Origin: Alicyclobacillus hesperidum
GTDB lineage: Bacteria; Bacillota; Bacilli; Alicyclobacillales; Alicyclobacillaceae
Assembly (NCBI RefSeq): GCF_900107035.1
Contig: NZ_FNOJ01000015.1
Span: 1 to 64,000, forward strand
Reading direction: 5' to 3'
Length of the DNA: 64,000 nt
The position numbers and the translations under genes are program-made. A model generated the notes under the pieces. It was not told where the DNA came from. It saw nothing but the letters and a program-made list of their open reading frames with translations, and ran no database searches. Positions 1-64,000 of this stretch are shown in pieces (the first letter of the stretch is position 1; every line of letters begins with the position of its first letter).

Positions 1-53
1 CTACTCGATTACATTCGGTCCTGTGGCTACGCGCGGTTCATCTGCGACGTGCA

Positions 54-737
54 TCACACTGGGCGTGCGTGCTCTTTCGATTTCGGAGTCTGCCGGCGAG
101 ATCGCGCCGCGAAGAGTCGACGCCCGAACACCAGCAAAAACAAGGCGCTCGGCACTGCATAGATCAAAACCGCCCATGGTTTTCCTGTATCCGTGCCTGA
201 GAAGAGCCCATGCAGTGTGACGGCGATGAACATGGGGAACGCGAGGACGTGTATCGTTCGCCAGACCTTGGCGTTTAGCTTCTCCCGGAAATAGGATGTG
301 ACGATGAGCAAAATCCATCCATACATGACGAGAATACCCAAGCCAACGGCGAGTGCGCGATATCCTGCATCAAACGGGATGAACAGCGATGGCAGCGGAA
401 ACGGCACCATGGTGTCGGCATGTAGACCCCATAAGTGAAAGAAAAGAAACGGAAACACAAGCAGGGCAGAAAACTGGTGTAGCTGCGTCGTCAGTTTGCG
501 CAACTTCCACCGGTCAAAAAGTCCGGTTGAACTCGACGCCCCAAGCAATACTGCAATCGCCAGCAAGATATACGCCGTCATGCCAGACGCCCTCGCAACG
601 TACCAGTGCATCCGGTTGGCCGATGCCGGCGCCGGGTCTGTGAGAAAAACCAGTGCATACGATCCCGCGATGACGGCAGCGACAACCACCCATGTATAAA
701 TAAAAGGCAATCGCTGTGGCTTTACAATGAGTTGCAT
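54..737 (-). CDS. Ferric-reductase-like transmembrane haem protein
   Basis: About 227 residues, almost all membrane helices (roughly six), of the ferric reductase-like transmembrane family that includes MsrQ/YedZ. Family members carry haem b and pass electrons across the membrane. Candidate haem-ligand histidines are visible in LTTQLHQFSA, FFHLWGLH, RTIHVLAF and VTLHGLF. The start at 737 is preceded by GGGAGG about 9 bases away; an upstream ATG at 776 has no such site. It overlaps the end of apbE by 16 bases, so it is the last gene of a three-gene operon. No MsrP catalytic partner is nearby, so MsrPQ repair is not supported; the electron acceptor is unknown. Confidence 0.8.
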   Translation of the reverse strand: MQLIVKPQRLPFIYTWVVVAAVIAGSYALVFLTDPAPASANRMHWYVARASGMTAYILLAIAVLLGASSSTGLFDRWKLRKLTTQLHQFSALLVFPFLFFHLWGLHADTMVPFPLPSLFIPFDAGYRALAVGLGILVMYGWILLIVTSYFREKLNAKVWRTIHVLAFPMFIAVTLHGLFSGTDTGKPWAVLIYAVPSALFLLVFGRRLFAARSRRQTPKSKEHARPV

Positions 738-1639
738 TGATGTAGGACCTCCCGCGAACTCGTGATGAGCACCCACTCATCGCAATCCTGCTGGGACAGC
801 CAATTTTGGCCCAGCTCAAAACCTAGTAAAAGGGCTACCTTTGCCTGTACCTCAGCGCGAACCAAGTCGCGATGTACAATCGTACAGGAGACGACATCGC
901 TCTCGGTGGGCAGACCTGTAAATGGATCGAGCAGATGGTGTGCAGGCCCATTTGTCGTCATCCAGCGGCGGCGGTATGTTCCACTTGTCGCCACGGCGCG
1001 ATCGCGCACAGAAAGGGTCAGCGAGGTTGCCTGGGGGGCAAACGGATCCAGCACCCCAATGGTCCAGGGCTCGTCCCCGTTCATGCCGCGGCAAACCATG
1101 TCACCACCCGCGTTGCAAATGAATGCAGTCAGTCCCGCTTGTTCGAGCCACTGTGCGGCTTGCCTGACAATCCATCCTTTCCCGATACCTCCCAGATCGA
1201 CTTCGTACCCCGGCTCAAGACGGGCGCGCGAGGCCGTGGCATGGAGGGTAAGGGGCGACTTGCTGGGGGCGATGCGTTCGCTCACCTCCAGCGGACGATA
1301 GGTGACGGTTAATTGCTCGAACGACAAATCGTAGCCTATACGGCGAATGTCTTCCCCGAGATATGGATCAAACCAGCCGTGCGTTTCGGCGAACGCTTGA
1401 TCGGCAAGTCGGAGCACTGCGGCGAGACGAGGATCGACATCCACCCAATGGCCGTTCGTGCGATTGAACCGGGATAGTGCACTGTCTGGGTGAAAGCGAG
1501 ACAGAATCGACTCCCATTCGGAGATGAGTCGTTGTACGCCGTCTGCCAACAGCTCACCGACGTCATCCGGCACATGGTACACGTCGGGTACATGCACCGT
1601 GACGTCCGTGCCCATGGCCCGAAACCGCACAATGTCCAT
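722..1639 (-). CDS. apbE: FAD:protein FMN transferase (ApbE family)
   Basis: About 305 residues. ApbE enzymes move FMN from FAD onto a Ser/Thr of target proteins, usually extracytoplasmic redox proteins. Visible family motifs are AMGTDVTVHV at the N terminus, DLGGIGKGW in the middle, and SGTYRRR followed by HHLLDPFTG (the cofactor/metal region). The ATG at 1639 is chosen because GAGGTG sits 6 bases upstream. There is no lipoprotein cysteine or signal peptide, so it may act inside the cell. It follows the peptidoglycan-binding gene by about 10 bases and overlaps the ferric-reductase-like gene. No flavinylation target with the usual D-x-x-[ST]-G-A-T motif is visible in either partner. Confidence 0.9.
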   Translation of the reverse strand: MDIVRFRAMGTDVTVHVPDVYHVPDDVGELLADGVQRLISEWESILSRFHPDSALSRFNRTNGHWVDVDPRLAAVLRLADQAFAETHGWFDPYLGEDIRRIGYDLSFEQLTVTYRPLEVSERIAPSKSPLTLHATASRARLEPGYEVDLGGIGKGWIVRQAAQWLEQAGLTAFICNAGGDMVCRGMNGDEPWTIGVLDPFAPQATSLTLSVRDRAVATSGTYRRRWMTTNGPAHHLLDPFTGLPTESDVVSCTIVHRDLVRAEVQAKVALLLGFELGQNWLSQQDCDEWVLITSSREVLHQCNSL

Positions 1640-1649
1640 CTTGCCCACC

Positions 1650-2318
1650 TCAAGATGCCGAGGTGATGGCACTTGGTGGAGTTTGCACAGAACTTGCCGG
1701 CGGCACGTAGGTACTAGATGTGTTGGAACTGTTCGATCCGCCGCTTTGTGAGCTTTGTGAGCTTTGTGCAGCCGGCTGCTGGACAGTTGGTGCCGACGGT
1801 GTCTGAGTCGTTTGTGTAGATTGCTGTTGGGTTGGTTGTTGGCTTGTCACTGCCTGTGTACGTTGAGTGCGTAGGGCCTTTTGTAGCGCTTGTAAGGTCT
1901 TGCGATCCACGGTACCTGTTTCAGGCAAGCCCACAGACGATTGAAAGGCTGAAACGGCTTGCTCCGTAATGGGGCCATAGTCGCCCGTCACGGCATACGA
2001 GAAAAATCCCAAAGTGGTGAGTTCCTGTTGGAGTGCTTTGACTTTGCTACCGGTATCGCCGACCTGTAACACAGTGTCGTTTGAGACATGACTACTGATT
2101 GTGTGAACCGTGCTTGTTGTCGATCGGGATTGCGCATGGGCCGCGCTGTTTGTGGAAGTCGTCGTGGCTCGTGTCGACGCACCTCCTGCAATGGCGTGCC
2201 AAATCGCAAAAAAACCACCAAACGACACGGCTGGCAGCGTCCACGACAGTCCCGCCAGCCACCGGCGAAGGCGCCTTTCGCGTTCTTGGTTGGCCAGTTT
2301 TCGCTCCTCAGGTGTCAT
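1650..2318 (-). CDS. Membrane-anchored peptidoglycan-binding domain protein
   Basis: 222 residues. A charged N terminus rich in Arg/Glu is followed by one membrane segment (about residues 24-45), then a Ser/Thr-rich linker. A PG_binding_1 domain follows (about residues 85-150, with GDTGSKVKALQQEL and DYGPITEQAVSAFQ). The tail is long and low-complexity, rich in Gln/Ser/Thr (about residues 155-222). The topology suggests a wall-facing protein tethered to the membrane. GAGGAGG precedes the ATG. It is the first gene of the operon with apbE and the ferric-reductase-like gene, so it may hold a redox complex near the wall; that is inference. Confidence 0.8.
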   Translation of the reverse strand: MTPEERKLANQERERRLRRWLAGLSWTLPAVSFGGFFAIWHAIAGGASTRATTTSTNSAAHAQSRSTTSTVHTISSHVSNDTVLQVGDTGSKVKALQQELTTLGFFSYAVTGDYGPITEQAVSAFQSSVGLPETGTVDRKTLQALQKALRTQRTQAVTSQQPTQQQSTQTTQTPSAPTVQQPAAQSSQSSQSGGSNSSNTSSTYVPPASSVQTPPSAITSAS

Positions 2319-2501
2319 GCCTAATCCTCCTCACATGTGTGTAGCGGGTGGGCTCTGCCTCCAAGCATCGCATCGCAACCTTGAATTTGAATTTGATTGA
2401 CCGCGCTCGCGATGCCAAGCGTTTGGCATGGAGGCGTGGGCGAGGTATGATCAACGAAACATGATGGAGATGTGTAGCAGAACGGATGGGAGAGCGATGA
2501 T

Positions 2502-3518
2502 GTGACAACTGTATTTATCGGTACATATGGGGGAGAAGACGAGCAGTCCATTCAGATTCTTCAATTTGATCCACACACGGCTACGCTCAGGCCAACGGGC
2601 GGTATATCGGGAATCAGAGCGCCTTCCTATCTCTTGTATAACCAAGCGAGGCGCTGTTTGTATGCTGTCAGCGAAACGGCGAATGGCCACGTCGCAGCAT
2701 ACCGCTATGAGCCGTCGGCGCTCGTTTTAACGCCGCTCAATCGCCAACTGGCCCATGGTGATTCGCCTTGCCATCTCGCCTTTGGCGAAACAGATGTCGT
2801 TTATGTATCTAACTACATGTCTGGTAGCATCTCCTTGCTGCCCATTCACGATAGCGGGTGGCTCGAACCAGCTGCACAGGTGGTGCGTTTTTTCGGAAAC
2901 GGGCCCAATAGCGAGCGCCAAGAAGGCCCACATGCGCACTCTGTTGCCATCGATCCGTTGACCAAACGCGCCTTTGCTGCGGATCTCGGCACCGACCGCA
3001 TTCATGTCTACGAGCAGAGCGGGCGATATCTTTCCTATTGCGACGAGATCGTCCTGCCACCTGGAACCGGGCCGCGCCATATGGCGTTCTCTGCGACCGG
3101 AGAGGTGTTATACGTCGTCGGTGAGTTGAATGCCACAGTCAATGTGTTTACGCGTGTCGCGCAAACGTTCAAACTTGCACAAGTATTGCCGCTTTATGGC
3201 GATCCAGCAAGTGTGCGGTGGGCAGCCCATCTTCAACTCAATGCACGGGAGACATGCTTGTACGTCACGAATCGTGGTGCGGACACCTTAAGTGTCTTTG
3301 AGATCCAATCTGATGGGCAATTGCAACCCATGTTCGAGGTGCCGGCAGGCGGCAAGACACCGCGTCACTTCTGCTTGTTGCCGGATGAGCGTTATCTCCT
3401 CATCGCCTACCAGGACGATGACGCGATTGGCGTGTTTGCCATCGACGAAAGGGGCAAACCTGTGGACACAAGGCTGCGCTATCACGTAAAAAAGCCAGTT
3501 TGTGTACTGTCGGTATAA
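2502..3518 (+). CDS. Lactonase family beta-propeller (6-phosphogluconolactonase YkgB-like)
   Basis: 338 residues of the 7-bladed beta-propeller lactonase family (PF10282), which hydrolyses 6-phosphogluconolactone in the oxidative pentose phosphate pathway in characterised members. Recognisable parts are FIGTYGGEDEQSIQ at the N terminus, GPHAHSVAIDP in the middle, and TPRHFCLLPDERYLLIAYQD near the end. The start is GTG with GGGAG just upstream. It stands alone, divergent from the apbE operon. A zwf gene at 43.2 kb could supply its substrate, although family members sometimes act on other lactones. Confidence 0.8.
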   Translation: MTTVFIGTYGGEDEQSIQILQFDPHTATLRPTGGISGIRAPSYLLYNQARRCLYAVSETANGHVAAYRYEPSALVLTPLNRQLAHGDSPCHLAFGETDVVYVSNYMSGSISLLPIHDSGWLEPAAQVVRFFGNGPNSERQEGPHAHSVAIDPLTKRAFAADLGTDRIHVYEQSGRYLSYCDEIVLPPGTGPRHMAFSATGEVLYVVGELNATVNVFTRVAQTFKLAQVLPLYGDPASVRWAAHLQLNARETCLYVTNRGADTLSVFEIQSDGQLQPMFEVPAGGKTPRHFCLLPDERYLLIAYQDDDAIGVFAIDERGKPVDTRLRYHVKKPVCVLSV

Positions 3519-3546
3519 GTAAAGTGCCTTAGGAAGGGAGTGCGGT

Positions 3547-3810
3547 GTGGTGTACGGCGTGATCGTGGTCGAGGTATGTGTGAGCAATCCGCTGAGCGCC
3601 TACCCGCTCGCAGCACTGGAGGAAGAATTCCCGGGAGTTTCCGTCTTGGAAAGCGAGTGCCTGAGTTTGTGTGGGCTCTGTCAGCATAACGCGTATGCAT
3701 ACGTCAATGGCAAACTGGTTTTCGCAAAGGATGCGAAAACGTGCTACGAACGATTGCGGCAGCGCATTGCAGAAGAACAGGCGTGGTTGCTAGACGAACC
3801 TGAATCGTAA
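3547..3810 (+). CDS. DUF1450 (YuzB-like) small protein
   Basis: 87 residues. Short family of unknown function in Bacilli, recognised by the cysteine pattern ECLSLCGLCQ in the middle, which could bind a metal or Fe-S cluster. The N-terminal VVEVCVSNP fits the family. GTG start with AGGAAGGGAG just upstream. Lies 28 bases after the lactonase gene and is followed by a terminator-like hairpin, so the two may be co-transcribed. Confidence 0.75.
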   Translation: MVYGVIVVEVCVSNPLSAYPLAALEEEFPGVSVLESECLSLCGLCQHNAYAYVNGKLVFAKDAKTCYERLRQRIAEEQAWLLDEPES

Positions 3811-3825
3811 CGAGCAAACGGCAGC

Positions 3826-3871
3826 GACGGGTGACGGACGCATTTCTGTAAGGCGCCCGCCCCGTCTTTTT
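3826..3871 (+). terminator. Probable intrinsic terminator after the DUF1450 gene
   Basis: GACGGG and CCCGTC arms around an interrupted GC-rich stem, followed by a run of six T. It sits between the plus-strand DUF1450 gene and the convergent small membrane protein gene. Confidence 0.55.
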
Positions 3872-3908
3872 TCAGATACTCCTACAGCAAAGCATAGCAG
3901 GGCCGCTG

Positions 3909-4130
3909 TCAGCGATCCTGGTACCAGTTTTTGTAGCGACGACGGCGCAGCCACTCGAGGCGATGATACAGAAATCGGCCAATCTCGAGCCCTGTCGAGA
4001 TTTTACCGAGTACATTCAAAATCGGCTCCAAGGTCCAGTAAATGGTCAATGCGACAAACGCAATGATGGCGAGACAGATGACGGCAAGTCCGAGCAGGAC
4101 GACAAGTGCGATGGTGAGCAAATGCATCAC
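3909..4130 (-). CDS. Small membrane protein, function unknown
   Basis: 73 residues. One long hydrophobic stretch (about residues 3-35) is followed by an amphipathic and then strongly basic C terminus (LEWLRRRRYKNW). This fits a single- or double-spanning membrane protein with a cytoplasmic basic tail. The start is GTG at 4130 or the adjacent ATG at 4127, both served by GAGGTG upstream. I do not recognise the family. It is convergent with the DUF1450 gene and divergent from the pseudouridine synthase gene. Confidence 0.6.
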   Translation of the reverse strand: MMHLLTIALVVLLGLAVICLAIIAFVALTIYWTLEPILNVLGKISTGLEIGRFLYHRLEWLRRRRYKNWYQDR

Positions 4131-4264
4131 AGCACCTCGTTTCTACATTGATAGTCTCGCTGCGGTAGGCAACGAAAGCCCTAAAATCATTGTACGGCAT
4201 GGTCAGGGAAAGACAAAGTGGAACTTTCAGGGGCGGTATCTGAGTTCTTGTGAGGGGGATGGTC

Positions 4265-4990
4265 GTGGAAAACGTGAGATTGGACAAGTGGCTGGCCACT
4301 GCAGGCATTGGCACGCGCAGTGAGGTCAAGAAACTGTGCAAAGCTGGCCGCGTACGCGTGAATGGCGAGGTTGTGAAAGATCCCGCAGTGCACGCCGTCA
4401 TCGGCCGGGACGTGGTTGAGTGCGATGGTGAGCCTATTCCATACGAGCAATTTGTTTATTTCATGATGTACAAGCCGCAGGGCGTGTTAAGCGCCACGGA
4501 GGACGTGCGTCAGCCGGTCGTCACAGAGTTGCTGGCTGCTAGGGATCGTTCGTATGGCGTGTTTCCTGTCGGACGCCTCGACAAAGATGCGGAGGGGCTG
4601 CTTCTTCTGACGAACGACGGCCAACTGGCGCACAGCCTGCTCTCGCCCAAACGCCACGTGCCAAAGCGGTACTTCGTGCGCGTCGAGGGTTGTCTCGATG
4701 AGCGCGATCGCGATGCTATCGCAGCAGGTGTCATTCTTGAAGATGGTTACGCCTGCTTGCCAGGGCGCCTCGAAATTCATGTAGCCGGCGATGAATCGGA
4801 GGCATCCATCGAAATCTATGAGGGCAAATTTCATCAAGTGAAACGGATGTTTCAGGCATTAGGTAAACAAGTGACCTTTTTGAAGCGGGTGACGATGGGG
4901 CCGCTTGTTCTCGATCCGGGCTTGACCCCTGGCGCATACAGGCCGTTGTCGGCGGTAGAGCTTGAGCCACTGTTGAAATTGCGTGCGTAG
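4265..4990 (+). CDS. rsuA: rRNA pseudouridine synthase (RsuA/RluB family)
   Basis: About 241 residues. N-terminal S4 RNA-binding domain (RLDKWLATAGIGTRSEVKKL, about residues 4-60), then the pseudouridine synthase domain with the catalytic-Asp motif GRLDKDAEGLLLLT and the C-terminal motif EGKFHQVKRMF. Converts a specific rRNA uridine to pseudouridine; size and motifs fit RsuA (16S U516), but RluB/RluF-type specificity cannot be excluded. GAGGGGG ends 6 bases before the GTG at 4265; ATG 4259 and GTG 4250 are in frame upstream but too close to, or before, that site. Confidence 0.85.
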   Translation: MENVRLDKWLATAGIGTRSEVKKLCKAGRVRVNGEVVKDPAVHAVIGRDVVECDGEPIPYEQFVYFMMYKPQGVLSATEDVRQPVVTELLAARDRSYGVFPVGRLDKDAEGLLLLTNDGQLAHSLLSPKRHVPKRYFVRVEGCLDERDRDAIAAGVILEDGYACLPGRLEIHVAGDESEASIEIYEGKFHQVKRMFQALGKQVTFLKRVTMGPLVLDPGLTPGAYRPLSAVELEPLLKLRA

Positions 4991-5086
4991 ACTGGGAACG
5001 TGGTACACTATTGGCAACAAGCCGTGCGCGTGTGAGCCGCACATCATAAGGTAGTCACACAGCGGAATTGCGAAGCGAGGTGCACG

Positions 5087-5473
5087 ATGTTGGAAGACTC
5101 CTTCAAAAAAGTTCTAGATCTCGGCGTAGGTTTGATGTCTTATAGCCGCGAGCGATTGTCCGAGGCTGCCAAGCAGTGGGCTGAAGAAAAGCGGATGACG
5201 CCGCAACAGACGCGGGATTTTGTGCATGAGATGATCGAGCGTGGCGAACAAGGCCGGATCGAACTGCAGAATGCGGTACAGGACAATGTGCAAAAGGCCT
5301 TAACAAAGCTTGGTGTGCGTGAAGATCAGGAAGGCATTCGCGCCGAATTGGCGAGCCTTCGCCAATTGCTGGAGCGATTGGATAACCGCGTACAGCAGCT
5401 TGAGGCGAAATTGTCCGGGAATGGCGTTGCCGACACCGCGAGCGCGGCAGACAAGCTCGAACAGGTCGATTGA
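5087..5473 (+). CDS. Phasin-like coiled-coil protein
   Basis: 128 residues, mostly helical, similar to the small phasin/PhaF-type family (COG3937) often found beside UbiB-like kinase genes in Firmicutes. The N terminus (FKKVLDLGVGLMSYSRERL) and the C-terminal heptad region (LASLRQLLERLDNRVQQLEAKL) support a coiled coil. No polyhydroxyalkanoate synthase is nearby, so granule binding is not implied. It lies 34 bases before the AarF/UbiB gene and probably forms an operon with it. Confidence 0.7.
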   Translation: MLEDSFKKVLDLGVGLMSYSRERLSEAAKQWAEEKRMTPQQTRDFVHEMIERGEQGRIELQNAVQDNVQKALTKLGVREDQEGIRAELASLRQLLERLDNRVQQLEAKLSGNGVADTASAADKLEQVD

Positions 5474-5507
5474 CCCAGGTTGACGTCGGCAGGCAAAGGA
5501 GATTGGC

Positions 5508-7196
5508 ATGGTTGGAGGACAGATTCTCGGCAAGCGGGTTCGCCATTTGTCGCGGTATAAGGACATTGCACAGATTCTGGTCGCCAACGGCTTTGGCTGG
5601 TTTATTGACGAGATCGGACTGTTCGACATTTTATCCTTGCCGCGGCGCATTTTTTCGGAGCGGCGCGAGCGCGAGACCATTTCGACGTATGAGCGGATGC
5701 GTTTGGTCATTGAGCAGCTCGGGCCGACGTTTATTAAGCTTGGGCAAATCGCTAGCCTGCGCGCTGATGTGTTTCCTCCCGAGTTCATCGAGCAATTGAC
5801 GAAGCTGCAGGACGAAGTGCCCCCCGTGCCGTTTGATCAGATTCGCACCATCGTCGAGACCGAGCTGGGGCAACCCCTTTTGGATGTGTTTCGTGCGTTT
5901 GACGAGCTTCCGGTAGGCGCCGCTTCCATCGGCCAGGTACACCGCGCCGAATTGCATTCCGGTGAAGAGGTGGCCGTCAAGGTACAGCGCCCTGACATTC
6001 AACAAAAAATCGAGATCGATCTCGACATTTTGATGGATTTGGCGCGCTTGGCCGAACGTCATTTCGAATGGGCGGCACACTATGAACTTAGCCAAGTGGT
6101 GGAAGAGTTTCGTTATACTCTGCTCAACGAGTTGAACTATACGATCGAGGGTCGCAATGCCGATCGCCTGCGGAACATTCATGAGGGTGATGCGACTGTA
6201 CGCATTCCGAGGATCTTCTGGGACTGGACCACGTCGCGCGTGTTGACGATGGAATATGTGCGCGGGATCAAACTGACCAATGGAGCGTTTCTGCGCGAAT
6301 CGGGCTATCGCACCGGTGAAATCGCCCAACGTGTGGCCAATGCCGAGTTCACGCAGATGCTGATGCACGGTTTCTTTCACGCGGATCCCCACCCAGGGAA
6401 TCTTGCCGTACTGCCAGACCACAGCGTGCTGTTTATGGACTTTGGTATGGTTGGGCGGTTGACGCCGGAAATGAAGCGGCATCTGTCCGCTTTGATCATC
6501 GCGCTCATGCGCCGCGACTCAGACGCCATCGTCCGCGTGCTTTACCGCATGGGCGTGGTCCCCAGTGACGTCGACGACAGGCGTTTGCACCGCGACGTCG
6601 ACAACCTCCGCGAAAAGTATTACGATCTGCCGTTCACACAAATCAGTCTTGGCGACGCGGTCAGCGAATTGTTCTCCGTCGCGTACCGCCATCGCATCAA
6701 AATTCCTTCCGATCTCGCGCTGGTCGGCAAGACGCTCGTCACGGTCGAAGGCGTGGTCGAGGGCCTAGACTCATCGTTTCGCATCCTGAATATCGCCGAG
6801 CCGTTCGGACGTGCGTTGTTGCGCGATCGCATGAATCCGAGCCACTTTATCGGCAAGGCGTTCAAAGGGGCCGTCGACACGGCCGAGCTCTTGACGGACG
6901 TCCCCAGGCAAATCCGAGGCATTTTGCGAGAATGGCGACGAGGCAAAGTGCGCGTACAACTCGAAATGGCAGAAGTGGATCAGTTGATGCGCCAACTTGT
7001 CCGGATTGGCAATCGCTTGTCGTTCAGCATCACGTTGCTCGCGTTCAGCATCTTCATGGCCGGCCTTTTGATTGCGACGGTACTCAAGCGCTCCTCTTCG
7101 GCACTTTGGTCATTTCCGACCACTGAGGTGGGTGTCGCTGTAGGTCTATTTATGGTGTTCATATTGATTGTATCCATCTGGCGATCGAGTAAATAG
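5508..7196 (+). CDS. AarF/UbiB-family atypical kinase-like protein
   Basis: 562 residues. ABC1/UbiB protein-kinase-like fold. The family KxGQ motif is in FIKLGQIASLR, the Ala-rich loop appears as GAASIGQVH, the conserved Lys is in VAVKVQRP, and catalytic and metal-binding parts are FFHADPHPGN and MDFGMVG. Two C-terminal membrane helices lie at about residues 497-560. Family members support isoprenoid quinone or lipid metabolism and have ATPase activity. Preceded by AAAGGAG; transcribed with the phasin-like gene. Confidence 0.9.
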   Translation: MVGGQILGKRVRHLSRYKDIAQILVANGFGWFIDEIGLFDILSLPRRIFSERRERETISTYERMRLVIEQLGPTFIKLGQIASLRADVFPPEFIEQLTKLQDEVPPVPFDQIRTIVETELGQPLLDVFRAFDELPVGAASIGQVHRAELHSGEEVAVKVQRPDIQQKIEIDLDILMDLARLAERHFEWAAHYELSQVVEEFRYTLLNELNYTIEGRNADRLRNIHEGDATVRIPRIFWDWTTSRVLTMEYVRGIKLTNGAFLRESGYRTGEIAQRVANAEFTQMLMHGFFHADPHPGNLAVLPDHSVLFMDFGMVGRLTPEMKRHLSALIIALMRRDSDAIVRVLYRMGVVPSDVDDRRLHRDVDNLREKYYDLPFTQISLGDAVSELFSVAYRHRIKIPSDLALVGKTLVTVEGVVEGLDSSFRILNIAEPFGRALLRDRMNPSHFIGKAFKGAVDTAELLTDVPRQIRGILREWRRGKVRVQLEMAEVDQLMRQLVRIGNRLSFSITLLAFSIFMAGLLIATVLKRSSSALWSFPTTEVGVAVGLFMVFILIVSIWRSSK

Positions 7197-7216
7197 GCGA
7201 CAAGGAGGCGAAAAGG

Positions 7217-8086
7217 ATGCGGGAAGTCGAAATTTTTCAGGTGGACGCGTTTACGAAGGAGCCATTCTTGGGCAATCCAGCCGGTGTCGTACTCGATGCG
7301 GACGACCTGACATCGGAAATGCGGCAGTGCATTGCGCGTGAGATGAACTGTTCGGAGACCGTTTTTGTCGTGCACTTAGGGGAACATCACTACGATTTTC
7401 GTTACTATACGCCGGCGACCGAGGTGGATCTTTGTGGGCATGCCACCATTGCCGCTTTGCATCTTTTGCGGGAATGGTCAGAGGTCATTGGGGATCTCCT
7501 TGTCGAGACGAATGTGGGCCGATTGCGCATGCGGATCGAAGACTCCGGAATGGTGTGGATGGAGCAAGCCAAGCCACAGTTTCGCGATTTGGAGCAAGTG
7601 GAGAAGGCGCAAATTCTTGAGGCGCTAGGTATGTCAGCTAACGACGTCGCTCGAGAATTGCCTTTCGCCATGGCATCGACCGGTTTGTGGCAAGTCATGG
7701 TGCCTGTCGCAAGCCGACGTACGCTTTTGGCTCTTGAGCCGCGCATAGATCAGTTGGGGGTCGTATCGCGCCAGCTTGGTGCCGTTTGTGTGCACCTGTA
7801 TGCACGCGATCCTGTGGCGCCGGAGTCCGCGGCTCACACACGTGACTTCGCGCCAGCCGTCGGTGTCGCAGAGGATCCGCATACAGGTACGGCGACCGGG
7901 GCACTGGCGGCCTTGTTGGTGCATCGCGGAATCACTGAGCCAGGTCGGCACGTCTTCGAACAGGGATGGAGTGTCAAGCGACCTGGCCACATATGGGCTG
8001 AAATCAATTCCACGGATCTTTCGTCGGTTTGGGTTGGTGGGGAAGCGGTCACTGTGTTGCGCGGTGAGATGCGGCTGACCAGATAG
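7217..8086 (+). CDS. PhzF-family isomerase/epimerase
   Basis: 289 residues of the PhzF/diaminopimelate-epimerase-like fold. The catalytic Glu lies in NCSETVFV (about residue 46), the N terminus is the typical EIFQVDAFTKEPFLGNPAGV, and the second half carries DPHTGTATGAL. PhzF itself isomerises a phenazine precursor, but no phenazine genes are present, so the substrate here is unknown. AAGGAGG precedes the ATG. It starts 20 bases after the UbiB-like gene and may belong to the same transcript. Confidence 0.85.
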   Translation: MREVEIFQVDAFTKEPFLGNPAGVVLDADDLTSEMRQCIAREMNCSETVFVVHLGEHHYDFRYYTPATEVDLCGHATIAALHLLREWSEVIGDLLVETNVGRLRMRIEDSGMVWMEQAKPQFRDLEQVEKAQILEALGMSANDVARELPFAMASTGLWQVMVPVASRRTLLALEPRIDQLGVVSRQLGAVCVHLYARDPVAPESAAHTRDFAPAVGVAEDPHTGTATGALAALLVHRGITEPGRHVFEQGWSVKRPGHIWAEINSTDLSSVWVGGEAVTVLRGEMRLTR

Positions 8087-8106
8087 CGCTCACAGGGGAC
8101 CTACCC

Positions 8107-8469
8107 CTACATAGAAGATGAAAGGCGACGAATACAATCTCCGTACCATCTGGCGAGCCATGCCGTGAGGGCTTCTTCGAGTCCGCGTAAAGGGAGAGGA
8201 TTAGCATATATAGACTGTACGGCGGGTGTGACACGGTCTTCGGTTATGCTCGGTGAAGCAAAAGAAGCGGAAACCTCGACGGTCGCATCGGCTCTCACCT
8301 CGGCAGCCAGGACCACGGCGGTGACAGCGCCGGTGTGGCTGCGAAAGACCACCTCGATGGTGCGCTCGTTGCGTGTATATGCGAGTCGGTGGTCAAATGT
8401 GCAAATTATATCGGAAATGGCCTCTATTCGGTCGAGAATCGGGGCTATTGGCGCGCTCTCAAAATTCAT
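8107..8469 (-). CDS. Hypothetical protein
   Basis: 120 residues, no recognisable domain, membrane segment or signal peptide. The sequence alternates beta-rich stretches (VVFRSHTGAVTAVVLAAEV) with a helical C terminus (GLEEALTAWLARWYGD). CTGGAGG lies about 10 bases before the ATG. It is convergent with phzF, with a gap of about 20 bases. Confidence 0.55.
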   Translation of the reverse strand: MNFESAPIAPILDRIEAISDIICTFDHRLAYTRNERTIEVVFRSHTGAVTAVVLAAEVRADATVEVSASFASPSITEDRVTPAVQSIYANPLPLRGLEEALTAWLARWYGDCIRRLSSSM

Positions 8470-8640
8470 ATTTTGTATGCCTCCAGAAAGTTGTGGTTAA
8501 ATTGACCCACTTAGGTTACACTATAGGTGTCACCGATGTCTCGGTCGACAGCACGGGCCCGAAGCCGTTATATGAACAGCGGGATCGACCGCCTGTGTGG
8601 AATTTGAAAGCGTGCATTGAGCACCATGGAGGAATTGATT

Positions 8641-8841
8641 TTGCAGCACGGTACAGTGAAGTGGTTCAACGCAGAAAAGGGTTACGGTTTCATTCAAGTC
8701 GAAGGCGGCGAAGACGTATTTGTTCACTTCAGCGCCATCCAAGGCAACGGCTTCAAGACGCTTGACGAAGGGCAAGCTGTCGAGTTTGACATCGTGGAAG
8801 GCCCGAAGGGTCCGCAAGCAGCCAACGTGTACAAACTGTAA
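8641..8841 (+). CDS. csp: Cold-shock protein, single CSD domain
   Basis: 66 residues, the usual length of CspA/CspB family RNA chaperones. RNP1 (KGYGFIQV) and RNP2 (VFVHFSAI) are intact. The start is TTG at 8641: GGAGGA lies at 8628-8633, 7 bases upstream, and the encoded N terminus then begins QHGTVKWFN as in the family. The in-frame ATG at 8617 would add eight non-family residues and would place the ribosome site inside the gene. Single gene ending at a strong terminator. Confidence 0.95.
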
Positions 8842-8887
8842 TCTGACGTACTACGAATAAGCAAGCAGTTTATTCGATGTATGTACA

Positions 8888-8918
8888 AACGAGTCCACGA
8901 GGTGGGCTCGTTTTTGTT
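8888..8918 (+). terminator. Intrinsic terminator of csp
   Basis: AACGAGTCCAC pairs with GTGGGCTCGTT around a 3-base loop, followed by a T-rich run. It lies about 45 bases after the csp stop codon. Confidence 0.85.
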
Positions 8919-9030
8919 GTTGGCCATGAAACATAGGAACGCGCGCTTAAGCCGCGCGCAACAGAAGGAAAGCTTTATGTGTCTTCTTCACACGATAGGG
9001 AAAACAGTTGATTCCGCAGTGCAAACGAAT

Positions 9031-9107
9031 TGGTAGCGGCGAGTGGACTCGAACCACCGACACCACGGGTATGAACCGTGTGCTCTAACCAGCTGAGCTA
9101 CGCCGCC
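9031..9107 (-). tRNA. tRNA-Met (CAU), elongator
   Basis: 77 bases with encoded CCA. Anticodon loop TTCATAC in stem CACGG/CCCGTG, D-arm TAGCTCAGCTGG, T-loop GGTTCGAGTCC. G1-U72 closing pair as in the Bacillus elongator tRNA-Met. Last gene of the array. Confidence 0.95.
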
Positions 9108-9214
9108 ATAGAAGAGTTGAGCATTACCGACCATCGAAGTCACATTTGAACAGCGAAAGGGGAGAAGCCCTTTATTGAAACTACTCGCTTCGATGGAGAC
9201 CGGCAACACAGGAA

Positions 9215-9290
<76 letters not shown>

Positions 9291-9293
9291 AAA

Positions 9294-9369
9294 TGGTTGC
9301 GGGGGCAGGACTTGAACCTGCGACCTTCGGGTTATGAGCCCGACGAGCTGCCAACTGCTCCACCCCGCG
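9294..9369 (-). tRNA. tRNA-fMet (CAU), initiator
   Basis: 76 bases with encoded CCA. It has the C1-A72 mismatch and GGG/CCC anticodon-stem pairs (TCGGGCTCATAACCCGA) that mark initiators. Separated from tRNA-Phe by only 3 bases. Confidence 0.95.
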
Positions 9370-9376
9370 GCATAAA

Positions 9377-9452
9377 TGGTGGACGTTGACGGGCTCGAAC
9401 CGCCGACCCTCTGCTTGTAAGGCAGATGCTCTCCCAACTGAGCTAAACGTCC
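9377..9452 (-). tRNA. tRNA-Val (UAC)
   Basis: 76 bases with encoded CCA. Acceptor GGACGTT/AACGTCC, anticodon loop CTTACAA. Confidence 0.95.
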
Positions 9453-9470
9453 AGGAATTAAGGTGAAGAA

Positions 9471-9545
9471 TGGTGACCCCAGCGGGATTCGAACCCGCGT
9501 TACCGCCGTGAAAGGGCGGTGTCTTAACCACTTGACCATGGGGCC
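9471..9545 (-). tRNA. tRNA-Glu (UUC)
   Basis: 75 bases with encoded CCA. Acceptor GGCCCCA/TGGGGTC, anticodon loop CTTTCAC. Confidence 0.95.
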
Positions 9546-9551
9546 GTGATT

Positions 9552-9626
9552 TGGCTCCCCGAGTAGGATTCGAACCTACGACCCTCCGGTTAACAGCCGG
9601 ATGCTCTACCGCTGAGCTATCGAGGA
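9552..9626 (-). tRNA. tRNA-Asn (GUU)
   Basis: 75 bases with encoded CCA. Acceptor TCCTCGA/TCGGGGA, anticodon loop CTGTTAA. Confidence 0.95.
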
Positions 9627-9629
9627 AAG

Positions 9630-9705
9630 TGGTGGAGGTAGACGGATTCGAACCGACGACCCCCTGCTTGCAAGGCAGGTGCTCTCCCAGCTGAGCTATA
9701 CCCCC
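9630..9705 (-). tRNA. tRNA-Ala (UGC)
   Basis: 76 bases with encoded CCA. Acceptor GGGGGTA/TACCTCC; anticodon loop CTTGCAA. Confidence 0.95.
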
Positions 9706-9709
9706 ACAA

Positions 9710-9786
9710 TGGCGTGCCCTGAGAGATTCGAACTCCCGACCTTTTGATTCGTAGTCAAACGCTCTATCCGGCTGAGCTAAGGGCAC
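9710..9786 (-). tRNA. tRNA-Arg (ACG)
   Basis: 77 bases with encoded CCA and G73. Acceptor GTGCCCT/AGGGCAC, anticodon loop CTACGAA; wobble A34 is normally edited to inosine by TadA. Confidence 0.95.
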
Positions 9787-9789
9787 ATA

Positions 9790-9864
9790 TGGCTGGGGAA
9801 GAAGGATTCGAACCTTCGCATGACGGTACCAAAAACCGTTGCCTTACCGCTTGGCTATTCCCCA
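9790..9864 (-). tRNA. tRNA-Gln (UUG)
   Basis: 75 bases with encoded CCA. Acceptor TGGGGAA/TTCCCCA, anticodon loop TTTTGGT. Confidence 0.93.
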
Positions 9865-9867
9865 GCA

Positions 9868-9943
9868 TGGGGTGAGTGATGGGATTCGAACCCACGAATG
9901 CCGGAACCACAATCCGGTGCGTTAACCCCTTCGCCACACTCAC
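9868..9943 (-). tRNA. tRNA-His (GUG)
   Basis: 76 bases with encoded CCA. Acceptor GTGAGTG/CACTCAC with C73, anticodon loop TTGTGGT. The base before position 1 (9944) is G on the coding strand, giving the extra G-1 needed for HisRS recognition. Confidence 0.95.
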
Positions 9944-9967
9944 CATACGCGTATTCAGCTTTTCCCA

Positions 9968-9988
9968 AACGTCTGAAATTCAGACGTT
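9968..9988. repeat. Near-perfect palindrome between tRNA-Tyr and tRNA-His
   Basis: Ten-base arms AACGTCTGAA and TTCAGACGTT around a single central base. It directly abuts the encoded CCA of tRNA-Tyr, so the transcript can fold into a hairpin in the spacer. No T run follows, so it is not a standard terminator. Confidence 0.6.
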
Positions 9989-10072
9989 GGTGGAGGGGGT
10001 AGGATTCGAACCTACGAAGCATTCCGCAACGGATTTACAGTCCGCCCCATTTGGCCACTTTGGTACCCCTCC
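9988..10072 (-). tRNA. tRNA-Tyr (GUA), class II
   Basis: 85 bases with encoded CCA and a long variable arm. Acceptor GGAGGGG/CCCCTCC, anticodon loop CTGTAAA. First gene of the eleven-gene array. Confidence 0.95.
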
Positions 10073-10109
10073 GCGTTGGGAAATTGCGTTCTCGCAACGC
10101 GCAATGAGT

Positions 10110-10139
10110 ACATTACCATGTGGTTTGGACGAAAGTCAA
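10110..10139 (-). promoter_or_regulatory. Sigma-A promoter of the tRNA array
   Basis: On the minus strand, TTGACT (10139-10134), an 18-base spacer and TAATGT (10115-10110), about 38 bases before tRNA-Tyr. No other convincing promoter is seen inside the array, so all eleven tRNAs probably share this one. Confidence 0.7.
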
Positions 10140-10189
10140 GTGGTAACATGGAGGAGGAAAAAGTGTGCAAGAAAAGAGGGGAGTTCCGC

Positions 10190-10960
10190 ATGCAGAAGGC
10201 CATTGAATTGGCAGTTGACGGACTCGTGTTGCGCGGGATGGAACATGTGCCGGATCAGGCGGCGACAAGGCCGGTGCCGGCGGCCATTTTGTTTCACGGG
10301 TTTACCGGTACGCACATTGAAGCTCATCAAATATTTGTCAAGCTTAGCCGTGCGCTTGAAGCAAAAGGGATTGCCGCGTTTCGTTTCGACTTCGCCGGAA
10401 GCGGCGACAGTGACGGTGATTTCCAGAACATGACCGCCACTTCCGAAATTCGCGACGCCAAGGCCATTCTCGAATGGGTAAAAGCCGATCCGCGGATCCT
10501 CTCTGACCGAATCAGCCTCGTTGGCCTGAGCATGGGCGGCTACGTCGCTTCCATCGTCGCCGGGGACATGCCTGACGCGGTGGATCGACTCGTCCTTTGG
10601 GCTCCAGCCGGCAGTTTGCGCGAAGCGATGCAAAGTGCGGCAGAGGAACAACGCGTGGGTCGCGATGACGACGTGTTTGATCTCGGGGGAAACCTCGTGG
10701 GGCGCGCGCTATACGAGGACGTGCTCGCGATCGATCCATACGAACGGGCTCGTCCATTCCAGGGCCGTGTACTCATCTTGCATGGCATGGAGGACGCTAC
10801 GGTGCCATACGAGGTCGCACTGAAATATCAAGAGGACGTGTATGGCGAGCGGGCGCGCTTGCACCTGCTTGAAGAGGCGGACCATACATTCAACAATCAA
10901 CATTGGGAGAGCGAAGTGATCCGCGAAACGGTGGCCTTCCTAACCGACGTGGAACGTTGA
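10190..10960 (+). CDS. Alpha/beta hydrolase (serine esterase type)
   Basis: About 256 residues. Oxyanion region LFHGFTGTHIE, nucleophile elbow GLSMGGY, acid residue in HGMEDATVP and catalytic His in EADHTFN form a complete triad. Resembles bacterial feruloyl-esterase/acylglycerol-lipase-like hydrolases; substrate unknown. The ATG at 10190 has GAGGGGAG about 6 bases upstream; the longer reading frame from 10076 would run through the tRNA promoter. Followed after 50 bases by proC. Confidence 0.85.
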   Translation: MQKAIELAVDGLVLRGMEHVPDQAATRPVPAAILFHGFTGTHIEAHQIFVKLSRALEAKGIAAFRFDFAGSGDSDGDFQNMTATSEIRDAKAILEWVKADPRILSDRISLVGLSMGGYVASIVAGDMPDAVDRLVLWAPAGSLREAMQSAAEEQRVGRDDDVFDLGGNLVGRALYEDVLAIDPYERARPFQGRVLILHGMEDATVPYEVALKYQEDVYGERARLHLLEEADHTFNNQHWESEVIRETVAFLTDVER

Positions 10961-11010
10961 CAGAACATTCGCCCAAAAAGACAAAAAGCTAGGAGATAGG
11001 AGGAGAACGC

Positions 11011-11829
11011 GTGGACGACATCTTCATACTGGGCGCCGGTGCGATGGCCGAATCGTTTATCAAGGGTGTTGTGGCTCAACAGGCGGTCGATCCGGCGCGC
11101 ATCCGCGTGCTCAACCGAACAAACCGCGATCGGCTTGTACAGTTGCAGGAAATGTATGGCGTTTCGCCTGCCGGTTCGCTCGCCGAAGTGCGCCGGGCCA
11201 GCGTCGTCATTCTCTCGATCAAGCCTTATGATGTGCTGGCTGCCTGCAAGAATATGGCTGACTACCTGTCTGGGCAGACGCTCATCTCGTTTGCCGCGGG
11301 CATCTCGATCGCGGCCATCCAAAGCGCCTCTGGTGGCAAGGCGCAGGTGGTGCGCACCATGCCAAACGTGCCGGTCGCCGTAATGGCTGGCGCGATTGCG
11401 CTTGCTGCTGCCCCTGACGTCAGTGCAAAGCGGCTCGATGAAGCGGTGCACCTGTTGTCACAATTGGGTGAGGTTGTCGTCATGGAGGAAGCGATGATCG
11501 ATGCGGCGACCGCCGTATCAGGGAGCGGCCCGGGTTTTCTCAGTTACTTGCTTGAGGCAATGGAACAGGCCGCTGTCGAACTCGGATTTACGCCCGAATT
11601 GGCGCGGCGTCTTATCATTCAAACCGTGATTGGCACAGCTCATGTGTTGCGCGAGTGGGAGCTAAGCCCGGCCGAACTGCGCAAACGTGTGACGTCGCCC
11701 AATGGCACGACGCACGCCGGGCTCGCGGTATTGGCAGGGCGCGGCGTGCAGCAAGCGATTGTCGATGCGATGCGCCAGGCAGCGATGCGGGCCGAGGAAA
11801 TGGGACTGGAATACACCCGGCAAGAATAA
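11011..11829 (+). CDS. proC: Pyrroline-5-carboxylate reductase
   Basis: 272 residues. Makes proline from pyrroline-5-carboxylate with NAD(P)H. Rossmann nucleotide-binding start FILGAGAMAESFIKG, mid-region SAGISIAAIQ equivalent, and the signature near the C terminus (SGSGPGFLSYLLEAM and RVTSPNGTTHAGL). GTG start with a strong AGGAGG upstream. Confidence 0.93.
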   Translation: MDDIFILGAGAMAESFIKGVVAQQAVDPARIRVLNRTNRDRLVQLQEMYGVSPAGSLAEVRRASVVILSIKPYDVLAACKNMADYLSGQTLISFAAGISIAAIQSASGGKAQVVRTMPNVPVAVMAGAIALAAAPDVSAKRLDEAVHLLSQLGEVVVMEEAMIDAATAVSGSGPGFLSYLLEAMEQAAVELGFTPELARRLIIQTVIGTAHVLREWELSPAELRKRVTSPNGTTHAGLAVLAGRGVQQAIVDAMRQAAMRAEEMGLEYTRQE

Positions 11830-11846
11830 TAAATATGGAGTGCACC

Positions 11847-12335
11847 TTAATGCCGATGTTCGGTGTGACCCATCAGCAGGTCCACCACGTGTTTGAGCAC
11901 TGGGCGCACGACCGCAAAACACTCTTCGACGGCTTTGGCGCTGCCAGGGAAATTGACGATGAGCGTGCGACCGGCGCTACCCGCGACTTGGCGCGACGTC
12001 ATGGCAAATGGTGTCTTCTGCAACGTCTCGGCGCGCATCGCCTCGGCGATACCGGGAATTTCCCGTTCGATTACGTCGCGCGTTGCTTCCGGCGTCACAT
12101 CGCGCGGGCCAAGCCCGGTACCGCCAGTCGTCGCAACGACGGCCACGCCTGCTTCCACGTGTTGGCGTAGAACGTCGGCAATTTGCGATCGTTCGTCGGG
12201 GACGACAGTTTGCGATGTGACCACAAACCCAAGCTCTGACAAAAGCCCAGCGAGCAGTGGGCCACTTGTGTCCTGACGTCGCCCTTCTGCGGACGAATCA
12301 CTCACCGTCAGGACGGCCGCTCGATAGGGGTTCAT
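11847..12335 (-). CDS. moaB: Molybdenum cofactor biosynthesis protein (MogA/MoaB)
   Basis: About 162 residues. Binds molybdopterin and adenylates it before metal insertion. Motifs: TVSDSSAEG at the N terminus, the molybdopterin-binding TTGGTGLGPRDVTPEA, and VNFPGSAKAVEE. Start at ATG 12335 or GTG 12338, both after AAAGGAAG. MogA and MoaB cannot be told apart from sequence here, and no other cofactor genes are near. Divergent from the dienelactone hydrolase gene. Confidence 0.88.
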   Translation of the reverse strand: MNPYRAAVLTVSDSSAEGRRQDTSGPLLAGLLSELGFVVTSQTVVPDERSQIADVLRQHVEAGVAVVATTGGTGLGPRDVTPEATRDVIEREIPGIAEAMRAETLQKTPFAMTSRQVAGSAGRTLIVNFPGSAKAVEECFAVVRPVLKHVVDLLMGHTEHRH

Positions 12336-12428
12336 CACATTCTTCCTTTCTCAACGCTTCTTACAGCCGATGCGGGTTAGTTGAGCCGCTGATGTCACTG
12401 TGACACAATATCCATGGAGGTGGCAAAT

Positions 12429-13250
12429 ATGTCATTACATACTGAATGGATTCGCTACGGCAAAAACGGTGAACAACTGGGCTACTTGGCAAAGCCGGAG
12501 CGTCTGCCCAACGGGCAGCCAGCCGTGATCGTGCTACAGGAGATCTGGGGCGTGGACGATCACATCCAAAACGTCGCCAACCGCTTTGCAGAGGCAGGCT
12601 ATGTCGCACTCGCACCGGATTTGTACGCCGTCGATGGCAAGCGCAAGGAAGGCTTTGAAGCCGACGCGATCGACGCCGTCAAGAAGTTCCTTGAGACCGT
12701 GCCACCACAGGTTTGGAACGATCATGAAGCGCGTGACCGCGCTATGGAAACGCTCCCCGAACCGCAACGGACACAGGTTCGTCGCACATTTGGTGCTTTG
12801 TTCGGCGGCCTTAATCTCGATGCGTACAACGAGCAGTTGCTTGCGGCATCCTCGTTCCTGCGCGATACATATCCAGGCAGCCAGGGCCAACCCGTCGTAT
12901 CCATCGGGTTCTGCATGGGCGGCGGCTTATCGGCGCGCCTTGCGACGCTCGATCCGAAGCTGGCAGGTGCCGTCATCTTCTACGGCCAAGCCCCTGGTGA
13001 AGACCGCATTGCAAGCATTCAGTGCCCAATTCGCGGCTTTTACGCATCGCTTGATCCACGTATTACCGACGCGGTTCCGGCTTTTGCAGAGCAGATGCAG
13101 CGCGCGGGCAAGGATTTTGCGTACCGCATTTACGAAGGGGCGCATCACGCGTTTTTCAACGATTCGCGCGCGTCGTATCACCCCAAGGCCGCTCGTTCTG
13201 CGTTTGCTGAAGTGCTGACGTTCTTCAACCAGGTGACAGGCGGCGTATGA
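12429..13250 (+). CDS. Dienelactone hydrolase family protein
   Basis: About 273 residues, alpha/beta hydrolase fold. Nucleophile is the Cys in GFCMGGG (dienelactone hydrolases use Cys rather than Ser), with the acidic residue probably in ASLDPRITD and His in EGAHHAFFND. The N-terminal VIVLQEIWGVDDHI is typical. GGAGGTGG ends 5 bases before ATG 12429, so this is preferred to ATG 12414. An aromatic-degradation role is not supported by neighbours. Confidence 0.85.
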   Translation: MSLHTEWIRYGKNGEQLGYLAKPERLPNGQPAVIVLQEIWGVDDHIQNVANRFAEAGYVALAPDLYAVDGKRKEGFEADAIDAVKKFLETVPPQVWNDHEARDRAMETLPEPQRTQVRRTFGALFGGLNLDAYNEQLLAASSFLRDTYPGSQGQPVVSIGFCMGGGLSARLATLDPKLAGAVIFYGQAPGEDRIASIQCPIRGFYASLDPRITDAVPAFAEQMQRAGKDFAYRIYEGAHHAFFNDSRASYHPKAARSAFAEVLTFFNQVTGGV

Positions 13251-13307
13251 CGGCGAGTTAGCCGGGGCAGACGGCGAAACATCCAATCGAAGGAGGCGTG
13301 ATCGAAG

Positions 13308-15038
13308 ATGACCGCGTTTGACGCAGCGAAGGAGTATCAACATTGGCTCGATCAACCGCACTTACCTGCCCAGATGCGCGATGAACTCAAGAGCCTGACG
13401 GACGAGGCGGAGATCCGCGATCGCTTTGGCGCAGATCTCGATTTTGGCACTGGGGGCTTGCGCGGTGTCATGGGTGCGGGTCTCAATCGGATGAACATCT
13501 ACACGGTGCGCCGTGCGACGGCTGGACTCGCACTCCATCTGCAGGCGCAAGGCGAGGATGCGGTCAAGGCAGGGGTAGCCATTGGTTACGACTGTCGCCA
13601 TCATTCGCAACGGTTTGCCGAGATCGCAGCGTGTACGTTGGCTGCTTACGGCATTCGCGCGTATGTTGCGCCGTTGCTCTGTCCGACTCCTGAGCTGTCG
13701 TGGACGGTTCGCCATCTGCAGGCGGCCGCAGGCATTATGATCACGGCCAGCCACAATCCGCCAAAATATAACGGTTACAAGGTCTACAATCGGCATGGTG
13801 GGCAGTTGCTTGAAGCGGATGCAGACGACATTAAAGCTCGTATGGCGTCCTTTTCCGACATCTTTCAGGTGCCGAGCCTGACGCGCGACGAGGCGGAAGC
13901 AAAGGGGCTTTTGCAGACGGTTTCGGCGAACGTTCGCGCCAGGTACGTCGAAACGGTCGTCCGCGAACTGCGTGATCCACGTCTCGGCGACGAGCGCAAG
14001 CAACTCGCTGTCGTCTATACGCCACTGCACGGCACGGGCAACGTCCCTGTCCGCGAAGCGTTGCGGCTTGCCGGGTATGAGCGGGTTGCCCTAGTCGCAT
14101 CCCAGGTTGAGCCAAACGGCGATTTCCCGACCGTAAAAAGTCCCAATCCAGAAGAAGGCGAGGCCCTGTCGCTCGGTTGTCAGCTGGCCGACGAAGTGGG
14201 TGCCGATCTCGTCATGGGGACCGATCCGGATGCGGATCGCGTCGGTATTGCTGCCCGCGACAAGACTGGTCAGTTGAAGTTGCTCACAGGCAATCAAGTT
14301 GGTGCACTGCTCGTCGACTATATGTGTGGGCGCTTGCAGACAGGGGACCAGAAAGGACAGCCACCCATCGTCTTTAAGACCATCGTCACTTCGGACTTTG
14401 GTCGTGCCATTGCACAATCACATGGTGTCACCGTCGAAGAGACGCTCACGGGCTTTAAGTACATCGGGGACAGGATTACGGCCTATGAGGCGAGTGGATC
14501 ATACCGTCTCCTCGTCGGCTACGAAGAGAGCTACGGCTACTTGTTAGCGCCCATAGTCCGCGACAAGGATGCGGTGCAGGGGTGTTTGGCGATTGCCGAA
14601 ATGACTGCGTACCACAAGGCGCGGGGCGAAAATTTGTTCGACGTGTTAGAACGCCTGTACGGACAGTTTGGTTGGTATGGCGAAAAGCTGGTCAATGTCG
14701 AACTGTCTGGAAGTGACGGGGTGGAGCGGATGAAGCGAGCCTTACAGGCTTTGCGCGAACAGCCGCTGCAGGTCGACGGATTGCAGTTGATGGCGGTTGA
14801 AGACTATTTGTCGGGAGAGCGCCGCTATGTCGCGGATGGCAAGACGGAACGGCTGACCTTGCCGACCTCCGATGTACAAAAATTCCTGTTTGCCGGGGGA
14901 CATTGGGCTGCCATTCGGCCATCGGGCACCGAACCCAAGATGAAAATGTACGTCGGTGTACGCGGTAACAGCGCCAGTGAACGGGATGACGTGCTGAACC
15001 GAATGGTCGAGACGTTGCGGCGAAGGGTCGCCGATTGA
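13308..15038 (+). CDS. pgcA: Phosphoglucomutase / phosphomannomutase
   Basis: 576 residues, the length of Bacillus PgcA. Interconverts glucose-6-phosphate and glucose-1-phosphate. Active-site phosphoserine in TASHNPPKYNGYKVY, metal loop GTDPDADRVG, sugar-binding EESYGYL and phosphate-binding RPSGTEPKMKMY. It supplies glucose-1-phosphate, the substrate of GalU at 53.2 kb, linking it to the polysaccharide cluster. AAGGAGG upstream. The MFS gene begins 1 base after its stop. Confidence 0.93.
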   Translation: MTAFDAAKEYQHWLDQPHLPAQMRDELKSLTDEAEIRDRFGADLDFGTGGLRGVMGAGLNRMNIYTVRRATAGLALHLQAQGEDAVKAGVAIGYDCRHHSQRFAEIAACTLAAYGIRAYVAPLLCPTPELSWTVRHLQAAAGIMITASHNPPKYNGYKVYNRHGGQLLEADADDIKARMASFSDIFQVPSLTRDEAEAKGLLQTVSANVRARYVETVVRELRDPRLGDERKQLAVVYTPLHGTGNVPVREALRLAGYERVALVASQVEPNGDFPTVKSPNPEEGEALSLGCQLADEVGADLVMGTDPDADRVGIAARDKTGQLKLLTGNQVGALLVDYMCGRLQTGDQKGQPPIVFKTIVTSDFGRAIAQSHGVTVEETLTGFKYIGDRITAYEASGSYRLLVGYEESYGYLLAPIVRDKDAVQGCLAIAEMTAYHKARGENLFDVLERLYGQFGWYGEKLVNVELSGSDGVERMKRALQALREQPLQVDGLQLMAVEDYLSGERRYVADGKTERLTLPTSDVQKFLFAGGHWAAIRPSGTEPKMKMYVGVRGNSASERDDVLNRMVETLRRRVAD

Positions 15039-15039
15039 C

Positions 15040-16230
15040 ATGGCTGCATGGAAACGCACGCTCGTCATTTTGTGGTTCGCCAATTTTTGCGTGACGATGG
15101 GTACGAGCCTCATCATCCCGTTCATTCCGCTATATTTGGCGCAACTGGGCGTGCACACGGAACAAAGCATTGACCGTTGGTCGAGCTGGGTGTTTTCTAT
15201 CCAGTTTGTGACGTCCTTCATCTTTCAGCCCATTTGGGGGGCATTTGCCGATCGCCGTGGGCGCAAGTTGATGTTGTTGCGCGCTGGCTTTGGCATGGGC
15301 GCGATGACCGCGTGTATGGGCTTGGTCAACGCGCCATGGCAATTGCTCTTGCTGCGTTTCATCAACGGTATTTTCTCTGGATTCATCTCCATGGCGATTT
15401 CCTTGCAAGCGTCCGTGACGCCCGCCGAACAGTCGGGCAAGGCGCTTGGCACCTTGCAGACCGGGAACATCGCCGGATCGCTCATCGGACCGCTTATCGG
15501 TGGTGTTCTTTCCGAGTGGTTGGGCTTCCAAGGTTGCTTCTTTTTCACCGGCGCCCTTTTGGTGGTTGCGAGTCTCATCGTCCTCATCTTTGTGCATGAA
15601 CCAAAGGTCAAGCGAGAGGTTAAGGCCAAACAACGCGGATCGTGGCGTAGCCTGGTCGGCCTATGGCCGGTATTCCTGGGTTCGTTCATGACGCAGTTGG
15701 CGATGATGAGCATTGAACCGATTGTCACCATCTTCACGCGCCACATCTATCACGGCCCGCATTTGTCGCTGGTTGCCGGCTTGGTCATTGCGACTTCCGG
15801 TATCGCCAACCTCATTGGCACGCCAACGCTCGGGCGGATCGGCGATAGGATTGGGCAGTACCGCATTCTCTTGGTCGCGTTTCTCGGTGCGGCCATCGCG
15901 TTTATTCCACAGTCGCTCGCTCACAATTTGGCGTTGTTGCTTTGCGGCCGATTTTTGCTTGGATTGTTCATCGGCGGTATGTTGCCGTCTTTGCAGGTGT
16001 TGGTGCGCAAGCTCGCCCCTCTTGAAAAGCAGGCTACCGCGTTTGGCATGAATTCGAGTGCGACGTTCTTTGGCAATCTTGTCGGACCACTCATCGGTGG
16101 CAGTGTCGCCGCGAGTTATGGCATTCGTTCTGTGTTTTACGTGACGATGTCGCTGCTTGTCGCAAACGCCATCGTGATCGCATTCAATCGCAAAGCGCTC
16201 TCGCCGCGCACGGAGGAGATGGCTGTTTAA
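15040..16230 (+). CDS. MFS transporter, drug:H+ antiporter type
   Basis: 396 residues with twelve predicted membrane helices. The loop between helices 2 and 3 carries the MFS motif GAFADRRGRKLML, and the repeat in the second half is GRIGDRIGQYRIL. Helix 5 has the antiporter-type GPLIGGVLSEW. Resembles the MdtG/YfkF drug-efflux group; substrate unknown. Translationally close to pgcA (1-base gap). Confidence 0.85.
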   Translation: MAAWKRTLVILWFANFCVTMGTSLIIPFIPLYLAQLGVHTEQSIDRWSSWVFSIQFVTSFIFQPIWGAFADRRGRKLMLLRAGFGMGAMTACMGLVNAPWQLLLLRFINGIFSGFISMAISLQASVTPAEQSGKALGTLQTGNIAGSLIGPLIGGVLSEWLGFQGCFFFTGALLVVASLIVLIFVHEPKVKREVKAKQRGSWRSLVGLWPVFLGSFMTQLAMMSIEPIVTIFTRHIYHGPHLSLVAGLVIATSGIANLIGTPTLGRIGDRIGQYRILLVAFLGAAIAFIPQSLAHNLALLLCGRFLLGLFIGGMLPSLQVLVRKLAPLEKQATAFGMNSSATFFGNLVGPLIGGSVAASYGIRSVFYVTMSLLVANAIVIAFNRKALSPRTEEMAV

Positions 16231-16285
16231 TCGTCACTTGTCGTCTGGCGGTTTAGCGCTCGTCCGTGCGGGGCAAAACTGGAGA

Positions 16286-16309
16286 AGGCAGGGTTGTGTA
16301 GCCCTGCCT
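16286..16309 (+). terminator. Hairpin after the MFS gene, possible weak terminator
   Basis: AGGCAGGG and CCCTGCCT form a perfect 8-base stem with an 8-base loop. The following ATTCTCAT is only mildly T-rich, so termination strength is uncertain. Confidence 0.5.
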
Positions 16310-16334
16310 ATTCTCATATGGGGATGCGATCCGA

Positions 16335-16454
16335 ATGAAGGCGCCGCGCAGCCGAATTTTCCACATTGTGATCTCGGTCGTAGCACTCATGGTCACGGCC
16401 GTCTCTGTCGCCTCCATTGCTTTGGAATTGTCTGTCGCTCGTCTCTTGTCCTAG
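16335..16454 (+). CDS. Possible 39-residue membrane peptide
   Basis: The frame encodes a basic N terminus (MKAPRSRIF) followed by a continuous hydrophobic stretch (HIVISVVALMVTAVSVASIA) and a stop at 16452. The charge and helix layout is that of a small single-span protein. Ribosome-site support is weak (GGGGATG about 10 bases upstream). It sits between the MFS gene hairpin and the TagA-like gene. Unrecognised; could be chance. Confidence 0.35.
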   Translation: MKAPRSRIFHIVISVVALMVTAVSVASIALELSVARLLS

Positions 16455-16517
16455 CGCGCGGCCTCTTTGCGCGTGGTATGATGGATGAGATAGATTCGGA
16501 AAGTGGAGGCTGGCGAC

Positions 16518-17288
16518 GTGGCTGTACAAGGTTTCGCGAAAGATGTCGTCGACGTGCTGGGCGTGCGCTTCCATCGCGTAACGACAGCGGAAGCGGTCGA
16601 GAAAATCCTGTACTGGACGGGCGATGGCAACCATCACTTGGTCGTCACGGCCGGCCCTGAGTTTGTTATGCAGTGTCAATTGAGCGAGTCTCTATTGCGC
16701 CTTGTCAATTCCGCGGATTTAGTCACGGCCGACGGCATTGGAGTCGTCTGGGCGGCGGCAAAACGCGGCCGACCCGTGCCCGAGCGCGTGACTGGCGTGG
16801 AGCTTTTGCCTGCCGTCTTTCGGGCGGCGGAGGAGCGTCGCCAAAGCCTGCGCGTCTACCTGCTGGGCGCCAGCGAGACCTCGCTTGCGGCTTGTCTTGC
16901 ACAGTTGCAAAGTGCCTATCCGACGCTTGCGTTTGCAGGTCATCATGGCTATTTCTCCCCATCGGAAGTCGAGTCCATTTTGCACGAGGTACGGGCGTTT
17001 GCACCGCATCTGTTTCTCGTTGGTATGGGACAACCGCGCCAAGAACAGTTTTTGCGAGATGTACTTGGGCGCTTGCCCGCATGTGTGGGAGTAGGCGTGG
17101 GGGGCTCGATTGACGTGTGGGGCGGCACGGTCACACGTGCGCCCGATGTGTTTCAACGCCTGAACTTGGAGTGGCTATATCGTCTTTTGTCTGAGCCGAA
17201 GCGCTGGCGCCGCCAACTCGCTCTGCCAAAGTTCGCACTGCGCGTGTTGATGACGGGCGGCAAGGCGGAAACAGTGGAATCCAAATAA
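16518..17288 (+). CDS. tagA: WecG/TagA/CpsF-family glycosyltransferase
   Basis: 256 residues. The family adds N-acetylmannosaminuronic acid or N-acetylmannosamine to a lipid-linked amino sugar in enterobacterial antigen or wall teichoic acid synthesis. Motifs: TADGIGVVWAA (catalytic region), GMGQPRQEQFL, GVGGSIDVWGGTVTRAP and LEWLYRLLSEPKRWRR. GTG 16518 lies 8 bases after GGAGG; GTG 16503 overlaps that site. Stands apart from other wall genes; a second copy of equal length lies at 59.9 kb. Confidence 0.88.
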   Translation: MAVQGFAKDVVDVLGVRFHRVTTAEAVEKILYWTGDGNHHLVVTAGPEFVMQCQLSESLLRLVNSADLVTADGIGVVWAAAKRGRPVPERVTGVELLPAVFRAAEERRQSLRVYLLGASETSLAACLAQLQSAYPTLAFAGHHGYFSPSEVESILHEVRAFAPHLFLVGMGQPRQEQFLRDVLGRLPACVGVGVGGSIDVWGGTVTRAPDVFQRLNLEWLYRLLSEPKRWRRQLALPKFALRVLMTGGKAETVESK

Positions 17289-17324
17289 GAAACGGCGCTC
17301 CCTGGTGTTGGCAGTGACTAGCGG

Positions 17325-17353
17325 TTGACTCTGATTTTTTCATATACTACGAT
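17325..17353 (+). promoter_or_regulatory. Sigma-A promoter of metK
   Basis: TTGACT, a 17-base spacer and TACGAT, leaving a 5' leader of about 60 bases before the TTG start. The leader is too short for a SAM riboswitch. Confidence 0.65.
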
Positions 17354-17421
17354 ATGATTTGTTTTGCACTCGGACAAGCTGGCCGCAGATGCCGCCGCTT
17401 GGAACTAAAGGAGGTTCCAGA

Positions 17422-18612
17422 TTGGGACAACGACGCCTGTTTACCTCAGAATCTGTGACAGAGGGGCATCCAGATAAGATTTGTGACCAAATCTCTGACG
17501 CCGTGTTGGATGAGATTTTGACATATGATCCGAACGCGCGCGTGGCGTGCGAGACGACGGTGACGACCGGGTTGGTACTCGTCGCAGGTGAAATTACGAC
17601 GAGTTGCTATGTTGACATTCCGAAGGTCGTACGCCGGACCATTGCCGATATCGGCTACACGCGTGCAAAGTTTGGCTTTGACGCGGAGACCTGCGCCGTC
17701 ATCACGTCCATCGACGAACAGTCTCCTGATATTGCGCAGGGTGTCAACCAGGCACTTGAGGTCCGTGGTCAGTTGAGCGATGCCGCCATCGAAGAAATCG
17801 GCGCCGGCGACCAAGGTTTGATGTTTGGCTTTGCATGCGACGAGACGCCGGAATTGATGCCTTTGCCGATTTCGTTGGCACACCGCCTGTCGCGCCAGTT
17901 GACGGCGTTGCGGAAGAGCGGCGAACTATCGTATCTGCGGCCAGACGGAAAGACACAAGTCACCGTCGAATACGATGGCGACGTTCCGGTTCGCGTCGAT
18001 ACCATCGTCATTTCGACGCAACACGACGAGCAGACGGATCTTGCCACAGTGGAACGAGATATGATTGAACGCGTCATCCGTCCCATCGTTCCGGCGCAAC
18101 TGCTTGATGACGAGACAAAGTACCTCATCAATCCGACCGGTCGCTTCGTCATCGGTGGGCCGCAGGGCGATGCAGGGTTGACGGGTCGCAAGATCATCGT
18201 CGACACCTACGGCGGTTACGCCCGACACGGAGGTGGAGCGTTCTCTGGCAAAGATCCGACAAAGGTCGACCGCAGTGGCGCATATGCGGCACGCTATGTT
18301 GCAAAGAACGTCGTCGCCGCAGGGCTTGCGCGCAAGTGTGAAGTACAGGTCGCCTATGCGATTGGCGTTGCCCGCCCAGTGTCGATTTCGGTCGATACGT
18401 ATGGAACAGGTCAGATCAGTGACGAGAAGATTGTCGAGATCATCGGGCAAGTATTTGATTTGCGCCCAGCGGCCATTATTCGCGATCTCGATTTGCGTCG
18501 CCCCATCTACCGGCAGACGGCGGCTTATGGGCACTTCGGCCGTGCGGATCTCGATCTACCATGGGAACGGACCGACAAAGTAGCCGAGTTGCAGAAGCTC
18601 GCGCTACGCTAA
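17422..18612 (+). CDS. metK: S-adenosylmethionine synthetase
   Basis: 396 residues, the usual MetK length. Makes SAM from methionine and ATP. Motifs: [28 protein letters not shown] (ATP/methionine site) and [16 protein letters not shown]. Start is TTG at 17422, 7 bases after AAAGGAGG, giving [11 protein letters not shown] as in orthologues; ATG-like codons upstream would add a non-family leader. SAM made here feeds the methyltransferases at 33.7-38.4 kb. Confidence 0.95.
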
Positions 18613-18683
18613 AGGGGTTCTGACCCTCATAAACGAATAGGGCAGACCGTATGATATAGCATCACCCTTACACCCCATGATTT

Positions 18684-18725
18684 GCACCTCTTTACCAGAT
18701 CCGTTCTGGTAAGAGGTGCTTTTTT
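18684..18725 (+). terminator. Intrinsic terminator of metK
   Basis: GCACCTCTTTACCAGA pairs with TCTGGTAAGAGGTGC (one unpaired base) around a short loop, followed by six T. Confidence 0.92.
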
Positions 18726-18826
18726 CTGACGCTTATGCGGCGGATTTTGATATGATGAGAAAAAGACGAAACACCGGAGCTTAAGGTAGCTCAGGTGCTT
18801 GCGGGGAGTACGCTCGGGGGAACAAC

Positions 18827-19489
18827 ATGAGTGAACAAGTCATTCGCGTCGCCATCGCGGACGATAATGAGGCATATCGCCTCACTATGCGCGACGTGCT
18901 TTTGTATGAATCGGGGATTGAAGTGGTCGCTCTTTGGCCGAGCGGCGTTGAGGTCCTAAGTGAAATCGAGCGGGTCCGGCCCGACGTGCTATTGTTAGAT
19001 ATCACCATGCCGCACGTCGACGGTCTTACAGTGCTGACGGCATTGCACGAGCGGCATTCGCGCGTGCGCGTTGTCGTGCTCACGATGCATGATCAGTCCT
19101 CTGTGGTACTTTCCGCCGTACGCTCGGGTATCAGCGGCTATGTCGTCAAAGACGCGCCTCTTGAGGATGTCGTGCGCGCCATCCGCGAGGCGTTCGCCGG
19201 CCACGCCCTGATCCATCCGCAGGTCATGCCAGCGGTGCTCGGCGAGATCGAACGTCAGCATCAGTTGAGTGATGGTTGGAAGTCTCTCTTGACCGCGCGC
19301 GAATTCGATGTGCTGTGTCAACTGGCAGCGGGAAAGAGCAACGAGCAAATCGCGGAAAGCTTACATATCACCGTGAAGACGGCGAAGAACCACGTGTCTC
19401 ATATCCTTGCAAAATTGCAGGTGGCCGATCGGGGTCAAGCAGTCCTGTACGCGTATAAACAGCGATGGTTGCAGCCTGAATGGTCATAG
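18827..19489 (+). CDS. Orphan response regulator, NarL/LuxR type
   Basis: 220 residues. Receiver domain (about residues 5-122) with acidic pocket ADDNE, phospho-acceptor Asp in LLLDITMP and Lys in YVVKDAPLED. C-terminal LuxR helix-turn-helix (about residues 155-215: LTAREFDVLCQLAAGKSN and VKTAKNHVSHILAKL). No histidine kinase is adjacent, so its partner is elsewhere or absent. It is preceded by the metK terminator and starts its own transcript. Confidence 0.9.
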   Translation: MSEQVIRVAIADDNEAYRLTMRDVLLYESGIEVVALWPSGVEVLSEIERVRPDVLLLDITMPHVDGLTVLTALHERHSRVRVVVLTMHDQSSVVLSAVRSGISGYVVKDAPLEDVVRAIREAFAGHALIHPQVMPAVLGEIERQHQLSDGWKSLLTAREFDVLCQLAAGKSNEQIAESLHITVKTAKNHVSHILAKLQVADRGQAVLYAYKQRWLQPEWS

Positions 19490-19546
19490 CCACAGTGTCC
19501 GCCTCCTTGGCTACCACATATCTTGTGGCAAAGGAGGTGGGCCAGC

Positions 19547-19969
19547 ATGTGGCCGAAGTTGGTGCTGTTGGCGGCAGTCCTCATTTACTTGGCTTTGTCT
19601 GTCGCTGGGAGCGGGCTCGCTGGACTGGCCAGGCGGAATCCAAACGACAAACGCGCGTCGCTGTACGTGCTTTTAGCCGACAATGCAGAACAACACATGG
19701 AGGCCGTGCTGCGGCGTTTGCAAAGAGTCGCGCGACGGCGTGTGCAACCGCTTTCTGTCGTCGTGATCGACGTCGCCTCGACTGATCAAACGGCGGCCAT
19801 CGCCCATCGCTTTTCCGATCCGGCTTTGACTATCGCCTATGTATACGTGGCAGACTGGCCGCATGCACGGGCAGAGGCGGGCCGTATCGCAGACCAAGCG
19901 CCAGCCGATTGCGACGTTCGGACACTCGAATTGCGATCCGGCAGGCCTTCCTTCCGCCAGGTGATGTGA
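19547..19969 (+). CDS. Membrane-anchored protein with a GT-A-like half domain
   Basis: About 140 residues. One N-terminal membrane helix (LVLLAAVLIYLALSVAGSGL) precedes a soluble part. There, PLSVVVIDVASTDQTAAIAHRF matches the layout of the nucleotide-sugar-binding start of GT2 enzymes (V-V-D-x-x-S-x-D-x-T). The domain stops before any DxD motif, so it is too short to be a working transferase. AAAGGAGG precedes ATG 19547. It lies between the orphan regulator and the convergent HTH-TPR gene. Function unknown; the GT-A resemblance is my inference. Confidence 0.55.
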   Translation: MWPKLVLLAAVLIYLALSVAGSGLAGLARRNPNDKRASLYVLLADNAEQHMEAVLRRLQRVARRRVQPLSVVVIDVASTDQTAAIAHRFSDPALTIAYVYVADWPHARAEAGRIADQAPADCDVRTLELRSGRPSFRQVM

Positions 19970-19990
19970 GGGCTGTTGCCCATACACTCA

Positions 19991-21445
19991 TCAACTCCAG
20001 AACGGCAACGACGGCCGCGCCCCTTCGGTAAGCTCCTCCATTTTGCGGCAGTACGCGAGGACGCGGTCGACGTCGCCCACGTCGCCATACCACATCGTCA
20101 GCAAGGCGCATGCGCGACGCCGATGCTCCGGGTTGCCCCAGTTTGGATACTCGGCTTCATATTGCACGAGCCTTTGCAGACTCGCTTCCCGCTGTCCACT
20201 CAGCGCCGCGAGTTCGATTTCTAATAAATTTAATTCTAACGCGATGTCCCGGTTGCTAGGCGAGTCGGGTTCTTCCGTCAGCGCAAGCAACGCCTTGACC
20301 TCCTCGATCAACTCCGCCGCCTTTGCCACCTCCTCGCGTTGCAGGCACTCCCGAATTTGCTTGCAGGCTTCATGCAAGCGCGATCGCGGATGTAGCGCAG
20401 TCATGGCGAACGCAGTCTGCTCAATTGTCTGCAAATCGTTCGTCGAGAAGTTGTTATGCTCGTGGTTGGGTTCCGCCGCTTCCTGCGTTCGTGTGCGCAC
20501 CGCAAGGCTCGATTCGATCAACTGTGCGTACGTCACCAATGCGTTCGCTTGTTCCGCCCAACGGCGTGCCGTCGCTGGATCAATTGGCATCAGCGCCAAT
20601 GCTTCTTGCGCAAGCCGCTCAGACACCGCCCAGAGCGTCGGCATGCGCTGTGCAAAAGCTTGTGCCTTTGCAAGATAAGGCCGCTTCTCGGCAGTGAAAT
20701 CGCCGATGACATCATTCTCTTCAAGTGAAATTTCCGGAGGCCCTGCCACTTCTGGTGGCGTGGCGAGTGCGGGAAGCAAAGCCGACGTTGGGCGCTGCCA
20801 CGGAACGCTAAAACCTTTTCCACCAGGATCCAACGCGTCCAGATGCAGATGAAGTTCAATTAAGCTTTGCGTCCATTCGAGCGGCGAGATACCACTCTTT
20901 CCTTCCATACGATCCGCCAATGCGACCGCTTCCCGCCATTCGCCCAAGGCTCCCTCGAGATTGCCGCGATCGTACTCGGCTTGCCCGGTTTCGCGCAATA
21001 CATAAAACAATAGACGCCAATCCTGCGCGCTGTAGGCGTGTTCGCGCAGTTGCTCCAGTTCCCGCACGGCCTCTGGGTACTCTCCACACGCGCGGTGCAC
21101 GCGCGCTAAAGTGAGCCTGTACTCGGCCAGGTTGCGAGTTTGCAAGGATGCACGCGGCAAGTTTTCGATCAACTGGCGGGCGACTTGCGGCCGTCCTGTC
21201 GCCAACTCATACTGCGCAAGGCGAATATTCGCTTGCAAAAGAAAATGCGGATCGAGCTCTGAGAGAAACGTTTCCACGGGCTCACCCAGTCGCTTTGCGA
21301 GCTCGATAAGCAACGTGTAAGATGGTTTCACCTTGCCAGACTCGATTTGACTGATCATGCTTGGCTTTACCAGATCATCAGCGAGATCGACCTGGCTCAT
21401 GCCGCGCTGAATGCGAAGATCGCGAATTTTCTCACCGATTGACAC
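19991..21445 (-). CDS. HTH (XRE) regulator with TPR sensor region
   Basis: About 484 residues. N-terminal Cro/C1-type helix-turn-helix (SIGEKIRDLRIQRGMSQVDL to VKPSMISQIESGKVKPS, about residues 2-60), then a long series of TPR-like helices. This is the architecture of RNPP-like and other Firmicute regulators that sense peptides or proteins through TPRs. The start is uncertain: GTG 21445 has a GGGGA-type site rather far upstream, while ATG 21469 has none. Divergent from the PhoP/PhoR-like pair, so it may control it or itself. Confidence 0.8.
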   Translation of the reverse strand: MSIGEKIRDLRIQRGMSQVDLADDLVKPSMISQIESGKVKPSYTLLIELAKRLGEPVETFLSELDPHFLLQANIRLAQYELATGRPQVARQLIENLPRASLQTRNLAEYRLTLARVHRACGEYPEAVRELEQLREHAYSAQDWRLLFYVLRETGQAEYDRGNLEGALGEWREAVALADRMEGKSGISPLEWTQSLIELHLHLDALDPGGKGFSVPWQRPTSALLPALATPPEVAGPPEISLEENDVIGDFTAEKRPYLAKAQAFAQRMPTLWAVSERLAQEALALMPIDPATARRWAEQANALVTYAQLIESSLAVRTRTQEAAEPNHEHNNFSTNDLQTIEQTAFAMTALHPRSRLHEACKQIRECLQREEVAKAAELIEEVKALLALTEEPDSPSNRDIALELNLLEIELAALSGQREASLQRLVQYEAEYPNWGNPEHRRRACALLTMWYGDVGDVDRVLAYCRKMEELTEGARPSLPFWS

Positions 21446-21499
21446 ACAGACACCCGCTTCCCCTAACATATGAGTAGAGTTTCACATATTGGCATTGTT

Positions 21500-21527
21500 T
21501 TGACAAGAAGTGATAGGGTTCTACAAA
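21500..21527 (+). promoter_or_regulatory. Probable sigma-A promoter of the PhoP/PhoR-like pair
   Basis: TTGACA, 16-base spacer, TACAAA, about 70 bases upstream of the GTG start. Located in the divergent intergenic region shared with the HTH-TPR gene. Confidence 0.5.
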
Positions 21528-21594
21528 ACAGATCTGGCTGTTGTTTGGCGAAACTTGCTACAATGTGGATAGGTCAATGAGCGGGGGGAACCTT

Positions 21595-22314
21595 GTGCCG
21601 ACAGTACTGGTTGTCGACGATGAAGCGTCCATACGGACATTGGTGGAATACAATTTTAGCCGCTCTGGGTTTCTCGTGGAGGGCGTCGAAGACGGTAAGA
21701 CAGCCTACGACATCCTGAGCACGGATGCACGCAAGTATGATCTCGTCGTATTGGATTTGATGCTCCCCGGCATGGATGGCATGGAGGTGTGCCGACGGCT
21801 CCGCCAGGAGGGTGTCAAGATTCCCATCATCCTTTTGACAGCGCGCGATGAAGAAGTGGACTTAGTGCTTGGCCTCGAACTCGGTGCTGACGACTATGTC
21901 ACCAAGCCATTCAGCCCGCGCGAGTTGGTGGCGCGTGCACGAGCTGTCCTGCGCCGCAGTGAAGCAAAGGAGTCGGAAGCCAAGCCCAGCGCCGCCGGGA
22001 AGGTCTTGCGCGCCGGGCGGATTGTGCTTGACGTCGCGCGCCACGAGGTTCGCGTCGACGGCGTGCTCATGGACTTCACGCCGAAGGAGTTCGATTTGCT
22101 CCAATACTTTATGGAGAATCCGGAACATGTCTTATCGCGGGACCAACTGCTGGATCGCGTTTGGGGCTACAGCAGTGCCACCGATACACGCATTGTCGAC
22201 GTACACGTTTCACACCTGCGGGAGAAAATCGAGGAGGATTCGAAGAATCCCGTTTACATCCGAACGGTCCGCGGCATCGGCTACAAGTTCACGGAAGGCG
22301 TGTCTGCGAAATGA
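21595..22314 (+). CDS. OmpR-family response regulator (PhoP-like)
   Basis: 239 residues. Receiver domain with VVDDEAS, phospho-acceptor Asp in VVLDLMLPGMDG and Lys in DDYVTKPFSPREL. C-terminal winged helix (about residues 135-230: DFTPKEFDLLQYFMENP, VDVHVSHLREKI, TVRGIGYKF). GTG 21595 follows GGGGGGAA; in-frame ATGs upstream precede this site. Its stop overlaps the kinase start by 4 bases (ATGA). Resembles PhoP/ResD/WalR; the signal cannot be assigned. Confidence 0.9.
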   Translation: MPTVLVVDDEASIRTLVEYNFSRSGFLVEGVEDGKTAYDILSTDARKYDLVVLDLMLPGMDGMEVCRRLRQEGVKIPIILLTARDEEVDLVLGLELGADDYVTKPFSPRELVARARAVLRRSEAKESEAKPSAAGKVLRAGRIVLDVARHEVRVDGVLMDFTPKEFDLLQYFMENPEHVLSRDQLLDRVWGYSSATDTRIVDVHVSHLREKIEEDSKNPVYIRTVRGIGYKFTEGVSAK

Positions 22315-23615
22315 CCAGCTTTCTGCTTGGACTGGCCATTGGCTTGGCTCTGTTGGCAGCGGGAATGTTGGTGCAGGCGGCGGCGTTTCGAAAATTGCGA
22401 AGCTATCTGCGCGATGCGATGGATGCCATTGTCGAGGGGCGCTACGACGTGCGCATGTATGACTATCGCAACAGGCCTTCTGAAGTCGTATTGTTTCGCC
22501 AGTTTAACCGGATGGCGGAGCGGATTGAAGAGACGCTCGCCGATATGTCGCAGGAGCGCGATATCTTGCGGCATATTCTGCAGAACATGACCACAGGTGT
22601 CATTTACCTGCGCAGCGACGGGCAGGTGCAGATGGTCAACCATGCGGCTGAACGCCTTTTTCGGCGCCCCAGTGAACAGTGGCAAGACAGAGACCATTGG
22701 ATGGTCTTTCGCAACTACAATCTTGGCAGCGCCATTGATCACGCATTGCTTTTTGGCGCGCCGTGGTCGGGTGAACTCGTCATCCGCGAGGGTGTCACGC
22801 TGACCGTTCGGTTGGTGCCCATCTCTGCCGATCCGCGCTTGCGTGCCAAGGCGGACGGCGCTCACGACGTGCTCATGCTCGTCAACGACGTCTCGGAGTG
22901 GCGTCGGCTCGAACGCATGCGCAGTGAATTTGTCGCCAACGTCTCGCACGAATTAAAGACGCCCATCGCCGCTATTCGCGGTTTCGCAGAGACTTTGCTC
23001 GACGGCGGCGTCGACGAGGAAGCCCAACAAAAGTTTCTGCAGACCATCTACGACGAATCGATGCGCATGGGTAATCTGGTGTCTGACTTGCTTGAATTGT
23101 CCAAGTTAGAGGCAACCGACAGCCGTGTCGATCCGGTCGCCGTCGATCTCTACGAGGTTCTCGAACGGGCGGTGGATCGCATCGGGCCGACTGCCAGTGA
23201 GCGCGGCATTCGCATCGTCATACCACCGCGTGATCCGGTTCAGGTCTGGGCCGAACCAGACATGTTATTACAGGTTTTCTTAAACCTGTTGGCCAACGCC
23301 ATCCACTATTCGCCGCCGCAAAGTACCATCCGCGTCACCTGGGACGTGTTGGTGGATCGCATTAAGGTACACGTGCAGGATAACGGCATCGGGATTCCGC
23401 AAGAGTCGTTGGATCGCGTCTTTGAACGTTTTTACCGCGTACATAAGGATCGCAGCCGTGCTTCCGGAGGGACCGGTCTTGGCCTCGCCATCGTCAAGCA
23501 CATCATCTCGTCGCTTGGCGGCGAGGTTGGCGTGGAGAGCGAGGAAGGGAAAGGGAGCGATTTTTGGTTTACGCTATCGCGGCTTGATCGGCCGGTATCG
23601 GCGCGATCGCGCTGA
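22311..23615 (+). CDS. Sensor histidine kinase (PhoR-like) with one membrane helix
   Basis: 434 residues. A single N-terminal membrane helix (residues 4-26) is followed directly by a HAMP-like segment, a PAS domain (about 80-190, [18 protein letters not shown]), HisKA with the phospho-His in [11 protein letters not shown], and HATPase with N ([10 protein letters not shown]), G1 (DNGIGIP) and G2 ([12 protein letters not shown]) boxes. Unlike Bacillus PhoR it has no extracytoplasmic loop, so input is probably cytoplasmic or in-membrane. Translationally coupled to the regulator. Confidence 0.92.
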
Positions 23616-23633
23616 GAGACAGGGGGCGCGCCT

Positions 23634-24389
23634 GTGAATCGAAGTCTGACTTCTCGCTTTGCGTGGAAACGCCGCCTGAACGGAGTGTTGAACTGGATCT
23701 TCCCGTCGGATGCAACGACATGTGCTATTTGCGGCCGCCCTGCTTTTACTGTCGGAGCTTCTTCTCACTGGCCATCGCAATCGGAAAACTCGCGCCTGTG
23801 CGCCTTTTGTGTGCAGGATTTGGAGCGGTGCCAGGTTGCGGTGGAACAACATGCGTTGCAGGTGGAGAACGCGCCCGACAGGCGGATTGATGTGTACAGT
23901 GGCATTGACTACGACGCCTTTGTGCGGACGTTGTTTCGATCTTTTAAGTACGACGGCGTCATTGAACTTGCGCCGTTTTTTGCGCATGTCTTGTTCGCCT
24001 GTTGGCAGGCGCTTGACGAGTTTGCTTGCGATTGCATCGTACCCGTGCCGACAGCGGCGGATCGGATCCGCAAACGAGGGTATGATCACGTTCGTCTTCT
24101 GGCAGAACGACTTGCCGGTCATGTACAATTACCCGTCCGTCCGGCATTGCTTCGCGTGCCGCGCGGGGGTGCGTTTACGCAGTCGCAGACGGCGAAAAAT
24201 GCAGAGTTACGGCGCCGGGAATTAGCGGGTGTCTTTGTCCCGAATTCGCGCAGACCGATTGTCGGACGCCGTGCGCTGCTGCTTGACGATGTGGCCACAA
24301 CAGGTGCGACGCTTGCCGCCTGTGCCAATGCGCTGTTTGCCAGCGGCGCCAACAGTGTGATCGCCATCGTCGCGGCGCGTGTGCGATAG
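23634..24389 (+). CDS. comFC: ComFC-like phosphoribosyltransferase-fold protein
   Basis: 251 residues. N-terminal zinc-ribbon-like cysteines (CAICG at about 31-35 and CAFC at about 57-60), then a phosphoribosyltransferase fold with [17 protein letters not shown] and the PRPP loop [13 protein letters not shown]. ComFC is needed for DNA uptake in competent Bacillus. No comFA helicase gene precedes it here. Head of the conserved comFC-yvyF-flgM order. Confidence 0.85.
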
Positions 24390-24446
24390 CATGGCAGGAA
24401 TTTGTCGAGAAAGCGCGAAAAGTGGGGGAATAGGGAGGTCATTGGC

Positions 24447-24836
24447 ATGGCTATCGCCAATTGTAAACGGTGCGGGCGTTTGTATAACAGGATAGGACGC
24501 GATATTTGCAAGGATTGTATCCGCGAAGAAGATGACGTCTTGCTTGAGATTCGGCAATATCTAAAAAAACACCCGCAGGCGAACATCTATGAAGTTGCGG
24601 ACGGCACGGCTGCGACGTACGAGGAGATTGTCGCGTTTTTACGCGATGGGCGCCTTATTCTGCGCGACAATCCGAATATGGCATACCCGTGCGAGCGTTG
24701 CGGCACGTTGACGCAGTCAGGGCGCTTGTGCGCCAATTGCACGCAAGCGCTGGCCAAGGAGTTGGGGCAGGCGGCGGCTGCGATACAGAAAGAAGAGTCA
24801 CAAGGCAAACGGGGAAAGGGATTTTTGAGCCGGTAA
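24447..24836 (+). CDS. yvyF: Flagellar-operon protein YvyF-like
   Basis: About 129 residues. Two small zinc-ribbon-like pairs, CKRCGRLYN with CKDC near the N terminus and CERCGTL with CANC near residues 86-103. A winged-helix-like middle lies between them (YEVADGTAATYEEIVAFLRD). The family is found next to flgM in Bacilli and its role is unclear. GGGAGG precedes ATG 24447. Confidence 0.8.
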   Translation: MAIANCKRCGRLYNRIGRDICKDCIREEDDVLLEIRQYLKKHPQANIYEVADGTAATYEEIVAFLRDGRLILRDNPNMAYPCERCGTLTQSGRLCANCTQALAKELGQAAAAIQKEESQGKRGKGFLSR

Positions 24837-24862
24837 ACCGTTGCCGGCGGGTGGAGAGTTAG

Positions 24863-25432
24863 GTGTCAGCGGTGGAAGCCGGAATGAACTTCGAAGATTA
24901 TACCCAGTATGTGAATCGGCTTGCGAAACGTCTGATTCGGTACCGACGGAGTGCCATGATTGATGAGTCAGATCTAGCCTCGGCTGCGCTCACGGCTTTA
25001 TGGCAGAAGCAGATGGAGCGTGGGCTTGTGGATATTACCTATGCTAAGCAAATTATCAAGTATGCGATGCTGGAAGTCTTGCGAAACTCCAACCTTTTAA
25101 AGACGCCGAGATCGGTACCGATGCGACAAGCGATTCAAGCCTATCAGCGGTCTGTGGAGCAATCGGAGGCAGAACACCTGGCCACAAGCGATCCGATTGA
25201 AGAATGGGAACAGGAGGAACTCATTCGTGAAGTCGGGGGAGTCATCGGCTCATTCCTTTACGAAGACCAATTGCTGCTGTCGTTGGTGTTTGAGCAGGGA
25301 CTCAGCTTTCGCGAGGTTGCGGAGGTGCTGGGGAGCACGAAGTCAGTCGTATATCATAGATATCGGGAGCTAATCGCAGAGGTTCGCACAAAATTGGACG
25401 TAGATCAGTTCGGTAGCGCCAAGCATTTGTAA
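24863..25432 (+). CDS. Compact sigma-70-family factor, probably FliA/SigD-related
   Basis: 189 residues. Region 2-like part (DESDLASAALTALWQ, then YAKQIIKYAMLEVLRN) and region 4 helix-turn-helix (LVFEQGLSFREVAEVLGSTK, then YHRYRELIAEVR). The stretch TPRSVPMRQAIQAYQRSV resembles the VPRSVR linker of sigma-28 factors, but the rest of region 3 is shortened. SigD/FliA is normally about 240-255 residues. GTG start after GGAGAG. It sits between yvyF and the anti-sigma gene flgM, where Bacillus has no sigma gene, so FlgM is its likely partner. Identity as the cell's main flagellar sigma is inference. Confidence 0.65.
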   Translation: MSAVEAGMNFEDYTQYVNRLAKRLIRYRRSAMIDESDLASAALTALWQKQMERGLVDITYAKQIIKYAMLEVLRNSNLLKTPRSVPMRQAIQAYQRSVEQSEAEHLATSDPIEEWEQEELIREVGGVIGSFLYEDQLLLSLVFEQGLSFREVAEVLGSTKSVVYHRYRELIAEVRTKLDVDQFGSAKHL

Positions 25433-25463
25433 TGTAAATTCCATCGGAAACGTTACGTAAGTA

Positions 25464-25488
25464 GGAGCGGTTCTCATCGCTCCTTTTT
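25464..25488 (+). terminator. Intrinsic terminator after the sigma-like gene
   Basis: GGAGCG and CGCTCC arms around an 8-base loop, followed by five T. It separates the comFC-yvyF-sigma transcript from flgM onward. Confidence 0.8.
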
Positions 25489-25525
25489 CATTTCTACCAT
25501 TCGCATGTTGTTCGACAAAAACAAA

Positions 25526-25553
25526 AAAATTTTTGACTCTGCTCGAACGATAC
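25526..25553 (+). promoter_or_regulatory. Candidate sigma-28-type promoter for flgM
   Basis: AAAA, 16 bases, then AACGATAC, compared with the Bacillus SigD consensus TAAA-N(14-16)-GCCGATAT. The core CGATA matches. It lies just after the terminator and about 50 bases before flgM, where such a promoter is expected. The match is partial. Confidence 0.4.
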
Positions 25554-25601
25554 GACAAAACGTGACGTTGTTATGGGTGAAGGGGCAAGGAGGGAAGCTC
25601 G

Positions 25602-25802
25602 ATGTGGTCTCCGTCCAACTCGTTTGATGTCACTGGGAGTCGGCAAATATCTCAGACAGCGAGTTCGCAAATTGCAGATGCGAGTCGATCGGACAAGATT
25701 AGACAACTGCAAGAAGCAATTCGCAACGGCACGTATACAGTGAATGTCAATCATATTGCTAAGGCCATAGTTCAACAAGGAGTTCTTAATTCGGATGGCT
25801 GA
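25602..25802 (+). CDS. flgM: Anti-sigma-28 factor FlgM
   Basis: 66 residues. Disordered Ser-rich N terminus and the typical C-terminal sigma-binding helices (DKIRQLQEAIRNGTYTVNVN, then IAKAIVQQGVLN). FlgM holds the flagellar sigma inactive until the hook is complete and FlgM is exported. AAGGAGGG upstream. Overlaps the next gene by 8 bases. Confidence 0.88.
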   Translation: MWSPSNSFDVTGSRQISQTASSQIADASRSDKIRQLQEAIRNGTYTVNVNHIAKAIVQQGVLNSDG

Positions 25803-26079
25803 TGTCATAGATGCAGTTGCGCAATTAGAAGCAGCGACAGATCGTGTGCTTGCGGCTCTGAAGTCGGGCCGGACAGATGGGTTGTTGGAGCTTCTTACAG
25901 ATCAATGTGTTCGATTACAACAAGTGGAATCTGTCGGTGTGGAACGGTGTTCGGAAGTGATGCGTCGGATTGCGCAAAAGGTTCAGATTCAGCAGATGTT
26001 GATTGAACAAGGGTTAAGTATCTCTGAGCATTTTTTAAAAAAGCTTTATCAAGGTCGTTCTTATAGTCAGTTGGCCTGA
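25795..26079 (+). CDS. flgN: FlgN-like flagellar chaperone
   Basis: 94 residues, all helical, with no other recognisable motif. FlgN (YvyG) in Bacillus is about 160 residues and escorts FlgK and FlgL, so this is short for the family. The assignment rests mainly on position between flgM and flgK and on the helical, Gln/Glu-rich composition. Starts inside the end of flgM. Confidence 0.5.
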   Translation: MADVIDAVAQLEAATDRVLAALKSGRTDGLLELLTDQCVRLQQVESVGVERCSEVMRRIAQKVQIQQMLIEQGLSISEHFLKKLYQGRSYSQLA

Positions 26080-26105
26080 GATTCTTGGTGAGGAGGTGAT
26101 TAAAG

Positions 26106-27536
26106 ATGGGTGTCTCAACGTTTATGCCGCTTTATGTCGGGTTGTCCGGGTTGGAAAGTATGCAACAAGCGGAAAGTGTAGTAGGTAACAATATTGACAA
26201 CGCCAGTACACCTGGCTACGCGCAAGAACAGGTTAATTTTGTGGAAAATGAGCCATTTCCAGCTGTGCCCGGGTCAGGTCCGGCTGTTGCTGGACAATTC
26301 GGCCAAGGCGTCGCTGTGGGTTCGGTGACTCGTCAGGACGATCCCTACTACGACGAGCAGGATCGTCAAAACCAAGGGACATATCAAATGTACTCGACGC
26401 ACAGTTCCGTGCTGACGCAAATTCAAGGCATATTGAACGAGCCGAGCTCTACCAGTGTTCAAAACGCGGTGGATCAGTTTTTCAGCGCTTGGCAAGAACT
26501 TTCGAACAATCCGTCCGATGATGCTGCGAAGCAAGCGGTTATTACACAGGGGCAGGTCGTGGGTCAAACGTTTCAGGTTGTTACACAACAACTGCAACAG
26601 TTGCAAAGCAACCTCACTGGAGTCGTCAATGGCCAACTGGCACAGTTGAACCAATACGCGCAGCAATTGGCGGGTCTAAACAAACAGATTACACAGGTCA
26701 AGCAGTCGGGTGAAAATCCAAACCAACTACTTGATGAACAAAGCAACATTCTGGACAAGATGTCGCAGCTGGCTGACATCACCTATACGCCCGATTCAGC
26801 TGGCGATGGCGGTGTGGATGTTACAGTAGGCAGCGGATCGAATGCGGTTCAGGTGGTCAAGGATGATACGTATTCGCCGTTCCCGAATGCTACAACAGCT
26901 TCGTCGCTGTCAACTAGTACGCCAGTTTCACTTTCGTCATTGCAACCGCAACTGTCTAGCATCACATCGGGCCAGATTGCAGGCAATGTGCAAGGGTACG
27001 ACGATGCGAGCAACTTGCTCAGCAATATTGGCTCTTTTTTGAGCAATTTTGCAAGCCAGGTGAACGGTGCGCTTGGCGGACAGTCGTTTTTCTCCTACAG
27101 TGGTGGTGTTCTTTCCGTGGGTATTACGTCGCCATCAGCATTGCAAACGGGTCCTTCCGGCAATGCTGGCGATAACACCTACGCCGTTGCGATGGTGAAT
27201 CTGCAGACGACCTCGTGGACTATCAATTGGAATTACAGCCAGCAGGCCAATGGGGGCTCGTCCGTATCCCAGAGTGTAACAGGTACTCCGGATCAACAAC
27301 TGGCGGCGATGGTTTCTGGTGTTGGTACGGAAGCTTCAGGTGTTACGTTTAGTGAGAATACGGCGAATGCCTTGCAGGAGCAAAGCTCGCAACTGCGCCA
27401 ATCTGTCTCTGGCGTATCGCTGGACGAACAGGCTTCCTATATGGTCGAGTTTCAGAACGCCTACGCCGCTGCGGCGAAATACATCACGACCTTTCAATCA
27501 ATGATGCAGAGCCTATTGAACATGGTGCAGCCGTAA
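26106..27536 (+). CDS. flgK: Flagellar hook-associated protein 1 (FlgK)
   Basis: 476 residues. The N-terminal rod/hook helix has the family motif GNNIDNASTPGYAQEQVNF and the C terminus ends in the paired helix (SLDEQASYMVEFQNAYAAAA, then MQSLLNMV). FlgK forms the hook-filament junction with FlgL. The middle is Ser/Thr/Asn/Gln-rich. Strong GGAGGTGATT ribosome site. Followed after 14 bases by flgL. Confidence 0.93.
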   Translation: MGVSTFMPLYVGLSGLESMQQAESVVGNNIDNASTPGYAQEQVNFVENEPFPAVPGSGPAVAGQFGQGVAVGSVTRQDDPYYDEQDRQNQGTYQMYSTHSSVLTQIQGILNEPSSTSVQNAVDQFFSAWQELSNNPSDDAAKQAVITQGQVVGQTFQVVTQQLQQLQSNLTGVVNGQLAQLNQYAQQLAGLNKQITQVKQSGENPNQLLDEQSNILDKMSQLADITYTPDSAGDGGVDVTVGSGSNAVQVVKDDTYSPFPNATTASSLSTSTPVSLSSLQPQLSSITSGQIAGNVQGYDDASNLLSNIGSFLSNFASQVNGALGGQSFFSYSGGVLSVGITSPSALQTGPSGNAGDNTYAVAMVNLQTTSWTINWNYSQQANGGSSVSQSVTGTPDQQLAAMVSGVGTEASGVTFSENTANALQEQSSQLRQSVSGVSLDEQASYMVEFQNAYAAAAKYITTFQSMMQSLLNMVQP

Positions 27537-27550
27537 GGAGGTGACAGTAG

Positions 27551-28477
27551 ATGCGTGTGACACCTTGGATGGAGCAACAGCAGTTCTTATATAACATCAC
27601 AAACATCGACAACGCCATGCAGAATACCCAAGAACAGTTGTCGACCGGTAAGACGTTGAATAAAGCTTCGGACAATCCTTTGGCGGTGTCTGAGGATATG
27701 GATTTGGCTTCCGAGGTGCAGGAGACATCAGGGTATCTGTCGACCATCTCGACAGGGCTTACTTGGATGAACAATACGTCCACGGCGCTTCAGAGCATGA
27801 TCTCGCAACTCCAAGAGGTGCAATCGGACGTTGTGCAGGCGCTGAACTCAACCAATATGAGTGCAGGTGGGCAGCAAGGGCTTGCGGATACCGTTTCGCA
27901 GTTGATCCAAGGCATATATCAAACGGCGGATCAACGTCAGGGAAACAACTACATCTTTGGCGGACAAGCCTCTCAGACGCAGCCTAGCACATATCTGAAA
28001 AAAAGTCCGTCTGACAGCCCTGCACCGGTACCGAGCGGAGCAAACGCTGAGATCAACTATCAAATCGCGTCGGGCGTCAGTGTTTCCATCACGGTGACGG
28101 CGTCGGATATTTTCCTAAGCGCTCCTTCCTCCGGTGTTTCGAATCTACAGGACACCCTGAACAACATTCAGGCTGACTTGTCGGCAGGAAATGAAAGTGG
28201 CTTGCAACAAGACTTGAACGATTTGAACGCCAATCTGACGCAAGTGATTAACTTGAATGCCGATTTGGGTTCACGCATTCAGCGGTTGACGACCGCGCAA
28301 AATCAATTGCAACAATACAGCACCAATCTTACAAACGAGAAGGGGGGGATTGAAGGGGCGGATATGGCGCAGGTGATCACCCAATTCACCACCGACCAGA
28401 CCGTCTACACGGCGGCTTTGCAAATGGGCGCGCAAATCCTGCTCCCCTCTCTCGTAAACTATTTGCCCAACTCATAA
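27551..28477 (+). CDS. flgL: Flagellar hook-associated protein 3 (FlgL)
   Basis: 308 residues. The N terminus has the flagellin-like coiled-coil with LSTGKTLNKASDNPLAVSED, and the C terminus has AQVITQFTTDQTVYTAALQ, both typical of FlgL. Strong AAGGAGGTGA site. In Bacillus flgL is followed by yviE, fliW and csrA; here flagellin comes directly after 42 bases. Confidence 0.92.
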   Translation: MRVTPWMEQQQFLYNITNIDNAMQNTQEQLSTGKTLNKASDNPLAVSEDMDLASEVQETSGYLSTISTGLTWMNNTSTALQSMISQLQEVQSDVVQALNSTNMSAGGQQGLADTVSQLIQGIYQTADQRQGNNYIFGGQASQTQPSTYLKKSPSDSPAPVPSGANAEINYQIASGVSVSITVTASDIFLSAPSSGVSNLQDTLNNIQADLSAGNESGLQQDLNDLNANLTQVINLNADLGSRIQRLTTAQNQLQQYSTNLTNEKGGIEGADMAQVITQFTTDQTVYTAALQMGAQILLPSLVNYLPNS

Positions 28478-28519
28478 TTTTGGGTAAAATAACTTTTCAT
28501 CCTTTGAGGAGGTCTTATC

Positions 28520-29356
28520 ATGGCTCTTGATTTCAGTGTAAACAACAATGCATCTGCATCCAGCATTCTTTCCAACCTGTCTGCTGTGAACAACGCTTTG
28601 AACACATCGTATACCCAACTGTCCACTGGCAATAAGATCAACAGCGCTGCTGATGATCCGGCTGGATACGCCATTGCGCAACAGATGACGGCTCAGGTCA
28701 ACGCTCTGAACCAATCGGTGCAGAACGCACAAAATGGCATCAGCATGTTGCAGACGGCATCCGGTGCGATGAACCAAATCAACAACATCCTGCAGACGAT
28801 GAACACGTTGGCTGTTGAAGCTGCGAACGGTACCGAAAATAGCACGGACCTCTCGAATTTGAACCAGGAGATGCAAGCTCTCCAAAATCAGATTAACAAC
28901 ATCACGTCGCAGACGAAGTTTAATACGATGACTTTGCTCGATGGTTCACTGGCAACTAACGGTGTGACATTCCAGATTAACACTGACGGTACAAGCAATT
29001 CGGAACTGAGCATTACCATTGCCTCCGTCTCTGTTGGTGCATTGTTCGGGGGAACCATCAATATTACGTCGCAATCACTGGCTCAACAGGCCATCACTTC
29101 GATTCAAAATGCGATTACCAGCTTGTCCGCTTATCAGGCGAATGTCGGTGCTGTGGAAGACCAATTGAATTACACCGTGTCGAATTTGCAAAACACGGCA
29201 GAAAACCTGCAAAACGCTCAGTCCACCATCACCAACACCGATATGGCGCAGGCATATACGCAATTCAGCCAACAGCAAGTGCTTCAGCAGGTCGGTTTGG
29301 CGATGCTCTCGCAAGCGGATCAGCAGCCCGATGCAATTCTCAAGCTGTTGCAATAA
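28520..29356 (+). CDS. hag: Flagellin
   Basis: 278 residues, similar in length to Bacillus Hag. N-terminal D0/D1 (residues 1-125: LSTGNKINSAADDPAGYAI, LQTASGAMNQINNIL) and C-terminal D1/D0 (about 185-278: NTDMAQAYTQFSQQQVLQQV) are complete. The short centre (about 130-185) is Ser/Thr/Asn-rich, for example TDGTSNSELSITIASVSVGA, and offers possible O-glycosylation sites. Strong GAGGAGG site; a terminator follows directly. It is the expected substrate of the GT2-TPR-FliS fusion downstream. Confidence 0.95.
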   Translation: MALDFSVNNNASASSILSNLSAVNNALNTSYTQLSTGNKINSAADDPAGYAIAQQMTAQVNALNQSVQNAQNGISMLQTASGAMNQINNILQTMNTLAVEAANGTENSTDLSNLNQEMQALQNQINNITSQTKFNTMTLLDGSLATNGVTFQINTDGTSNSELSITIASVSVGALFGGTINITSQSLAQQAITSIQNAITSLSAYQANVGAVEDQLNYTVSNLQNTAENLQNAQSTITNTDMAQAYTQFSQQQVLQQVGLAMLSQADQQPDAILKLLQ

Positions 29357-29366
29357 GATTAAGATG

Positions 29367-29402
29367 TTCCTCGGTCGACGCACGTGTCGGCCGAGGAATT
29401 TT
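29367..29402 (+). terminator. Intrinsic terminator of flagellin gene
   Basis: TTCCTCGG and CCGAGGAA outer arms with a GC-rich inner stem and TTTT. It ends only 18 bases before the fliD start and would make fliD expression depend on read-through. Confidence 0.85.
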
Positions 29403-29419
29403 CGAAAGGTGGTATCCTC

Positions 29420-30970
29420 GTGTCCATTTCATCAACCAGTTCAAGTTCCATGGCCAACTTGCTTCAGCAGTTGAATACCTTATCAAACCCAAGTGGTACT
29501 GGCTTGCCTGTATCACAATATGCTCAAGATTTACAACAAATTTTGACTCAAGAACTTGAAACGCCATCCAATAACGAATTGTCGCAATTAAGTTCACAAC
29601 AGACGGCATTAACTGGGTTGCAGACAGCTTTGCAGACCTTTGAACAGGCTACGGAGACGTTATCCAGCTTGCAAAGCTGGAGTACGGTCACTGGGACATC
29701 GAGTGATCCCGGTTCGTTTACAGTCACGGTTCAACCGGGTGCGCAACCGGCCATGTATTCTTTGCAAGTGACATCTTTGGCTAGTAGTCAAACATCCATT
29801 CAAAATCTTTCTTCACAATTCCAGACGAGTGCTGACGGGAGTTCCAACCTTTCTTCGGGTACCATTATTCTCACAAACACTGCGGACAGCAATAAGACGG
29901 CCACGATTAATGTGTCGGCAGGGGAATCTTTGAACGATATTGCAGCGGCCGTCAACCAACAGACGGCGAACACAGGTGTACAGGCTTCTGTATTAACGAA
30001 CGGGCAAAATCAATACTTTTTGTCGCTTTCATCGGTCAATACGGGAACGGCAAACGGATTTACCATCAGTGGAAGCATAATCGGCAGCGGAACTGGACAA
30101 ATCCAGTTCGCGACCACAAATGCCACCGATGCTTCTATCACGCTTGATGGGCAGACGATGACTTCGTCAACAAATACGTTCCAAAATTACATTCCGAACG
30201 TGACGATACAAGTATCACAGACCATGGCGAGTGCTGGAACCTTAACATTATCTACGGATACAAGCGGGGCAGAAAAGGCAGTACAGACATGGATGACAGC
30301 GTATAACACATTGATAGACACGATTAACAAAGACACTGCGTACACCCCGCCTTCGTCAGGGAGTTCGTCGACGCAGGGAACCGCAGGGCCATTGTTTGGC
30401 GATCCGCTAGCCATGGATTTGCTACGCCAATTACCGGCGGCTGTGAGCGCGTCCATAACGACATCTAGCTCAGCAATCAATTCTTTGGCGTCCATCGGTA
30501 TTGTTATTGATCCATCGAATGGACATTTGGAGTTCCAATCCACGTCAGGCTTTTCAAGTGCAGCGGGAACACTACCTGATGGGCAAGCCATGTTCGAGTC
30601 AGCTCTATCATCGAATCCGAGTGCGGTGCAACAACTCTTTGGTATTGTCTCCACCACAGCAACCACGGCGATTCCGCAGTCGGGTGTGCTTGGGAATGTA
30701 TACAACTTGATGAATAACCTGTTGATTGGAAATACCAGTGGTACGGGGACAAGTCCAATCGAAGGTGAACTCAACGCCATCTCTGCGCAGCAGTCGAGCA
30801 TACAAAACTACCTGAGTCTCGTTCAACAACAGATTACGAATCAGGTGACTAACTACACTAATCAATTGAACCAGTTAAACTCTGTGATGGAACAAGCGCA
30901 AGCCCAAATGAAACAAATTTCTGCGATGTTCGGATCGTCAGCATCGTCCTCCTCAGGTGGGATACTCTAA
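29420..30970 (+). CDS. fliD: Flagellar filament cap (FliD)
   Basis: 516 residues. N-terminal helix with NLLQQLNTLSNPSGTG, an Ala/Ser/Thr-rich middle with the flagellin-hook IN-type repeat (GQTMTSSTNTFQNYIPNVTI), and a C-terminal coiled coil (NQVTNYTNQLNQLNSVMEQA). FliD caps the growing filament and is exported with chaperone FliT. GTG 29420 lies 7 bases after AAAGGTGG; the frame upstream runs through the hag terminator. Stop and next start overlap by 1 base. Confidence 0.92.
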   Translation: MSISSTSSSSMANLLQQLNTLSNPSGTGLPVSQYAQDLQQILTQELETPSNNELSQLSSQQTALTGLQTALQTFEQATETLSSLQSWSTVTGTSSDPGSFTVTVQPGAQPAMYSLQVTSLASSQTSIQNLSSQFQTSADGSSNLSSGTIILTNTADSNKTATINVSAGESLNDIAAAVNQQTANTGVQASVLTNGQNQYFLSLSSVNTGTANGFTISGSIIGSGTGQIQFATTNATDASITLDGQTMTSSTNTFQNYIPNVTIQVSQTMASAGTLTLSTDTSGAEKAVQTWMTAYNTLIDTINKDTAYTPPSSGSSSTQGTAGPLFGDPLAMDLLRQLPAAVSASITTSSSAINSLASIGIVIDPSNGHLEFQSTSGFSSAAGTLPDGQAMFESALSSNPSAVQQLFGIVSTTATTAIPQSGVLGNVYNLMNNLLIGNTSGTGTSPIEGELNAISAQQSSIQNYLSLVQQQITNQVTNYTNQLNQLNSVMEQAQAQMKQISAMFGSSASSSSGGIL

Positions 30971-31326
30971 TGTCCGCATCTCTGCAACTGCCTGGTGACG
31001 AATTGGAGCAGCGGATATGCACATTGGGACAACTGGCAATTCAACTATTGGAGGAGCACCGGTTTCAAGAAGCTGCGGCAGTCATGATGAATCGAGGAAA
31101 TGCGCTTGTGGGATGGTTGAGTGCCGAATCGCGGGACAGAACTGAAGCAGTGTTCCAAAAGATCAAAGACCAAACAAATCAAATTGTTGCGCTAGCGACG
31201 GAGCATCACGCGGAAGTTTCGAAGGCGGTGTTCGCCCTGCTCGACGCCAGTCCTGCGTTGAAGGCATACGCAAAGTCACGGTGCATGTCGTCTACACATT
31301 GGAAAGATGAAGAGGATAGGAGATAA
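30970..31326 (+). CDS. FliT-like flagellar export chaperone
   Basis: 118 residues, helical, with no clear motif. Position directly after fliD, size and helical content match FliT, the FliD chaperone, but sequence alone does not prove it. AGGTGGG upstream; starts on the last base of the fliD stop and ends 2 bases before the fusion gene, so all three are probably translationally coupled. Confidence 0.5.
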   Translation: MSASLQLPGDELEQRICTLGQLAIQLLEEHRFQEAAAVMMNRGNALVGWLSAESRDRTEAVFQKIKDQTNQIVALATEHHAEVSKAVFALLDASPALKAYAKSRCMSSTHWKDEEDRR

Positions 31327-31328
31327 GC

Positions 31329-33599
31329 ATGTTACTATCAGCGTGCCTCATCACCAAGGATGAGGAATTGACTTTACCTAGATGCCTGGAATCGCTTAAA
31401 GGCGTTGTTGACGAAATCATTGTCGTGGATACCGGATCGAAGGATAAAACGGTTGAAATTGCACGCAGTCAGGGGGCAAGGGTATACCACCACGACTGGG
31501 ATGGCGATTTTGCTAAGGCTCGCAATGCCTCGCTGGATCGTGCATCTGGTGAGTACATACTGGTAATTGATGCTGATGAATATTTAGATCCTAATGACAG
31601 GCGACACATTCGCTCGAAACTTCTGCAGTCGCGAGCCGATGGTTACTTGGTTGGTATTGTGAATTACATGGGTAATTTGGCAAGGTATCACACCTCTTCT
31701 CCTGTTCAGGTACTCCGAGTTTTCAAAAATGGGTATCGATACTCGGGTTCCATTCATGAACAGGTATTACCCGCAGTGATCGAGAGTGGCGGGCGTATCG
31801 AAACACTAGACTTGCGGGTACACCATTTGGGATATCTCTATGAATTTGTTACATACAAAGCGAAACCAGCGCGGAATATGGAGCTTTTGCAAAAAGAACT
31901 GGACGAAGACCCGGATAACTTGTTTCATATCTCCAATATGATGGCTGAATACATGCGTGTGCAGATGTATGCCAAAGCTGCTGACCTTGGAAAACGAGGA
32001 TTTGACGTTTTCAAAAAAAATCCACATCAAGCGACGCACTTGTTGGCGCGATTGCTGAGAATGCTGGTGGTTGCGCTCGCGATGATTGGTGAATCGGATG
32101 AGGCCATCAAGTATGCTGAGCGGGGTGAAAATATATTTCCCAATCTCCCCGATATTCGCATGGATCACGCACATGCACTCATTCAACAAGGGCGGTTTGA
32201 TGAAGCTATACCTGTTTTGCTTCAGTGTAGAAAATTGGGTGACGTGAAAAATCCTTTGATTGATACAGTGCCTGGCTTAGGTAGTTTTCTTGCTGCAGCG
32301 GAATTGGGAAAAATCTGGCTTTTTTTGGGGGGCTTGCAGAAGGCTGCTGAATGGTACTTGACGAGTTTTCAAGAAAATCCGCGTCAAGAGAATGTTGTTG
32401 GATACTTGGTTTATCTGCTGCCAATTCAACACGAAGCTATCAGACAACAACTCTATGAGGTGTCCAAGCATGACCCGTTGGTTTTTGCGCATTTTGTGGA
32501 GGCATGTGCTGTGTCTCGGGTCGAAGGTTGGCAACAATGGATTTCACAGATTCCGTGCGGCCCGTTGACAGAAGCCACAATTGAAAGACTGAATTGGATT
32601 CAAGTCATGCAGGATTTCCCTGATGAGCTTGAGGGTTATACGCATGCACATGGCAGTGCTCAAAACCAGTTATTGTTCGGCTTGCATCGCTTAGAGTATG
32701 GTGACGTCGAAGGTGCAAGACAAGCTCTTGCTGAAGCGGGGGCACGTGGGGAATCAGTTCTTGCTTGGTTGGATAGTAAAGATCGGGACATTCAACTCTC
32801 TGGCATTGCCAGTGAGCTCATGCTTCTCCAAGCACGGAGGCTGCTAGTTACCTGGTTGCCGCATGCAGCCGACAGGCACACTCTGCTGCCTATCGTACTT
32901 GCCAGCCCATTGCAAGATCTGCTTGTGGAGGCGGAATGGATAGGAGACAGCGGCTGGGAGTGCGAGTTTCGTTCTCATCGCGCCTTTCAGCGCGGAAATA
33001 TAAAGGAAAGTATAGCTTGGTTGGAGAAAGCCATGCAGTATTCACCCAGTGTACGCCGTGTCGTGATCGAAGCTGACATTGCGCTGGCACACGGGAATGT
33101 GGAGCTTGCACGTGCTGTGGTAGAGCAAGGTCAAGCCATCTTCTCGGCATCCGAACTACTCAAACGCGTTGCAAACAATTTAGGAATCAGCCAACGTCGT
33201 GTCAGATTAGCAGATGAATTGTTGGAATGGAATAAAGGGGATGAAGGCATGAATCCACATCGTGCATATCAGTCGTCTGCACTGACCATGCCTTTGCAGG
33301 TCAAGATTGTGAAACTTCATGAACGAGCCCTTGAGTGCGTCGAGCAGATCCGTATTCTCCATGAGCAAGGGGAGATTATGGAGGCTCGTAAATATATTCA
33401 ATATGTACAAGACATTATTACGTTTCTCAGAAGTAGCACAGATACCTCGACAGAGGCAGGAAAAGCGGCTGACGCCTCGTACGCGTTTTATTACAGCATG
33501 TTGGTAAAATGGTTTTTACAACCCAACTTGATTGTAGAACAATACCAAACCATGAAGGAATTTTGGACTTCATGGACGGAAACATGGAAGAAGCTTTGA
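31329..33599 (+). CDS. GT2 glycosyltransferase - TPR - FliS fusion (predicted flagellin glycosyltransferase/chaperone)
   Basis: 756 residues in three parts. (1) SunS-like GT2 domain, residues 1 to about 235, with LITKDEELTLPRCLESLKGV, VDTGSKDKT and metal-binding DAD in VLVIDADEYLDP. (2) TPR-like helical repeats, about 180-630. (3) A complete FliS flagellin chaperone, residues 641-756, starting MNPHRAYQSSALTMPLQ and ending EFWTSWTETWKKL, the usual FliS length and ends. FliS holds unexported flagellin; the fusion suggests flagellin is glycosylated while bound to its chaperone. No separate fliS is present in the cluster. AGGAGATAAG precedes the ATG. An in-frame AAAGGGG plus ATG at 33249 may also make free FliS. 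The sugar and acceptor residues are unknown. Confidence 0.88.
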   Translation: MLLSACLITKDEELTLPRCLESLKGVVDEIIVVDTGSKDKTVEIARSQGARVYHHDWDGDFAKARNASLDRASGEYILVIDADEYLDPNDRRHIRSKLLQSRADGYLVGIVNYMGNLARYHTSSPVQVLRVFKNGYRYSGSIHEQVLPAVIESGGRIETLDLRVHHLGYLYEFVTYKAKPARNMELLQKELDEDPDNLFHISNMMAEYMRVQMYAKAADLGKRGFDVFKKNPHQATHLLARLLRMLVVALAMIGESDEAIKYAERGENIFPNLPDIRMDHAHALIQQGRFDEAIPVLLQCRKLGDVKNPLIDTVPGLGSFLAAAELGKIWLFLGGLQKAAEWYLTSFQENPRQENVVGYLVYLLPIQHEAIRQQLYEVSKHDPLVFAHFVEACAVSRVEGWQQWISQIPCGPLTEATIERLNWIQVMQDFPDELEGYTHAHGSAQNQLLFGLHRLEYGDVEGARQALAEAGARGESVLAWLDSKDRDIQLSGIASELMLLQARRLLVTWLPHAADRHTLLPIVLASPLQDLLVEAEWIGDSGWECEFRSHRAFQRGNIKESIAWLEKAMQYSPSVRRVVIEADIALAHGNVELARAVVEQGQAIFSASELLKRVANNLGISQRRVRLADELLEWNKGDEGMNPHRAYQSSALTMPLQVKIVKLHERALECVEQIRILHEQGEIMEARKYIQYVQDIITFLRSSTDTSTEAGKAADASYAFYYSMLVKWFLQPNLIVEQYQTMKEFWTSWTETWKKL
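33234..33251 (+). promoter_or_regulatory. fliS: Candidate internal ribosome site and start for free FliS
   Basis: AAAGGGG ends 8 bases before an in-frame ATG at 33249. That ATG is codon 641 of the fusion and the exact first residue of the FliS domain (MNPHRAYQ). Translation from here would give a 116-residue stand-alone FliS. Confidence 0.55.
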
Positions 33600-33634
33600 T
33601 ATCGTCAGTTGAAGGCCTGTATATCTAGACCTTA

Positions 33635-33674
33635 CGCCCTCCTGCTTACACGACCACTGTGCGGCAGGAGGGCG
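33635..33674. terminator. Hairpin between convergent genes
   Basis: CGCCCTCCTGC and GCAGGAGGGCG form a perfect 11-base stem with an 18-base loop between the fusion gene and the convergent glycan genes. Neither side has a T run, so it may act as a weak or protein-assisted two-way terminator. Confidence 0.55.
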
Positions 33675-33709
33675 AGGTTACTTCAGGAGAGTGCTTCTGC
33701 TTACTGAAA

Positions 33710-35425
33710 TTACACAAAGGGATTGTCATTAGCGAGACGTGAGGCAAATACCAATGCATCAATCCCTCCGGGCATCTTACCGCTCGTTATTGTCCGGAAT
33801 CCCACTTCGGAAAGAAGCAATTGCAAAAGCTCTGTGGGATAGGGACGAGAATTAAACGGCTTTGTCCAAAATTGCTTTGTGATGACCTGCGTGTTATCGC
33901 AATCTGGCGTTACGATAAAAATTCGCCCTCTATAGCTCATGATTTCAAAAAGGGCCAGAAGGAGTTTAGCGGCGTCACTAGGCTGGAACATCTCTATCGC
34001 ATGCCTAATGAACACCGTGTCGTAGGTTTTATGGTATAGCCGCTCGTCTGCCAGCAGGTTAAACACATCACCGTCCCTGTCTTGGACGCGAGATAGCTCA
34101 AAATGAGTTACACATGCTCCTTTCATTTGCATATATTTCATCCCATCTATAGTTTTCGGTCCGATATCCAATATCGCGTCGCCTTCGTGCAAGCCGTGAG
34201 AGAGGATGGCCGCGTAGGCTTCGCTGGACGTCACATGGGCATTGGTACGCTCATTCACTCCTCGCAGGATAGAGAAAGCTTTGAGCTCAACGGGTGTGTG
34301 AGTAATCGGTTTTTGAATAGCTTTTTCTTGCAATATTTTAATTCGGTTTACAACAATCTCTCCAATCGCCTCCCATGAATATTGTTGCGCATGCCGCGCA
34401 GCTTTATCGCACACAGCAGTGTGATTCTTTCGTTCCGAAAAGGCTTTTATCATGGTGTCCACAAGGTGATCCATATCAACATCAATCATTTCTGCGGGTA
34501 GTGCGAGTTGCATATCAGATGGCATGTCCATGGTACTTAACTGAGATTTCACACGATAGCTATTTTCCTCTGTCGTAAATTCCGTGGCAGGGCCCATAGA
34601 AGGAATTATCGCTGGTACTCCGCACGCCATGGCTTCGAGGATAGGTAATCCAAATCCCTCAGCTCGATACGGGTGAACAAGACAGTTGCTCGCGCGGTAC
34701 AGGGCCCCCATTTCAGCGGGGGTTAAATCCCAATCCATATAAAGTATTTCTGGAGATTCTGGGTCAAGTGATGCTGCTAAAATCTGCTCGTGGTACGTTT
34801 GGCCTGCGTAATAGCTTGTTCGTCCAAAATCCTTAACAACCAGGCACACATCGTCGGATCGCCTGAATGCTCTGCGATATGCTTCAAGCACTTTGTCTAT
34901 CCCTTTGCGGTGAATAGTACCTCCTACAAACAGAAACACAAATGACTTTGTCGTTTTCAGTGCATAGCGAGGTCCGTTCACTTGATACACACTCGTATCG
35001 ATACCGAGAGGAAATGTAAAAATTTTATCCTCGTCGATCCCGGATTTGATGTAGCCCTGTCTGGTGTAATTGCTGTTTACCCAGACTTCATCAACTGATG
35101 TCTGAATGAACGGTACCCATTTTGCAGGTACAGGTCCGTATTCCCATGGTTGGAATAGAATTTGAATTGGCACGTCAGAGGGGCGAAGCGTTGGAGGCCA
35201 TTGCTGGCGAATATGAACTAGAGGGCGTTCAACACCCGCGTCATAGCAATTACGAATGTTAGCTGCATCGGAGAACCAATAATCTGGTATTGAGTCCTTT
35301 TCTGTGGGGGTAATTTTAAGATGAACTCCATGCCGAAGCAGTTCTCGGCACAAGTATCGATTGACCAGTGCCAAGCTACTATTAACCAGTTGAGGGCCTT
35401 CCCATTCGACCTTCAATAATGTCAT
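33710..35425 (-). CDS. GT4 glycosyltransferase fused to a methyltransferase-like domain
   Basis: 571 residues. Residues 1 to about 370 form a GT4 (GT-B) transferase: VNSNYTRQGYIKSGI, FVGGTIHRKGIDKVLEAY and the nucleotide-sugar motif EGFGLPILEAMACGVPAI. Residues about 400-571 resemble a class I SAM methyltransferase (ILDIGPKTIDG as motif I, then TYDTVFIRHAIEMFQ), but motif I is atypical, so activity is uncertain. ATGA overlap with the preceding GT4 gene and AAAGGAG upstream. Last gene of the minus-strand glycan operon. Probably extends and modifies the flagellar glycan (inference). Confidence 0.82.
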   Translation of the reverse strand: MTLLKVEWEGPQLVNSSLALVNRYLCRELLRHGVHLKITPTEKDSIPDYWFSDAANIRNCYDAGVERPLVHIRQQWPPTLRPSDVPIQILFQPWEYGPVPAKWVPFIQTSVDEVWVNSNYTRQGYIKSGIDEDKIFTFPLGIDTSVYQVNGPRYALKTTKSFVFLFVGGTIHRKGIDKVLEAYRRAFRRSDDVCLVVKDFGRTSYYAGQTYHEQILAASLDPESPEILYMDWDLTPAEMGALYRASNCLVHPYRAEGFGLPILEAMACGVPAIIPSMGPATEFTTEENSYRVKSQLSTMDMPSDMQLALPAEMIDVDMDHLVDTMIKAFSERKNHTAVCDKAARHAQQYSWEAIGEIVVNRIKILQEKAIQKPITHTPVELKAFSILRGVNERTNAHVTSSEAYAAILSHGLHEGDAILDIGPKTIDGMKYMQMKGACVTHFELSRVQDRDGDVFNLLADERLYHKTYDTVFIRHAIEMFQPSDAAKLLLALFEIMSYRGRIFIVTPDCDNTQVITKQFWTKPFNSRPYPTELLQLLLSEVGFRTITSGKMPGGIDALVFASRLANDNPFV

Positions 35426-36528
35426 TGTTCGGTGACTCCTTTCTCGATACGAGCACTCAATGCATCTAGTCGGTCATGGATCCTTGCTTCAATTACGGAT
35501 TCATTGAAATGTACTAATAAGTCGTGTCGAGCCCTTTGACCGCGTATCATAGCTTCCGTTGGAAGCTCATAAATTTGTCGTAAACGTTGTTTGAGAACCG
35601 ATATGGATGGATAAGCCCATAAGTGTCCATTAAACACGGAGAACTCACTTTTCGCAGGTCCAAGTGCGGATGGGATCAGATAAGAGTTTGTCTCATTCAT
35701 AAAATCTTTTTGACCTCCCCAGTCAGTTGCAACTGTGGGCAAGCCCATCGCCATGGCTTCAAAAAGAGGCCGACCCCATCCCTCCCCATGTGTTGGAAGG
35801 ACGAAGGCGTTTGCGGCGCGATACAAAGCCGCAATTTCGTGAATTTGTAAGGAACGATTCAAAACATACACAGGAGGTGGATCGTCCCTCTGGAACAGCT
35901 CCATACATTTTGTCAACTCGCTGACGGGATCGCGATGCCTGGTTAAATCGTACGTCTTCACTACAAGTGCCACGTTATCCCTGGCTGTAAATTCCTCCAT
36001 GTAAGCTTGCAAAAGTTCGCGAAAACCTTTACGAACCTGCCAGTCAAAGATGGAGAGGAAGACAAACCTGCCGCCGGTTGGGAGGGGCCACGCGTCACCC
36101 TCCGGGTCGAAAATGTGAAAATCAATCGTTTCGGGTATGACATAAATCGGGGCAGTGACACCTGCATCCCTAAATACACCCGCATTAAAGGTGCTAGGAA
36201 CCCAAATTTCGTCGAATGCATTTAATCGCGTAACCCATTCTTTGGGTAATCGATCGGTTTCAAATGTGGTGCGTGCTATATTGATTCGAAAGTCATCTCT
36301 TGCTTCAATTGCGCTACACATGAGGTTGCATATATAAACGTCATTTGTTTCTAAATGTGTTGATTCAAATAACCTAAGTGTAGGATTAGGGTTATGTCCA
36401 GAAAGGCGATTTCGGATTTGCACTTTATGCTCACCGTTGCGTATAGCGGATAAAATTCGTAGGTTATCTTCAGCGAAACCTGACCCGTTAGTGAAAAGGC
36501 CATCAAGCAAGATGTTTAAAGACCGCAT
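35422..36528 (-). CDS. GT4-family glycosyltransferase
   Basis: About 368 residues. GT-B fold with VPSTFNAGVFRDAGVTAPIY, FLSIFDWQVRKGFRELLQAY and the donor-binding motif EGWGRPLFEAMAMGLPTVAT. The start at ATG 36528 has GAGAAGG about 11 bases upstream; the TTG at 36591 would overlap the fkbM stop and has no good site. Overlaps the next gene by 4 bases. The donor sugar is unknown; the neighbourhood suggests work on a methylated glycan. Confidence 0.85.
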   Translation of the reverse strand: MRSLNILLDGLFTNGSGFAEDNLRILSAIRNGEHKVQIRNRLSGHNPNPTLRLFESTHLETNDVYICNLMCSAIEARDDFRINIARTTFETDRLPKEWVTRLNAFDEIWVPSTFNAGVFRDAGVTAPIYVIPETIDFHIFDPEGDAWPLPTGGRFVFLSIFDWQVRKGFRELLQAYMEEFTARDNVALVVKTYDLTRHRDPVSELTKCMELFQRDDPPPVYVLNRSLQIHEIAALYRAANAFVLPTHGEGWGRPLFEAMAMGLPTVATDWGGQKDFMNETNSYLIPSALGPAKSEFSVFNGHLWAYPSISVLKQRLRQIYELPTEAMIRGQRARHDLLVHFNESVIEARIHDRLDALSARIEKGVTEQ

Positions 36529-36587
36529 ATAATTGTCAACCTTCTCAAGTAAGACGTTATAAAGTAGAAAATATAATCTCAAATAGT

Positions 36588-37394
36588 TCAAGCATAAGGA
36601 AACATCATCACGATATTTTCGACAATACTATTTTGTTGCAGTAAATCGACGATATCACAGATGATGGGTTGGCCTTCATTGTTTAAAATATGAAAGGTAA
36701 CCTTGTATACGTCTCGATAGTACAAGAGTTTATCTAACAACGCACGCCACTGATCACCCATGCGCATCTTATTAAATTCAAAAACAACTTGAGTCACCTT
36801 TCTGTTATGCAGTAGATTTGTCATGCCGTTAAGCACGTGGAGTTCTGCACCCTCAACGTCTATTTTTATCAGGTCTATTTTCTCGAAGGAATGTAAATAG
36901 TTATCTAGGGGCTCGCATGGGATTTTGATTTGCGTCACTTCTTCATCGTGTCTGAAATACGAAAAATATTGTTCATCCGGTTCAAGCACTGATGAATTTC
37001 CCGTAAACTTATTAGTTTGGAATAGCGACACTTCCCCGACATGATCATGAACTGCCGCATTAACTACGGTAGTGTGCTCGTTGGTATAGTTAATAAAAAT
37101 GTTATCCCAAAGAAAATTAAAAATTCCGGGCGAGGGCTCGTAAGCAACTACTCGTCCAGGCCTTTGGACTAATAGACCCATCAAAACCGTGAAGTATCCG
37201 ATATTTGCACCTATATCAAAGACGACATTACCAGGTTTTACAGTGTTAATCAGATATTTTGTCAGTTGAATTTCAAAAACACCGTGAGTAGCGAGAACTG
37301 GCATAATAGATAAGTCGAATCCTGGAGCCAGAAGTCGCCCGCCCCAAACGGTGGATGACAGGACTTTACCATTTCCAACATAGACAGAATTCAT
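36588..37394 (-). CDS. FkbM-family methyltransferase
   Basis: 268 residues. Class I SAM methyltransferase with motif I VFDIGANIGYFTVLMG, the acidic end of strand 2 in VVAYEPSPG and the FkbM-family motif IDLIKIDVEGAELHVLNG. Family members O-methylate sugars or polyketides. Positioned between a second methyltransferase gene (161-base gap) and two GT4 genes, so a glycan sugar is the likely substrate. The coding sequence is AT-richer than the flanking housekeeping genes. Confidence 0.87.
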   Translation of the reverse strand: MNSVYVGNGKVLSSTVWGGRLLAPGFDLSIMPVLATHGVFEIQLTKYLINTVKPGNVVFDIGANIGYFTVLMGLLVQRPGRVVAYEPSPGIFNFLWDNIFINYTNEHTTVVNAAVHDHVGEVSLFQTNKFTGNSSVLEPDEQYFSYFRHDEEVTQIKIPCEPLDNYLHSFEKIDLIKIDVEGAELHVLNGMTNLLHNRKVTQVVFEFNKMRMGDQWRALLDKLLYYRDVYKVTFHILNNEGQPIICDIVDLLQQNSIVENIVMMFPYA

Positions 37395-37555
37395 AATGAG
37401 TATCTACCTCCATATGAAATGCGATTGAGTAGCTGGCAAAAAAAGTTTTGATTCAAGGCATCGCATCGGGGGTTAGCATCCTTGGCATCCTTGGTATCCA
37501 CAAGACTTATGGGTCAGATTCGCGTGGTAGGTGACCCTCAACAAGTTTTGAATCG

Positions 37556-38422
37556 TTATCGGCGCCTTGCAATTGTAATCAGTTCTTCGTTCAAGGCATA
37601 TACCCAGTTCTCACGCGACTCTTGTAGTGACAATAGATAATTTTCAAATTCGCTAGCGGTCAGTAGTCCATGCTTAATTATCGCTTCTTGGTGGTCACGA
37701 AACTGTTGAATTGCCAATTTGGTGGCCGGCCCTTCGCCAGACACCAAGGAAAATTGAGCTTGCGGCAGTATAAGCGTCCTGATAACCTCGAGCCCGCACT
37801 CGTGCATAATCAAAGGGATTTTACGACCGATGTGACGATCTCCTCCGTTCAAAACCTGCAATTTACAAAATGCCTCTCTGAGTCGGCTAAATGCAGTTGG
37901 GTGTTCCGGATAGGACAGCGATAGCTGATCGTCAATGTCGATGATACATACGAGACCTCCCGGTTTCAGAACCCGGTGAATCTCTTGCATAACGAGCTGA
38001 GGGTTGCGCAGATGTTGAAACACGAAGCGACTTATCACGTAGTCAAACGACCTGTCTTCGTAAGGAAGTTGATACGCGTCACCGACCTGAAAGATGATTC
38101 TGGACTGGGGATGTAGTCCTTGCATATCTTCGATATCGGAGAGCATCTTCTTGGCTGAGTGAATTGACGCTTCGTCGTGATCGAGTGCGTTCAGGGCAAT
38201 TTTCCACGATGCGGCGATCTCGAACGCCAATGCTCCAAACCCAGTTCCTAAATCAAGCACCGTCATATTTTCCTGGATACCTAAAGCGGGGAGTAGCGCC
38301 CGCCGGATGGGAGCCGTGTGCAACGTTTGTTCCAAAAGCCAGCGGTGAGGAATGTTGTTTTGATGTGCGTAGGAAGACCAAGTGGCATCAATGGCTTGAA
38401 ATCGTTCCGCTAGCGGCTTCAA
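37556..38422 (-). CDS. Class I SAM methyltransferase (UbiE/Methyltransf_11 type)
   Basis: 288 residues. Motif I VLDLGTGFGALAFEIA, strand 2 NALDHDEASI, GDAYQLPYEDRSFDYVISRF and post-motif HRVLKPGGLVCIID are all clear. Substrate unknown; small-molecule, lipid or sugar methylation are all possible. First gene of the minus-strand glycan block and divergent from hpf. The C-terminal 100 residues are helical and lack further motifs. Confidence 0.85.
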   Translation of the reverse strand: MKPLAERFQAIDATWSSYAHQNNIPHRWLLEQTLHTAPIRRALLPALGIQENMTVLDLGTGFGALAFEIAASWKIALNALDHDEASIHSAKKMLSDIEDMQGLHPQSRIIFQVGDAYQLPYEDRSFDYVISRFVFQHLRNPQLVMQEIHRVLKPGGLVCIIDIDDQLSLSYPEHPTAFSRLREAFCKLQVLNGGDRHIGRKIPLIMHECGLEVIRTLILPQAQFSLVSGEGPATKLAIQQFRDHQEAIIKHGLLTASEFENYLLSLQESRENWVYALNEELITIARRR

Positions 38423-38596
38423 AGGTGCATGTCTCCTCTAGTTTCATAGCTCGGTTTTCTCGGCTAAATGTCGGTGAATTCGTTGATTCAGTGTTTCAAG
38501 TATACAATGTAGAAACGCTGCTCGAAACGCGAATTCACCATTTCTCTTCACTTCGTTTGGGTTTATAATATACCCACCACGAAGGAGGAGTTGTCA

Positions 38597-39142
38597 ATGA
38601 AGATTCAGGTTCATGGCGACAACATATCTGTCACTTCGGCTCTTCAGGAATACGTGGACAAAAAGATTGGGCGCTTGACCCGCTACTTTGAGGGTGTGGC
38701 GGACAAGCAGATCCACGTGACAATGGCGGTTGAAGGAACGTATCACCGCGTTGAAATGACAGTTCACGTACATGGTGTCATCTTCCGTGCAGAAGAGAAG
38801 TCGCAAGACATGTACGCCTCCATTGATTTGGTCACAGATAAACTGGAAGAACAGGTTCATAGATATAAGGAAAAATTGAATCGACGCTTCCGTGCGCGGG
38901 GATTGCGCACACAAATCCGGCAACGTGGCTTTGCGCAGGACGCCTTGGATGCGGAAGAGGATTTGCGCGTCGTCCGTGTCAAGCGCTTTCCCATCAAACC
39001 GATGGATGTTGAAGAAGCCATCATGCAGATGGATTTACTCGGTCACGACTTTTTCGTCTTTACCAACGCCGAGACCGAGGAGGTCAACGTCGTATATCGC
39101 CGCAAGCGGGGTGACTACGGCCTGATTGAGCCACAAGGTTAA
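38597..39142 (+). CDS. hpf: Ribosome hibernation promoting factor, long form
   Basis: About 181 residues. N-terminal ribosome-binding domain (about 1-100: MKIQVHGDNISVTSALQEYV, DMYASIDLVTDKLEEQVHRY) and C-terminal dimerisation domain (about 125-181: RVKRFPIKPMDVEEAI, FFVFTNAETEEVNVVYRR). It pairs 70S ribosomes into inactive 100S dimers in stress. AGGAGGAG lies 7 bases before ATG 38597. A TATAAT at 38564 may be its -10 element, without a clear -35. Confidence 0.93.
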   Translation: MKIQVHGDNISVTSALQEYVDKKIGRLTRYFEGVADKQIHVTMAVEGTYHRVEMTVHVHGVIFRAEEKSQDMYASIDLVTDKLEEQVHRYKEKLNRRFRARGLRTQIRQRGFAQDALDAEEDLRVVRVKRFPIKPMDVEEAIMQMDLLGHDFFVFTNAETEEVNVVYRRKRGDYGLIEPQG

Positions 39143-39241
39143 TCCTCGTCGTCGAGTGATAACTAGGCGCATGAGCAACCGCAGTGCGACCTTACATGCA
39201 TAAGAGTGCGTGATCGCCCTTTATCGATCACGCTGGTACCC

Positions 39242-39291
39242 AAGGGCTTCCACACCGCCTGCATTTGGCAGTGGTGTCGGAAGCCCTTTCT
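39242..39291 (+). terminator. Intrinsic terminator of hpf
   Basis: AAGGGCTTCC pairs with GGAAGCCCTT, with a further inner stem (ACACC/GGTGT, TGC/GCA), followed by TTCTT. Confidence 0.85.
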
Positions 39292-39335
39292 TGTATAGAA
39301 GAAATTTGACGAAAATGGTGTTCGATTTCTTTCTG

Positions 39336-39365
39336 TTGTGATATCGTGCATGGCTACGGTACAAT
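39336..39365 (+). promoter_or_regulatory. Probable sigma-A promoter of secA
   Basis: TTGTGA, 18-base spacer, TACAAT, about 43 bases before the GTG start of secA. Confidence 0.45.
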
Positions 39366-39408
39366 CTCTAGATAGAAGTCGATCGCGATATGGGGGTGTA
39401 ACCGTTCG

Positions 39409-41799
39409 GTGGGACTCCTCAAACAGGTCTTTAATTCGAACGAACGAGATATTGCCCGATTGCGCCGCAAGGTGGATCGGATTAATGCGCTCGAACCGCA
39501 ATTCGAGGCAATGACAGATGAAGAACTGAAAGCGATGACACCTGCGTTTCGGGAACGGTTGGCCAACGGCGAAAAGCTGGACAACCTATTGCCTGAGGCG
39601 TTTGCTGTTGTGCGCGAAGCGGCCAAGCGCGTCTTTGGCCAGCGCCATTACGATGTGCAGTTGATGGGTGGTATGGTGCTTCATGAAGGCCGGGTGGCCG
39701 AGATGAAGACCGGTGAAGGTAAGACACTTGTTGCCACCTTGCCGTCGTATCTGAATGGTCTTACCGGGCACGGCGTGCACGTCGTTACGGTCAACGACTA
39801 TCTCGCAAAGCGCGACGCCGAGTATACGGGACAGGTGCATCGTTTCCTCGGCCTGACGGTTGGCTATAACGGCCACGACATGACGCCTGCGCAGAAGCGC
39901 GAAGCTTATATGGCCGATATCACGTACGGCACAAACAACGAGTTTGGCTTTGACTATCTGCGCGACAATATGGTCATGACGTTGGATGACATGGTGCAGC
40001 GCCGTTTGCACTTCGCGATTGTCGACGAAGTGGACTCCATCCTCATCGACGAGGCGCGGACGCCGCTGATTATTTCTGGTCCGGCGGAGAAGTCGGCAGA
40101 TCTCTACTTCCGTGCAGATTTATTGGTGCGCCGCTTGAAGCCGGAAGAAGACTATGAAGTCGACGAAAAGATGCGCACCGCCAATCTCACCGACTCTGGC
40201 ATTCGCAAGGCGGAGGCTTTTTTCGGCGTGAGCAATTTGTTCGATCCGGACAATGTCACGCTCATGCACCACATCACGCAGGCCTTGAAGGCGCACGGTC
40301 TTATGCACCGCGACAAAGATTATGTCGTCATGGGTGACGAAATTTGCATCGTCGACGAGTTTACCGGGCGTTTGATGGAGGGGCGGCGCTACAGCGAGGG
40401 CTTGCACCAAGCCATCGAGGCCAAGGAGGGCGTGCGCGTCCAAAACGAGTCGAAGACCTTAGCGACCATCACGTTGCAAAACTACTTCCGCATGTACGAG
40501 AAGTTATCTGGGATGACCGGTACGGCGAAGACGGAAGAGAAGGAGTTTGTCGAGATTTACGGCATGGATGTCGTCGTCATCCCGACGAACCGCCCGCTTG
40601 CTCGCAAAGACCTTGGCGATGTCATCTACAAGACCGAGCGCGCAAAGTTCAATGCGGTGGTCAACGACGTCGTGGAACGCCATCGCATCGGGCAACCGGT
40701 GCTGGTTGGCACGACTTCTATCGAGAAATCGGAACTCGTCTCGCATTTGCTACACCAGCGTGGCGTGCCACACCAGGTGTTGAACGCGAAGCATCACGCG
40801 CGTGAAGCGGAGATCGTCGCACTCGCCGGCCAGCGTGGGATGGTCACCATCGCCACCAACATGGCCGGTCGCGGTACCGATATCCTGCTTGGCGAAGGCG
40901 TTCCCGAACTTGGCGGCCTGCACATCATCGGCACCGAGCGGCATGAAAGCCGCCGCATCGACAATCAGTTGCGTGGGCGCTCCGGCCGTCAAGGCGATCC
41001 AGGATCGTCGCAATTCTTCCTGTCGCTTGAGGACGATTTGCTTCGCCTGTTCGGCTCCGAGAACATCCGCAGGCTCATGGATCGCCTGGGTCTCGAAGAA
41101 GATCAGCCGATTGAACACAAAATGCTGACCGGTGCCATGGAACGCGCGCAGAAGAAGGTCGAAGGCAACAACTACGATCTCCGCAAACACGTTCTGCGCT
41201 ATGACGACGTATTGAACAAGCAGCGCGAGGTAATTTATCGCCAGCGCCGACAGATCCTTGAACGCGAGAACCTGCGCGAAGTCGTCGAAGGCATGCTCGA
41301 TGATCTTGTCGATCACATGCTTGAGGTCTACTGCTCCGAGGAGCAAATTCCGGAGGACTGGGACATTCCGGCGCTGCTGCAATATGCGGAACATCACTTC
41401 CTGCTGCCAGGGCAAGTCGATGAAGCCTCCCTGCGCAAGCTCGATCGCGATGAAATCAAAGCCCGTTTGCTCGAACTTGCCAAGGCGAACTACGATGCCC
41501 GCGAGGAGGAGCTTCAGGGCTTCTTGCGCGAACTCGAGCGCGTCGTGTTGCTACGTGCTGTCGATTCAAAATGGATGGATCACATCGATGCCATGGATCA
41601 GTTCCGCCAAGGTGTGCACTTGCGCTCTTATGGCCAAGCCGATCCGCTTGTGATTTACCAAAAGGAAGGCTTCGAGATGTTCGAGGCGATGATCCATTCC
41701 ATCGAAGAAGAAGTTGTGCTGTACGTCTTCAAGGCGACGCTGCAACAGGCGCCACAGCCTGTCCAGGTGCATGGCGCAGTGCCTGTGCAGGGTGGTTGA
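39409..41799 (+). CDS. secA: Protein translocase ATPase SecA
   Basis: 796 residues. Motor that pushes preproteins through SecYEG. Walker [15 protein letters not shown], Walker B region [14 protein letters not shown], nucleotide-binding fold 2 with [17 protein letters not shown] and [12 protein letters not shown], then helical scaffold and wing. It ends soon after [15 protein letters not shown] and lacks the usual C-terminal linker with the zinc-binding CxCx8C[HC] SEC-C motif; Bacillus SecA is about 841 residues. GTG start after GGGGGTG. Order hpf-secA-prfB as in Bacillus. Confidence 0.95.
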
Positions 41800-41815
41800 A
41801 CGAAGAAGGGAGACA

Positions 41816-41841
41816 GGCGCAGCGAGTTGCTGCGCCTTGTT
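41816..41841 (+). terminator. Probable intrinsic terminator of secA
   Basis: GGCGCAGC and GCTGCGCC form an 8-base stem with a 5-base loop, followed by TTGTT. Confidence 0.65.
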
Positions 41842-41863
41842 GGCGTGATCGGGACAAATGCTG

Positions 41864-41880
41864 CTATCTGACACAGATAG
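41864..41880. promoter_or_regulatory. Perfect palindrome upstream of prfB
   Basis: CTATCTG-ACA-CAGATAG, seven-base arms, about 15 bases before a TACAAT -10-like element (41895-41900) and 54 bases before prfB. Could be an operator or a small transcript hairpin; no regulator is identified. Confidence 0.45.
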
Positions 41881-41933
41881 GTTGGCTCGTTTGATACAAT
41901 ACCGTGGGAAATGACACGAGGAGTGATGGATTT

Positions 41934-43080
41934 ATGGCAGAGACGTTTGGCGAGCTTCGCCAGGACTTAAAAACGATGGCCACTCGGTTGGCGGACTTCG
42001 GGAGGTCTCTTTGACGTCCCTAACAAGCAAAACCGCATTGCGACACTCGAGTCGCTCATGGCGGAGCCAAATTTTTGGGATGATCAAGAAAAGGCGCAAA
42101 AAATCATTGGCGAGATGAATGCCCTCAAGTCGGTTGTCGACAAGATGAACGAGCTGACCAGCTTGCATGCTGATGCAGAAGTCGCCTTGCAACTTGCACA
42201 AGAAGAGAACGATATGGATCTGTTCGCCGAGGCGAACGAAATGGCGACGAAACTCAAGGACGGGATCGATTCGTTCGAGTTGCAATTGATGCTTTCAGGG
42301 GATTACGACGCCAACAATGCCATCGTCGAACTGCACCCAGGGGCAGGTGGCACTGAGTCGCAGGACTGGGCCTCCATCCTGCTTCGCATGTACACGCGAT
42401 GGGCGGAAGATCACGGATATAAAGTCGAGGTTCTCGATTACCTTCCGGGCGATGAAGCGGGCATCAAGAGCGTGACCCTGCGGATCAAAGGGCACAACGC
42501 GTATGGATATCTGAAGGCCGAAAAGGGCGTGCATCGGCTTGTTCGCATCTCACCGTTTGACGCGTCTGGGCGCCGTCATACGTCGTTTGCATCCGTTGAC
42601 GTGATTCCGGAAATTGCCGAGGACGATACGAGCATTGAAATTCGACCGGAAGAATTGCGGATCGATACCTATCGGTCGACCGGTGCCGGCGGACAGCACG
42701 TCAACACGACCGACTCCGCTGTGCGGATCACGCACCTGCCGACAGGCATTGTCGTGAGTTGTCAGAGTGAACGGTCACAGATTCAGAACCGCGCCGTGGC
42801 GATGGAATTGTTGAAAGCCCGTTTGGCCGCCAAACGCCAGGAGGAGCGCGAGGCCGAACTGGCGGAACTGCGCGGCGAGCAAAAGGAGATCGCGTGGGGC
42901 AGCCAGATTCGCTCCTACGTCTTCCATCCGTATTCGCTAGTCAAGGATCACCGCACCAATCAGGAAGTGGGCAACGTTCAGGCTGTGGTCGATGGCTTGC
43001 TCGATCCGTTTATTCACGCGTATCTGCGCTGGCAATTGGCTCGTGAGCAGGCGCGTGAAGCGGATAAAGCGACGCAATAA
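41934..43080 (+). CDS. prfB: Peptide chain release factor 2, with programmed +1 frameshift
   Basis: Two overlapping frames: codons 1-26 at 41934-42011, then in-frame TGA at 42012-42014, then +1 frame from 42013 to the stop at 43080, about 381 residues in all. The product recognises UGA/UAA stops. GGQ motif in [14 protein letters not shown], the RF2 tripeptide SPF in RISPFDASG, and N-terminal [12 protein letters not shown] with [12 protein letters not shown] matching Bacillus RF2. GAGGAG lies about 10 bases before the ATG. Full-length protein is made only when ribosomes shift at the early UGA, an autoregulatory loop. Confidence 0.95.
42001..42015 (+). other. Programmed +1 frameshift site of prfB
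   Basis: GGAGG stimulatory Shine-Dalgarno-like element, slippery CTT (42009-42011) and in-frame TGA followed by C. The layout matches the conserved RF2 recoding site; low RF2 favours slippage past UGA. Confidence 0.95.
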
Positions 43081-43110
43081 CTCATAATTGCTGGCTACGC
43101 ATCGAAAACT

Positions 43111-43144
43111 AATGCCAAGTGGGCATCATTTGCCGCTTGGCATT
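43111..43144. promoter_or_regulatory. Inverted repeat just upstream of the zwf -10 element
   Basis: AATGCCAAG with CTTGGCATT plus inner GGCA/TGCC, ending 2 bases before TATAAT (43147-43152). It lacks a T run. It could be a prfB terminator of poor quality or an operator covering the -35 region of zwf, since no -35 hexamer is recognisable there. Confidence 0.5.
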
Positions 43145-43220
43145 GGTATAATCGCGATCGCTTGATGTACAATGAGTCCCGGAATATATACAAGAGATTG
43201 GGGAAGTGGTTGGAGTGGAG

Positions 43221-44768
43221 ATGGAGAACAACACTCGTCAATTGCCGCCGCATGTCTTTGTCCTTTTCGGCGCCACGGGCGATCTCGCCCATCGCAAACT
43301 GTTTCCGGCCTTATATCAACTTGAGAAGAAGGGCCTCATGCCCGAAGGCCTGAGCATCGTTGGTACCGCACGCCGCGATTACACGACGGAGGCTTTTCGC
43401 GACGAAGTACATAAGGCGCTTCTGTCGTTTGTCAAGGAAGGCGTGGAAGACGATGTTTGGGCTCGTTTTGCACCACGCATTTTCTACGTCCCGGGCAACG
43501 TCGACAACGAGGACGACTTCCGCAAGTTGCATCAGTTTGTCCTGGATGTCGAAAGCAAGAAGGATCACGAAGGCAATCGCCTTTTCTATCTGTCGATGGC
43601 ACCGCGATTCTTTGGTGAAACAGCCCTGTACTTAAAGAAGGTCGGCCTCGCTGATACGAAAGGCTGGCGTCGCCTGATTATTGAAAAGCCGTTCGGCCAC
43701 GACTACAAGTCGGCCGCCGAATTGAACGATCAGCTTTCGAGCGCGTTCGCAGAAGAGGAAATCTATCGTATCGATCACTACCTTGGCAAAGAAATGGTGC
43801 AAAACATCGAGGTCATTCGTTTTGCCAACTCGATGTTCGAGCCACTTTGGGACAACCGCTCCATTGCTTCGGTGCAGATCACCTCGAGCGAAACCGTGGG
43901 TGTCGAAGATCGCGCATCGTACTACGAGACGTCCGGCGCACTGCGCGATATGGTGCAGAACCACATGTTGCAAATGGTCATGATGACCGCCATGGAGCCG
44001 CCTAGCCGCCTGCATACGGAAGCCATCCGCGACGAAAAGGTGAAGGTGCTGCGCTCCCTGCGTGCGTACAAGGAAGAGGAAGTCGGTCAGTACGTCGTCC
44101 GCGGACAATATACGGCGGGCGAGATCGGCGGTAAGGCAGTTCCGGGTTACCTTGAGGAACCAGGCGTTGCACCCGATTCCAAGACCGAGACGTTTGTTGC
44201 GGCAAAGCTGTTCATCGACAATTTCCGCTGGGCGGGCGTGCCGTTCTACATTCGTACGGGCAAGCGGATGCCGGTGAAGTCCACCGAGATCGTCATCCAG
44301 TTCCGCAACATGCCGAAGCACCTGTACTTCAACCAGGACGGCAACCTCGGGCCCAATCTGCTCGTCATTCGCATCAATCCGGTCGAAGGTATGTACATGC
44401 AGATGAACGTCAAGCGCCCCGGTACCGACAACGTCGTTGTGCCCATCGCGATGGAGTTCAGCCAATCTGCAGACAAGTCGCCGGAAGCTTACGAGCGCCT
44501 CTTGCATGATGCGATGCATGGTGATTCGACGTTCTTCACGCGCTGGGACGAAGTATCCTTGGCGTGGAAGTTTGTCGATCCGATTGCGCATGCTTTCGCA
44601 AACAACACGGTGCCCCTACACACGTACAAAGCTGGCGAGTGGGGACCGAAGGCTGCTCATGATCTCGTCAAGGAACAGCCTGGTCTCTGGTGGCCACTTT
44701 ACGGAAATGAATCGCCGATGGATAACCTCGAGCATGCAACCGGACATCCGGTGGAGGTGAAGCGTTAA
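43221..44768 (+). CDS. zwf: Glucose-6-phosphate 1-dehydrogenase
   Basis: About 515 residues. First enzyme of the oxidative pentose phosphate pathway, giving 6-phosphogluconolactone and NADPH. Nucleotide-binding start [20 protein letters not shown], active-site [13 protein letters not shown], and [15 protein letters not shown] 43221 is preferred (GGAG 5-7 bases upstream); GTG 43206 is possible. Product could be used by the lactonase at 2.5 kb. The cyclase-family gene begins directly at its stop codon. Confidence 0.95.
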
Positions 44769-45413
44769 ATGGCGAAGTTGTACGATATCAGCATGTTGAT
44801 TCATGCTGATATGCAGGTGTACAAGAACAAGGACGAAAAGCGTCCGCAGTTCGAAACAACCTCTGACTTCACCACGGGCAGTGCGCACGAGACGCGTTTG
44901 CATCTCGATGCGCACACCGGTACGCACATTGATGCCGAACTGCACATGATTCCAAACGGACGGACGATTGAGGCCGTCGGCCTGGAGAAATTGGTTCGAT
45001 CCTGCCGCGTGATCGACCTCACCGCAGTCACAGGAGGCATCACCAAGGCGGATCTCGAACCGCACAACCCGCAGGCTGGCGAATTCTTGCTGTTTAAGAC
45101 GCGCAATTCGTTCGAGGAGACTTTTAACTTCGAATTCATTTACCTCGCGGCTGACGGTGCAGAGTATCTTGCGAACATCGGGATTTCCGGCGTGGGCATC
45201 GATGGTCTCGGCGTTGAACGTGCGCAGCCGAATCACGAGACGCACGTATCGCTGTTGTCTAAGGATATCGTCATTCTGGAAGGTCTGCGTTTGAAAGATG
45301 TTCCGGCAGGCACCTATTTCATGGTTGCCTTGCCGCTCAAACTCACCGGGATTGACGCAGCACCGGCGCGCGTTGTCCTACTCGAAGGTGTGCCAGACAT
45401 CACATTGGCATAA
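44769..45413 (+). CDS. Cyclase family (arylformamidase-like) metal hydrolase
   Basis: 214 residues of the kynurenine formamidase/cyclase family (PF04199), metal-dependent hydrolases. The metal-binding motif HxGTHxD is present as HTGTHIDAELH, with YDISMLIHADMQVY at the N terminus and GIDGLGVERAQPNHETH later. The natural substrate is unknown; no tryptophan-degradation genes are nearby. ATG directly follows the zwf stop, so the two are co-transcribed and GGAGGTGA in the zwf end serves as ribosome site. Confidence 0.85.
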   Translation: MAKLYDISMLIHADMQVYKNKDEKRPQFETTSDFTTGSAHETRLHLDAHTGTHIDAELHMIPNGRTIEAVGLEKLVRSCRVIDLTAVTGGITKADLEPHNPQAGEFLLFKTRNSFEETFNFEFIYLAADGAEYLANIGISGVGIDGLGVERAQPNHETHVSLLSKDIVILEGLRLKDVPAGTYFMVALPLKLTGIDAAPARVVLLEGVPDITLA

Positions 45414-45437
45414 GGCACGGGTGGCTCATCGCGACGT

Positions 45438-45467
45438 GGTCAGGCTAGCCATGTGGGCTGCCTGACC
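45438..45467 (+). terminator. Hairpin after the zwf operon
   Basis: GGTCAGGC with GCCTGACC plus AGCC/GGCT inner pairs and a short loop. No T run follows, so terminator activity is uncertain. Confidence 0.4.
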
Positions 45468-45525
45468 GGCCAACGCTGACTCTGGGTGTGGGCGAACGGT
45501 GGTGCCAAGAATTTTGATTCAGAGA

Positions 45526-45554
45526 GTGACAAGCAAAGACGATTGTGTTATAAT
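45526..45554 (+). promoter_or_regulatory. Sigma-A promoter of tRNA-Ile2/tRNA-Gly
   Basis: GTGACA, 17-base spacer, perfect TATAAT, 15 bases before the first tRNA. Confidence 0.8.
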
Positions 45555-45569
45555 GTTTATCGTCGCACC

Positions 45570-45646
<77 letters not shown>

Positions 45647-45670
45647 GTGAAATGTGCGCAACCAAAATGT

Positions 45671-45744
45671 GCGGGTGTAGTTCAATGGTAGAACTCCAGC
45701 CTTCCAAGCTGGTAGCGTGGGTTCGATTCCCATCACCCGCTCCA
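45671..45744 (+). tRNA. tRNA-Gly (UCC)
   Basis: 74 bases with encoded CCA. Acceptor GCGGGTG/CACCCGC, anticodon loop CTTCCAA, T-loop GGTTCGATTCC. Confidence 0.95.
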
Positions 45745-45754
45745 AACAATACAG

Positions 45755-45789
45755 AGCCGCTGTCCCCGGAATGGGGGCGGCGGCTTTTG
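45755..45789 (+). terminator. Intrinsic terminator of the tRNA pair
   Basis: AGCCGCTGTCCCC pairs with GGGGGCGGCGGCT (minor bulge), then TTTTGTT. Confidence 0.85.
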
Positions 45790-45858
45790 TTGTGCATCGT
45801 TACCGCTTGATTCCGAAGCACGAAAGCGATGAAGTCTTCGCAGTGAAAGCGTCCATGA

Positions 45859-45876
45859 CCCGCAAATCCTTGCGGG
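45859..45876. repeat. Short perfect hairpin upstream of the ClC gene
   Basis: CCCGCAA-ATCC-TTGCGGG in the 240-base gap between the tRNA terminator and the ClC channel gene. Tight 4-base loop; TTTT follows 4 bases later. Role unclear. I see no other signal in this gap, and no promoter I would name. Confidence 0.4.
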
Positions 45877-45985
45877 CCATTTTGAAGCCTCGCAAAGACG
45901 ACAACGAAGGCCGAAGGGGCTATGGAACCTCCGTTTGCACCCAGATTCATCACGGATCTATGATGGTTCGTGGGGGGCGAGGTCA

Positions 45986-47737
45986 TTGCGGCTTTCAGCA
46001 AATGTTCATTCTGGCATTCCTGCTGGGAACGAATCAAAAATTCACTTTCCAAGATCCGCTCATACACGTCTGATAGCAAGGTTACCTGAACGCATTGTGC
46101 TCCTGCTTTATGCGGTGGCCATAGGTATCGTGGCGGGTTATGGTGCAGTGGGCTTTCGGAAATTGATCGACTTCTTTGAGTGGCTGTTCTTTCATGCCGG
46201 TGCGTCGCATCTCCAGGTCTTAGGTCATGCAAATGTGATTCTTTTTCCTGTCGTGGGGCTTGTCATCGTCAGTACGATAGTTCGCCGATTTGCACCGGAA
46301 GCGAAGGGGCATGGCGTCCCCGAAGTCATGGCCGCGATCGCGGAGCGCGGAGGCATCATCCGATTGCGTGTAGTCGTCGTAAAAGCGTTGGCTTCGGCTC
46401 TTACCATCGGTTCGGGAGGCTCCGTAGGGCGGGAAGGACCGATTGTCCAAATCGGATCGGCCTTCGGTTCAGTTTTTGGTCAATTTTTGGGGGTTCCGAA
46501 GAAATATTTGCGCTTGATGGTGGCCTGCGGAGCTGGAGCCGGCATTGCGGCTACATTTAATGCACCCATTGGCGGCGTGATGTTCGCCGCGGAAGTGATT
46601 CTGGGCAGCTTTGCCTTGGAGAATTTCACGGCCATCATGATGTCGAGCGTAGTAAGTGCTGCAATCGGGCGCATTTACTTGGGGAATCACCCTTCGTTCA
46701 ATATCCCAATCCACTATGTCGGCCCCTTTCGTGTCTACTGGGTCTATGTGTTTTTGGGGCTGGTTTCCGGACTTTGGGGAATCTTGTACATCAAAGTGCT
46801 GTACCGGTTCGAGGAATGGTTTGATGTGCGCCGCTGGCCATTCTGGGCAAAGGCGGCGGCTGGTGGCTTGGCGGTCGGGCTTATGGGGATTTGGTTCCCC
46901 CAAATCTTCGGTGTGGGGTACGTGACGATTGATCGCGCACTTTTAGCTCATCTGCCGTTATACCTTCTTGTCATACTCCTCGTCCTCAAGTTGTTGGCGA
47001 CATCCATCACCATCGGAGCTGGAGGGTCAGGGGGTGTCTTCTCGCCCGGACTCTATCAAGGAGCGATGTTGGGGGGACTTCTCGGCGTTGTGCTTTCGCA
47101 TTGGAATGTCGACGTGAGTCCCGGGGCTGTGGCTGCTATCGGCATGGCTGGCGTTTTTGCAGGAAGCGCACAGGCACCTGTAACGGCCATCACGATGCTT
47201 TTTGAAATGACGGGCGATTATAACATGATTCTCCCGCTCATGATTACGAGTGTTTTGGCGGCTACAGTGGCTGGCATCATTTCTCCGCAAACTATTTACA
47301 CAATGAAGCTGTTCCGGCGCGGACTTGACATTGTCCGCCTGCGCGAGCCGGATCGAATGAAAGCCTTGACAGTCGGCGACGTTATCCAGGAAAATCGGCT
47401 GGTATTTGGAACGAAAACGAGTATCGAGACCGCTTGGGGATCTTTCGCAAAGACAAACGAGTGGTTCGCGCTGATTCGGGATGCCAAGCTTGGCATCGTC
47501 GGATCCGTTGCTAGGGCACAGGTCGTAGAAGCATTGCGGGAGAATAGAGGGGATGAACCTCTTACAAGCCTGCTACCTCTTCAAATGATTCGAATCGATG
47601 AACGCGCTTCTTTGGCTGAAGCGCTAGCGTTGATGAACGATCACGGGGTAACATATCTTCTTGTTTGTCGCGGGGACATCGGCATCGGCGTGGTGGGAAC
47701 TTCGGATGTGATCCACGCGTATCGACGTGTGGAGTGA
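45986..47737 (+). CDS. ClC-family chloride channel/antiporter with CBS domains
   Basis: About 583 residues. ClC membrane part (about residues 30-430) with selectivity motifs GSGGSVGREGP (the Glu gate present) and GGSGGVFSPGLYQGAMLGG. A C-terminal CBS pair follows (about 455-583: LTVGDVIQENRLVF and ALMNDHGVTYLLVCRGDIG). CBS domains usually bind adenine nucleotides. In acidophiles ClC exchangers help acid resistance, but transport mode cannot be read here. The start is uncertain: TTG 45986 follows GGGGGG; TTG 45935 is an alternative. Confidence 0.85.
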   Translation: MRLSANVHSGIPAGNESKIHFPRSAHTRLIARLPERIVLLLYAVAIGIVAGYGAVGFRKLIDFFEWLFFHAGASHLQVLGHANVILFPVVGLVIVSTIVRRFAPEAKGHGVPEVMAAIAERGGIIRLRVVVVKALASALTIGSGGSVGREGPIVQIGSAFGSVFGQFLGVPKKYLRLMVACGAGAGIAATFNAPIGGVMFAAEVILGSFALENFTAIMMSSVVSAAIGRIYLGNHPSFNIPIHYVGPFRVYWVYVFLGLVSGLWGILYIKVLYRFEEWFDVRRWPFWAKAAAGGLAVGLMGIWFPQIFGVGYVTIDRALLAHLPLYLLVILLVLKLLATSITIGAGGSGGVFSPGLYQGAMLGGLLGVVLSHWNVDVSPGAVAAIGMAGVFAGSAQAPVTAITMLFEMTGDYNMILPLMITSVLAATVAGIISPQTIYTMKLFRRGLDIVRLREPDRMKALTVGDVIQENRLVFGTKTSIETAWGSFAKTNEWFALIRDAKLGIVGSVARAQVVEALRENRGDEPLTSLLPLQMIRIDERASLAEALALMNDHGVTYLLVCRGDIGIGVVGTSDVIHAYRRVE

Positions 47738-47918
47738 GCGAGAACCGTATGGAAAACTCAAAAGACCCTCGCACCACCCGTGCGAGTGCCTGGGCATTCC
47801 CGCTTAGTTCATGCCGCTCATCGAATTTTCAGACGTATATGAGGAACTGGATCCTTGGGATCCACCCGTACTTGCACTTTTGCGAAGCGGTCGAGGTAGG
47901 CACGGAAGGAGTGGGAGG

Positions 47919-48809
47919 ATGTCGGATCACCTTTCCCTCGCGCAAGCGCTCAGCATCAACACTGGAATTTGGATCACGTTTGGCCTCACGTTGGCCTTCG
48001 TGATCCTGTCAGTTGTGTTATTGCGATTGTTCGCCAATTTCCATACCAGGCAGTTCCGTCTGTTATTTCGCATCCTGCCGCTTGCCCCGCTGTTTTTGTG
48101 CGTTTGGATGCTAGTCAGCACGCTCGCAGGAGGCTGGCAAGTGCGCGGTACCACCCTTGAGGTGCGCACCGATGTGGGGGTGACCATGGTCGATCTCGAT
48201 CGTGCATCAGCGGACTGGGTGCTGCCTGACGGCTCCTATGCACCGGCTTCGCGTATGTATGGCACTAGTGCGGGGAACTATCAGACAGGTCTATTTCGCC
48301 TCAACAATGGTGAAACGGCGGTTGTCTACCATGTTGGTCATTATCCAGAACTCGCGATCTCGGACGGGCACCACCTTGTACTCGTTTCGTCGAAGCATGT
48401 TTACATGCTTGCCCATCGCATTGCACATGTTGGCGCAGCGCTTGCTCCGGCGCCGAATGCAAGCAGCATCCCCATCCACTGGCCCGCTACTGTGGCAGCA
48501 CTTTTGCTCTCCTGTCTCTTTGTGTATCTCCAAATTCGCCTTGCACGCGCGTATCGCGATCGCTTGCCTGAAAAGGTTGTGTCCCATTGGGGTGTGGGCG
48601 GAAAGGCAAATGGTTGGATGAGCCGCAAAGCGTTTTTGCGCGTTGGCATAATGGTAGCCGTGGCGTTTGGTGTGCTGTTCTCCGGTGTCTCATTGCTCAG
48701 TTGGGTAGGGTTCGGGTTGTGTGCCTATGTGCAACTCGTCATGTGGGCGGCCATGAAAGGCGCTTTTAAAATCAATGCGCGTGATGCAGATGACCCTATC
48801 CACATTTGA
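47919..48809 (+). CDS. DUF1648-containing membrane protein
   Basis: About 296 residues. Two N-terminal membrane helices, an extracytoplasmic beta-rich stretch (about 65-190), then helices flanking a DUF1648-type segment (PEKVVSHWGVGGKANGWMSR) and two last helices. DUF1648 is shared with immunity-type proteins such as SdpI, but function here is unknown. ATG 47919 lies after AAGGAGTGGGAGG. Its stop codon overlaps the -35 element of the next operon. Confidence 0.7.
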   Translation: MSDHLSLAQALSINTGIWITFGLTLAFVILSVVLLRLFANFHTRQFRLLFRILPLAPLFLCVWMLVSTLAGGWQVRGTTLEVRTDVGVTMVDLDRASADWVLPDGSYAPASRMYGTSAGNYQTGLFRLNNGETAVVYHVGHYPELAISDGHHLVLVSSKHVYMLAHRIAHVGAALAPAPNASSIPIHWPATVAALLLSCLFVYLQIRLARAYRDRLPEKVVSHWGVGGKANGWMSRKAFLRVGIMVAVAFGVLFSGVSLLSWVGFGLCAYVQLVMWAAMKGAFKINARDADDPIHI

Positions 48810-48835
48810 CCGGACACCAAAAGGTGTCCTATAAT
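48806..48835 (+). promoter_or_regulatory. Promoter of the arsR-SRPBCC operon with operator in the spacer
   Basis: TTGACC (48806-48811) and TATAAT (48830-48835) are separated by 18 bases that are entirely the perfect palindrome GGACACC-AAAA-GGTGTCC. A repressor bound here would block polymerase directly; autorepression by the downstream ArsR-type protein is the likely use. Confidence 0.85.
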
Positions 48836-48840
48836 CATCC

Positions 48841-48858
48841 CGACACTAAACGGTGTCC
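48841..48858 (+). promoter_or_regulatory. Second operator copy, downstream of the -10 element
   Basis: CGACACT-AAAC-GGTGTCC matches the first palindrome at 14 of 18 positions or better, with a perfect right arm. Centres are 29 bases apart, close to three helical turns, and the site covers the expected transcription start region. Confidence 0.75.
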
Positions 48859-48887
48859 TTATGGGGCAACGTGGGAGGGCGGTGGTT

Positions 48888-49217
48888 TTGGCAAGTCAAG
48901 CACAATTGCGAGATGTGTACCATGCGATTGCGGATCCAACGCGCAGAAAGTTGCTGCGCATACTCGCGGATTCTCAGGAAATGCCTCTGCATGCGTTAAC
49001 GGTGCATTTCCCGATGGGGCGCACCGCAGTTTCCAAGCATTTAGCGGTTCTCAAAGAGGCCGATCTCGTCGCCGAACGAAAGGTCGGACGCGAAACGCTG
49101 TATCGGCTCCATGCCGAGCCGCTCAAGGAAGTACAGGATTGGATATCCTATTACCAAAAATTTTGGCAAGATCGAATGATGGCTTTAGATCAACTTTTAC
49201 AGGAGGACGAGCCGTGA
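48888..49217 (+). CDS. ArsR/SmtB-family repressor
   Basis: About 109 residues. Winged helix with ADPTRRKLLRILADS, recognition helix MGRTAVSKHLAVLKEADLV and wing ERKVGRETLYRLH. It lacks the CxC metal site of ArsR/SmtB sensors, like the non-metal subfamily (SdpR-type) usually paired with SRPBCC proteins. Start is TTG 48888, 9 bases after GGGAGGG; GTG 48882 is too close and ATG 48861 precedes the site. Stop overlaps the next GTG (GTGA). Two palindromes in its promoter are its probable operators. Confidence 0.88.
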   Translation: MASQAQLRDVYHAIADPTRRKLLRILADSQEMPLHALTVHFPMGRTAVSKHLAVLKEADLVAERKVGRETLYRLHAEPLKEVQDWISYYQKFWQDRMMALDQLLQEDEP

Positions 49218-49618
49218 AATCCCTTTCGCTAGATTTCCATTTTCATAGCCCCATTCAGAAGGTATGGTTTGCATTAACTGATTCCGCAACGCTCTCCAAG
49301 TGGATGTTTTTCAAGGAAAACGATTTTCAACCCGTCGTTGGACACAAGTTTACACTGCGCATGGAGCCGGCAGCAGGCTGGAATGGCGTCGTGGAAGGGG
49401 AAGTGCTCATCGTCGAGGAACCGTATCGTCTCTCCTATACGTGGACGAGTCTCGGTGAAGAAAATACGGTCACTTGGACCTTGCGGGAAGATGAGAATGG
49501 GGGTACTCATGTCCATCTTGAGCAAACCGGCATTAGCTCGGAACAAGCATTTCATGGCGCCACCTATGGCTGGCAGGGGATGGAACAGCAACTTGAACGC
49601 GTATTGTCGGAGGTTTGA
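49214..49618 (+). CDS. SRPBCC (AHSA1-like) ligand-binding protein
   Basis: 134 residues, helix-grip fold. N-terminal FHFHSPIQKVWFALTDSATL, then WMFFKENDFQPVVGHKF, YTWTSLGEENTVTWTLRED and C-terminal GWQGMEQQLERVL are typical of the AHSA1/START-like family that binds hydrophobic ligands. GTG start inside the ArsR stop, after AGGAGGA. Pairs of ArsR plus SRPBCC are common; the ligand is unknown. Confidence 0.87.
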   Translation: MKSLSLDFHFHSPIQKVWFALTDSATLSKWMFFKENDFQPVVGHKFTLRMEPAAGWNGVVEGEVLIVEEPYRLSYTWTSLGEENTVTWTLREDENGGTHVHLEQTGISSEQAFHGATYGWQGMEQQLERVLSEV

Positions 49619-49701
49619 AGCGTTCGCCTGTTTCTCGGAACGCTTCATGCAAACATAGCGCACGCTGACGGACATATCGTTGCGACAAGGGGGAGATACC
49701 C

Positions 49702-50631
49702 ATGTCGTCTGAGTTTGTCATCGAATCCCAAGATGGAACCCAGATTCACGTACGCACCTGGACACCGGAAAATCGCACTGCACCGCGGGCGGTCGTGCAA
49801 ATTGCCCACGGGATGGCCGAACATATTGCGCGGTATCACGAATTCGCGCAGTTCCTGGCGCGCCAAGGCATCGTGGTTTACGGGCACGATCACCGCGGCC
49901 ATGGCCAGACAGGCATCGCCGACGGGCTGCTTGGTTATTTTGCCGATCACGACGGCTTCGAAACGGTTGTATGCGATATCGAGGCGGTGACCAGGCGGAT
50001 CGAACACGACCATCCCGGGGTGCCTATCGTTTTGTTCGGGCACAGTATGGGTTCGTCGCTGTCGCTGCGGTATATTCAGCATCACGGTCGCCGACTGGCC
50101 GGCGTCATCCTATGCGGATCAGGATGGTTTTCGTCCCACACGCTTATGTTTGCTTCCTTGCTTGCTGCCCGTGAGGTAAGGAAGCGAGGTCGCAGAGCTC
50201 CAAGTGCCCTTCTGCACCGCCTGACCTTTGGCGGTTTCAATAAGGCGTTTCGTCCCAATCGAACGGAGATGGATTGGCTGAGCCGGGATACGGCGCAAGT
50301 AGACGAATATTTGGGCGATCCGCTGTGTGGGCATGTGCACACGGCAGGCTTCTTCCATGATTATTTCAACGGGTTGCAAGTTTTAGAGCGTTCTGATCAG
50401 ATGGTTCGCATCCCAAAAAACCTTCCTGTTCTCTTGATTTCCGGCACGCGTGATCCCGTTGGCAACTTTGGTCGCGGTGTGCAGAGGCTACAGTTGGCCT
50501 TGGAGCAAGCGGGCGTGGTGGACATCGAGTGCAAACTGTACCCCGACGCCCGTCATGAATTGTTGAACGAATTGAACCGCGAACAAGTTTATGCCGATGT
50601 CTGCAGATGGATCGATCAACATCTGAGTTAA
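49702..50631 (+). CDS. Alpha/beta hydrolase, monoacylglycerol-lipase-like
   Basis: 309 residues. IAHGMAEHIARYHEFAQFL, DHRGHGQT, nucleophile elbow LFGHSMGSS, acid residue in SGTRDPVGNFG and His in PDARHELLNE give a complete Ser-Asp-His triad of the serine aminopeptidase S33/monoacylglycerol lipase group. Cytoplasmic, no signal. Ribosome site GGGGGAG. Single gene, 84 bases after the SRPBCC gene. Confidence 0.88.
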   Translation: MSSEFVIESQDGTQIHVRTWTPENRTAPRAVVQIAHGMAEHIARYHEFAQFLARQGIVVYGHDHRGHGQTGIADGLLGYFADHDGFETVVCDIEAVTRRIEHDHPGVPIVLFGHSMGSSLSLRYIQHHGRRLAGVILCGSGWFSSHTLMFASLLAAREVRKRGRRAPSALLHRLTFGGFNKAFRPNRTEMDWLSRDTAQVDEYLGDPLCGHVHTAGFFHDYFNGLQVLERSDQMVRIPKNLPVLLISGTRDPVGNFGRGVQRLQLALEQAGVVDIECKLYPDARHELLNELNREQVYADVCRWIDQHLS

Positions 50632-50712
50632 AAGGCGAGTGTCACATGAAACCAGCCAACTTCGTCAAACGAGTGTAAATTCAAACTGTTTTGGCGAAGG
50701 GGCGTTGTACAC

Positions 50713-51498
50713 ATGGAGAAATGGGTACGTTCATTGCGTGACAGAACCCGTGGCGGGTGGCGATTTCGGTCGCTGGTGACCGTTGGTACCGCGATGACTC
50801 TGATGTTCACGCTTGCAGAGACCACGTGGGCTATGGGAGCGGCACAGAACAATACCGGGACGCTGAATGTGCTTGCGGCAAACACGATCACGGTCGAAGG
50901 GGTGGCCACAGAACCGATTCTCAACCCTGTCACGGAAATCAATGAATCCATGACTATCACCGATTCCTCGGTTCAGGCCGAGTTCAAGGACATTGGCACG
51001 CTTGAACAGCATATGCGAAGCACATTGAAGAAGGATGGTATTGTGAACGGGAACATCTGGTTTTCTACACCATCCTTCACATCGGGAAACTCAGGAACAC
51101 AGGTCAACTTACAGATCAACGTGATCGTTCCAAAAGCATCGCAATTGAGCAATGTGCTGACGAGTTTGGGAAGTTATGATCCGAATTTTGTACAAAATAA
51201 CTTCATGAATGAACAAGTAGTGCCGTTAAACCCAAGTGCCATGTGGCCACAACTATATCAGGAAGCTTTGAACAATGCGAAATCCCAGGCAGAGACTTTA
51301 GCCACTGAGGCAGGCGTGCAACTGGGGCAGGTTGAGGCCATTTCGACCGTTCAACCAAGCGGAGTTCTGCAGCCTCTGTCCGGTCCTTATCCGACAAGTC
51401 CATCCGTTCCGGGACTCCAGCTTGTGTATAACAACGGGACCCAGGCTGGGGAGGTCATGACGCAACTCTATGTTACGTTTGCGATAAATCCGTCGTAA
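50713..51498 (+). CDS. SIMPL-domain (DUF541) exported protein
   Basis: 261 residues. Basic N terminus (residues 1-18), hydrophobic signal-like segment (LVTVGTAMTLMFTLAETTWA, about 21-40) and a SIMPL/DUF541 domain (about 55-258: NTITVEGVATEPILNP, QEALNNAKSQAETLATEAGV). The family is usually periplasmic or cell-surface, of unclear function. ATG start; the GGGGCG upstream is a modest ribosome site. Followed by a terminator. Confidence 0.8.
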   Translation: MEKWVRSLRDRTRGGWRFRSLVTVGTAMTLMFTLAETTWAMGAAQNNTGTLNVLAANTITVEGVATEPILNPVTEINESMTITDSSVQAEFKDIGTLEQHMRSTLKKDGIVNGNIWFSTPSFTSGNSGTQVNLQINVIVPKASQLSNVLTSLGSYDPNFVQNNFMNEQVVPLNPSAMWPQLYQEALNNAKSQAETLATEAGVQLGQVEAISTVQPSGVLQPLSGPYPTSPSVPGLQLVYNNGTQAGEVMTQLYVTFAINPS

Positions 51499-51542
51499 AT
51501 CCCTAGCATGACATTACAGACCTTGATCATCATGAAAAATGT

Positions 51543-51578
51543 AGGGGCGCCGATCCCACAGGATTTGGCGCCTATTTT
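51543..51578 (+). terminator. Intrinsic terminator after the SIMPL gene
   Basis: GGGCGCC and GGCGCCT arms with a 15-base loop, then ATTTT. It marks the left boundary of the polysaccharide cluster; the following 175 bases are AT-rich with no clear promoter. Confidence 0.75.
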
Positions 51579-51754
51579 GGTATCTATTAGATAAAATATA
51601 CTTTCCAGTTGTATCAAATCGATGCTATAATTTAAATGCTCAAGATGATTATAGGTTAGATTCCAAGCGGTTGGATGTCGATTAATTTGATTCTACATGC
51701 TTTCATGCAAACACTTTGCAACCAAAGAGAAAGATTAGATATGGGGTCGGGACT

Positions 51755-53149
51755 ATGGGTTATATGAGAACGAATGCAAGAGCCCTGGGGATTCTAACAG
51801 ATGTTTTAACATGTATACTAGCGTTCGTGATTGTTTATTACCTCTGCTGGTTCATTCGCGGTCATCCGATTTTTCCTCGAGGCACCTGCCTGTACTTCGA
51901 AACCATCATGCTTGTGTCTTGGTTTGTGTCGCTTGTCTTTACTGCTGAATATCCAATTCGAAGAATTACAGCGTATCGAGATGAGCTGAAGATTGTATTA
52001 CGCGTGAATGTTATTTCTGTTTTGCTATTTGCGTTTGCCATGTTTGCTCTGAAGGTTCATGGGATGAGCCGTTTATTCGTCATCCTGGATTTCGCCGTGA
52101 CGGTTGTTGGCATGAGCATCAACCGTATTATCATTCGCTTGGTATTGTCTGAGCTCCGCAAATCTGGATGGGATCTTCGGACGAGAATTATTGTTGGTAC
52201 GAGAGAACTCGCCGAGAGATACATTCTTGCTGTCGAAGATGCGCCTGGAACTGGGATCCGTGTGTTGGGGTTTGTGGGTGTGGATGGAAACCGACACGGC
52301 CCATCCGCTCCATATTTGGGGGATGTATCTAGTTTTCGAGAGATCATTGCTCGCATTTCTGTGGATGGAGTAATCGTTGCGTTGCCGTTATCGCACCCGG
52401 AAACGCGCAGGGTTGTACAAGAGTGCCAAGAGCAGGGGATTGCGGTCGAGCTGATGTTGGACGAGTTTACATCGCTGTTGGACAAGGGCGGCTTGGTCTA
52501 CAGTATGAATGTGCCGCGGTTGTACGTTCCGGGAATCCCACACTCGTCAGTGGCTATCATTTGGAAACGGGCGACGGACGTGGTGGTAAGCGCGATTGCC
52601 CTAGCGCTACTTTCACCCTTATTTGTTCTTGTTGCTATTGCGATTAAATTGGATGATCGTGGACCGGTGCTATTTTCGCAACAGCGTGTTGGCTTGCGCG
52701 GGAGAATGTTTCGGATGTATAAATTTCGGAGCATGGTAATAGACGCGGAGAAAAGGAAACAGGAATTGCTTGAATTGAACGAAATGTCAGGTCCTGTATT
52801 CAAACTGAAAAACGATCCGCGTATCACCCGGGTAGGACGCTTCTTGCGCAAAACAAGTTTGGACGAATTGCCGCAGTTGTGGAATGTTTTGAAGGGTGAG
52901 ATGAGTTTGGTGGGGCCACGGCCACCTCTTCCTGATGAGGTGGATCGTTACGACTATGCGCATCGTAAGAGGCTCAGCGTTAAACCTGGACTGACATGTC
53001 TGTGGCAAATCAGCGGCAGAAACAACGTGGACTTTGATGAATGGATGCACTTGGATATGGACTATATCGATAACTGGTCATACGTGAATGATTTGAAGAT
53101 CCTCATTCGCACGATTCCAGCCGTTCTACGCAAGGATGGTGCAAGTTAA
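51755..53149 (+). CDS. Polyprenyl-phosphate sugar-1-phosphate transferase (initiating enzyme)
   Basis: About 464 residues. Four N-terminal membrane helices, a CoA-binding-like Rossmann region (about 130-250: RIIVGTRELAERYIL) and the C-terminal sugar transferase domain with a further helix. The domain carries KRATDVVVSAIALALL, KFRSM and DELPQLWNVLKGEMSLVGPR. The family (WbaP/CpsE type) loads the first sugar-phosphate onto undecaprenyl phosphate. ATG 51755 lies after GGGGTCGGG; TTG 51716 lacks a site. First gene of the cluster; galU follows after 50 bases. Confidence 0.92.
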   Translation: MGYMRTNARALGILTDVLTCILAFVIVYYLCWFIRGHPIFPRGTCLYFETIMLVSWFVSLVFTAEYPIRRITAYRDELKIVLRVNVISVLLFAFAMFALKVHGMSRLFVILDFAVTVVGMSINRIIIRLVLSELRKSGWDLRTRIIVGTRELAERYILAVEDAPGTGIRVLGFVGVDGNRHGPSAPYLGDVSSFREIIARISVDGVIVALPLSHPETRRVVQECQEQGIAVELMLDEFTSLLDKGGLVYSMNVPRLYVPGIPHSSVAIIWKRATDVVVSAIALALLSPLFVLVAIAIKLDDRGPVLFSQQRVGLRGRMFRMYKFRSMVIDAEKRKQELLELNEMSGPVFKLKNDPRITRVGRFLRKTSLDELPQLWNVLKGEMSLVGPRPPLPDEVDRYDYAHRKRLSVKPGLTCLWQISGRNNVDFDEWMHLDMDYIDNWSYVNDLKILIRTIPAVLRKDGAS

Positions 53150-53199
53150 CGTGATGTAGCCTGGATACACAAAGGTATGGTGTGAATGGAGGATAAACG

Positions 53200-54078
53200 A
53201 TGATTCGCAAAGCTGTGATACCTGCCGCGGGAATGGGAACAAGATTTCTTCCCGCGACAAAGGCGATGCCAAAAGAAATGCTTCCGATTGTTGATAAACC
53301 GACGATTCAATACATTGTGGAAGAAGCAGTGGCGTCGGGGATTGAAGACATTATTATCGTTACGGGAAAAGGCAAGCGTGCCATCGAGGATCATTTTGAC
53401 CGCTCTGTCGAGCTTGAGGAGCTTCTCATGGAGAAGGGGAAGTTTGAGCAACTTGAGGAAGTAGAGGCCATCACGAATATGGCTAATATTCACTACATAA
53501 GACAAACGAAGCCCTTAGGGTTAGGACATGCGGTTTGGTGCGCTCGTCGATTTATTGGCAATGAGCCCTTTGCGGTTTTGCTCGGAGATGACATTGTTCG
53601 TCACGAAATACCTTGCCTTCGACAATTGATTGATATCTATGACGAAGTGGGAAAATCCGTGGTTGCTGTGGAGAATGTCCCGATGGAGGCGGTGTCCCGA
53701 TACGGCATCATCGATCCGCTTCCTGTTCGCGATAGACTTTCGATGATTCGAGGCTTAGTGGAAAAACCAAGCCAAGATAAGGCACCGTCTACGTTAGCCA
53801 TCTCCGGACGCTACATTCTTACGCCTGGAATTTTCGAGTTTCTCGAATCGGCGCAAGTCGGTGTCGGAGGTGAGATACAGCTCACAGACGCACTAAGTCG
53901 CTTAAATGATACAGAGGGTGTTGCAGCTTATCAGTTTGAGGGCAAGCGATATGACGTGGGCGAAAAGTTAGGATTTATTCGTGCTACACTGGAAATTGCT
54001 TTGGAGAGTGCCGTGCTGCGAGATGACGTTGAGAAGCTTCTGCAGCAACTTGGGGAAAAGGTTGGCGTCCTAATGTGA
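53200..54078 (+). CDS. galU: UTP-glucose-1-phosphate uridylyltransferase
   Basis: 292 residues. Makes UDP-glucose. N-terminal [20 protein letters not shown] (nucleotide loop), [22 protein letters not shown] and GDDIV, and C-terminal [16 protein letters not shown] are all typical. It links PgcA (13.3 kb) to the glycosyltransferases of this cluster. GGAGGATAAACG upstream. Its stop overlaps the start of the broken glycosyltransferase by 4 bases. Confidence 0.95.
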
Positions 54079-54400
54079 GCACGAGCAATCGTCAGGATGG
54101 CGTGAGGGGCACGGGTATTCGGGTTGTTATCGTACACGATTACCTAAATCAACGTGGTGGCGCGGAAAAAGTAGTGGGAGCATTGCACCGGATATTTCAC
54201 GAAGCTCCTATTTACACTTCCATCGTCGAAAGAGGGCGATTGTGGGCTAGTCTTGACGACGCTGATATTCGGACGAGCTTTATGTAGAGGTTTTCTTTTA
54301 TCCGGAAACGTTTCAAGTGGTTTCTTGACTCTATCCACTTGCGTTTCGTTCCATGACCGTTCTATAGCGTGATGCTTTGATCTGGGCAAAGATTTTCGGC
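54075..54400 (+). pseudogene. Decayed GT4 glycosyltransferase (N-terminal fragment)
   Basis: An intact 70-codon frame (54075-54287) carries the GT4 start VVIVHDYLNQRGGAEKVVGA and DIRTSF, then hits a stop. Downstream, frame pieces such as FIRKRFKWFL and FDLGK still resemble the next part of the family but are broken by stops and shifts. Full genes are about 370-400 codons. The GTG start overlaps galU, so an intact ancestor was probably coupled to it. The end coordinate is approximate. Confidence 0.7.
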
Positions 54401-54735
54401 AGGGGAAGACAACAGCACGGTGGCGGTAAGATTGTGGGTGGAACAGTTTACATAGACTCGTGAGGATAATTCGATACAAATTGATTTGGAGGCATTCGCT
54501 AGTCAATTGTTGAGTCGGGCATAGTCGTAATTAGGGATCCCGTGATCACGTAGCATAATATTTGCTCCGGTTTTGCTGGGGTTGATTGGGACTTAAGGGG
54601 GGTATCCGGGGAATGTCGTAAATTGATTCTATCTTTCTTATGTGTTTGGTGGAACTATAAGGCCTCAATCGCCGGTGCGGATGCAGGGAATGTGGCTTCA
54701 GAATGCTAAGATAGGTTGGAAGAGGTTGGGTTACT
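54401..54735. other. Non-coding gap in the polysaccharide cluster
   Basis: AT-rich, stop codons in all frames, no recognisable gene, promoter or terminator. Probably further remains of the decayed glycosyltransferase, but no similarity can be seen by eye. Confidence 0.5.
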
Positions 54736-55884
54736 GTGAATGTTCTAGTTGTCAGCAATGTTGATTACGTAGGCGGTGCGGAGACTGTTCTAGCAGATTT
54801 GGCCGTGCGCGACCAGCGGAATTCGTACCTGGTGCTCGCACCAATAGGCAAGTTTACTGAGCTCTTGTGCAGGCTTAGAATCGACTTTATCGGTAGTAGA
54901 TACATACGGACCCTAAATCGCCATTCGGGAATAATAAATGCGTTTATCAATTTGTTTTCGGGGATTTTTGGCGGTGGCTATGAGATTGTGCGCATAGCTC
55001 GTGCGCGGCGAATAGATATTCTGTATGCGAATTCGCTTAGGTCAGGGATATATTGTATGATTCCGAGCATTGTGGCGCGTATCCCTCTTTTATGGCACGT
55101 TCACGATGCATCCGAAAGCAGAGTTTGGAGTGTGCTAATGTCCTGCTTAACCCGTTGCAAGTCTAACATAAAGGTAGTGGGTGTGTCAGAGTGCGTGCTT
55201 AATTCTCGAGTTCTAAGTCATGTTTCTCCCTCCAGAAAGGCTCTAGTCTATAATGGCCTTGATGTCAGTGTGTACTCTCCATCATCCGGGATTCGAGGGG
55301 GTGAAAAGATTTCCATATTGCTATATGGTAGAATCATTCGCTGGAAAGGCTATGACATCGCTATAAATGCACTATCTATGATTAGTGTTAACGTACGTAG
55401 TCGGCTTACATGCTCCGTCGTCGGAGATTGTTCCGATCCCGTTTACTATGCGGAACTGGTTGAGTTGGTGCGTGATCTTGGACTACATGAAATTGTTCGA
55501 TTTGGGCCTTCGGTGGCAAGAGAAGATGTTCCTGAATTATTAGATTCGGCAGATGTTGTAATCCATTCTGCTGTGAATCCGGACCCATTACCGACTGTCG
55601 TATTGGAGGCCATGGCCAAGGGGAAAGTTGTCATCGCAAGTCGAGTTGGAGGAGTGCCTGAGATAATAGAGGATGGAGTGAGTGGGTACACAGTTCCCCC
55701 CGATAATCCACAAGAACTAGCAAAATTGATTGAGCGAGTTGTGTCTCAAATCAACAGTTCGTATTCCGTCGGTAAAGCAGCTAGGGAAAGAATACTGGAT
55801 GTGTTTTCTATAGATAAGAAAGTCGAGAGGTTCAACGAGCTCTACTCGGTACTAGCTAAGGACTCACGTAAGGAGAAGTGGTGA
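54736..55884 (+). CDS. GT4-family glycosyltransferase
   Basis: 382 residues, GT-B fold. N-terminal VLVVSNVDYVGGAETVLADL, donor-binding half with SILLYGRIIRWKGYDIAINA, DVVIHSAVNPDPLPTVVLEA and GGVPEIIEDGVSGYTVPP. Donor sugar unknown. GTG start with GAGG about 11 bases upstream. Followed after 4 bases by a GT2 gene. Codon use is AT-richer than in the housekeeping genes (many AGA, ATA, TTA). Confidence 0.87.
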   Translation: MNVLVVSNVDYVGGAETVLADLAVRDQRNSYLVLAPIGKFTELLCRLRIDFIGSRYIRTLNRHSGIINAFINLFSGIFGGGYEIVRIARARRIDILYANSLRSGIYCMIPSIVARIPLLWHVHDASESRVWSVLMSCLTRCKSNIKVVGVSECVLNSRVLSHVSPSRKALVYNGLDVSVYSPSSGIRGGEKISILLYGRIIRWKGYDIAINALSMISVNVRSRLTCSVVGDCSDPVYYAELVELVRDLGLHEIVRFGPSVAREDVPELLDSADVVIHSAVNPDPLPTVVLEAMAKGKVVIASRVGGVPEIIEDGVSGYTVPPDNPQELAKLIERVVSQINSSYSVGKAARERILDVFSIDKKVERFNELYSVLAKDSRKEKW

Positions 55885-55888
55885 TACG

Positions 55889-56887
55889 TTGCCGACAGTA
55901 TCGATTGTGATGAGTGCCTACAATGAGGAAAAAGTGATATCTAGAGCAATCAAAAGCGTTCTAACTCAAACGTACGGGGACTTCGAGTTAATTATTGTTG
56001 ACGACGCATCAGTTGACTCGACCGCCCGGATCATCGCAGACTTTTGTGAACGCGATCCTCGAATAGTTTTTATAAAGAACGAATTAAATCTTGGGCTTAC
56101 GCGGTCTCTCATCAAGGGTGTCGAACGTGCTAGGGGACAATTTATTACTCGTATTGATGCCGACGATTATTACGGGCCGCGGAAAATAGAGATCCAAGTT
56201 TCCACCATGTTGCGTCAACCCGAATGCAGGTGGAGTGCTACAATGGCAGGCGAAGTGGACTCGACTGGGAAGTTGTTGCATTTGCAAGGATATGATTTTA
56301 GGTCAAAATCCTCGGAAGAGTTACTTGATTATATGTATAAAACTAACAATGCTCTGTATCATGGAGCAGTGATGTTTACGAAAGAATTGTATTTAATGGC
56401 AGGGGGTTATAACCCCATTTTTAATGGTGCCGAGGACTACGAATTGTGGTTGCGGTTTTCAAGTCTTTCGCCCGTGGCACTGATACGCGACGTGCTGTAT
56501 TTTCGAGAATCTCGGGTCACTGGCATTTCGATGCACGGAGCAATCCGTCAGTCGATTATCGCCACCGGAGTTCGCAGAATGCATAACGCAAGGCAACTGG
56601 GGCAAGACGAGTCTGCTGAGTTAACTGCTATGCAAAACTGGTTATCTTCCTACAAGGCACTACAATTGAAAAAATACGTTGGTGAAAAAAACGCCTGGGA
56701 TCTGGCGTCGAAGCTTTTTTGCTTGACGGCAAAGGGCTCATTTCCGTTGTTGGTTTCGCTACTGACCAGTCGGTACGCACTTAAGAGTCTTTTGAAAATC
56801 ATCCTCCTTATTTTACCGAGCCGTTGGAGGAGGGCTCTCGCTGGGACAAAGCGGAAAAAGCTCGATTCCATTAAGGGCATGCGTTGA
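55889..56887 (+). CDS. GT2-family glycosyltransferase
   Basis: 332 residues, GT-A fold. SIVMSAYNEEKVISRAIKSV, IVDDASVDSTARI, metal-binding RIDADDYY and GAEDYELWLRF with a C-terminal hydrophobic region. Adds one sugar to the repeat unit at the inner membrane face; specificity unknown. TTG start with AAGGAG upstream at a long spacing, or GGTGAT at 5 bases. Confidence 0.87.
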   Translation: MPTVSIVMSAYNEEKVISRAIKSVLTQTYGDFELIIVDDASVDSTARIIADFCERDPRIVFIKNELNLGLTRSLIKGVERARGQFITRIDADDYYGPRKIEIQVSTMLRQPECRWSATMAGEVDSTGKLLHLQGYDFRSKSSEELLDYMYKTNNALYHGAVMFTKELYLMAGGYNPIFNGAEDYELWLRFSSLSPVALIRDVLYFRESRVTGISMHGAIRQSIIATGVRRMHNARQLGQDESAELTAMQNWLSSYKALQLKKYVGEKNAWDLASKLFCLTAKGSFPLLVSLLTSRYALKSLLKIILLILPSRWRRALAGTKRKKLDSIKGMR

Positions 56888-57055
56888 GTTCATGCCAACC
56901 ACTGCAGAAGCAATCTCTTCACCGTTTACAGGCTGCAGAGACATTAACATATAATTGAGTTAATCAGTTTTATTTAGCGTGTATCGCTTTAGATGGAGGA
57001 TTATGGATTATTTGATGGAGCATGCCCCTAGCACTCTAAAGGAGAAACGACGCCT

Positions 57056-57607
57056 GTGGGATTACGAGTCAGGTATTATTTCGAGAGTATTTTATCGTGG
57101 GTAATAATTACATACCTTAAAAAAAAGGGAGCTACTATAGGTGAAGGTGTCAGGTTTCGTGGGTTTCCTAGACTACGCCTAACTGATTTTCCTCTACTGA
57201 CGATAGGCGAAGGAACTGAGATAGATGAGGATGTACTCATCTGGCAGGGCGGCCAGAGCCCTATTCATATCGGTCGAAACTGTTACATTGGTATTGGAAC
57301 AATCATTAACTCGTCTGCTGGGATGATGTTGGAAATAGGTGACAATACGCTGGTTGGTGCCTATTGTGTTGTGCAAAACAATAATCATGGGATTAACCGC
57401 GGGAAGCTGATACGACTTCAAGATAACGTTGGGAAACCGCTTGTGATTGGGAGGGACTGCTGGCTAGGCGCCCATGTGTGTGTGCTGGGCGGCGCTAGCA
57501 TAGGGGATGGGGCTGTAGTTGGGGCGCAGTCGTTGGTTAACCGACCGGTTGAGCCGTTCACCGTTGTGGGCGGAGTTCCGGCTCGGGTTTTAAAGTTGCG
57601 AGGCTAA
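57056..57607 (+). CDS. Hexapeptide-repeat acyltransferase
   Basis: 183 residues, left-handed beta-helix of hexapeptide repeats (GATIGEG, ITIGEG-like LTIGEGTEI, HIGRNCYIGIGTII, LEIGDNTLVG, VIGRDCWLGAHVCVLG, SIGDGAVVGAQSLV) of the WbbJ/CysE-like acetyltransferases. Catalytic His probably in NNNHGIN. Likely O-acetylates a sugar of the polymer. GTG start after AAGGAGA. Preceded by a 168-base gap with nothing recognisable. Confidence 0.85.
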   Translation: MGLRVRYYFESILSWVIITYLKKKGATIGEGVRFRGFPRLRLTDFPLLTIGEGTEIDEDVLIWQGGQSPIHIGRNCYIGIGTIINSSAGMMLEIGDNTLVGAYCVVQNNNHGINRGKLIRLQDNVGKPLVIGRDCWLGAHVCVLGGASIGDGAVVGAQSLVNRPVEPFTVVGGVPARVLKLRG

Positions 57608-57799
57608 CGTGCCTGGCGGGGGTCAGATCCGCGAGAAATAAAAATAGATGCAAGATAGGCTTCTGCCAAAGTGTAGAGTGTCGAGCGTTTCGTTGCGTTT
57701 ATGGGCGAGGCGAATTCTAATAATTGTTGCGCCGACTTTAATAAGTTTCTAGCTTGGTAGAAGAATGCAATTATTCATCGAGAGTGACAAGGTGGGTGC

Positions 57800-59224
57800 G
57801 TGGTGAAACGGGACAGTCTGAGGTTAAATTCGATATACAATATCCTTGCGTCAGCAATTCTCTCAGCTGGGGGATTTGTCGCGTCGGTTGTTGTGTCTCG
57901 AAGATTGGGAGTTATACAGTTTGGCACCTATCAGTATATCACGTTTATTGCATCTACATTGAGTCTTATCATCCTTCAAGGCACGAATGTGGCTATTGTT
58001 CAAGATTCCGCAAAAGTACTGAATGCGAGCAATGATCATTGGGTAAACGTTACGTTTCCCGTCACACTGCGAAAGATCTTGGCGAAATCGAGTGCGTTAA
58101 TATCAATTGCCGCAGGTGTATTTGCTTTTAACAAACAGATCTCTATCTCGCTTATCTTAGCGATCATCCTGGCTCTTCAGTCAATAGCAGGCGCTTTAAT
58201 TCAAGGTACGGAACGCTTTGCTTTCTATTTGATATCAACGATTCTACTAGAAAGTGGATTGGTAACCGGTTTCTTTCTAGCGAAAAATGTCGCCAACATC
58301 CTACTAGTCTCAGTTCTCTCCTATGGACTCGTCGCTATCCTATCGTTCATCGTTACGCGCAGTCTAGTGAACATCCGGGCGGTTTTTAACTTCCGCGTGC
58401 GAGAGAAGATGTCGGGTTTTACGAATAAATTGTTTCTTGTTACTGTTATTGATACGGTTGTGTGGAATCAATTTGAGCTAATTTTCATAAAGTATTTTGG
58501 TAGTCCTCGTGATGTTGCGCTGTACTCGGTGGCATATAAACTATCTGTTGCAGGGGTTCTTCCGATAACTGCCATTCTGAACTCCCTTCGTCCGCGCTTG
58601 AATAAGGTGCTCGGACTGAAAGATAGTAATGCTGTTCATGAATTGATGGGGAGAATGGTTAGATTCTCAGCAGGAGCTGGGCTAATATTTCTATTTGGCT
58701 GGGTAGCCTGCGCCCCTTGGGCTATTCATTTGGTATACGGCCTTAGATATATGTCCGCAACGCTCATTAGTGAAATCTTATTTTTGGGGTCCGTTATGGG
58801 TGTGGTGGCTATCCCCGCTACGTTCCTGTTGTATGGCGAAAATGATGCGGATTTTCTTCTTGGGCTAGCGGCTTGCGCAGGGATTATAGATATCGTTGGG
58901 GTAGTAGTTGCGCTAACGGTTTGGCATAACATGGTGGGTGTTGCATTTGTGACTTCATTTTCCCAAATAATACCATCCGTGAGTGTGTGGATACATCCGA
59001 GACTAATCCCATGGCGTTTGCAGATCATTAAGAATGTCCTGATATATACTTGCTTATGTGTTGGTTGGTTATTATTTTCGACCCAGGTCCCACGATTGGA
59101 GTACGTCTATGCCTTGACTTCCGCTTGCGTTGGTGTTGTAGTGTGTTTCGGTGTTAGGCGGATCAAGTATTCCCTCATGCATGCTTGGAAACATGTACAC
59201 GGAGGATTTGTTCGCAATATGTGA
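57800..59224 (+). CDS. Polysaccharide flippase (Wzx/MATE-like)
   Basis: 474 residues, about 12-14 membrane helices of the MOP superfamily. N-terminal NILASAILSAGGFVASVVVS, later GSPRDVALYSVAYKLSVAGV and GLRYMSATLISEILFLGSVM, typical of Wzx flippases that move lipid-linked repeat units outward. GTG start (57800 or 57803) after AAGGTGG. With the ligase/polymerase gene at 62 kb this defines a Wzx/Wzy-type pathway. Confidence 0.87.
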   Translation: MVKRDSLRLNSIYNILASAILSAGGFVASVVVSRRLGVIQFGTYQYITFIASTLSLIILQGTNVAIVQDSAKVLNASNDHWVNVTFPVTLRKILAKSSALISIAAGVFAFNKQISISLILAIILALQSIAGALIQGTERFAFYLISTILLESGLVTGFFLAKNVANILLVSVLSYGLVAILSFIVTRSLVNIRAVFNFRVREKMSGFTNKLFLVTVIDTVVWNQFELIFIKYFGSPRDVALYSVAYKLSVAGVLPITAILNSLRPRLNKVLGLKDSNAVHELMGRMVRFSAGAGLIFLFGWVACAPWAIHLVYGLRYMSATLISEILFLGSVMGVVAIPATFLLYGENDADFLLGLAACAGIIDIVGVVVALTVWHNMVGVAFVTSFSQIIPSVSVWIHPRLIPWRLQIIKNVLIYTCLCVGWLLFSTQVPRLEYVYALTSACVGVVVCFGVRRIKYSLMHAWKHVHGGFVRNM

Positions 59225-59923
59225 GCGTCGGCGGCTGCCTTTGTACGGCTCTTAGTGAGAGTGAAACAATCTGACTACATGAAGGGCAGAGCACAATCGG
59301 CAAAATCGCGATAGAACGTTGTTGCACACGATGAACAATTTTGCAGTAAGTATTTTAGGCGCAGGTTAGAAGGTTACATATCTTATATAAATCATCATGA
59401 TGTCTGTGTATGAAAGCTTGCACTGAGCCGGTTACCCTGAGGAACGCTGGGGCTTTTAATGGCATATCTGCTAGAGGAGATGAGACGGACAACGTAGGTA
59501 AGAGAGGTACTGTGGTGTCTTGCAAATGGTTGTTTAGAAGTCGATACAGTGAATATAGGTTGATCGCCAGACATTAATTTGTACAGGCGAACCAGGGGGT
59601 TCGTTATGCGAGATGGCAAATTTTCAAGTAATGCGCGTCCATAATTTGCATAAAGAAGCATTCGGATTAGCATTTGGATCGTGTGTTATCATTGGATATT
59701 ATGGAATAAAGATAGATGCCAAGGAAATGAGTATACTGAAGTTGCATTAAAGTGTAAAATGCGACGATTTATACTTACTCATATAGGGCGATAGGGAGAT
59801 TGCCGTCCCCTTTAGTTAGGATAGTGGCATGAGATTGGTTCAGCGTGAACATTTGGCTAGTGACACGCTTCGAATACATCTATTCACAAATGGCGGTAAC
59901 AACAATTGTTCGGGGGCTCATGT
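59225..59923. other. Long non-coding gap (about 700 bases)
   Basis: AT-rich, no convincing gene on either strand. A 92-codon minus-strand frame at 59395-59673 has no ribosome site and no family resemblance. Possibly the remains of a lost gene in the polysaccharide cluster. Confidence 0.5.
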
Positions 59924-60694
59924 GTGCGTGAGAACGATTTAAATCAGCAACGGCGAAGGCTTTTCGGGATGTGGTTTGCAGACATGACGCTGGAACAGAC
60001 TGCGAATTACATTGTCGAATGTGTAAGAAAAAACGTGAAGCAGACTGTCCACACCGTAAACGTTGATCACTTGGTGCTACGGGAGCAGGACGAACATTAC
60101 AGGAAAGCATCAGATTCGGCGGACTTGATCACGGCGGACGGGATGCCCATCGTTTGGTTTTCACGGTTGGTTGGCAGAGCGCTACCAGAAAGGGTAGCCG
60201 GTGCCGATCTGGTACATAAGTTACTTCTGCTTCCTGCGGAACAAGGACTACGATTCTTCTTTCTTGGCACAACGACTGAGGTTTGTGCGAAGGCGCGTGA
60301 GGTTGCGATGGATGCGAATCCGTCGGTTCAAATTGTAGGCTTCGCAAGCCCGACGCCAGGAGAACTCAGAGATCCTGAAGTCATAACGAGTCTTCAGGCG
60401 CAGATCAATGAGTCAGGCGCAAACGTACTATTGGTTGCACTTGGAGCTCCTAAGCAGGAAATACTTATATACCGATGGGAGGCTCATTTAGATACGGTAG
60501 TTAACATCGGAGTCGGAGCTAGCCTTGATTTTTTAGCAGGTAAGGTAGCAAGAGCCCCAAGGTGGGTTCAACGGATGGGAATCGAATGGCTCTATCGTCT
60601 CAGTCGCGAGCCACGTAGGATGTGGCGTAGATATTTGATAAGGGATAGCCGCTTTGTCATTATTGCCCTCAGAGAGTTGTTCGCGTCTCGATAA
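59924..60694 (+). CDS. WecG/TagA/CpsF-family glycosyltransferase, second copy
   Basis: 256 residues, the same length as the copy at 16.5 kb but clearly divergent. Motifs: VNVDHLVLREQ, SADLITADGMPIVWFSRLVG, ALGAPKQEILIYRWE, GVGASLDFLAGKVARAPRW and GIEWLYRLSREPRRMWRRYL. Probably adds a ManNAc-type or related sugar to the lipid-linked chain of this cluster. GTG 59924 lies 8 bases after GGGGG; TTG 59906 is upstream of that site. Followed 24 bases later by a GT4 gene. Confidence 0.88.
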   Translation: MRENDLNQQRRRLFGMWFADMTLEQTANYIVECVRKNVKQTVHTVNVDHLVLREQDEHYRKASDSADLITADGMPIVWFSRLVGRALPERVAGADLVHKLLLLPAEQGLRFFFLGTTTEVCAKAREVAMDANPSVQIVGFASPTPGELRDPEVITSLQAQINESGANVLLVALGAPKQEILIYRWEAHLDTVVNIGVGASLDFLAGKVARAPRWVQRMGIEWLYRLSREPRRMWRRYLIRDSRFVIIALRELFASR

Positions 60695-60718
60695 TCGATA
60701 CATTTGTGGGGGGAGCTT

Positions 60719-61849
60719 ATGCGAATAGTCCTGGATGCGACATTCGTTCGAAACCATAATGTCACTGGCATTGAAAGGCACATCATTGAGAGTGTGAATG
60801 CTATGTTTAAAATAAAACTTTCGCACGAGATGACTCTGCTTATTCATCCGAATGGCAAAGAGAAATTCATAAATGTGCCACCTGAATGGAATGTGAAAAT
60901 TTCTCCCTTTAAAAATCGATTGCTAATGGATCAGTTGTGGATTCCGCATGTTATTAAAACGATTTCGCCTGATTGGGTTCACCTAAATACCATGGGCATA
61001 CCTATAGGATTGAAGTATCCCTTCTCGATGGTGGTGCATGACGCTGTCCCGTTCGTATTCCCGGACACCATATCCAAAGGCAATAAATGGTATTACCGCC
61101 CGATCCTGAAGTCGACGGTGAGAAATCCTTGCCTCGGTGGCATTCTGACTGTTTCGAAGTTCTCTGCAAGTGAATTAATGAACTATCTGAGCGTCGATCA
61201 CGACCTCATCAAAGTAGTGCATTCTGGAGTTTCCGACGCATTTTTACGGGAGGGGGCGCTTGGAAATCAAGTTGAGAGATTACCGTCCTACTTTCTCATT
61301 GTCGGCACTCTCGAACCAAGAAAAAACGTCCAGTTAGCAATACGGGCTTTTTCTGAAATCGCTGGGTTGACCGACATAAATATGATTATTGTTGGTAGGA
61401 GAGGGTGGGGGGAGAATATGCAAATAGGCGACGAACTCAAGGAAAGAATAAAAGTAACTGGTTTCGTAGCAGACTCCGAACTGGCCTCTTACTATAGGAA
61501 TGCTTTGGCATTAATTTTTCCATCGATGTATGAAGGAGCTGGTCTTCCGCTAATTGAGGCACTCGCGCTAGGAACTCCTGTTATTGCATCAGATATACCA
61601 CCGTTTAGGGAGATTGCAAATGATGGTTGTATCTTCTTTAGGAGCAATGACCACTCTGATCTAGCCCGAGCGATGTTGCAAGTCACACGGGACAGCGAGC
61701 TCGTGAAGTCTCGTGCAATGTCCGGTAGGGAGCGGATTTTGCGTGAGTTTACATGGGACAGAAACGCTGAAGAGGTAATTTACTTCATTGAGGAGTTTTA
61801 CTCGGCATATCAACGAAGAAACCTAGCGTCTGTATGTTGCAAAACATGA
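60719..61849 (+). CDS. GT4-family glycosyltransferase (mannosyltransferase-like)
   Basis: About 376 residues. GT-B fold: ATFVRNHNVTGIERHIIESV at the N terminus, MVVHDAVPFVFPDTI, ILTVSKFSASELMNYL, LIVGTLEPRKNVQLAIRAF and donor motif SMYEGAGLPLIEALALGTPVIA, a pattern seen in mannosyl- and rhamnosyltransferases. GGGGGGAG ends 5 bases before ATG 60719. The 186-base gap after it shows nothing recognisable. Confidence 0.88.
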   Translation: MRIVLDATFVRNHNVTGIERHIIESVNAMFKIKLSHEMTLLIHPNGKEKFINVPPEWNVKISPFKNRLLMDQLWIPHVIKTISPDWVHLNTMGIPIGLKYPFSMVVHDAVPFVFPDTISKGNKWYYRPILKSTVRNPCLGGILTVSKFSASELMNYLSVDHDLIKVVHSGVSDAFLREGALGNQVERLPSYFLIVGTLEPRKNVQLAIRAFSEIAGLTDINMIIVGRRGWGENMQIGDELKERIKVTGFVADSELASYYRNALALIFPSMYEGAGLPLIEALALGTPVIASDIPPFREIANDGCIFFRSNDHSDLARAMLQVTRDSELVKSRAMSGRERILREFTWDRNAEEVIYFIEEFYSAYQRRNLASVCCKT

Positions 61850-62035
61850 TTCAATACAGAGGTGGGTTCTACTGGAATTTATAACATCGTGATTGGTGGT
61901 GGCTAGATGTTATTCTAATGTAAACCAAATGGAGTTGAGCTCAAGTTAGAATCAGAATATAGAAGGCTAGGCTAGCCAATCGTTTTGTTAAACAAATATT
62001 AGCCGCATCAACATTGTTGGAAATGGGATGATTTT

Positions 62036-63409
62036 TTGGTGGGTTCATGGAATTTAGCAAAACCGCGGGTCGTGACTATTGCCACCTTAACAGTGATAGC
62101 TATTTTCATCGCGGTTGCTTCAGTAAGGCTTTCAGCAATCACGCTGGCTGTCCTGTTTCTGATGGTATTGGTGACCGTGTTTTCCTTTGTTGACGATGCT
62201 AAATCTGTTAATATAATCTTGGTTTGGATTGCGACGCAGAATGCCATCGTTCCTTTCTTGTTCTTTCGCTCACAAGAATCGCCAACGTTCTGGACCGAGG
62301 TCTTAGCCGCATCGCAGGTTACAGTGATTTTAGTGGTTATAACCCATTTCTTTTTTAATACGTGGGCTGGTCGTCGCCGATCCCCTGCGTTCATCTCATC
62401 GGCAATCCTTTACAGCATCGTTTTGGTGCTTATTGCTGTTTTGCACAGGGGAACCAACCTGTTCAGTTCATTCAATAGTGCCCGCGAGGCCATGGTTCCC
62501 GCGTTATATCTTTCTCTTGGTTTCATGATTTCAAAATCAGAGTCCAGCAGGGTGGGTCTACTGCGTACTATTGCTGGGCTAACTGTAGTCGGTGCGGTGT
62601 TCGCTCTTGTTGATGCAATATTCTTGGGAACTCGATTTTGGTCAAATATAGATTTAGGACAGTATTGGATTCAGGTTAAGCACACTCCAGCGTATGAAGT
62701 GGTCAACGGCTTGCCGGGAAACTTGTATGAAAACTACGACGGTGTGATCCTAAGCCGGGCTATTTCCTTTTATGGGGATCCGTTGGCCGCGGGTTATAGT
62801 ATGGCTCTTGGATATGCAGCTCTCTTGTTTCTCTATGAGCGCTCGAAACGATTTAAAAATCTGTATCTTGCTTCGATCTTTGTGGTCCTGGCAGGTATTT
62901 CGGTAACCTATACGCGCGCAGCCTACATAATCGTAGCTATTGAAACTCTTTCGCTTGCCATATATTGGCGGTCTGCTAATAAGCGCATCCCTAGGTTGCT
63001 ATTGCTTAGTGTACCGCTCATAATCATTTTGTTGGCGGACAAGGTTCTAACGGCGAATGGTTCAGTCCTACTTCATCTACAAGCAATGTCATTTCTACCT
63101 TACTTACTATCTCATCCATTAGGAACCGGGGCTGGCACTCTGGGAGGGCCTGAAGGCGCATATCTTCAGATATGGTATCAGTATGGGATACTACCGTTAA
63201 TATTATTCATGATATTTATGTACAATGTATACGTTTTTGTTAAGAGATCTCCAACTCCGTACTCTTATGTTGGAGCAGGTATACTTGTTGCATTGGTGGT
63301 AAGTGGATTTATCTCGGAAGAAATGTTGACCGATACCGCTTGTAGTATTGGTTGGGTATTGCTTGGGATGATTGCCTCGATGCATCTTCGGCCTGCGGCC
63401 GAACACTAA
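62036..63409 (+). CDS. O-antigen ligase/polymerase family membrane protein (Wzy-like)
   Basis: 457 residues, about 11-12 membrane helices with a large outer loop (about 200-250). The Wzy/WaaL-type C-terminal motif is present as LSHPLGTGAGTLGGPEGAYL, with AISFYGDPLAAGYSMALGYA and SVTYTRAAYII before it. In this setting it is most likely the polymerase that joins repeat units outside the membrane. Start at TTG 62036 or the next codon GTG 62039 after GGGATGAT. Confidence 0.82.
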   Translation: MVGSWNLAKPRVVTIATLTVIAIFIAVASVRLSAITLAVLFLMVLVTVFSFVDDAKSVNIILVWIATQNAIVPFLFFRSQESPTFWTEVLAASQVTVILVVITHFFFNTWAGRRRSPAFISSAILYSIVLVLIAVLHRGTNLFSSFNSAREAMVPALYLSLGFMISKSESSRVGLLRTIAGLTVVGAVFALVDAIFLGTRFWSNIDLGQYWIQVKHTPAYEVVNGLPGNLYENYDGVILSRAISFYGDPLAAGYSMALGYAALLFLYERSKRFKNLYLASIFVVLAGISVTYTRAAYIIVAIETLSLAIYWRSANKRIPRLLLLSVPLIIILLADKVLTANGSVLLHLQAMSFLPYLLSHPLGTGAGTLGGPEGAYLQIWYQYGILPLILFMIFMYNVYVFVKRSPTPYSYVGAGILVALVVSGFISEEMLTDTACSIGWVLLGMIASMHLRPAAEH

Positions 63410-63713
63410 GCTGGCTCTAGCATCAATCAAGATAGACGGAGAGATGTCAAACGGGGGCATAGACGGCTTTGTCCACAACAACGATTTAGGTGAACTGTGG
63501 TTCTGAAAATGCGCATTATGTTGGAATAGGTTCCTCCTGTGAGGTTTCTATTGGCGAAGGGTGCCCAAGCTCCGTCTTATGAGACGAGTGAAGCATTTAT
63601 GACTTCGAAGAAGCAGTCACAAGAGGATACGTGCCAAATTAGCCACCACGTCATGAAACTTGATATGACGGGAGGGATCGGAAGCAAACTTCATTCCGTG
63701 GTTGTACATCTAG
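63410..63713. other. Non-coding gap at the end of the cluster
   Basis: No convincing gene. A 73-codon plus-strand frame starting at 63539 lacks a ribosome site and any family resemblance. The minus-strand remnant begins at 63714. Confidence 0.45.
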
Positions 63714-64000
63714 TCAAAATGGTTTTCGGATTTCAGTGGTTGCGGGGATGTTGGAACTGAATCCAACTTTTATAGCTTGTTGAAAGAGATCGTAAATGAG
63801 GCGAAGATGAGTGGTTGTCGATGACAACGAATATTTGTAAGGGCGGATACTCCACTCATGCAGGTGGATACCGTATAAGTCTGGGAATCCTATAGCTCTG
63901 GCTATTAATTCTCCCAGAAGTATCAACTCTTGCTCTACATTTTGCTTGCCCTATGAAAAGTGCCATATTGAATCCTATTCCATGCTTTATGAATTGACAT
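63714..64000 (-). pseudogene. Frameshifted C-terminal part of an unidentified protein
   Basis: On the minus strand the last 60 bases of the window read FIKHGIGFNMALFIGQA in one frame. After a run of four A (plus-strand T run 63940-63943) the sense continues in another frame as NVEQELILLGELIARAIGF, PDLYGIHLHEWSIRPY and TTHLRLIYDLFQQAIKVGF to a stop at 63714. One base too many in the run would explain this. The family is unknown to me; the rest lies outside the window. Could be a real decay event or a sequencing error. Confidence 0.5.

Follow-up and report, generated by a model that had tools for sequence, protein, structure and literature searches.

SunS and ThuS are peptide S-glycosyltransferases that act on bacteriocin peptides. 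A flagellar enzyme, GmaR of Listeria monocytogenes, is bifunctional, serving as flagellin O-GlcNAc transferase and as MogR antirepressor; it comprises four domains (GT, TPR, linker and antirepressor) and moves GlcNAc onto flagellin, which its TPR is proposed to recognise (PMC9638930). FlmG follows another order, with TPR at residues 1-313 and GT at residues 309-596 (PMC7591256). The timing of flagellin glycosylation relative to chaperone binding has been examined in few Gram-negative species only, and in those the chaperone favours the glycosylated flagellin, as described for FlaJ of Aeromonas (PMC4065374) and FliS of Campylobacter (PMC5466977). In Aeromonas caviae glycosylation precedes chaperone binding and also occurs without the chaperone (PMC4065374). 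A type III export protein, SctQ/SpaO, is made both at full length and as an internally started C-terminal form (PMC13059759; PMC4295842).

Here we describe a gene of Alicyclobacillus hesperidum in which a GmaR-like glycosyltransferase and a FliS chaperone share one reading frame. It lies in the window, by which we mean the whole analysed stretch of 64,000 nucleotides. In the reading that we favour, with a probability of about 0.7, this one gene gives two proteins, a GT-TPR-FliS fusion and free FliS, glycosylation takes place on tethered flagellin, and export is served by FliS.

The fused gene and its parts

The gene belongs to a flagellar late operon with the order fliD, small gene, fusion, and its locus lies between fliD and hpf/secA. 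The relevant features of the window are as follows.

28520..29356, + strand: flagellin, 278 aa, the presumed substrate (Pfam; own-genome search)
29384..30970, + strand: fliD, filament cap (Pfam FliD_C/FliD_N)
30970..31326, + strand: small gene at the FliT position, 118 aa (Pfam FliT E 0.066, below cut-off)
31317..31323, + strand: Shine-Dalgarno of the full-length start (taggaga), for ATG 31329 (duplex -10.1 kcal/mol)
31329..33599, + strand: fused gene, GT2 - TPR/helical - FliS, 756 aa (conserved in 20 genomes)
31329..31907, + strand: GT2 domain, residues 1-193, GmaR-like (22ao GmaR 5.8e-36; invariant columns)
31908..33230, + strand: TPR and other helical repeats, residues 194-634 (Pfam TPR; GmaR 7x9r match; all-helical model)
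33231..33272, + strand: low-confidence joint, residues 635-648, probably flexible (pLDDT under 50)
33234..33240, + strand: internal Shine-Dalgarno-like AAAGGGG, 8 nt 5' of the internal ATG (duplex -9.5 kcal/mol)
33249..33599, + strand: nested fliS, residues 641-756 (FliS domain), headed by an internal ATG (start codon 20/20; FliS fold)

Window positions 31329-33599 form a single open frame of 756 aa, running from ATG 31329 to the stop codon at 33597-33599. As no stop lies between GT-TPR and FliS, the upstream start must yield the fused chain, and since this fusion recurs in 20 genomes, near-closed ones among them, it is not a sequencing artefact. Pfam placed Glycos_transf_2 at residues 4-126 (3.6e-24), TPR_14/TPR_19 at residues 241-297 and FliS (PF02561) at residues 646-755 (1.4e-7; 32.2 bits, above the gathering cut-off of 26.7), which bears out the original prediction that a GT2 glycosyltransferase, a TPR region and FliS are combined in one protein. 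In the full-length model (pLDDT 86), a GT domain of alpha/beta type is followed by an extended helical region, the joint at residues 635-648 and a FliS bundle.

The FliS part alone matched solved FliS structures, those of Aquifex among them (1ory, 7.8e-6; 1orj, 9.0e-6; 4iwb, 1.4e-5). An AlphaFold2 model of this part, built from 13 related sequences, had a mean pLDDT of 88.5, and the top 15 matches in a Foldseek search against the PDB were all FliS or flagellar-chaperone entries. The best of them was 5maw, the B. subtilis flagellin-FliS complex (TM 0.86/0.89, rmsd 1.4). Structure prediction had been proposed as a check on the assignment of residues 641-756 to FliS and came out in its favour: by the model these residues fold as FliS, with flagellin binding and delivery to FlhA as putative functions. 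Because the score against the NCBIfam FliS equivalog (TIGR00208) was 22.6 bits, below the cut-off of 53.75, we call this FliS divergent, its functional equivalence being uncertified by score.

By sequence the GT domain is closest to that of GmaR (22ao), with ThuS and SunS next, and SunS/ThuS were the best structural matches of the GT part (VIA, Z 23.6-25.3). The TPR part matches residues 140-369 of GmaR 7x9r (2.6e-7). DTGS (34-37), D81 and D83 of DAD (81-83) and HEQ (143-145) are invariant among 24 aligned sequences. The GT motifs pointed out in the original prediction are intact in all relatives, and the nearest characterised relative, GmaR, does glycosylate flagellin. Judged from these similarities, the product is probably a GmaR-type cytoplasmic protein glycosyltransferase, a putative enzyme made of GT2 and a TPR/helical scaffold. 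Its sugar, assigned like the donor purely from homology, is probably O-GlcNAc-like, and flagellin is the presumed substrate. FlmG, which the original prediction had cited, was ruled out as the nearest one by its TPR-then-GT order as against GT-then-TPR here, and gives way to GmaR. Membership in the SunS S-glycosyltransferase family (TIGR04195) was likewise ruled out, at 75 bits versus a curated cut-off of 350. The Maf-type flagellin glycosyltransferase profile PF01973 had no match, a result of little weight as its control matched in archaea only. MogR gave 0 matches in 41 genomes of the family, in a search run without a positive control; as MogR was not found, we carry the role of GmaR over for the enzyme half only.

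The host genome (2.86 Mb, 99% complete) contains one FliS match, the fused one, and its only full flagellin is the gene at 28520..29356, the other match being FlgL. The predicted position behind flagellin, fliD and a FliT-like gene stands as regards gene order; the identification of the 118-aa product as FliT is weak, its match lying below the cut-off. A related gene is found at the same place in several relatives, in which the flagellar operon context around the fusion is also kept. No FliW was found in the host genome. With no FliW match and a single flagellin, the B. subtilis-type flagellin homeostasis system seems incomplete here.

Other genes near the locus may be of interest. Convergent to the fused gene, positions 33710-38422 of the window (- strand) encode two GT4-type glycosyltransferases, an FkbM methyltransferase and another SAM methyltransferase, which are candidates for extension or capping of a flagellin glycan. 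In a relative, two GT4 parts are joined in one 1064-aa protein (L060:10163-13357). Window positions 24863-25432, upstream of a flgN-like gene, encode a 189-aa protein with an end that by eye resembles sigma region 4, and this protein is conserved in the order.

A start codon at the first residue of FliS

The codon of residue 641, FliS residue 1, is the ATG at window position 33249, with AAAGGGG eight bases before it. At the aligned position all 20 fused genes have a start codon (15 ATG, 4 GTG, 1 TTG); the residue varies between M, V and L, and the codon is always start-capable. Across the 747 codon columns, a start codon is universal among the 20 genes at two positions only, the gene start and residue 641; of the inner columns, 46 are confined to M, V, L or I, and among these the next-highest start-codon share was 0.55. 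The mean energy of the Shine-Dalgarno duplex with the 16S tail was -11.0 kcal/mol at 641, the strongest of the 747 aligned columns, compared with -10.5 kcal/mol for the gene start and an all-column mean of -2.7 (sd 1.7) kcal/mol. Met654, conserved in 19 of the 20 genes, has no Shine-Dalgarno (-1.7 kcal/mol). In the window, the internal site is the strongest of the 63 in-frame start codons of the gene and about as strong as the full-length start (-9.5 vs -10.1 kcal/mol).

The peptides that precede the internal start are unrelated between lineages (EGDEG, GGGSG, EEGTT, EGDLE, KKGELF, RLEDFL), and thus the common feature before residue 641 is an RNA signal and not a peptide. Synonymous recoding of the same peptides gave weaker sites on average in 19 of the 20 genes, a comparison that reached P < 0.05 in only 7 of 20 when taken gene by gene. 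The Shine-Dalgarno at the internal start is weak in one fused gene, G039. Since a start codon stands at FliS residue 1 in 20/20 fused genes, with a Shine-Dalgarno that is strong on average, free FliS is very probably made from inside the fused gene. The original prediction had stated that no separate fliS is present, which holds for the gene, with one FliS match in a genome that is 99% complete, and very probably fails for the protein in view of the conserved internal start. It had also taken the chaperone to exist solely as part of the fusion; the start codon and Shine-Dalgarno kept in 20/20 genes speak against that.

Distribution and origin of the fusion

A survey of the family and the order found the GT2-TPR-FliS fusion in 20 genomes of Alicyclobacillus and relatives, spread over two families, so that the search for the same domain order elsewhere, suggested as a check, gave a positive answer. 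A second FliS was not found in any of these 20 genomes. Carriers include A. sacchari, A. tengchongensis, A. sendaiensis and A. mali as well as A. montanus, which the grouping used places in another genus, and A. fastidiosus has GT-TPR and FliS as an unfused pair. A single peptide pattern served to scan the named genomes, and the 12 loci that it picked out were all related.

Many other relatives in the family and order have an ordinary stand-alone FliS. Intermediate arrangements were found as well: GT-TPR and fliS are separate genes with a 4-base overlap in L042 and L043 (GTGA, TTGA), separate adjoining genes in L059, L060, L061, L063 and L064, and separate genes near each other in L066 and L067, and in L062 fliS stands apart from GT-TPR behind a gene fragment at the contig edge. 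In the phylum, GT-TPR homologues are widespread, with 165 of 398 genomes having them, and among the matches listed only that of the window itself extends into FliS. No long-frame FliS from outside the order was found among the FliS matches listed for 399 genomes of the class and 249 of the phylum. In 18 hand-picked genomes, mostly low scorers, FliS frames measured 44-244 aa, apart from two weak sub-cut-off FliS matches in frames of about 1200 aa.

In the GT-TPR tree 20/20 fused genes fall in one clade (98/99) with no unfused gene inside, and the shorter tree built from the TPR end and FliS requires two changes. As the two trees disagree, we leave the number of events at one to two; the possible histories are a single fusion, a fusion together with a fission, or two fusions. 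The starting point would have been an operon with a GT-TPR gene followed by fliS, overlapping in some relatives, whose frames were joined while the start of fliS was kept.

Three further observations concern these loci. Next to the fused or split gene, several relatives have another GT-TPR paralogue, this one lacking FliS, at L052:9816-11735, L059:5507-7420, L060:8199-10124 (directly followed by the double GT4 protein mentioned above) and L061:5508-7439, and these paralogues form their own group in the GT-TPR tree. Several relatives also have a further GT2 gene, short at about 370-390 aa, that either overlaps the fused gene at its end or directly adjoins it there (L074:6534-7709, L081:6546-7694, L076:3394-4509 and L054:9124-10227). 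Moreover, relatives with canonical FliS have a frame of 925-941 aa between flagellin and fliS, at the fliD position of the fused genomes (L044:8510-11293, L045:3754-6579, L046:4689-7499, L047:8206-10989, L049:8634-11411); these frames mostly lack a match to FliD of the window (L044 alone has one, a weak one) and possibly encode an enlarged cap protein.

The history of the clade bears on whether the fusion has a function at all. Free FliS might do all the chaperoning, and the FliS tail of the enzyme would then be harmless read-through after loss of a stop. The strength of the internal start, the independence of glycosylation from the chaperone in A. caviae and the GT-TPR paralogues without FliS beside some relatives (L052, L059, L060, L061) agree with such a neutral fusion. 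The fused clade has nevertheless accumulated about 15 amino-acid changes per column (sum of the GT-TPR tree branch lengths), and its linker, widely diverged in sequence and length, has never regained a stop or a frameshift in the fused genes sampled. By our rough estimate, which concerns genes chosen as fused, a 15-residue linker under free drift should have undergone about a dozen nonsense changes. We therefore regard neutrality as rather unlikely.

Proposed mechanism and comparison with known systems

In the two-product reading that we prefer, the GmaR-type GT2 and TPR/helical scaffold would be linked by a short flexible joint to FliS, and the nested start codon with its own Shine-Dalgarno would provide free FliS from the same mRNA, so that both products accumulate. 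The FliS end of the fusion most likely binds freshly synthesised flagellin at its C-terminal segment, tethering it to the enzyme, whose GT domain would then glycosylate exposed Ser/Thr of flagellin with a sugar that, going by GmaR, is probably O-GlcNAc-like. Modified flagellin would then reach the export gate on FliS, mostly on the abundant free form, which would be needed in amounts comparable to flagellin. Coupling of glycosylation and chaperone is plausible because FliS homologues of Aeromonas and Campylobacter favour glycosylated flagellin, and joining both steps physically would reinforce a coupling that is already there; tethering by FliS is not generally required, since A. caviae glycosylates flagellin without the chaperone. 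Glycosylation of flagellin during its stay on the FliS end of the fusion is plausible. More tentatively, and with slightly less than even odds in our judgement, capture, glycosylation and hand-off from fused to free FliS could act as a built-in check through which only modified flagellin is exported.

The enzyme might instead have another target (FliD, FlgK/FlgL or a non-flagellar protein) or serve mainly as a flagellar regulator of the GmaR-like, MogR-antirepressor type. GmaR is indeed bifunctional, and SunS/ThuS act on bacteriocin peptides; yet the locus between fliD and hpf/secA, the fusion to a flagellin chaperone and the 0 matches to MogR in 41 family genomes, again from a search without positive control, speak against this reading, which we consider improbable. 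That the 756-aa protein does all FliS work, with the internal ATG a remnant of the old fliS start, accords with the absence of a separate fliS gene from every fused genome and with a fusion that is in frame in all carriers, but is quite improbable, as a remnant would not be expected to stay start-capable in 20/20 genes as the residue shifts from M to V/L, nor to keep a Shine-Dalgarno across unrelated peptides, and the nearby conserved Met654 has none.

Enzyme and chaperone stand here in one polypeptide, the chaperone is very probably encoded as a nested gene too, and close relatives have the unfused state. Fused and unfused relatives together offer a natural and genetically simple set for studying how modification and export are coupled, and the carriers, Alicyclobacillus and relatives, are acid- and heat-tolerant bacteria. 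The locus would also illustrate cleanly how two genes, adjacent or overlapping, can become a fusion that keeps the downstream start, with an enzyme-chaperone and a free chaperone as its products. In the literature searched on FliS and glycosyltransferase, a GT2-TPR-FliS protein was not found, in agreement with the original prediction, which knew of no described protein of this exact architecture. Each part comes from a known family, and their joining with a nested chaperone start is, to our knowledge, new.

Like the fusion, GmaR is flagellar and has an N-terminal GT2 of about 190 aa followed by TPR and more helices, the GmaR-like part here being comparable in length to GmaR (about 637-640 aa); in contrast, GmaR has no FliS part, whereas the protein described here ends in a FliS that has a nested start of its own, and MogR was not found. 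SunS/ThuS share GT2 and TPR working on a polypeptide but have bacteriocin peptides as substrates and no FliS, and the score of the fusion for the SunS family is far under the cut-off. FlmG of Caulobacter also combines TPR and GT, and binds and glycosylates flagellin in the cytoplasm (PMC7591256); it differs in its reverse domain order, pseudaminic acid, a separate chaperone FlaF and the lack of a FliS domain. FliS of B. subtilis and Aquifex has the same helical fold as the C-terminus of the fusion (TM 0.86 to 5maw) and the same operon place after fliD, whereas the FliS described here is divergent in sequence, forms the C-terminal domain of an enzyme and very probably exists as a free product besides the enzyme-bound form. 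Finally, SctQ/SpaO of type III secretion likewise draws two products from one gene, with a conserved internal start giving the shorter; the proteins are unrelated, and in the present case the shorter product would be a chaperone, the longer an enzyme fused to a chaperone.
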